In this document: one piece after another, positions 1 through 24,487 of the stretch | How positions within the stretch are numbered: the stretch's first letter is position 1 | How the letters are laid out: the number at the start of each line of letters is the position of its first letter | Assembly (NCBI GenBank): GCA_006503475.1 | Contig: RSEH01000404.1 | Coordinates: 1 to 24,487 of the forward strand | DNA from: Stentor roeselii | Lineage: Eukaryota > Ciliophora > Heterotrichea > Heterotrichida > Stentoridae | Length of the DNA: 24,487 nt | Direction: 5' to 3' | Notes under the pieces: generated by a model | The model's database searches: none | What the model was told of the DNA's origin: nothing | Seen by the model: only the letters and a program-made list of their open reading frames with translations | Program-made: the position numbers and the translations under genes

Positions 1-197
1 CCGTATCCGATTAAGTAGTAAACTATTGCACCTATCACACAGTCGATTAGGTTTTTTATTAGACTGTTGTTTAGGTTCTTTGGTCTTACACTGCCTGTTT
101 CTAGAAGACAGAAACCTGCTTGCATGAAGAAGACTATTGCTGCTGATATTAATATCCAGAGATTGTTTATCGATTGTTCTGTGGTAGAATCAGCCAT
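1..197 (-). CDS. AMT: Ammonium transporter (Amt/Mep family), 5' end only
   Basis: The reverse strand reads from ATG at 197 through 65 codons plus two bases and runs off the window edge. After a short polar N-terminus (MADSTTEQSI) comes the first membrane helix at about residues 13-33, containing FFMQAGFCLLETGSVRPKN at residues 23-41. The MQAGF-LLE-GSVR-KN pattern is the hallmark of helix 1 of Amt/Mep/Rh-type ammonium channels, and the following NxLIKNLIDCVIGAIVYY (helix 2) also fits. The product should be an 11-helix channel moving ammonium across a membrane. No other in-frame Met lies nearby upstream. Codons are C/A-rich. The family call is firm; the subtype and membrane are unknown. Confidence 0.9.
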   Translation of the reverse strand, partial: MADSTTEQSINNLWILISAAIVFFMQAGFCLLETGSVRPKNLNNSLIKNLIDCVIGAIVYYLIGY

Positions 198-217
198 TAA
201 TTCTTTAGTAAAATGTC

Positions 218-381
218 AGTGGATTATAGTTTTATTATTTTTGAAAGGATTTTTTTTAGGATTTTAAGTTGATTTAAAGTGAACAGAAATTTATGAAATT
301 TATTTTAATGATTTGGGAAAGTTTTTTTTTTGTAGTTGTTGATTTATATTTGATGTATTTTTTGTTAGTTTAAGAAATTTA
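218..381 (-). promoter_or_regulatory. Upstream region of the ammonium transporter, almost G-free on the sense strand
   Basis: On the given strand this 164-base stretch has a single C (position 284), so the sense strand of the leftward transporter gene has a single G. It begins 21 bases upstream of the ATG. It probably covers the 5' leader and core promoter. The composition is seen directly; the regulatory role is inferred from the same feature before PEX3 and before the 669-aa gene. Confidence 0.4.
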
Positions 382-476
382 CTGGTTCAAGTGGTTCTGT
401 ATATTTAATAAAACTTATCATTTGATACTATCGAATATTATACAATATTAAGTGGTATATTCATTGTTTTATTGAT

Positions 477-1380
477 TTATTCTCCTTTTCCAACTTCAAT
501 ACAAGAACTTAATCTCTTTGAGTATTCTTTCCTTGCAGCACCTTCATCACCCTCAATATTCTGGAAATCATTGAACATTGTATTCATGAGAAGAATCCAG
601 CATTATCCAAATCTATAATTCAGCATAACCAGGCATTCTAATTATTTTAAACACCCTAGATACTCTAAAAATAATAAAACTTCCAATAGCGAACCAGGTT
701 ATACTACTAAAGCTCCAAGAAGCTGAATGTCTATTTTTCATCAATAATATTGATCTAAAGCAAGTAAAGACCACCCCACAGACATGTGCGCGATTCACAA
801 TTGCCATCAAGCCTGCCGACTCCTCCAAAATCACTTAAAAAAAAGCAAATTTTTATAAAGCTCTAACAAAAAGACCATAATTTCTCGATTTGCCACATCA
901 ACCTGAAACTAGGCCAACAAACTTCTATTATTTAAAGCTAGATGTCGTATCTAAGCTGAAAGAATCTTCAAATGATCTCTTGGATATTCTATCACAATGG
1001 GATGCTTTAAAAGTAAAGATAAAACCTCAGAAAGTACATTATTAGGTTTTCATCATCACCTTTGTAGTTGAAAAGTGGGTTTATTAGTAAATGAAAAAAA
1101 GAACCGGGATTGAAGTACACCCAGATATATATTAAGATTCCTTTCACAGCAAACACTTGGTTTCTTGGCCTTATTCTTTAGGAGACACTTTAAACTTGAA
1201 GCATCTTCTGATGAGTAGGTCATCGAATAAAGAATTCTTAGGAATAATGATTTTGAAAATTTTGTAAGACTTTTAAGTTTGATTACTTTTAGCAGAGAAT
1301 TTCGTGGATATTGAATATTGGCGTTTTGGATATAGAGACTTATAGGTCTTAGAGAGATACAGAATTTACTGAAACTCAAA
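477..1380 (-). pseudogene. Gene-like island with broken reading frames, possible membrane-protein remnant
   Basis: This island is visibly richer in GC than the spacer at 1381-1900, yet no frame crosses it cleanly. On the minus strand a 73-codon frame (613-834) with one clear hydrophobic helix (ITWFAIGSFIIF) ends in TAG. A C-terminal piece, MNTMFNDFQNIEGDEGAARK and onward to TAA at 477-479, lies one frame off just downstream. Together they faintly resemble the last helices of TLC-domain proteins, but that rests on spacing only. A third minus-strand frame covers 1056-1379, and on the plus strand 881-1045 is also open for 54 codons. I found no set of 15-16 nt introns that joins the pieces. A decayed gene is the simplest reading; a gene with unusual introns or an RNA gene is possible. 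Confidence 0.3.
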
Positions 1381-2060
1381 TTTATAGATGATTTTTGAAA
1401 ACAATTGAAGTATCACTTATATTAAAGAGGTTTAACTGAATTATTTATTAATTTTAATTCACTCTTGGAAATTCGGTAAATAGATAAATCTATTTGATAC
1501 CAAAACTTGTAGTTGATAAAATCAATAGTTATAAGATCTTGAAATTTGTTTAAATTGTATCAAGGATTATTGTGTAAATATAATTTTCTTCTTTATTGGG
1601 TTAAGTGTAATTAAAATATACTTTTACAGTATTAATTATCGATTAGATCTATAAAGATTAGAAACAAACTATAAGATAATCTCACTGGATTTTATAGTCC
1701 TTATCATACTATCAATCATAGAGTGTTTATAATAATCTTTCATTATTATACAACATTTGTTCTATATAAAATTTCTTGATTAAAAATTAAATCCCAGTAT
1801 CTAAGTCAAAACATCGATACAATTCAAATTAATCACTTTCTCTTAAGTGTATTATAATAATAAATGTTCAGTTCCATTGAATAATGATATTAAAATAAGG
1901 CTATATAAATATACAATCCTCGAAAACCCCTTCTAAACCAACAAGTCACTTCTCCAATAAATCTACTAAAACCCTCTCAAATATTAATTTTTCTTCCAAT
2001 CATCATCCAAAAAATTCACAATAATAAAATAACAGAATCAGATCCACCGTAATACAATTA
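1381..2060. other. Intergenic spacer, AT-rich
   Basis: These 680 bases hold no frame of note and are mostly A/T. The last 115 bases are C-rich and G-poor and lead into the 669-aa gene; that part is listed separately. No tRNA-like or repeated structure was seen. Confidence 0.6.
1946..2034 (+). promoter_or_regulatory. 89-base G-free stretch ahead of the 669-aa gene
   Basis: There is no G from 1946 to 2034 on the sense strand, while C is frequent. The stretch ends 26 bases before the ATG. It matches the composition before PEX3 and before the ammonium transporter, so I treat it as a likely 5' leader/promoter signature. The run is observed; the function is inferred. Confidence 0.4.
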
Positions 2061-4070
2061 ATGCTAAATAAAACCCTAACAGGCTCAATCGAATCCAACC
2101 AAATCGAAGAGCTTCGATCCGCGATTTTCACATACAAGTCAACAATCCAACAAATAGAAAATTCCAAAATCAAGAACTTCAACAAGCCCTTCATCGAAAA
2201 CATGCGAAAAAATCTTCATTCACGAGAAGATCAAAAACTCCAAAGTATTCAAAACTTGATAAAGCCTTCAATGTCAACACTATACCTTCCAAATATTTAT
2301 GACTTTTTGTTAAAAGTTTCAAAGGTGCATCAAGTATCATTAAATGTGATTCCTTCTCTTTTCCTACCCAAGCCAGCCTCATTATTATATACAAATTCTC
2401 AAGGAATAGTCCAGTCATGCGAGAAGCCCAAAGCATTTCAAAAGTTTTTTTGCAGTCTTTCAAAATCAAAGCATGCAGAGCACACCCCTCTTCTGATATT
2501 CAAACAAAGAGACCATAAATTCAAGTTATTTTCAGACATTGGTCAATCAAAGGTGTATTTAAATCGCCATAAAGAAACACCTGGGATTTTACAAGAGTTT
2601 ACCTTTCCACCTTCAGACAGAACATCTCTTTGTCGAGTGCATCTGAAAGAAAAGAAATTTCGTTATTTCCTTTTAATTAACAAACATCCTTACAAGCAGT
2701 CTTCTCATCTGAACCAAAGATCTTCAAGTTGTGCAGATTCTTTAAAAAAATTCAAATCAGATGAAAGCATCTTCTTTGAAAACATTGTCCAAAAAAAGAG
2801 AGAAAGCCTGGCAGACCAGAAAACAAAAGAAAAACTTTTTCAAACTCCAGGGATTTTAAACAGAATTCAAGCAAAAGTAAATCGTCCCTGGAAAGAAAAA
2901 AATTTCATCAAATTTGCTTTGGACGGGTCAGAACATGAAAAGTTTTTAATCAATGGAGTCAACTTGAATGACTGTGCAGTGACTGACATGACAACAACTT
3001 ATCCAGAAATAGAAAAAATGATGAATCAACTGGTCCTTCTCATTCAAAACGTTCTACTCAATGAAAAATTCGAAATCAGTGAAATAGTCTGTGAATTTCT
3101 GAAAGATTCTAAAAAGAACTGGAAAGTTTTAAGTGTTCCGATGGTAAAAGTCAAGACTATCACTTGGGTGGAACTCTTTCATCTTAATTCGCTTTCTTTT
3201 CTCAATATCAAGCCAGAGACTGAAAGTGAGCCTTTAGACGACATGTCTGTTTTTTTAGATGAAAAAGCGGAAAAGTCAACAGTTGAGAACTTGTCACACT
3301 CTGAAAGTATCAAGACCCAACTTTCATTAAAAGCAGAAAACAACAGCTTTCAAGACAAGTTCAAAAAAATCATTAATAAAATCGACAGGATTCGAAAAAG
3401 AGAGAAAGTCAATGCAAACGTGGGGTTAAGATATGAAATGATACAAAATTATAAAACAAATTTGCATATTGATAGAAATGGAAGCATGACTCGCAAGTTT
3501 TTAACTTCTCCTGAACTACCCACTGAACAGCTTCACAGTTTTGGAAGTCAGAGAAAGGATGAAGGAATGGGAAGACTTCACTCAAATTCAAAGTACTACG
3601 ATAAGTTCAATTCAACTCTCACTGTTGCAAAGTACACCAATAAAAGTGTTGAAAGTTACGAGAACATCATTCATGAAATAAGGAAGCATAAATACCCTAC
3701 ACGGAAATTAGATGAAAAGTACGGAGGAAAAAAGTTTATTCTTAATTTTATTGAAGGTATCACTAAAAAAATCACTAGTACTCCACTTGCAAGGGTCTTG
3801 AAAGTTGAGGAAAATTCAGATATCGTGTTTTGTCCAGGACTTCCAATTGTTTTTGATTGTAAAGTCGATTTGAGCTTAGCGAGACTTTTACACGAAAAAC
3901 ATAAAAAACTTTGTATTACTAAAGAAGAATTTGAAGGATTCTCTGAAGTTTTTAGTTCAACTTTAAAAGACTTCGAATTTCAAAAGGAAGATCTTGAGTA
4001 CTTGCTTAATTTAGTTGGAAAGTTATCAAGAGATATTTATATCTTTAAGCCCAGCAAGTATTTAAATTAA
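2061..4070 (+). CDS. 669-aa protein with C-terminal truncated-haemoglobin-like domain
   Basis: This is one uninterrupted frame. Residues 1-540 are polar and Lys/Ser-rich and I do not recognise them. Residues about 550-662 read like a 2/2 (truncated) haemoglobin: LDEKYGG at the start of the fold, a helix with PLA near residue 575, then HEKHKKLCITKEEFEGF, which lines up with the F-helix segment of protozoan truncated globins and puts His614 at the proximal haem-ligand position. The ending, LEYLLNLVGKLSRDI, fits the H helix. The B10 tyrosine usual in the family appears to be Thr, so ligand chemistry may differ or haem may be lost. Known family members bind O2 or NO; the role here is unknown. The ATG at 2061 is the first in frame. 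The stop TAA lies 3 bp from the stop of the convergent gene. Confidence 0.75.
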   Translation: MLNKTLTGSIESNQIEELRSAIFTYKSTIQQIENSKIKNFNKPFIENMRKNLHSREDQKLQSIQNLIKPSMSTLYLPNIYDFLLKVSKVHQVSLNVIPSLFLPKPASLLYTNSQGIVQSCEKPKAFQKFFCSLSKSKHAEHTPLLIFKQRDHKFKLFSDIGQSKVYLNRHKETPGILQEFTFPPSDRTSLCRVHLKEKKFRYFLLINKHPYKQSSHLNQRSSSCADSLKKFKSDESIFFENIVQKKRESLADQKTKEKLFQTPGILNRIQAKVNRPWKEKNFIKFALDGSEHEKFLINGVNLNDCAVTDMTTTYPEIEKMMNQLVLLIQNVLLNEKFEISEIVCEFLKDSKKNWKVLSVPMVKVKTITWVELFHLNSLSFLNIKPETESEPLDDMSVFLDEKAEKSTVENLSHSESIKTQLSLKAENNSFQDKFKKIINKIDRIRKREKVNANVGLRYEMIQNYKTNLHIDRNGSMTRKFLTSPELPTEQLHSFGSQRKDEGMGRLHSNSKYYDKFNSTLTVAKYTNKSVESYENIIHEIRKHKYPTRKLDEKYGGKKFILNFIEGITKKITSTPLARVLKVEENSDIVFCPGLPIVFDCKVDLSLARLLHEKHKKLCITKEEFEGFSEVFSSTLKDFEFQKEDLEYLLNLVGKLSRDIYIFKPSKYLN

Positions 4071-4073
4071 ATT

Positions 4074-4961
4074 TTAATCTTCAGGGTTTTTCATTCTTTT
4101 CAAAGCAGGGAAGAAGATTTGAGTGTCTTTTCTCGTTCTTTTGTGATGATTGACGATGATTTTCGAGATTTTTAACTTATTTCCGATGTCGTTTTGATAT
4201 TTCAGGTACCCTGTGCTTAATATCTGAGAATCTTCAAGTACACTAAAGTCAATGCAAGACTTTTCATTTCTTTTTATCGGTTTTTTGTATTGCAAGACGT
4301 TTGGAGTCAGTTTCGTTTTCAGTCCAAGTTTTTTTTCCACTAAGCCGCTGACGAAAGATCGAAGATCTTTCACTTCTCTTTCAATTCTTGTGGAAAAGTT
4401 GTGCTTGTGACTTAAACTTCGAGTTCCGGAATGAGAAACTGAATTTATTGACTTAGAATCTTGGTGCTTTGATAATGATTCTGAGGATTTTAAGTGAGGA
4501 GGACTTGGGTTTTTTTTAGTTTTTTCTTCTGGAGAATCGCCTGCTTTTGGAATCGGCTTTTTTCGACATGGATGAAGAGTTGATGTCAGGTCTTTTGAGA
4601 ATTGCTTTGATAAGCGTTTGGAGAATAGGGAAATTGAAGAGTTTTTAGTGAAGTGGACTGGGTTTACTTTTTCTTGGACTTTTGGGGTTAGGGCTAACTG
4701 CAGGTGGTCGAATTTTTCGGTTAATCTACTCAGCGGCGATAATATCGGTTTCCCTGAAGCTAAGGAAGAAGGATTAACAGGAGTCTTCGAAGTAAGTATC
4801 TCTAACTTGGCATCCCACCCTTTTCCAAATCCCCTTTTATTCGACAAAAGTATCGAAGAAATCTCTTCCTGGTTCGCATTTTCAAACGTAAATAAACTCG
4901 GACTATTATCTCCAAGGTTCCTGATACTCGTAGGAGTAGAATTCAAAATCTGCTGAAACAT
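4074..4961 (-). CDS. Uncharacterised Ser/Lys-rich protein, 295 aa, start uncertain
   Basis: I do not recognise this protein. From Met at 4961 it is 295 residues, rich in Ser, Lys, Pro and Asn, with no membrane helix. The first half looks disordered. The C-terminal third (FSTRIEREVKDLRSFVSGLV and beyond) is more regular and may form a helix before a basic tail KRTRKDTQIFFPALKRMKN. The frame stays open upstream to 5234, but that would run 134 bases into the DUF4378-like gene. No Met exists in frame between that gene's stop and 4961. An alternative is an unseen first exon. It is transcribed convergently with the 669-aa gene. Confidence 0.6.
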   Translation of the reverse strand: MFQQILNSTPTSIRNLGDNSPSLFTFENANQEEISSILLSNKRGFGKGWDAKLEILTSKTPVNPSSLASGKPILSPLSRLTEKFDHLQLALTPKVQEKVNPVHFTKNSSISLFSKRLSKQFSKDLTSTLHPCRKKPIPKAGDSPEEKTKKNPSPPHLKSSESLSKHQDSKSINSVSHSGTRSLSHKHNFSTRIEREVKDLRSFVSGLVEKKLGLKTKLTPNVLQYKKPIKRNEKSCIDFSVLEDSQILSTGYLKYQNDIGNKLKISKIIVNHHKRTRKDTQIFFPALKRMKNPED

Positions 4962-5100
4962 CGAAGGACTTGTAGGAATTTTCCCATTATTCAAAGTAGG
5001 AATATCCAAAAGTAATTTTTTTTTAAGTTTGCAACTCGTTTGTGGTTCCGCTATTTTATTAAAACTTCTAAAATCCCAAAAATCATAAAAAAGAAAAATT

Positions 5101-7554
5101 TCAATTAACGTTAATATCAATGACTTCAGCAACCAATTCATATAAAACAACATCAGCGAGATCAATTTTGACCTGAGTTTCTTCGAAGTCGTAGTCAGTC
5201 CACCTTTCCTCTTCATCCGGAATTTCAAATTCAAGCAGCCTGTTAATTTTTTTTTCAGTGACTCTTCCTCTCATCATTTTATCTTCAGAGGCCATTAAAC
5301 TTTCATCGACTTTTCCCAAACAAAAGGCTGCAAAAAACTCGAAGTCATTTAAAACCTTTGCAAAAACTTGCTGAATATTTTCGACTCGCCCTTCGTATTT
5401 TTTTTTTCCTATCCAAGGCAAGGGTTTTCCTTGATATCCAAAGGGTCGAAACTGTTGAAAGAAGTTGTTTAAGTTATCAAGAGCCATGATTTTGAAGCTT
5501 TTTTCTATTTTTTCAGTTTGGTTGTCACGAATTTCACTAGAAGCTTCTACAAGAGGCAGCTTTAAGGCTTCTGAATAGTCAAAAACATGGTCAAAGGTCC
5601 TTATCTGCAGGTCGGTAAAGGTCCCGATTTGCAAGTCCTGGATTTTGTCAAGTTCAAAGCAAGGGTCTCTTGCAAGAGGACTTGCCAAGGCCCTTATAAC
5701 CTTTTTTCCGTCAAGACTCATAAGAACACTTTGAATATACTTGAAAAGTGTCGAGTTATCAAAAAAGTTCTTTTCCAATTCTCCTTTAAATCCTTCTTCA
5801 ACCTGTTTAGCAAGTTCACATTCAACAAGCTTGAGTTCTAAATGAACAAGTTTCGGATTTTCACTTGAAACTGGAGAAACTGTGATGTTTGATTTGATTG
5901 ACTCAAAGTTAGAAATACCCAAAGCTCGAAGTTCTTCATCTGTTGAAGACTCTTCTTCAGAACTTTCACTAAAGACCTGGGACCCGGCTTCCGCAGTCAT
6001 TTTTCCAGAACATCTGAAGAAACGGTCACTTTCCCCTGTGGCTCCAAGTTGAGTAAAGTCAGGGACTGTCAAGTCATTCAAAAGGTTCTTCACTTCTTCT
6101 TTCTTCTTCTGGCTCTTCCTTAAAAACTCAGTCGTGGCTTCAGAGTCAAGACTTGAAAGAAACTGAGAAACTCTGAATTCAATTCCAGGCTGTAAAAAGT
6201 GAATGACGGATAAATACTTGCTTTCTATGAACTGTTTGAATTTAAAGCATAAAGAAGGAGAAATGTGAGGCTCCAGCATTGAGTTACTGAAAAGTTCAAG
6301 GTTTTTTAATTGCTCGATTATGAATAGGGTGTTAATGTTGCTTGTTAGTTCTTCTGAGACTTGACTTGATAAGTTTTGAATGTTTTGAGAAAATCCTGGA
6401 AGGATTGAAAAACTTTTCTCGTGGTTTAGGTTTAAAGGTTTATTTGGAAGGATGAAGACTTTCTGTCCGATGACTGATAAGACTTGCTTTGAAGGGTCAC
6501 AAGAAATTTGTGACTGGGACTCAATTGAATTTTTTACTTTTTTTTTAGGTGGAATTGAAAAAAAAGACCTGGTGATTGAAAAAGCTCGAAGTTTTCGAGG
6601 AGTTATTTGTAATGAACTTTGATGACAAATTGAAAGAACACGGTATTCTGACCTTGAAGCCTCGAAATAAGACTTTTCCTGTGAGTCTGCCTCGTAAGCT
6701 ATGAACTCGACTTGTTTTCCTGAAACTTCAAAAGAACGAGATAGTCTTCTTTGAAGAGATTTTTCTTCGTTTTTTAAGTTTTCTGTGTTGATAAAAGAGA
6801 AGTTCTTAGGAATCACTTCGCTTTCATCGACGATGTTGTCTTGGTGAATGTCTGAAAAGATTTCTAAAGAGTCTGAAAGTTTCGAGTCTTGAAGCCAGTC
6901 AAGTTTTACTTGATGGTTTTCCAGGTCTTCATTCTGAAAAATTTCAAGTTTCGGCCTTTTTTCAGAGTTTTTCTCAGTTGGAAGGTTTTTTGATTCTTTT
7001 AAGACAGATCTTTGAGACTTTTTCTTGTTTGAAGGCTTTTTCCGCTTTGAGAAGTTCTTTAAAAGGTTTTGAATGTTCACCAAGTCGTCAAGGTTCTTGT
7101 CTTTTGACTTGAAATCTGAAGGACTTGAAGACTTTTTCTTGTTTTTTTCTGAGTTTTTTCGGATTTTCCAGGTTTTTAATGGTTTTTCGCTTTTTTCTGA
7201 CTTTTCATGACGTTTTGGCTTCGGCTTTGAAATTAAAGGTTTTATTGGCACTGGTCTTCGTGATTCTTGAACGTGGTTGAAAAGTTCAACACTTTTGCTT
7301 CCTTTGGTTTTTGTTCTTTTTAACAGTTCTGAGGAAAGCTCGTGGAAATCGTTTGAGTTTCTTTTGTGAAGCTTTGACTGGTCTTTTTTTGGAGATGAGG
7401 ATTTTTGATGGGTCTTCCGAATTGAAGGCTTTTTTGATTTTGACTTGATTGGGTTCTTGGGCAGGGGTGTTTTGGACTTGTAACTGCGAGTCAGGTCGTC
7501 TTTGGATCTGGGGAACTCACTAATCTTTCTTTTAAGGTCTTCAAAGTTATTCAT
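5101..7554 (-). CDS. 817-aa protein with DUF4378-like C-terminal domain
   Basis: This is a single long frame ending in TGA at 5101-5103. Residues 1-215 are extremely basic and Ser-rich (many KxxKK and SxKK runs), and the middle is acidic/Ser-rich and probably disordered. Residues about 606-815 look folded: YIQSVLMSLDGKK, an FKIMALDNLNNFFQQFRP helix, KPLPW, then a Trp-anchored end WTDYDFEETQVKIDLADVV followed by LYELVAEVI. This order matches the C-terminal DUF4378 domain of plant TRM/LONGIFOLIA-type proteins, some of which associate with microtubules, and of ciliate relatives. The domain call rests on pattern, not a search. An internal doublet DLQIGTFTDLQIRTF lies near residue 640-655. The start ATG is 63 bp below the YIPF5-like stop. 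Confidence 0.7.
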   Translation of the reverse strand: MNNFEDLKRKISEFPRSKDDLTRSYKSKTPLPKNPIKSKSKKPSIRKTHQKSSSPKKDQSKLHKRNSNDFHELSSELLKRTKTKGSKSVELFNHVQESRRPVPIKPLISKPKPKRHEKSEKSEKPLKTWKIRKNSEKNKKKSSSPSDFKSKDKNLDDLVNIQNLLKNFSKRKKPSNKKKSQRSVLKESKNLPTEKNSEKRPKLEIFQNEDLENHQVKLDWLQDSKLSDSLEIFSDIHQDNIVDESEVIPKNFSFINTENLKNEEKSLQRRLSRSFEVSGKQVEFIAYEADSQEKSYFEASRSEYRVLSICHQSSLQITPRKLRAFSITRSFFSIPPKKKVKNSIESQSQISCDPSKQVLSVIGQKVFILPNKPLNLNHEKSFSILPGFSQNIQNLSSQVSEELTSNINTLFIIEQLKNLELFSNSMLEPHISPSLCFKFKQFIESKYLSVIHFLQPGIEFRVSQFLSSLDSEATTEFLRKSQKKKEEVKNLLNDLTVPDFTQLGATGESDRFFRCSGKMTAEAGSQVFSESSEEESSTDEELRALGISNFESIKSNITVSPVSSENPKLVHLELKLVECELAKQVEEGFKGELEKNFFDNSTLFKYIQSVLMSLDGKKVIRALASPLARDPCFELDKIQDLQIGTFTDLQIRTFDHVFDYSEALKLPLVEASSEIRDNQTEKIEKSFKIMALDNLNNFFQQFRPFGYQGKPLPWIGKKKYEGRVENIQQVFAKVLNDFEFFAAFCLGKVDESLMASEDKMMRGRVTEKKINRLLEFEIPDEEERWTDYDFEETQVKIDLADVVLYELVAEVIDINVN

Positions 7555-7617
7555 TTTAAATCTAAGAAATTAAATCATATGAAAAAACCCATCTCCAGTA
7601 ACTAAATCTGAAACTAC

Positions 7618-8181
7618 TTAAAAGATAGTAAGCAATGTGAAGCACGAATAAAGAAGTCCAATAGGATACGAAATAAGCCACCTCTGTTCCTTAAGTTCCA
7701 ACAAAGTTTCAAAAAACGACGCCGCAGTATAAGTGCTCCAAGCGACACAAAGTGCAACAAAAATAAGTCCAAAAGGCGATTTTAAATTCAAAAAGACTCC
7801 AAAAGCTGAAAGTAAAACAATAGGCAGCAGTGCATATCCCAAGACACTAACAGTGCGATAAAGATCAATTTCTCTAGTTTGCGCCATAAGATTAAGCACA
7901 GCGAAAATGCCAAGAGACCCAAAAGTTCCATATCCATAAATCGCTCCAAAGTGGACTTTTCCCGCCAACAACAGCATAGCACCGAAAACAACGACATACA
8001 AAAAAGGTCCGGCCATGTCAGGGTCTTCAAGAGTCCTTTCATCGACTTTCCTGAAAGTTAAAATACTTAAAGTCTTCTGTTTTATATGCTCCGGGTTAAT
8101 TCCCAGCTCTTCCATCAAGGGCGGGTCGGTTTCAGTGGCGTCGATGTTGAAGTCGTCGAAAGGTGAATGCTTGGCAAACAT
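7618..8181 (-). CDS. YIPF5: YIPF5/Yip1-type Golgi membrane protein
   Basis: The 187-residue product carries the family signatures: PPLMEELGINPEHI (20-33) and DPDMAGP (53-59) before the first helix, GKVHFGAIYGYGTFGSLGIF (74-93), EIDLYRT (104-110), then helices with GYALLPIVLL, VAWSTYTAASFF and QRWLISYPIGLLYSC. About five membrane helices are visible, as expected. Yip1 proteins work in ER-Golgi vesicle traffic and bind Rab/Ypt GTPases through the cytosolic N-terminus. That N-terminus is short here compared with animal YIPF5 of about 257 aa. The ATG is only 8 bases from the stop of the upstream EF-hand gene, so its promoter must lie inside that gene. YIPF7-type naming is equally possible. Confidence 0.9.
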   Translation of the reverse strand: MFAKHSPFDDFNIDATETDPPLMEELGINPEHIKQKTLSILTFRKVDERTLEDPDMAGPFLYVVVFGAMLLLAGKVHFGAIYGYGTFGSLGIFAVLNLMAQTREIDLYRTVSVLGYALLPIVLLSAFGVFLNLKSPFGLIFVALCVAWSTYTAASFFETLLELKEQRWLISYPIGLLYSCFTLLTIF

Positions 8182-8189
8182 TTTTATTA

Positions 8190-8495
8190 CTAACTCACAC
8201 TTTTGATGTATCTTCCGAGCATCTCTCTGATCAGTTCTTTCAATTCAAAAAAATCGATTGAACCTGAATTGTTAGAGTCGAGGATTTCTAAGACTTTTTC
8301 TTTATTTTCTATGGGAATCGAGATATTTTTTAATGGACCTTCTTTTGATTCTGAGTTTTCTTCTCCCCAAAGCTTTTTTTCTAGTTCTTCTCTGGATATT
8401 TCTCCTGAAAGGTCATCGTCTAGTTGTTCGAAGATGATTTTTGTCAGTTGTATTATTTTTTCATCGTCTTTTATGAACTCCTGGATTGTCTCCAT
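8190..8495 (-). CDS. Small EF-hand calcium-binding protein (minus-strand copy)
   Basis: A 101-residue protein with two EF-hands. Loop 1 is DDDLSGEISREE (about residues 26-37), canonical at positions 1, 3, 5, 6, 8 and 12. Loop 2 is DSNNSGSIDFFE, also canonical. The N-terminus METIQEFIKDDEKIIQLTKI mirrors the start of the neighbour at 8501, so the two are divergent paralogues. The role is probably a Ca2+ sensor or buffer; partners are unknown. Six bases upstream of its ATG, on its own strand, is TATAGACA, which lies inside the first codons of the neighbouring gene. The stop is 8 bases before the YIPF5-like start. Confidence 0.85.
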   Translation of the reverse strand: METIQEFIKDDEKIIQLTKIIFEQLDDDLSGEISREELEKKLWGEENSESKEGPLKNISIPIENKEKVLEILDSNNSGSIDFFELKELIREMLGRYIKSVS

Positions 8496-8500
8496 TTATA

Positions 8501-8842
8501 ATGTCTATAATCAACGAGTTGCTGGCAAATGAAGAAAAACTGGAAAAATTAGCGAAGATCATGTTTGACGCGATTGATAATGACGAGTCCGGCAAAATTA
8601 AAAAGGATGAACTGGCTGACTTTTTATCAGGCAAAGAAAAAGAAGACAAAAACTCGTATAAAGGAATCACAAAGAAAGAATCGCTGAAAGAAGAGGAAAA
8701 AGAAGAAAGTAAAGATAAACCACTTAGCATTGAATTATTAGAGCAGGCTTGGAATATCATCAACTCTGATGGTTCAGATGATATTGACCTGGGTGAGTTT
8801 AAAGAGTTTCTACGGCAACTTTTGGAGAGTTTGATTAATTAA
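8501..8842 (+). CDS. Small EF-hand calcium-binding protein (plus-strand copy)
   Basis: The product is 113 residues from ATG 8501 (MSIINELLANEEKLEKLAKI), chosen because it matches the start of the paralogue at 8190-8495. An in-frame ATG at 8486 would overlap that gene's coding sequence. EF loop 1, DNDESGKIKKDE, is canonical. Loop 2, NSDGSDDIDLGE, has Asn at position 1 and Asp in place of the usual Gly at position 6, so Ca2+ binding there may be weaker. The linker between the hands is a Lys/Glu-rich run longer than in the paralogue. The start codons of the two genes are separated by only 5 bp (TTATA). Confidence 0.85.
   Translation: MSIINELLANEEKLEKLAKIMFDAIDNDESGKIKKDELADFLSGKEKEDKNSYKGITKKESLKEEEKEESKDKPLSIELLEQAWNIINSDGSDDIDLGEFKEFLRQLLESLIN
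8502..8509 (-). promoter_or_regulatory. TATAGACA octamer upstream of the minus-strand EF-hand gene
   Basis: The minus strand reads TATAGACA six bases before the ATG at 8495. The same octamer, or one close to it, precedes the four finger-protein genes. Here it overlaps the start codon of the divergent EF-hand gene. It may be an initiator or transcription-start element; this is inferred from position only. Confidence 0.4.
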
Positions 8843-8940
8843 CGATCTTTACCCTTGTTAGGAATTAAGAATAGTCTAAGTTGAGATAGACACTTCCAGG
8901 TTTATTCAGTGAAAATCTTAGCTGTTAATAACTTCAATAA

Positions 8941-9243
8941 ATGGTTAACTACAAAGACCATCGAGGAGGGTACAAATGGCATGAAGGTTATTTCGACTTA
9001 TACCGTTCTCCGAAGATCAAACGTTTATCCTTCCGTCAAATCATTTTCGTCACAAGTACAATGGCCTTAGTGCTACCCTTAAACCAGTTATTAAAGCACC
9101 TGATCAACTCTCTTCCTTACTGGGAAAACAGAGTAACTTTCACGTAGAGACTCTCAATGCAAGACTCGAAAAGCAAGTTCGACTTGATGATTTCTTCTAA
9201 TGGAAAACAAACTGGCCAGGTAAAATCGATGAGTGTTTTTTAA
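8941..9243 (+). CDS. Small single-helix membrane protein, 95 aa, one 15-nt intron
   Basis: Exon 1 (8941-9132) gives 64 codons starting MVNYKDHRGGYKWHEGYFDL. Removing GTAACTTTCACGTAG (9133-9147) joins it in frame to exon 2 (9148-9243), which adds RLSMQDSKSKFDLMISSNGK and a short tail to TAA. Without splicing the frame stops at the TAG inside the intron. There is one hydrophobic helix at about residues 33-50 (IIFVTSTMALVLPLNQLL), with a basic, aromatic N-terminal side. I do not recognise the family. Size and layout resemble small subunits of mitochondrial inner-membrane complexes, but that is only an impression. The PHB-depolymerase-like gene follows 24 bases downstream on the same strand. Confidence 0.65.
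9133..9147 (+). other. 15-nt intron with in-frame stop
   Basis: The sequence is GTAACTTTCACGTAG: GTAA donor, AG acceptor, A at position 10. It lies between complete codons (phase 0), and its last three bases are a stop codon, so unspliced RNA would give a 68-residue product. Confidence 0.75.
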
Positions 9244-9267
9244 CCTCTTATTAAATCTTTCTTAAAA

Positions 9268-10203
9268 ATGTTGAATTTTTTCTCTTTCTGTTCAATGATA
9301 AACCTCGCTTCAAGCCTTACAGTCTCTGGCATCAGCTCTGGAGGCTTCATGGCTGCTCAGTTTCAAGTCGCTTTCTCAGCTTCAGTCAATGGCTCTGGAA
9401 TTTTCGCTGGGGGTCCTTATTATTGCTCTCAAGGAATTGTTTCAATTGCGACTACTGCCTGTATGACCAGCCCTGAATTGTTGAATGTTGATAAGTTGGT
9501 ACAGGATACTAAAAACTTTGCTGAGAAAGGGACCATTGATAGTATTTTGAACTTGGCTAATCGCAAGATCTGGATTTTTTCAGGAATTTTGGATACTGTG
9601 GTAGTTCAGGGTGTTGTGAAAAAAACTGGGGAATTTTTTAGTAATTTTGTTAGTCCATCAAACCTACAATCAACTTTCTCAATCCCATCAGAGCACTCCT
9701 GGGTGACCAACAATTTCGGCAACTTATGCAGTTACCTAGGGACTCCCTTCATAAACATCTGCGGATTTGACGGTTCAGGTTCATTACTTCTTCACCTTTA
9801 CAATTCCTTATCTCCCAAAGTAAAATCATCCGAATCCAACCTTCACACCTTCCTCCAAAGCAAATACGGCGACATAACATTAGCAGGTCTTCTTCCAATC
9901 GGCTTTATCTACATTCCAAGTACTTGCGAAAGATCAAAATGCGAAGTTCACGTTTCTTTTCACGGTTGTTTACAATCATCAGAGTTCATCAGCGACGTCT
10001 TCGTGAAGAACAACGGGCTTAACGACTGGGCCGAGAGTAACTCAATAGTTGTGCTTTACCCGCAAGTTCTCAGTTCTTTCAGCAACCCGCAGGGTTGCTG
10101 GGATTTTTGGGGATACTCCGGGAAAGACTTCGCGTTTAAGACGGGCAGACAGATGAGAATCGTTTACGCGATGACTCAGAATGTGCCAGGGGTGAGTTGG
10201 TAG
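9268..10203 (+). CDS. Secreted PHB-depolymerase-type esterase
   Basis: A 311-residue protein with a short hydrophobic N-terminus (MLNFFSFCSMINLASS) that fits a signal peptide. The lipase box SGISSGG puts the nucleophile at Ser23, very near the mature N-terminus. GILDTVV gives Asp109 and SEHSWVTN gives His143. VSFHGCLQSSEF and NPQGCWDFWGY are further conserved blocks of this esterase family. The early Ser and the 34-residue Asp-His spacing fit the circularly permuted fungal enzyme of Penicillium funiculosum (Ser39, Asp121, His155 as I recall). At least nine cysteines suit a disulfide-bonded secreted enzyme. A ciliate that eats bacteria could use it to digest storage polyester in food vacuoles; that is inference. 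Base skew flips within the gene near 9655. The stop is 11 bp from the convergent PAM16 stop. Confidence 0.85.
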   Translation: MLNFFSFCSMINLASSLTVSGISSGGFMAAQFQVAFSASVNGSGIFAGGPYYCSQGIVSIATTACMTSPELLNVDKLVQDTKNFAEKGTIDSILNLANRKIWIFSGILDTVVVQGVVKKTGEFFSNFVSPSNLQSTFSIPSEHSWVTNNFGNLCSYLGTPFINICGFDGSGSLLLHLYNSLSPKVKSSESNLHTFLQSKYGDITLAGLLPIGFIYIPSTCERSKCEVHVSFHGCLQSSEFISDVFVKNNGLNDWAESNSIVVLYPQVLSSFSNPQGCWDFWGYSGKDFAFKTGRQMRIVYAMTQNVPGVSW

Positions 10204-10214
10204 TTAATGCAACA

Positions 10215-10604
10215 TTAGTTATTAAACTTCTCGTTGTTAAGAACCTCTTTGGCACCTATCAACTTGCATTGAAGGTAAAAAGAACCTCCCAGGGAAGGGT
10301 CGTTTAAAGATATCAGGTTTTTGAATTTCTTTGAAATTTCACTTGGGTCTGAAGAAGTCACTTCGAGAAGGGCTTTGGCTTCTTCTATTGTCATTTTTCT
10401 TGGAGGCTTTTTGACTTGAAGAGGAATTTGTTCTTCGATGGGCTCTTCTGGTTGAGGGACTTCTTGAAGGTCTTTATTGACTTGAGTTGATTTGTGTTCT
10501 GTCTGGTTTTTACCTTTTATTACATTTCTAGCTGCTGTGAAAATAGTCTTCACGAGAGAAGCAGCATAGTTATCAATGACCCACTTGATGAAAAACTTGA
10601 CCAT
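10215..10604 (-). CDS. PAM16: PAM16/TIM16, mitochondrial import motor subunit
   Basis: The product is 129 residues from Met at 10604. An N-terminal amphipathic/hydrophobic segment (MVKFFIKWVIDNYAASLVKT) is followed by an acidic, Pro-rich linker. The degenerate J-like domain spans residues 71-124: MTIEEAKALLEV, FKNLISLNDPSLGGSFYLQC and KLIGAKEVL. GGSFYLQ and the absence of an HPD motif are typical of TIM16 (Magmas), which pairs with TIM14/PAM18 and regulates mtHsp70 at the TIM23 channel on the matrix side. An upstream in-frame Met at 10634 would overlap the PEX3 coding end and was rejected. The ATG is 7 bases below the PEX3 stop. Confidence 0.92.
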   Translation of the reverse strand: MVKFFIKWVIDNYAASLVKTIFTAARNVIKGKNQTEHKSTQVNKDLQEVPQPEEPIEEQIPLQVKKPPRKMTIEEAKALLEVTSSDPSEISKKFKNLISLNDPSLGGSFYLQCKLIGAKEVLNNEKFNN

Positions 10605-10611
10605 ACTTATA

Positions 10612-11622
10612 TTAGATGTAGTTCCCCAAGTCAAAGAAAATCATTCTTCCAAGTATTCCATAGTCTTCCCAAGTCGTGAATCCATCTTTTTTCCTTATAA
10701 TCGGAATGACTTTAGCGAAATCAAGAATAGTTCCTCTGAGTCCCTGTGGGTCATTATGTCCGTTTTTCACGATATCTTCTTCAAGTTCACTTTGAACGAT
10801 ATCAAAAAGTTTCTCAATTCTTTCTTTAAGTTCCTTCTGCACTTCAGGTCTGACTGTGACTTACAAGCATAGGACTTCGATGATGTCTTTTAAACATGGG
10901 TCGTTTTTTAGTTCTTCAGGAAAGACCTTGACAGAGAACTCGTAAACAGGCATAGGAATCCTTGTCACTGTATTAAGCTTCATCTTGATTTTGCAGAAGA
11001 GGTCACTCAAGTCATCCCCATTCAGGTCAGATCGAACAGGGACCCTACCTGTGAATTACTTTGAAATAACTGGCTCTATTCTTTCTTTGATGAAAGAAGT
11101 GATTGGGTGGTCCTCAATGATTATTTTATTCAGTAGGTCTACACTTTTAGTCATGTCTGAAGAATCTACACCTTCTTGTTCTTTTCTTGCTGATAAGTGA
11201 GTCGAAATCATGAAAAGCATTTTAAAGATCTCTGAACAGTAAATGTTTGTCAGAAGCTCGCTGAAGACTGATAAGGACAGAGAACCCCAGATCTCTTCTT
11301 TTGAGGATAAAATCGACTTGTTTCTCAGCTGGCTTAAGTAAAAATCGCAGTCTTTCAGACGGACACGATTCCAGACGGTGAACCTTCTTTGAACACGCTC
11401 GAAAAGAAGCTCTGACCTGCTTTTGAATTACATCTGGTGACCTCCGTCTAACATGTTTTTCGCGTTTGATAAGGTCGACTTTATTTCAAGTAGAGTTTTT
11501 ATTGCGCTTCGGTATTTCCATAAGGTTTTTAGAATGTATAGGAAAAGACCTGATACACTCAGTAGAAGCAATAGTTTCGGCTTTGAGAGAGAAAGTAAAG
11601 ATGACATCTTGGAAATACGCAT
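10612..11622 (-). CDS. PEX3: Peroxin-3 (PEX3), four exons with three 15-nt introns
   Basis: Exons 11622-11432, 11416-11060, 11044-10865 and 10849-10612 join to 966 nt, a 321-residue protein ending GNYI. All three introns are phase 2, and splicing removes the stop that ends each piece. Residues about 15-32 form a membrane anchor (KLLLLLSVSGLFLYIL) preceded by basic residues, as in PEX3. The block EEIWGSLSLSVFSELLTNIY, then FKMLFMISTHLSAR, lines up with the [21 protein letters not shown] and following region of animal PEX3, and the late LDFAKVIPII matches its LAKIIPI motif. PEX3 is the peroxisomal anchor for PEX19 and inserts membrane proteins into peroxisomes. Each fragment alone would look like an orphan frame. 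I am fairly sure of the family; a search with the spliced protein would settle it. Confidence 0.85.
10850..10864 (-). other. 15-nt intron, PEX3 intron 3
   Basis: GTAAGTCACAGTCAG on the minus strand, phase 2, with A at position 10. Its TAA would otherwise end exon 3 after CTTG. The codon TT|A is restored by splicing. Confidence 0.8.
11045..11059 (-). other. 15-nt intron, PEX3 intron 2
   Basis: GTAATTCACAGGTAG on the minus strand, phase 2, with A at position 10. It splits codon AA|G. Without splicing the frame ends at the TAA inside. Confidence 0.8.
11417..11431 (-). other. 15-nt intron, PEX3 intron 1
   Basis: GTAATTCAAAAGCAG on the minus strand, phase 2, with A at position 10. It splits codon AT|G. 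The TAA within it ends the unspliced 64-residue frame. Confidence 0.8.
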
Positions 11623-11762
11623 TGAAATTGGATTATTGGGGGAATTATTTGGAGAAGTTGAGAAGGAATTTGGTTTATGGAAGGGGTTTTAAGGAATTTG
11701 GTTTTGGATGATTTTGGATTTTTAAGGATTTTATGAGTTTAATGGAGTTGAAATTTGATAAG
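11621..11762 (-). promoter_or_regulatory. 142-base G-free leader of PEX3
   Basis: There is no C on the given strand from 11621 to 11762, so the sense strand of PEX3 lacks G for 142 bases right up to the G of its start codon. In 11641-11760 I count 36 G and 0 C on the given strand. It includes a short near-repeat AAGGAATTTGGTTT (about 11665 and 11691). It probably covers the 5' leader and promoter; the function is inferred. Confidence 0.5.
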
Positions 11763-12203
11763 CTTTTTATTTGGAGGTTTATTTATAGAGGGAATTTAGA
11801 TTTAAAACAAATGATTAGATATATAACGATTTGATATTGATTTATATTTTGAATCTTTAATCTAAAATAGAGCTACTTTATAATGCTTATATATCAGGAG
11901 CGAAAAAACTGATTTGAAAAAATATTGAAATTAATACCAATCGAAAAAAAATACCATAGGACTAATAGTAATCTCATTACATAATCTTTATCTCAGAGAT
12001 AAATCCATAGATATAAATCAGTGAATTAAACTACTACAAGTTTAGTGATTAAATCATGCGGAATCATATTATTTGTTCTCCAACTTTAGATACCAAATTA
12101 TTTGATAAAAAAAAAATCTAAAACCTGTTTCCTCTTTAACCAAATATACTTCTAACATTAGTCTAATCACATTCATTTACTAACAATTAACTATCTTCTA
12201 AAT
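11763..12203. other. Intergenic spacer, AT-rich
   Basis: This spacer holds no gene-like frame, tRNA-like fold or obvious repeat. It separates the 5' side of PEX3 from the 3' end of finger-protein gene A. Confidence 0.6.
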
Positions 12204-13697
12204 TTAAAAATAAACTAAGCTAGCTGAAAGTCCATCAAAATAAGGTATCCAAAGTTCAATCAATCCAAAAATACATTCAAAACCCAAAAACTTTTGCCTG
12301 GTATCCGGATTTTTCAAAAAGTTTCTTAAATTCTCCAAGACCATAATAGTAGGAACTGAAATTTTTCCAAGACAATTAAAGATTGGACAAATATAACTGA
12401 ATTCTTTAAAAATAGCATCTGGTTGAGTTTGGTAAGTGTAAAGAAACTGATAAATATTTGATGAGCATTGAAGAGTTAAACATTCAATGCAAATATTGTG
12501 GTTGCAGAGAAAACCGGTAACTGATTTTGTCGAGTTGCACAAGGAACAGTAGGGAATTAATAGTGGAGAAGCAGTGATGCTGTAATTTGCAAGAAAAACA
12601 TCTTCTTTCGGGTCGATTGGCTTAGATTTTTCGTTTGATGATGGGGGAGGGTTCATTATTCTATTATCTCTCATTCCATCTATGCTTTTTAGTTCAGTTG
12701 ATAAATTGGGTAATGCCAGTTCGCATTTAACTGACTTTGATTCAAAGAATATCGATTTACTTAGAGATGGAGTTAAAGTTCTTAGTAAAGTTTCATTTGG
12801 ATGGATGTCGCGATTCACTTTTTGTAACTCTTTAGAATTTTGGGAAACATTGGAATTATTGATGTTTTTTTCGCTTTGATCAGAGTAAAATAATTGATCT
12901 TCTTGATGTAAAATTTCAAAATGATCTTTTTTAGAGATAGGTTTCGATTGATCTTTTGCTTTAAATTTACTATTGAAATTATGAATTTCTTTAGATTCTA
13001 ATTTTTTTTTAGTACCCTTATCTTTCGGTTTAGTGTTATTCTTAGCACAATTGTCACAACATACCTTTTTCTCAAAATGCTCATTTTCGGTTAAATTTTG
13101 TATACATAATTGTTTACATTTCTTACATTTTTTCATCTTAATATTTGAATGATTATTCCCATTTGTACCACTACTTTCATAATCATCATTAAAGGATTTT
13201 TCTGAGTTTTGATCTACTAATATTGAGGTTTTAACATTTTTTTGCAAGAACTCCAAATTTTCTGTATTTTTATAAATTAATTTCTTTCCAGTTTTCAATT
13301 GATTATCATCAAATTTTATCATTCCTAGGTTTTTAGTTAAATCTTTAGATTTCTTGATATTTTTAGATTTTTGTTTCTTGTTAAAATTGAGGGAAGCTAC
13401 TCTTCTTTTAAGTTCATTATTTTCGAGGGGACTAATCTTTGAACCCTGGCTTTCTTCATTTGAACCTAGAAGTTTAGTTTCGATAGAAATTTTTTTAATT
13501 TTATTAGATTGAGATTCTATGATACTTGAATTACTTTCTTTATTTACCTGAGGGCTAAGTAATTCATTTTTTCCGTCTGATTGAATAATTTTCTGAAAAG
13601 TTCCAATAGCTGGAACTGAAACATTAGATCTTGGTGAACATTGATTGACTAATTTCTTATTGTTGAAGTTAGACAAAATTTTATACTTCCCAGGCAT
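12204..13697 (-). CDS. Finger protein A: C-terminal RBR-RING1-like finger, 497 aa
   Basis: Paralogue A of the tandem family. The conserved C-terminal finger has ligands C384, C387, C398, H400, C403, C406, C437 and C442 (with an extra C411), followed by GKISVPTIMVLENLRNFL and WIPYFDGL at the end. C-x4-C in CPIFNC plus the I-VPT strand resembles RING1 of RBR ligases (ARIH1/parkin type), but there is no IBR or RING2. The N-terminal fingers of its relatives are reduced to C191, C194, C198, C213, C214 and C217 without the His, so this part is vestigial or divergent. The rest is Lys/Ser/Asn-rich and probably disordered. It starts MPGKYK, so it lacks the acylation end of B and C. The ligase function is inferred, not shown. 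Confidence 0.75.
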   Translation of the reverse strand: MPGKYKILSNFNNKKLVNQCSPRSNVSVPAIGTFQKIIQSDGKNELLSPQVNKESNSSIIESQSNKIKKISIETKLLGSNEESQGSKISPLENNELKRRVASLNFNKKQKSKNIKKSKDLTKNLGMIKFDDNQLKTGKKLIYKNTENLEFLQKNVKTSILVDQNSEKSFNDDYESSGTNGNNHSNIKMKKCKKCKQLCIQNLTENEHFEKKVCCDNCAKNNTKPKDKGTKKKLESKEIHNFNSKFKAKDQSKPISKKDHFEILHQEDQLFYSDQSEKNINNSNVSQNSKELQKVNRDIHPNETLLRTLTPSLSKSIFFESKSVKCELALPNLSTELKSIDGMRDNRIMNPPPSSNEKSKPIDPKEDVFLANYSITASPLLIPYCSLCNSTKSVTGFLCNHNICIECLTLQCSSNIYQFLYTYQTQPDAIFKEFSYICPIFNCLGKISVPTIMVLENLRNFLKNPDTRQKFLGFECIFGLIELWIPYFDGLSASLVYF

Positions 13698-14208
13698 TTA
13701 TATTAATGTCTACAAAATGTATAATAACTCATTACTAACTGTAGATTTGATAACTCAATTTTATATAGGATGAAAATTTAGTTGGATCAGCTAATTAAAG
13801 AGTTTAATCAATTTAAAGAAGATATAAGAAAGATAAGCTCTGATAAGTTATCAATGAATTACTAAAAATTTAGGTTATCTTTCTTAAATAGATTAGGGTA
13901 GCGAATTCCTATTCGAAATTCACTAGAATCCCTAATATGTAGATTAATAATCAAATAAAACCATGATCATCTTGATAAAACTCCTAATACATATTTTTTT
14001 GTTAGATAAATTACATCTTTCAACACTTACAAGTCAAAAGATAACAGTTAAAATCTCAAACTGATAAAATAAAACCAAAAATCAATACCTTCTTATGAAA
14101 ACCTCTGAAATAAATTCAATTCAAAATTTTATATAAAATATAGCATTATCCAACATAATAAACTGATTAAAGAGATGAAGAAAACTAAGTAACTTATCTA
14201 TACCTATC
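13698..14208. other. Spacer between finger genes A and B
   Basis: 511 AT-rich bases with no supported gene. The end next to gene A holds its TATAGACA-like element (13707-13713). Confidence 0.6.
13707..13713 (-). promoter_or_regulatory. TAGACA-type element upstream of finger gene A
   Basis: The minus strand reads GTAGACA, 9 bases before the ATG at 13697. It is the A-gene version of the octamer seen before B, D and the minus-strand EF-hand gene. Confidence 0.35.
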
Positions 14209-16239
14209 TCAAAAGAGTTCATAAGAAGAAAGGCCATCGAAAAAAGGGACCCATAGATCAATTCCTTCTAAAACATACTGAAAACCTTTGAAATTCACCT
14301 CAAGCTGAGGTGTCTTGAGGAATCTCTTTAAGTTCTCAACAACCATCATCGTAGGGACTGAAATCTTCGAAGAGCAATCCTGGACAGGACAAAAATAATG
14401 AAAGTCTTTCAACAATACTTCTTTATTCACTTGGTAATTCTGAAAGAACACATTAATGTCATAAAGACATTTCCAAGTCAGACAAACCTGACAAATATTA
14501 TGATTGCATAAAAAGCCGAAAACTGAATCACTACTCTTGCATAAAGAACATTCAACTGCAAGGTTTCCAAAAGAAAAGTCTTCGTTTCGAATTGAGTCTT
14601 TTTTGCTTGCTCTAAAAAATTTATCTTCTTGATTTTCTCTAATTAAATCTTTGCTTTCTATTGAATATTTCTCTTCTGGATTTTCTCTAATTAAATCATT
14701 ATTTTCTTTGAAATATTTCTCTTCTGGATTTTCTCTGAATAAATCATTATTTTCTTTGAAATATTTTTCTTCTGGATTTTCTCTAATTAAATCTTTCTTT
14801 TCTTTTAAATATTTCTCTTCTGGATTTTCTCTGAATAAATCATTATTTTCTTTTAAATATTTCTCTTCTGGATTCACTCTAAATAAATCGTTTTTTTTTC
14901 CAATTGAATTTTCTTTTGCATCCTTAAAACTATCTGAGACTTGGAAAAAATATTCCTTTTGTTCTAAGGATTCACTTTTGACTGAAAATGAAAGAATATC
15001 ATTAGGCGATACTTCAGGAGTTTCCAAATTTTTGTCAATTTGAGTTAAATGTTGTATAGATGGCTCAAAGTCAGGTTTCTCATTTTTTTTATTAGAGTCT
15101 GAATTGTTTAAAGCTGGAAAAATCGAAGAAAAAGGAGGAAAGTTAGGATTTTTTGAAGAAAAAATAGAATTGCTTGGTTGAATCTGTTTTTTCAATGAAC
15201 TTTGAAATTCTAGTTTCCCGAAATTTCGAGTATTGAAGGTAGGAAGTTTTCCAGTTTTTAAGCAAATTTCACAAAGATTTTTATCTGATTTTAGATTATT
15301 TTTCAAGAAAACTTTGCAATTCGAACAAAAAGTGTCAGGAACTTGCTTGAAGGGCTGGTTTAGATGAGAAGAGTGAGATGACTGACTGATACCATCATTT
15401 CTATCCCCAGGATTTAAAAGTTGATTTGATCCTCCAGAGGACTTTTTCGTGTTTCTTTCACTAGAAGAAGCCTTTGATTCCTCAAGGAAGGTCTTTTTGA
15501 TGTCCTTCTGTTTAGAATCATTCTGAATATCTTGACAGAATTTCAAGCAGTCCAAGCATTTTTCACTAACTTTTTCTTTATTTGGACTCGTAATGCAACT
15601 ATCACAGAACCTGTGGAGTTCACATACTTGAGTAGAAAATTTGTTAATATTTAAAATAATGTCACAACTAATGCACTGATTCCCTTTTAATCCTAACTGA
15701 AAATTAGCAAACTTTTCAGATACTCGTTGGCCGGATTGATTCAAGTTTTCTTTAAAATCAACTGAGAAATCAGGTGTTTGACTAGAAGAAATAAGAGCAT
15801 TTGAGTCTAAATTTTTAAGAAGTAAACCAGGTTGTTTTGAATATTCATTGGAAGTAAAGCAGTATTTACATTGGGAATTCTCATTTTCTAAAAAATTTTC
15901 TGTTTTAATGCATTCTTTGCAAAGAAAGTGCCTGGGACATAACTTGATCAAATTTTCAAGATTATCAAGTTTTTTACAATTTGAGCATCTAAACATTGAG
16001 ATAGAGTTTAAGTTGCTTGTTTTAATCGATGGACTCTTGGCTTTTGAAGAGTTTGAAAAGAGATTTGAAGTCTGATTCTCTTCTTTTTTACGAGGAACTG
16101 AAGGGAAATGTTCTTGTGATTGTTTCTTTACAGGGCCTGGCTGTTGTTTGTTCTTTTGTTGAATTCTGTCTTGGGCTGATTTCGTATCAGAGCTTTTTAA
16201 AGAATTTTTTACTTCTGGACTAGAGCAGCATAATCCCAT
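14209..16239 (-). CDS. Finger protein B: lipid-anchored multi-RING-like protein, 676 aa
   Basis: The N-terminus MGLCCSSPEVK is a classic N-myristoylation plus double-palmitoylation end, so membrane attachment is likely. Two complete RING-like fingers follow: C85, C88, C101, H104, C107, C110, C124, C127 and C189, C192, C206, H209, C212, C215, C228, C231. A half finger has C305, C308, C323 and C326. Residues 451-546 are six copies of a 16-residue unit (DLFRENPEEKYLKENN). The C-terminal family finger uses C564, C567, C578, H580, C583, C586, C617 and C622, then KISVPTMMVVENLKRFL and WVPFFDGL. As in the whole family, the RBR parts after RING1 are missing. A membrane-bound E3 or scaffold is my guess. 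Confidence 0.8.
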   Translation of the reverse strand: MGLCCSSPEVKNSLKSSDTKSAQDRIQQKNKQQPGPVKKQSQEHFPSVPRKKEENQTSNLFSNSSKAKSPSIKTSNLNSISMFRCSNCKKLDNLENLIKLCPRHFLCKECIKTENFLENENSQCKYCFTSNEYSKQPGLLLKNLDSNALISSSQTPDFSVDFKENLNQSGQRVSEKFANFQLGLKGNQCISCDIILNINKFSTQVCELHRFCDSCITSPNKEKVSEKCLDCLKFCQDIQNDSKQKDIKKTFLEESKASSSERNTKKSSGGSNQLLNPGDRNDGISQSSHSSHLNQPFKQVPDTFCSNCKVFLKNNLKSDKNLCEICLKTGKLPTFNTRNFGKLEFQSSLKKQIQPSNSIFSSKNPNFPPFSSIFPALNNSDSNKKNEKPDFEPSIQHLTQIDKNLETPEVSPNDILSFSVKSESLEQKEYFFQVSDSFKDAKENSIGKKNDLFRVNPEEKYLKENNDLFRENPEEKYLKEKKDLIRENPEEKYFKENNDLFRENPEEKYFKENNDLIRENPEEKYSIESKDLIRENQEDKFFRASKKDSIRNEDFSFGNLAVECSLCKSSDSVFGFLCNHNICQVCLTWKCLYDINVFFQNYQVNKEVLLKDFHYFCPVQDCSSKISVPTMMVVENLKRFLKTPQLEVNFKGFQYVLEGIDLWVPFFDGLSSYELF
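14602..14889 (-). repeat. Six 48-bp tandem repeats coding for a 16-aa unit in finger protein B
   Basis: Residues 451-546 repeat DL[F/I]RENPEEKYxKExx six times. The inner four copies are nearly identical at DNA level and the outer ones diverge (VNPEEK first, ENQEDKFF last), as expected for growth by unequal exchange. The unit is strongly charged and probably helical. The opposite strand is also open across it, which is a by-product. Confidence 0.9.
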
Positions 16240-16599
16240 TTTATAATTGTCTATAAAAAAATATTTAGAATCTTTAATTTGAATTGAATTGATAAAAATG
16301 ATCTTAAGTCTTTAACAAGAATTCTTTTATATGATGAGGTGCTCAATCAGTGCAATTTGGATAAAATTGTAAAGAAAATTACTGAAATAAAATTTGGGTT
16401 TAACTGAACATATTCGCGTCTTTTTTTATTTAGTGGAGAGGTAAATTATTCTTAATCTTTAGATTATTTATAAAAAGGCATCTATTATCAATGATATATT
16501 GACAAAAAGGCTTGTTAATTACTAAAACTTTCTGAAGGTGATTCGCAAGTAATATTCAAACAAATCTAAAAATTATTTCACAGATCTACTCAAATTAAT
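16240..16599. other. Spacer between finger genes B and C
   Basis: 360 AT-rich bases with no gene. The octamer of gene B sits at its B-proximal end. Confidence 0.6.
16248..16255 (-). promoter_or_regulatory. TATAGACA octamer upstream of finger gene B
   Basis: The minus strand reads TATAGACA, 8 bases before the ATG at 16239. It is identical to the element before gene D and the minus-strand EF-hand gene. Confidence 0.4.
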
Positions 16600-18135
16600 C
16601 TATCTAAAATAAACTTCAATAAAATCAAGTCCATCAAAAAAAGGAATCCACTCTTCAATAACTTCTAAAATATATTCAAAAAACACGAATTTTTCCCGAA
16701 AATAAGAATTATTCAAATATCTCCTTAAATTTCCTTCAATCATCTTAGTCGGCACTGAAATAACTGAGTTGCATTGTTCAACAGGGCAATAATAATGAAA
16801 GTTTTTAAGCAGAACTTCTCTCATTTTAATATCTTCAACATTAAAAACGCCTTTCGAGATAGTTTCATCGTTTTTCTTCTTGACTTCAAAAAATTCATAA
16901 ATATCTTTTAAACATTTCCAAGTGAGACAAACTTCACAAATGTTATGATTGCATAGAAAGCCGATGATATTATTTGTATCCTGATTGCATATATTACAGG
17001 AAAGAATAATCAAAAATATGCTGTCGTTCCTTTGAAGCGGAATTGGAAAATCATTGATGTCTTGCTGTTTATCTTCTGTTTTTACCACTTCTTGTTTTTC
17101 AGTCGAATTTTTTGTTTTTTTTGATTTTTTTTTCCTTTTTTTTTTATTTTTTAAGTTTTCATCAGCTTGATGAAGGTTTTCATTTGAAACGATAATTTCA
17201 GCGTCTTCTTCACAACCGATTTCATAGGGATTAGTAGAAGATGATTCTTTATGTTTTGTTATTTTTGACTTAGCTTGATATTCATATAAATCATTTGAAT
17301 CTTCAAACAGGAATTGTTTACATGAGTGGAAGAAACCCGGCTCTTTACTTTTCGAACCATACGGGCTTAATAAGTAAGAATTAGAGTTTTTCGGAGTACT
17401 TTGATGGAAATTTAAGTCCTGGCCAGTTTTAATTGCTGGGCTCAATTGATATACCTGTCTGCATGATGAAAATTTACTTGATTTTTGATTCTTGAAGTAT
17501 GAGAAACAGTCTTTACAAGATAGCCAGATTTTTTTAAGATCCGGATCCGAGATGCAATGTAAACAGTACTTGTGAATTTTACATTCGTTTATTGAATACT
17601 TGTCCTTAATTAAACTTTTACTACAGCTGATGCATTTAATGATAGATTTTTTCGACTTAGAAAATTTTTTACTTGACTTTTCTTCGTCAGGTATGGAACT
17701 ACCTGATTTTTTTAACTTTTTCGCTGATTTATAGCATTTTTTGCAAATTTCTTTTAGATGTCGTCGAAAAGATTCTGAATTTATGCATTCGGTACAAAAA
17801 TAATGCGATTTGCAGAGTTGTGTGTTTTCTTTAGTTTCTTTTTTGCATAGAGCACAGTTTTTAGATGGAATTTTAGAATTTTCGTCTTGAAAAATGATGC
17901 TGAATTGATTTATTGTTTTAGTAAGGGAATCGCTTTCATCTTGAGCACTTTTCGATATATTTAGTGATTGGGTTACTAAATTTTTTTTTTTTGACTTAGT
18001 TTCATTTAGTTGAATAGATGAAGAATGATTTGATTTTGATTTTTCTTTCAATTCTTCTGAAAATTTATGATTTCGACTTTTTGGCTTTTTTATTGAAGAG
18101 TGGCGAGTTTTAGAATGAGAGATGCATGCACCCAT
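16600..18135 (-). CDS. Finger protein C: lipid-anchored multi-RING-like protein, 511 aa
   Basis: It starts MGACISHSK, with Gly2 and Cys4 fitting myristoylation and palmitoylation. Finger 1 uses C94, C97, C108, H111, C114, C117, C131 and C134; finger 2 uses C168, C171, C185, H188, C191, C194, C207 and C210. A polar middle contains a very basic run KKKRKKKSKKTK (about 331-342), a possible nuclear or phosphoinositide-binding patch. The family finger uses C380, C383, C395, H397, C400, C403, C450 and C455. Its loop before CPVEQC is about 16 residues longer than in A and B. The end is WIPFFDGL then EVYFR. It is closest to B in layout but lacks B's tandem repeats and half finger. Confidence 0.8.
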   Translation of the reverse strand: MGACISHSKTRHSSIKKPKSRNHKFSEELKEKSKSNHSSSIQLNETKSKKKNLVTQSLNISKSAQDESDSLTKTINQFSIIFQDENSKIPSKNCALCKKETKENTQLCKSHYFCTECINSESFRRHLKEICKKCYKSAKKLKKSGSSIPDEEKSSKKFSKSKKSIIKCISCSKSLIKDKYSINECKIHKYCLHCISDPDLKKIWLSCKDCFSYFKNQKSSKFSSCRQVYQLSPAIKTGQDLNFHQSTPKNSNSYLLSPYGSKSKEPGFFHSCKQFLFEDSNDLYEYQAKSKITKHKESSSTNPYEIGCEEDAEIIVSNENLHQADENLKNKKKRKKKSKKTKNSTEKQEVVKTEDKQQDINDFPIPLQRNDSIFLIILSCNICNQDTNNIIGFLCNHNICEVCLTWKCLKDIYEFFEVKKKNDETISKGVFNVEDIKMREVLLKNFHYYCPVEQCNSVISVPTKMIEGNLRRYLNNSYFREKFVFFEYILEVIEEWIPFFDGLDFIEVYFR

Positions 18136-18784
18136 GATAAGTCTCTATTTTTATAAATTTATTATTCTATAAAATGATCAAAATTCCTGAAATTGGAGAC
18201 TTCGAGTTTTTCATGTTTAAGTGATGATTGATTCAGATACTTGTAAAACTTTAAATTATTAAGGTTAGGTTTAATTGTTCTTCTTTTGTTGAAGAATGAA
18301 CAATCAATTGGAAGGAATGAAAAATGATTATAAATAGTTGAGTGATATTTAAGGAATATTTTTAGTAAAAGTTGAATCCGGTTATAAATTGAATGAAATC
18401 TGAGTTAAAAGAGTAAAAAATTTAGGTTATCAAGTTTTTCATATATTATTTATGTATATGATAAGAATGATAAGGAAAGAAAACATCATATTTAGTTTTT
18501 CAAAGGTAAAGCCTCTGAATAATTTTTCCACTATTTTAGCTCAATTTAGATTATTAAAACTAATCACCTAAAGCTCTTAAATAAATATTTAATTTCAATG
18601 ATAAAATTATATCAATATCAACTTAATAACCATAAATTTTCTCTTTATTTAAATTAATATTTCCACACTAATACTCTCCAATTAGTAATCAACTCAGATT
18701 GATTGTTTTGACCACAAATCCAAAAAGTTCTTATCTCAATCAATCATACATACCAAATAAAATAAACTAAACCAATTAACCTAC
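18136..18784. other. Spacer between finger genes C and D
   Basis: 649 AT-rich bases with no supported gene or repeat. The part next to gene D is C-rich on the given strand, like the 3' ends of the other family members. Confidence 0.6.
18141..18148 (-). promoter_or_regulatory. Variant ATAGAGAC element upstream of finger gene C
   Basis: The minus strand reads ATAGAGAC, 5 bases before the ATG at 18135. It is a looser match to TATAGACA than those before B and D, so the assignment is weak. Confidence 0.25.
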
Positions 18785-20857
18785 CTATCTAAAATAAATT
18801 TCATCATAATGCAATCCATCAAAAAAAGGAATCCATGCCTCAATACCATTCATATATAAATCAAAAAGTTGCCAAAATTCCTGAAATTTTTTATTTCCTC
18901 TAAAAATTTTATATTTTTCAATAATCATTACAGTGGGAACTGAAATTTTCCCCTTACATTCCGGAATTGGACACAAGTAAGTAAATTGTTTAACATTGAC
19001 TGGTTGCCCCATTTTCTGTAACTTAAAAAAATCAACAATTTGCTGAAAACATTTCAACGTAAGGCACTCTTCACAGAACTTATTTCCGCATTTAAAACTT
19101 TTGACCTGCTGATAAGAGTTGCAAATATTACAATCATCAGTATTTTTTTTATTGAAACTATTCGTGGTCATCATCCTGTTATCTGTTGTTGCAGGATTAG
19201 AGACTGTTGAGTATCTGTTATCTGTTGTTGCAGGATTAGAGACTGTTGAGTATCGGTTTTGAACCTCTTTGCTTGAAGAAATAGCTTGATTGAAAAGGTT
19301 TGAGTTGAAATGTGAAAGTTGACTGGTTTTTTGAATGTAAGGGTCAGTTGAAGAAGGTCCTGAGATTTGATTGGAGAAGTTGTTTGAGTTGTTTACAGTT
19401 GGAGGGTTTTTCATTGCTTCTTGGGGCCTATTATGAGGATTATAAGGAACTTGGCTGCCTTGATTGTCAAATCGAGTTGAAAATGATTTTCTTGCATTTT
19501 GAGTTGCACTTTCATATGTTCTTTGATCGAAAGTACTCACTTGACTTGATTTTGAAGATGGGTCAGTTGAAGCAGGTCCAGGGATTTGATATGAGATGTT
19601 TGAAGGGTTTTTCAAGTCAACTTCTTGACGTTGAACATTGATAGGAACTTGGTAGCTTTGATTGCTTATTCTAGCAGGATACGAATTTCTCAAGTTTTGA
19701 GTTGCAGTTCTCCTTTCATCGAAATTATTCACTTGGCTTGATTTTCTAAAGAAAGTTGAACATGCAGGACAAGATAAATCGAAATTGCTTGAGTTGTTTA
19801 AACATCTGTCACAAAACAAGTGAACTTTGCACTCAGGATGTGAAAATTTTTCAGTTGTTAATCCTTTTTGGCAGTTGTAGCATCTGATTTCAGTAAAGGC
19901 TTTAAGAGGTTCATTAAATTGATCAGGTGAAGAATGTAAAATAAATGCTTTAACTGGAATCTCTCTATTATTTCCTGGGACTTGTTGAAATGCACTGTTT
20001 TTTGGACTAGTTAAAATTTGAGTGGAATTAAAAACTGGGTTGGGTGGATTTTGTCGATTTCTCATGTTGGATGGGATCATGCTTCTTGTTGATAAACTGA
20101 AGCGTTTATAACAATCCTGGCATTTTTTCTCTAAAAATTCAATATTTGGCTTAGTTATGCATTTATCACAGAAAGTGTGAATCCGGCATTCTGGTATTTT
20201 GAACTTGTTGTTTGTCAACTTGGAATCACAACTGATGCAGATGATTTCTTGGTTGACGAATCCTGCTGATCTCGGCTTTCGCGTTGATTCTGTGATACTC
20301 ATTCTTTCAGTACGGCCTGAACTGGATTGATGCTCTGTAGATGGCCTTTGCTTGTATTGTTTATAAATTATTAAGCAATTTTCACAAGAATAAAGTTTTT
20401 GTATTTTGTTTTGATTTTGAAGGCAAAAATTGCAGTATGAATGAGATTCACAGAATTTAATAATCTCGCTTTGTGAGAAGGTGTTGTTACAAAGTGAACA
20501 TCTTGAATCAGGAAAAGAAGATTTTGGGTTGCCTTGAGAAGATGTATGGATTTCTGAACTTTTGTTGTAAAGTTGCGGATTCTCGGATTTTTGGTCTTTC
20601 AAGATTTTTTCTTGATTTCTTGTTTTTTTTAAGTGATTCAGGGAATAGATTGAAGACGGGTCAGGCTCATTTGAAGAATGGGTTATTGGTAGCTTATTTT
20701 GACCTCCTATATTGTTGGTGTTAGGTTTTAATGAATGCGCATCATCATTGCTACTATATGGAAATGAATTTGCTTTATACATAGAATTACGAAGGCCTGT
20801 TGAAGAATCAGACACTCTCGATACATTTCTTGAATTGAAGGAACTTTTACCAGACAT
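18785..20857 (-). CDS. Finger protein D: four finger modules, 690 aa
   Basis: Three regular RING-like fingers: C120, C123, C136, H139, C142, C145, C158, C161; C207, C210, C224, H227, C230, C233, C246, C249; C326, C329, C343, H346, C349, C352, C363, C366. The family C-terminal finger has C576, C579, C590, C595, C598, C629 and C634, but the fourth ligand is Asn592 (CGNKFC instead of CNHNIC), so zinc binding there may be altered. The ending KISVPTVMIIEKY, WIPFFDGL and EIYFR is conserved. Residues 373-518 and 535-560 are internally repeated. It starts MSGKSS and has no acylation cysteine. It has the most fingers of the four. Confidence 0.8.
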   Translation of the reverse strand: MSGKSSFNSRNVSRVSDSSTGLRNSMYKANSFPYSSNDDAHSLKPNTNNIGGQNKLPITHSSNEPDPSSIYSLNHLKKTRNQEKILKDQKSENPQLYNKSSEIHTSSQGNPKSSFPDSRCSLCNNTFSQSEIIKFCESHSYCNFCLQNQNKIQKLYSCENCLIIYKQYKQRPSTEHQSSSGRTERMSITESTRKPRSAGFVNQEIICISCDSKLTNNKFKIPECRIHTFCDKCITKPNIEFLEKKCQDCYKRFSLSTRSMIPSNMRNRQNPPNPVFNSTQILTSPKNSAFQQVPGNNREIPVKAFILHSSPDQFNEPLKAFTEIRCYNCQKGLTTEKFSHPECKVHLFCDRCLNNSSNFDLSCPACSTFFRKSSQVNNFDERRTATQNLRNSYPARISNQSYQVPINVQRQEVDLKNPSNISYQIPGPASTDPSSKSSQVSTFDQRTYESATQNARKSFSTRFDNQGSQVPYNPHNRPQEAMKNPPTVNNSNNFSNQISGPSSTDPYIQKTSQLSHFNSNLFNQAISSSKEVQNRYSTVSNPATTDNRYSTVSNPATTDNRMMTTNSFNKKNTDDCNICNSYQQVKSFKCGNKFCEECLTLKCFQQIVDFFKLQKMGQPVNVKQFTYLCPIPECKGKISVPTVMIIEKYKIFRGNKKFQEFWQLFDLYMNGIEAWIPFFDGLHYDEIYFR
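19176..19253 (-). repeat. Perfect 39-bp tandem duplication in finger gene D
   Basis: Positions 19176-19214 and 19215-19253 are identical and code twice for RYSTVSNPATTDN. With no base change between the copies the duplication is recent, or is an assembly or allelic artefact. Confidence 0.9.
19304..19741 (-). repeat. Degenerate long tandem repeat in finger protein D
   Basis: Residues 373-436 and 437-510 share SSQV-FD-R, ATQN-R-S, QVP, KNP, Q-GP-STDP in the same order; a third partial unit starts at 511 (TSQLSHFN). Units are about 64-74 residues, Ser/Asn/Gln-rich and probably unstructured. Confidence 0.7.
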
Positions 20858-23753
20858 CGTGCTTTTATTATGTCTATATTTATTTAAGAATTATAATAAG
20901 TATGCTAGTATTTAAACTTGAATCAGTTTTAGATTAGATTTTGATTATTTGTTGATAGATTTATTAGTTTCTTTGATTAATAGATATCACATTGTTTAAT
21001 TTAAGGAAATTTTTTCTAGGTTTATTCAGAGATTTCTTTAATTTCAATAATTTCATAAATTCTGTAAATGGCATTTCCCTTTGACTCACTCATAAACAAT
21101 TTATTACTTACAGCAATTTTTAAAATTTTTTCAGTAAAAGATCTTACTTTATCAGATATTCAATTTTAACAAATTAAATCATATAATTAATGAATTTGCT
21201 AAGTTTAAGAGATAAGCTACTTATAATGATTCCTTTTTGTAAGTTATAATCTAGGGAAATACATTAACGATAATTATATAAAATTGGTTCTTTAACTATT
21301 TTATTATTTCTTTACAAACTTTCTGGTCTAGAACAATTGCATTTGAGTTTTTTCTAAATTTTCTAAAATATTCTATGTTACTCGCGATAATTTAAGGTTA
21401 AATTTTAATCAACCAATTGAAATAATATCAAGTTTTACTGTAATTAGAAGCCACACATATCAAAATATCATTAACTTTGGAGTTTTGTTAATTATTTTAA
21501 CAATAATTCTATTAGTAGTTAGAAATTAACTAATTCTTCTCTGATACTAAATAAAATGATTTCATCAAATTCTAATTATAGAACTTTGATGGATTAAGTC
21601 ACGATTTAAATAAGTTCCTACAAGAAAAGCTTGGTTTAGATTTATTAATGAATTTAAGGATTTATTATTGAAGCTTAACCTTAATGAAGGATAAATGCTG
21701 TGTAGGGGAATTTTATGATTCTGATTACTATTTCTAATATAAGAATTATAAAGATGAATGAAAAAGAGTGTATTTATTAGAAAGGAGAAGAACTTAGATC
21801 AATTTTGATTTTGATGCTAGCCATTCCGTTTAATTAAAACTTTGTGATTTGAAGATGATTAATTTCTATTAGGCTAAGATTAAATTTACATGAAATTTTA
21901 AGATCATGCCAAGAAAACTTTAAAAAAAAGTTTAAACAAATATTCAGAAGCTCTAATCTTTTATTTTTATTAGAAGAAGCTGACAATTCTTTAACTTTTT
22001 GATATTATGAAGAGTTTATTAAATTTTGGAATTTATTGATGGAGGTTTGTCGGTTGATTGTTGTGAGATTATAAATTTTAATTCTATTTGTTAAGTTTAA
22101 TTGAAAGAAATTATGTTTAATTCAGCTTGATATAACCTCAACTCACATTATTTAAATTTATCGCTATTTATAACCTCAGAATATTCTCTGTAAATATTCA
22201 CAGTTTTAGTTTTTCAATACTGAGGATTCAGTTTTATAAATGCATTCACTTAATAATAGGATTAATTTTAGGTAAAATTTCATAACAATAATGATTAATT
22301 ATTAGCTTAATTATAGATAATCTATCTGCAATGTACTTATATATTCCTGATAGATGATCTAATTTCATATATTACCGAATGAATCATATTTCAATTATAT
22401 AAATTTTGTTATTTTCATCTGAAGTTATATCTGGTTCATAATTCTATTCAATTGATAGTTTTAAATCCTGATACTCTGAAAAGTAGTATTCATGAGAGGG
22501 ACTGTTGTGCCAATGATCAACAGTAAGTTATGATATGATTGGAAAGATGCTGTTTTATATTAATTATTGATTCTACCCTTCGAGTAAACTGTTGTACTAA
22601 TGGTACCTTGCAGTACACTAGTAGTCCGATATTTGAGAAGAAATTGAAATGAACTTCATCTGAATCATCCACTTAATTAAATTTGTTTAATTGTTGAAGT
22701 TTAGTAGCAAGGAAGATCAAATTTTTAATTTGTATCAAAGGATATACTTAAAGAATGCTTGACATTGATTTCAATGTTATAAATCAAAGGTAAGGAAATA
22801 TAAATACTGAAATAAGATATTATAAACATCTCAATAATATTGATTGATTATGTGAATATGCCTCTTTTATTTATAAGGTAAAAATCTTTATTGGATCATG
22901 AACTAATTATTTCTAAATAACGACCACATTCATAGATTTATGATTTAATTGGTTAGCTTAATGATAATTAATTCAAATTGTATGATTTGAAACGAAAGAT
23001 ATCTGATTTATTTCTAAGAAATCATTTAATATATCATCTAGGCTACTTTGTAATTATTGAGAAAAGACTAGTTGGCTTGTGAGGTTTGATTATAACTTTG
23101 AGTAAATAATTAAAAGTAATATTTTTAGAAATACTTAGAGAATTAATGTTTTAATCACAGTTTAATCTAAAGTTAATTTCCTTTTTATACTAAATGATAT
23201 TGCATTTCTTTATAAAAATCATATCAAATAATAGAAAAACTAAACAAACATTTTTTTATAATTCTTTTCCAAAGATCTTCGTTTAAGAGGCTCCATTCAA
23301 TGATTGATCAAATAACATTCTGCAAATGTAAAAAAAAGAACTGAAAACTAATTGAATTATTAGAAAGAAAGACTATCAATCATGCAAAGCTTAGTAGGCC
23401 AAAAATGAGATATTTAGAAATCTAGGTTTTAGAGATATTTTTATGTTAATCACAGCGATGAGCTTCTTCACCCTGATCTGAATCTTAAATTATTATTAGT
23501 TGTTTGTAGGGTTCCTGAAGGCATTGTATCTTTGGACAAATCGATTGTCTTTTAATGAAATTCTTTAATTAAAAATTTTAGAAGTTTATATTTGAGAATT
23601 AGTGATTAAGTTTATGTGCAATTATTACTGTTTAGAGAAGGAAATAAATGGCTTACTAAAATAATCAAATGGAAACTTCAGTATATTTAGATTATGAAAA
23701 TAGATGAATAAGACAATTATTAAAATGATGAAACTAGCTAATTAAATTTGATA
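20858..23753. other. Gene-free AT-rich stretch of 2.9 kb
   Basis: No frame above background, no 15-nt-intron gene and no tRNA-like box was seen on either strand. Two patches are somewhat less AT-rich, at about 22480-22640 and 23440-23560, without a recognisable product. In a window where other gaps are 3-700 bp this is by far the longest. Confidence 0.5.
20871..20878 (-). promoter_or_regulatory. TATAGACA octamer upstream of finger gene D
   Basis: The minus strand reads TATAGACA, 13 bases before the ATG at 20857. Confidence 0.4.
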
Positions 23754-24487
23754 CTACCGCAAATTAAGAGATGATAAAATCAAATTGCTCCTTTTCATCA
23801 AAAACTCTCTTTTGTTTACTTTCTTCAGTACTTCTTTCAAACTTTTTAATCTTTCATAGTTTTCAGCTTCTTTTAAATTTATCAAAATAACATTCAAATT
23901 AGTTTCTTTAATCATAATATAATTCTCACATTTAAACAAATATAATTGATATCCATCACTTATCTCATTTATTTTCCTGCATTTCTCAAAATTTTTAACA
24001 ATATAAAAACGAAAATCACCATCTATGAACACAAAATTCGATAATGTAAACTTCCCACTAAAAATTCTATTATTATGACTCAGTAAACTTTTCTTTAATT
24101 TCAAATCAAAAAAACTTGTTTTATTGAAAGTTGAATAAACCAAAACATTCAAATCACTTGATAGCACAATAAAATAAATTGCCAATCTTTCAAATAAATA
24201 CCTACTTTTTACCCTCAGAGAACGACAATCTAAATACAAAATATCGCCTCTTTCTAATCCACATACAATCATCGACTTAAAAAACAACAAACAAAAAACT
24301 TTACAATTAAATGACTTCGAGTTTACATATTTCAACGATTTTAAACTCATTAAACAAACTGCATCAATACCATAAACAATCAAATTCAGTTCTATTGAAA
24401 CAGACAAACTGAAATAGCTGGATAAACTTGTTTTGTTTATTTTTCTACGCGTCTCAATATTAAATTTTTCTATATTCAAACTTCCCA
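23754..24487 (-). CDS. Partial protein, possibly beta-propeller, 5' end outside window
   Basis: The frame is open from the window edge to TAG at 23754-23756, about 244 codons, with no clear start inside. The product alternates short hydrophobic strands with turns (for example KVFCLLFFKSMIVCGLERGD followed by ILYLDCRSL, and LNVLVYSTFNKTSFFDLKL), which resembles WD40-like blades, though no GH or WD signature is clear. The last 45 residues are Lys/Arg/Glu-rich and helical. The gene is more AT-rich than its neighbours. I do not assign a function. Confidence 0.55.
   Translation of the reverse strand, partial: GSLNIEKFNIETRRKINKTSLSSYFSLSVSIELNLIVYGIDAVCLMSLKSLKYVNSKSFNCKVFCLLFFKSMIVCGLERGDILYLDCRSLRVKSRYLFERLAIYFIVLSSDLNVLVYSTFNKTSFFDLKLKKSLLSHNNRIFSGKFTLSNFVFIDGDFRFYIVKNFEKCRKINEISDGYQLYLFKCENYIMIKETNLNVILINLKEAENYERLKSLKEVLKKVNKREFLMKRSNLILSSLNLR

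Follow-up and report, generated by a model that had tools for sequence, protein, structure and literature searches.

What might a protein do that ends in a finger like RING1, the E2-docking part of RBR ligases, which is usually accompanied by IBR and RING2 (PMC3305615, in excerpt)? The locus raising this question lies on Stentor roeselii contig RSEH01000404.1, of which the whole 24,487-nt stretch analyzed is here called the window. Four genes, A to D, were found as intact open reading frames, all on the minus strand and free of internal stops under the standard code. Their C-terminal finger reads C-x2-C-x10-C-x-H-x2-C-x2-C, with x11 for x10 in gene C and N for H in gene D, and is followed in every case by CP-x3-C, ISVPTxM and W[IV]P[FY]FDGL, the final L of which is only 6 to 8 residues from the protein end. 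The shared ending of four tandem proteins described in the original prediction was thereby confirmed in all four reading frames. The features are listed in Table 1.

Table 1. Genes, fingers, tails and other sequence features in the window, with nucleotide positions and strand.
Feature	Position	Strand	Remarks
Gene A	12204..13697	-	497 aa; C-terminal unit only; Cys pairs at N-terminus degenerate
A RING1-like finger (zinc ligands 1 to 8)	12372..12548	-	
A tail WIPYFDGL	12228..12251	-	
Gene B	14209..16239	-	676 aa; N-terminus with two RING-like fingers; repeats of 16 aa; C-terminal unit
B start MGLCCS, putative lipid-anchor motif	16222..16239	-	
B N-terminal finger 1	15859..15987	-	
B N-terminal finger 2	15547..15675	-	
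B in-frame repeat, 48 bp x 5.9	14615..14897	-	mid-protein
B RING1-like finger	14374..14550	-	
B tail WVPFFDGL	14230..14253	-	
Gene C	16600..18135	-	511 aa; two fingers at N-terminus; 16-residue insertion in C-terminal unit
C start MGACIS, putative lipid-anchor motif	18118..18135	-	same kind as B
C N-terminal finger 1	17734..17856	-	
C N-terminal finger 2	17506..17634	-	
C RING1-like finger	16771..16998	-	
C tail WIPFFDGL	16627..16650	-	
Gene D	18785..20857	-	690 aa; three fingers at N-terminus; ligand 4 of C-terminal unit is Asn
D N-terminal finger 1	20375..20500	-	
D N-terminal finger 2	20111..20239	-	
D N-terminal finger 3	19760..19882	-	Pfam zf-RING_5, E 2.1e-4, under the curated cut-off of zf-RING_5
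D RING1-like finger	18956..19132	-	
D tail WIPFFDGL	18812..18835	-	

A protein search of the 44.4-Mb genome of the same species returned 29 places at E<=0.001, and the family numbers at least 27 genes, which together encode 29 copies of the domain. Searched as a DNA pattern, W[IV]P[FY][FY]DG gave 16 matches in this genome, every one in a family gene, against none for the reversed-pattern control. The family genes are spread over 14 contigs, two of which probably each carry one half of the same gene, and D groups apart from A, B and C. The original prediction of a local expansion is accordingly too narrow. Its ciliate source also stands, as the standard code and the 15-nt introns are heterotrich-like and agree with what is reported for Stentor (PMC9505925, in the part consulted).

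By profile search, no IBR was matched in the four window proteins up to E 10. Neither was the domain present among the best 25 of the 33 Pfam families listed for 26 of the units, and out of 103 IBR matches listed in the genome none falls in a family gene. RING2 with its catalytic Cys was likewise absent from the four window proteins, and in the C152 proteins the finger-tail unit is followed by a second copy of itself instead. That nothing of the kind lies behind the finger had been claimed before, and these searches support it. Given the missing IBR matches in the family genes and the window proteins ending after the tail, these are not RBR ligases, and with RING2 absent they would not be expected to work as RBR thioester ligases. 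Nor are they expected to be ordinary RING ligases, since they lack a linchpin Arg and since zinc loop II is extended in most copies. More than half of the canonical RINGs have a linchpin after the eighth ligand (PMC5462532, excerpt), and here the position holds Arg in one and Lys in four of 27 parsed copies (two of them mis-parsed, and one further copy unparsed).

The residues for E2 contact tell a mixed story. At C1+2, the position of HHARI Ile188, 14 of 28 family copies have L, I or F, and Ile is found in 14 of the 16 RBRs of the same genome. At C6+4, corresponding to HHARI Tyr215, Tyr occurs in five of 28 family copies and in 14 of the 16 RBRs, while all four window copies have K or Q. Since one of the two HHARI RING1 contact residues, the Tyr of the central helix, is thus missing in every window copy, E2 binding is unproven, and the E2-binding part of the original prediction is weakened.

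Toward the N-terminus, RING-like fingers are added in 24 of the 27 family gene rows. The additional fingers of B, C and D, originally counted as two to three each, were recovered, B having a half-finger besides its two, while A has none intact. The starts of B and C fit the consensus for N-myristoylation plus palmitoylation. These starts and the genome-wide family are both additions to the original prediction.

Taken together, we tentatively favor, at somewhat less than an even chance, the explanation that A to D belong to a family which reuses the RING1-like part of RBR ligases for non-catalytic scaffolds or adaptors in ubiquitin signaling. The reused unit of about 110 residues would consist of the RING1-like zinc finger, a stretch modeled as helical and a tail of the W-I-P-[FY]-F-D-G-L type, and would have descended from an RBR protein. 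It could dock an E2, an E2~ubiquitin held open in the manner of isolated HHARI and RNF144 RING1 domains, or some other partner. Further partners would be recruited by the RING-like fingers at the N-terminus and by the long middle part, and B and C may be located at membranes via their putative lipid anchors. As for the precedent, the RING1 domains of HHARI and RNF144 disrupt the closed E2~Ub when isolated (PMC5462532, excerpts), and E2 reactivity was not raised by HHARI RING1-IBR in the part of PMC3305615 consulted.

A possible, though somewhat doubtful, alternative is that the fingers are pure protein-interaction modules with no link to ubiquitin, assembling for example cortical or membrane structures. 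The poorly conserved E2-contact residues would fit such a role, as would the several small fingers joined by long linkers, the putative lipid anchors of B and C, and the loss of single zinc ligands in D, C139 and one C152 copy. Against it stands the resemblance of the fingers to RING and RBR families, which are mostly tied to ubiquitin.

The tail had been left without explanation in the original prediction. Every copy with a readable end has it together with the finger, and its internal position in the tandem-copy proteins makes it a part of the domain; judged by alignment, its place is where an IBR would begin. Only its origin stays at the level of suggestion. It is conceivable, but unlikely, that the unit is an RBR front end cut inside the IBR, the tail being a remnant of the first IBR strand (WCPxPxC) in which the zinc ligands were replaced by I/V and G, and which was retained for its packing against the helices of RING1. 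A global profile alignment does set the tail on the WCPMPDC of RBRs, and the W follows the eighth ligand at a distance of 40 residues in the window copies, compared with 35-38 in the 16 RBRs of this genome. Among the 17 C-x4-C units that have this W, however, the spacing ranges from 33 to 47, and the six C50 copies have no W. Shuffle tests disagree. When anchored, the alignment of linker plus tail was matched or beaten by just 13 of 1000 shuffles and that of the eight tail columns by 36 of 5000, but this test is post hoc, as the supposed register decided where the stretches were cut, and the linker alone did not rise above shuffles (376 of 1000 as good). Unanchored hhalign comparisons were matched by 50 of 200 shuffles in local and 95 of 200 in global mode. 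Homology of the tail to the IBR start is therefore suggestive only.

Predicted structures bear on the same point. One out of ten AlphaFold models was confident. It ranked RBR structures highest, 23 of its best 28 structural matches being RBR ligases, and thereby points away from a non-RING zinc fold, the result named beforehand as counting against a RING1-like finger. This test is weak, however, since confidence was low for a second model, which matched no structure. The two best matching rows span finger, helices and tail, and the best matches end some 15 residues inside the IBR, in line with a remnant on the usual boundaries of the IBR. The same model is helical right up to the tail and lacks a hairpin, which speaks against a remnant.

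As to the finger itself, the family profile was compared by hhalign with three sets of fingers from its own genome. It gave a probability of 94.7% (E 5.6e-8, for one comparison) with 16 RBR RING1s, 80.1% (E 1.4e-5) with 15 fingers taken with PF00097, and 40.5% (E 2.9e-4) with 16 taken with PF13639. The RBR RING1 model outscored both other RING models in 28 of 28 copies, 11 of which score at or under the best shuffle. Ile at C6+9 is found in all 28 aligned copies and in 13 of the 16 RBR RING1s. Zinc loop II, described in excerpts of PMC5462532 as invariably C-X2-C in canonical RINGs and C-X2-4-C in RBR RING1s, is C-x4-C in 20 of 28 copies, the four window copies among them, and the canonical C-x2-C in seven, the eighth ligand being lost in one. 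The C-terminal finger consequently resembles RBR RING1 more than it does other RINGs of the same genome, at modest scores, in support of the likeness originally proposed, and no Pfam family spans the whole C-terminal region. That it is instead a strongly diverged ordinary RING-HC finger of ordinary RING ligases or scaffolds, its likeness to RING1 coming from the common RING fold, is rather unlikely: RING fingers are the Pfam families matching most members, a TRIM RING is the best match in a sequence search of solved structures (E 0.066), TRIM30 RING is the top Foldseek match (E 0.094) and seven copies have the canonical loop, but the best TRIM matches cover just the opening 30 or so of the 119 profile positions, and the model scores, the C-x4-C loop and the Ile at C6+9 all run the other way.

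A more far-reaching proposal, which we regard as improbable, is that a ciliate lineage excised the E2~Ub-docking RING1 from RBRs and amplified it as a free module holding E2~Ub open, the products, with no catalytic Cys of their own, buffering or antagonizing E2~Ub or serving separate catalytic domains as partners in trans. On the favored explanation of scaffolds or adaptors, the proteins may hold or organize the ubiquitin machinery instead of running it. A sizeable natural family with a RING1-like unit but neither IBR nor RING2 would reveal what part of RING1 can stand by itself, and would readily supply isolated domains for testing how RING1 holds E2~ubiquitin. The clear C-terminal profile also allows the family, which lies outside Pfam coverage, to be recognized in other ciliates.

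Compared with known systems, the family finger shares its ligand order and spacing with the RING1 of RBR ligases (HHARI/ARIH1, ARIH2, parkin, HOIP, RNF144), along with the C-x4-C loop of most copies, the Ile nine residues past the sixth ligand, CP ahead of the eighth ligand in most copies and, in the one confident model, a helical stretch behind the finger. It differs in a longer C6-C7 loop (30 residues against 18-19) and in mostly lacking the E2-contact Tyr, and the proteins differ from RBR ligases in having no IBR or RING2, in their added N-terminal fingers and in a tail devoid of IBR zinc ligands. With canonical RING-HC fingers (zf-C3HC4, zf-RING_5, TRIM-type) the family has the C3HC4 ligand order in common; its N-terminal fingers match the general RING pattern, being closest to the PF00097 set (hhalign 92.8%), but have C-x2-H, with L, I or F at C1+2 in just 16 of 38, while the C-terminal unit departs from these fingers in the C-x4-C loop of 20 of 28 copies. 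The nearest experimental counterparts are the HHARI RING1 constructs 177-270 and 184-286 given in excerpts of PMC5462532, which are similar in extent to the natural unit, containing RING1 and the linker into the start of the IBR; those are engineered pieces of a complete ligase, whereas the family unit is a natural protein end.

The four minus-strand open reading frames of the family in the window, A, B, C and D (497, 676, 511 and 690 aa), are unbroken under the standard code, and the C-terminal finger and tail motifs that the original prediction had ascribed to them are present in all four. The fourth zinc ligand of D is Asn, and in C the sixth ligand is followed by a 16-residue insertion before the seventh. 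When the same genome was searched at protein level with C as query, at least 29 places were found at E<=0.001, and a divergent unit (finger, helical-modelled stretch and tail) gave at least 33 at E<=10, including two RBR-like (RING1-IBR-RING2) proteins and one chance-level match. Merged, the family comprises at least 27 genes and at least 29 units, both totals being lower bounds because the search scores best candidates only. Besides the four window genes, six are located on contig C50, four on C517, three on C122 and two, with two units each, on C152; C13, C31, C109, C134, C139, C221 and C495 hold one each. Another gene is apparently split between C259 and C346, an identical stretch of 77 bases being present at the ends of these two contigs. 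In one C152 gene the N- and C-terminal parts are separated by an in-frame stop, a possible sign of a broken gene or of an intron.

The C-terminal finger was compared, as 28 aligned units (26 from the main set plus those of C109 and C139, the split C259/C346 unit being left out), with 16 own-genome RBR sequences having a clean RING1-IBR stretch, from 20 loci fetched, and with 16 and 15 fingers of the same genome retrieved through PF13639 and PF00097, respectively, each of the latter sets holding some of the other kind. The best hhalign match was RBR RING1 (94.7%, E 5.6e-8), followed by the PF00097 set (80.1%, 1.4e-5) and the PF13639 set (40.5%, 2.9e-4); compared directly, RBR RING1 and the PF00097 set gave 97.5% (8.6e-12). 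The RBR RING1 HMM outscored both other HMMs in all 28 units, with single-unit scores that are weak, since only 17 of the 28, B (6.3 bits) not among them, score above every one of 560 shuffled sequences. RBR-like traits in the sequence are the Ile nine residues after the sixth ligand (28/28 units vs. 13/16 RBRs) and C-x4-C (20/28). An additional Cys five residues after the sixth ligand occurs in 21 of the aligned units, including those of A-D; in the remaining seven this residue is Gly (5) or Ala (2).

That the family consists of RBR ligases was rejected: IBR and RING2 were both looked for in it, and neither was recognized. RBR-like proteins are themselves numerous in this genome, where the IBR model matched at least 103 times at E<=0.001, often twice within one protein; three of these matches lie on C122, at least 16 kb from the family genes there. 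The tail pattern matched 16 times in the genome, as compared to none for the reversed pattern, and in its strict form is family-specific there. All aligned units keep its D and G (26 had been selected for DG, two had not), and in the tandem-unit C152 proteins it is internal rather than terminal; the tail is thus part of the domain. Its W is missing from the six C50 units. A global profile alignment placed the tail onto the WCPxPDC of RBRs, but tests of this register conflicted with each other, and an IBR origin is not established.

Further fingers, 38 in total (pattern C-x2-C, C-x2-H-x2-C-x2-C, C-x2-C), were found N-terminally in 24 of 27 gene rows. The remaining three are A, a C50 row cut by the locus edge, and a C152 row for which two fingers were seen by eye in an upstream ORF, read separately. 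Their profile best matched the PF00097 set (hhalign 92.8%, E 4.1e-7), then RBR RING1 (89.8%) and the PF13639 set (89.6%), with a lower value for the C-terminal finger (71.5%) and no match to IBR (1.6%). For the seven window fingers of this kind, RING families were among the Pfam matches, and the best one, zf-RING_5 (E 2.1e-4), fell short of its curated cut-off. Among readable family starts, only those of B (MGLCCS) and C (MGACIS) match a putative lipid-anchor motif.

The assembly comprises 44.4 Mb in 522 contigs, the window being C352. In the 12 ORFs inspected, TAA, TAG or TGA serves as stop and TGG encodes Trp, and the 15-nt stretches around in-frame stops in the 10573-11622 gene are as expected for tiny heterotrich introns; PMC9505925 gives the standard code and 15-16-nt introns for Stentor coeruleus. 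TAGACA, possibly a start-site motif, precedes the ATG by no more than about 30 bases in four of 15 listed ORF starts, yet occurs only seven times in the window, both strands counted.

Features in the window outside the finger and tail units
Position	Strand	Feature
8190-8495	minus	EF-hand gene (Pfam); TAGACA upstream of 8495
8493-8503		Head-to-head EF-hand starts, start codons 5 bases apart
8501-8842	plus	EF-hand gene (Pfam)
9133-9147		15-nt GTAA...TAG enclosing in-frame stop of gene starting at 8941
10215-10604		Pam16-like protein (Pfam E 1.5e-10)
10573-11622	minus	Gene with first three in-frame stops each in a 15-nt GTA...AG stretch
11417-11431	minus	First stretch
11045-11059	minus	Second stretch
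10850-10864	minus	Third stretch
13697	minus	Start of A, TAGACA upstream
16239	minus	Start of B, TAGACA upstream
20857	minus	Start of D, TAGACA upstream
20858-23753		No standard-code ATG ORF of >=60 aa found; ~3 kb, 23-26% G+C

We infer that the family proteins work as scaffolds or adaptors, with a free RING1-like unit as their core that could possibly dock an E2. The residue two after the first ligand is L or I in each of the window units, and L, I or F in 16 of the 38 N-terminal fingers; at the E2-contact position four after the sixth ligand, Tyr is found in 5/28 units, and K or Q in A-D. According to Dove et al. 2017 (PMC5462532), C-X2-C at the zinc loop position is invariable in canonical RINGs, while RBR RING1s have C-X2-4-C and no linchpin; a value of 116 nM is given there for the binding of UbcH7~Ub by HHARI RING1, and ligase activity is no longer detectable in the I188A/Y215A mutant. 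HHARI RING1-IBR is described in PMC3305615 as not activating E2, and Dove et al. report that closed E2~Ub is disrupted by the RING1 of HHARI or RNF144 in isolation.
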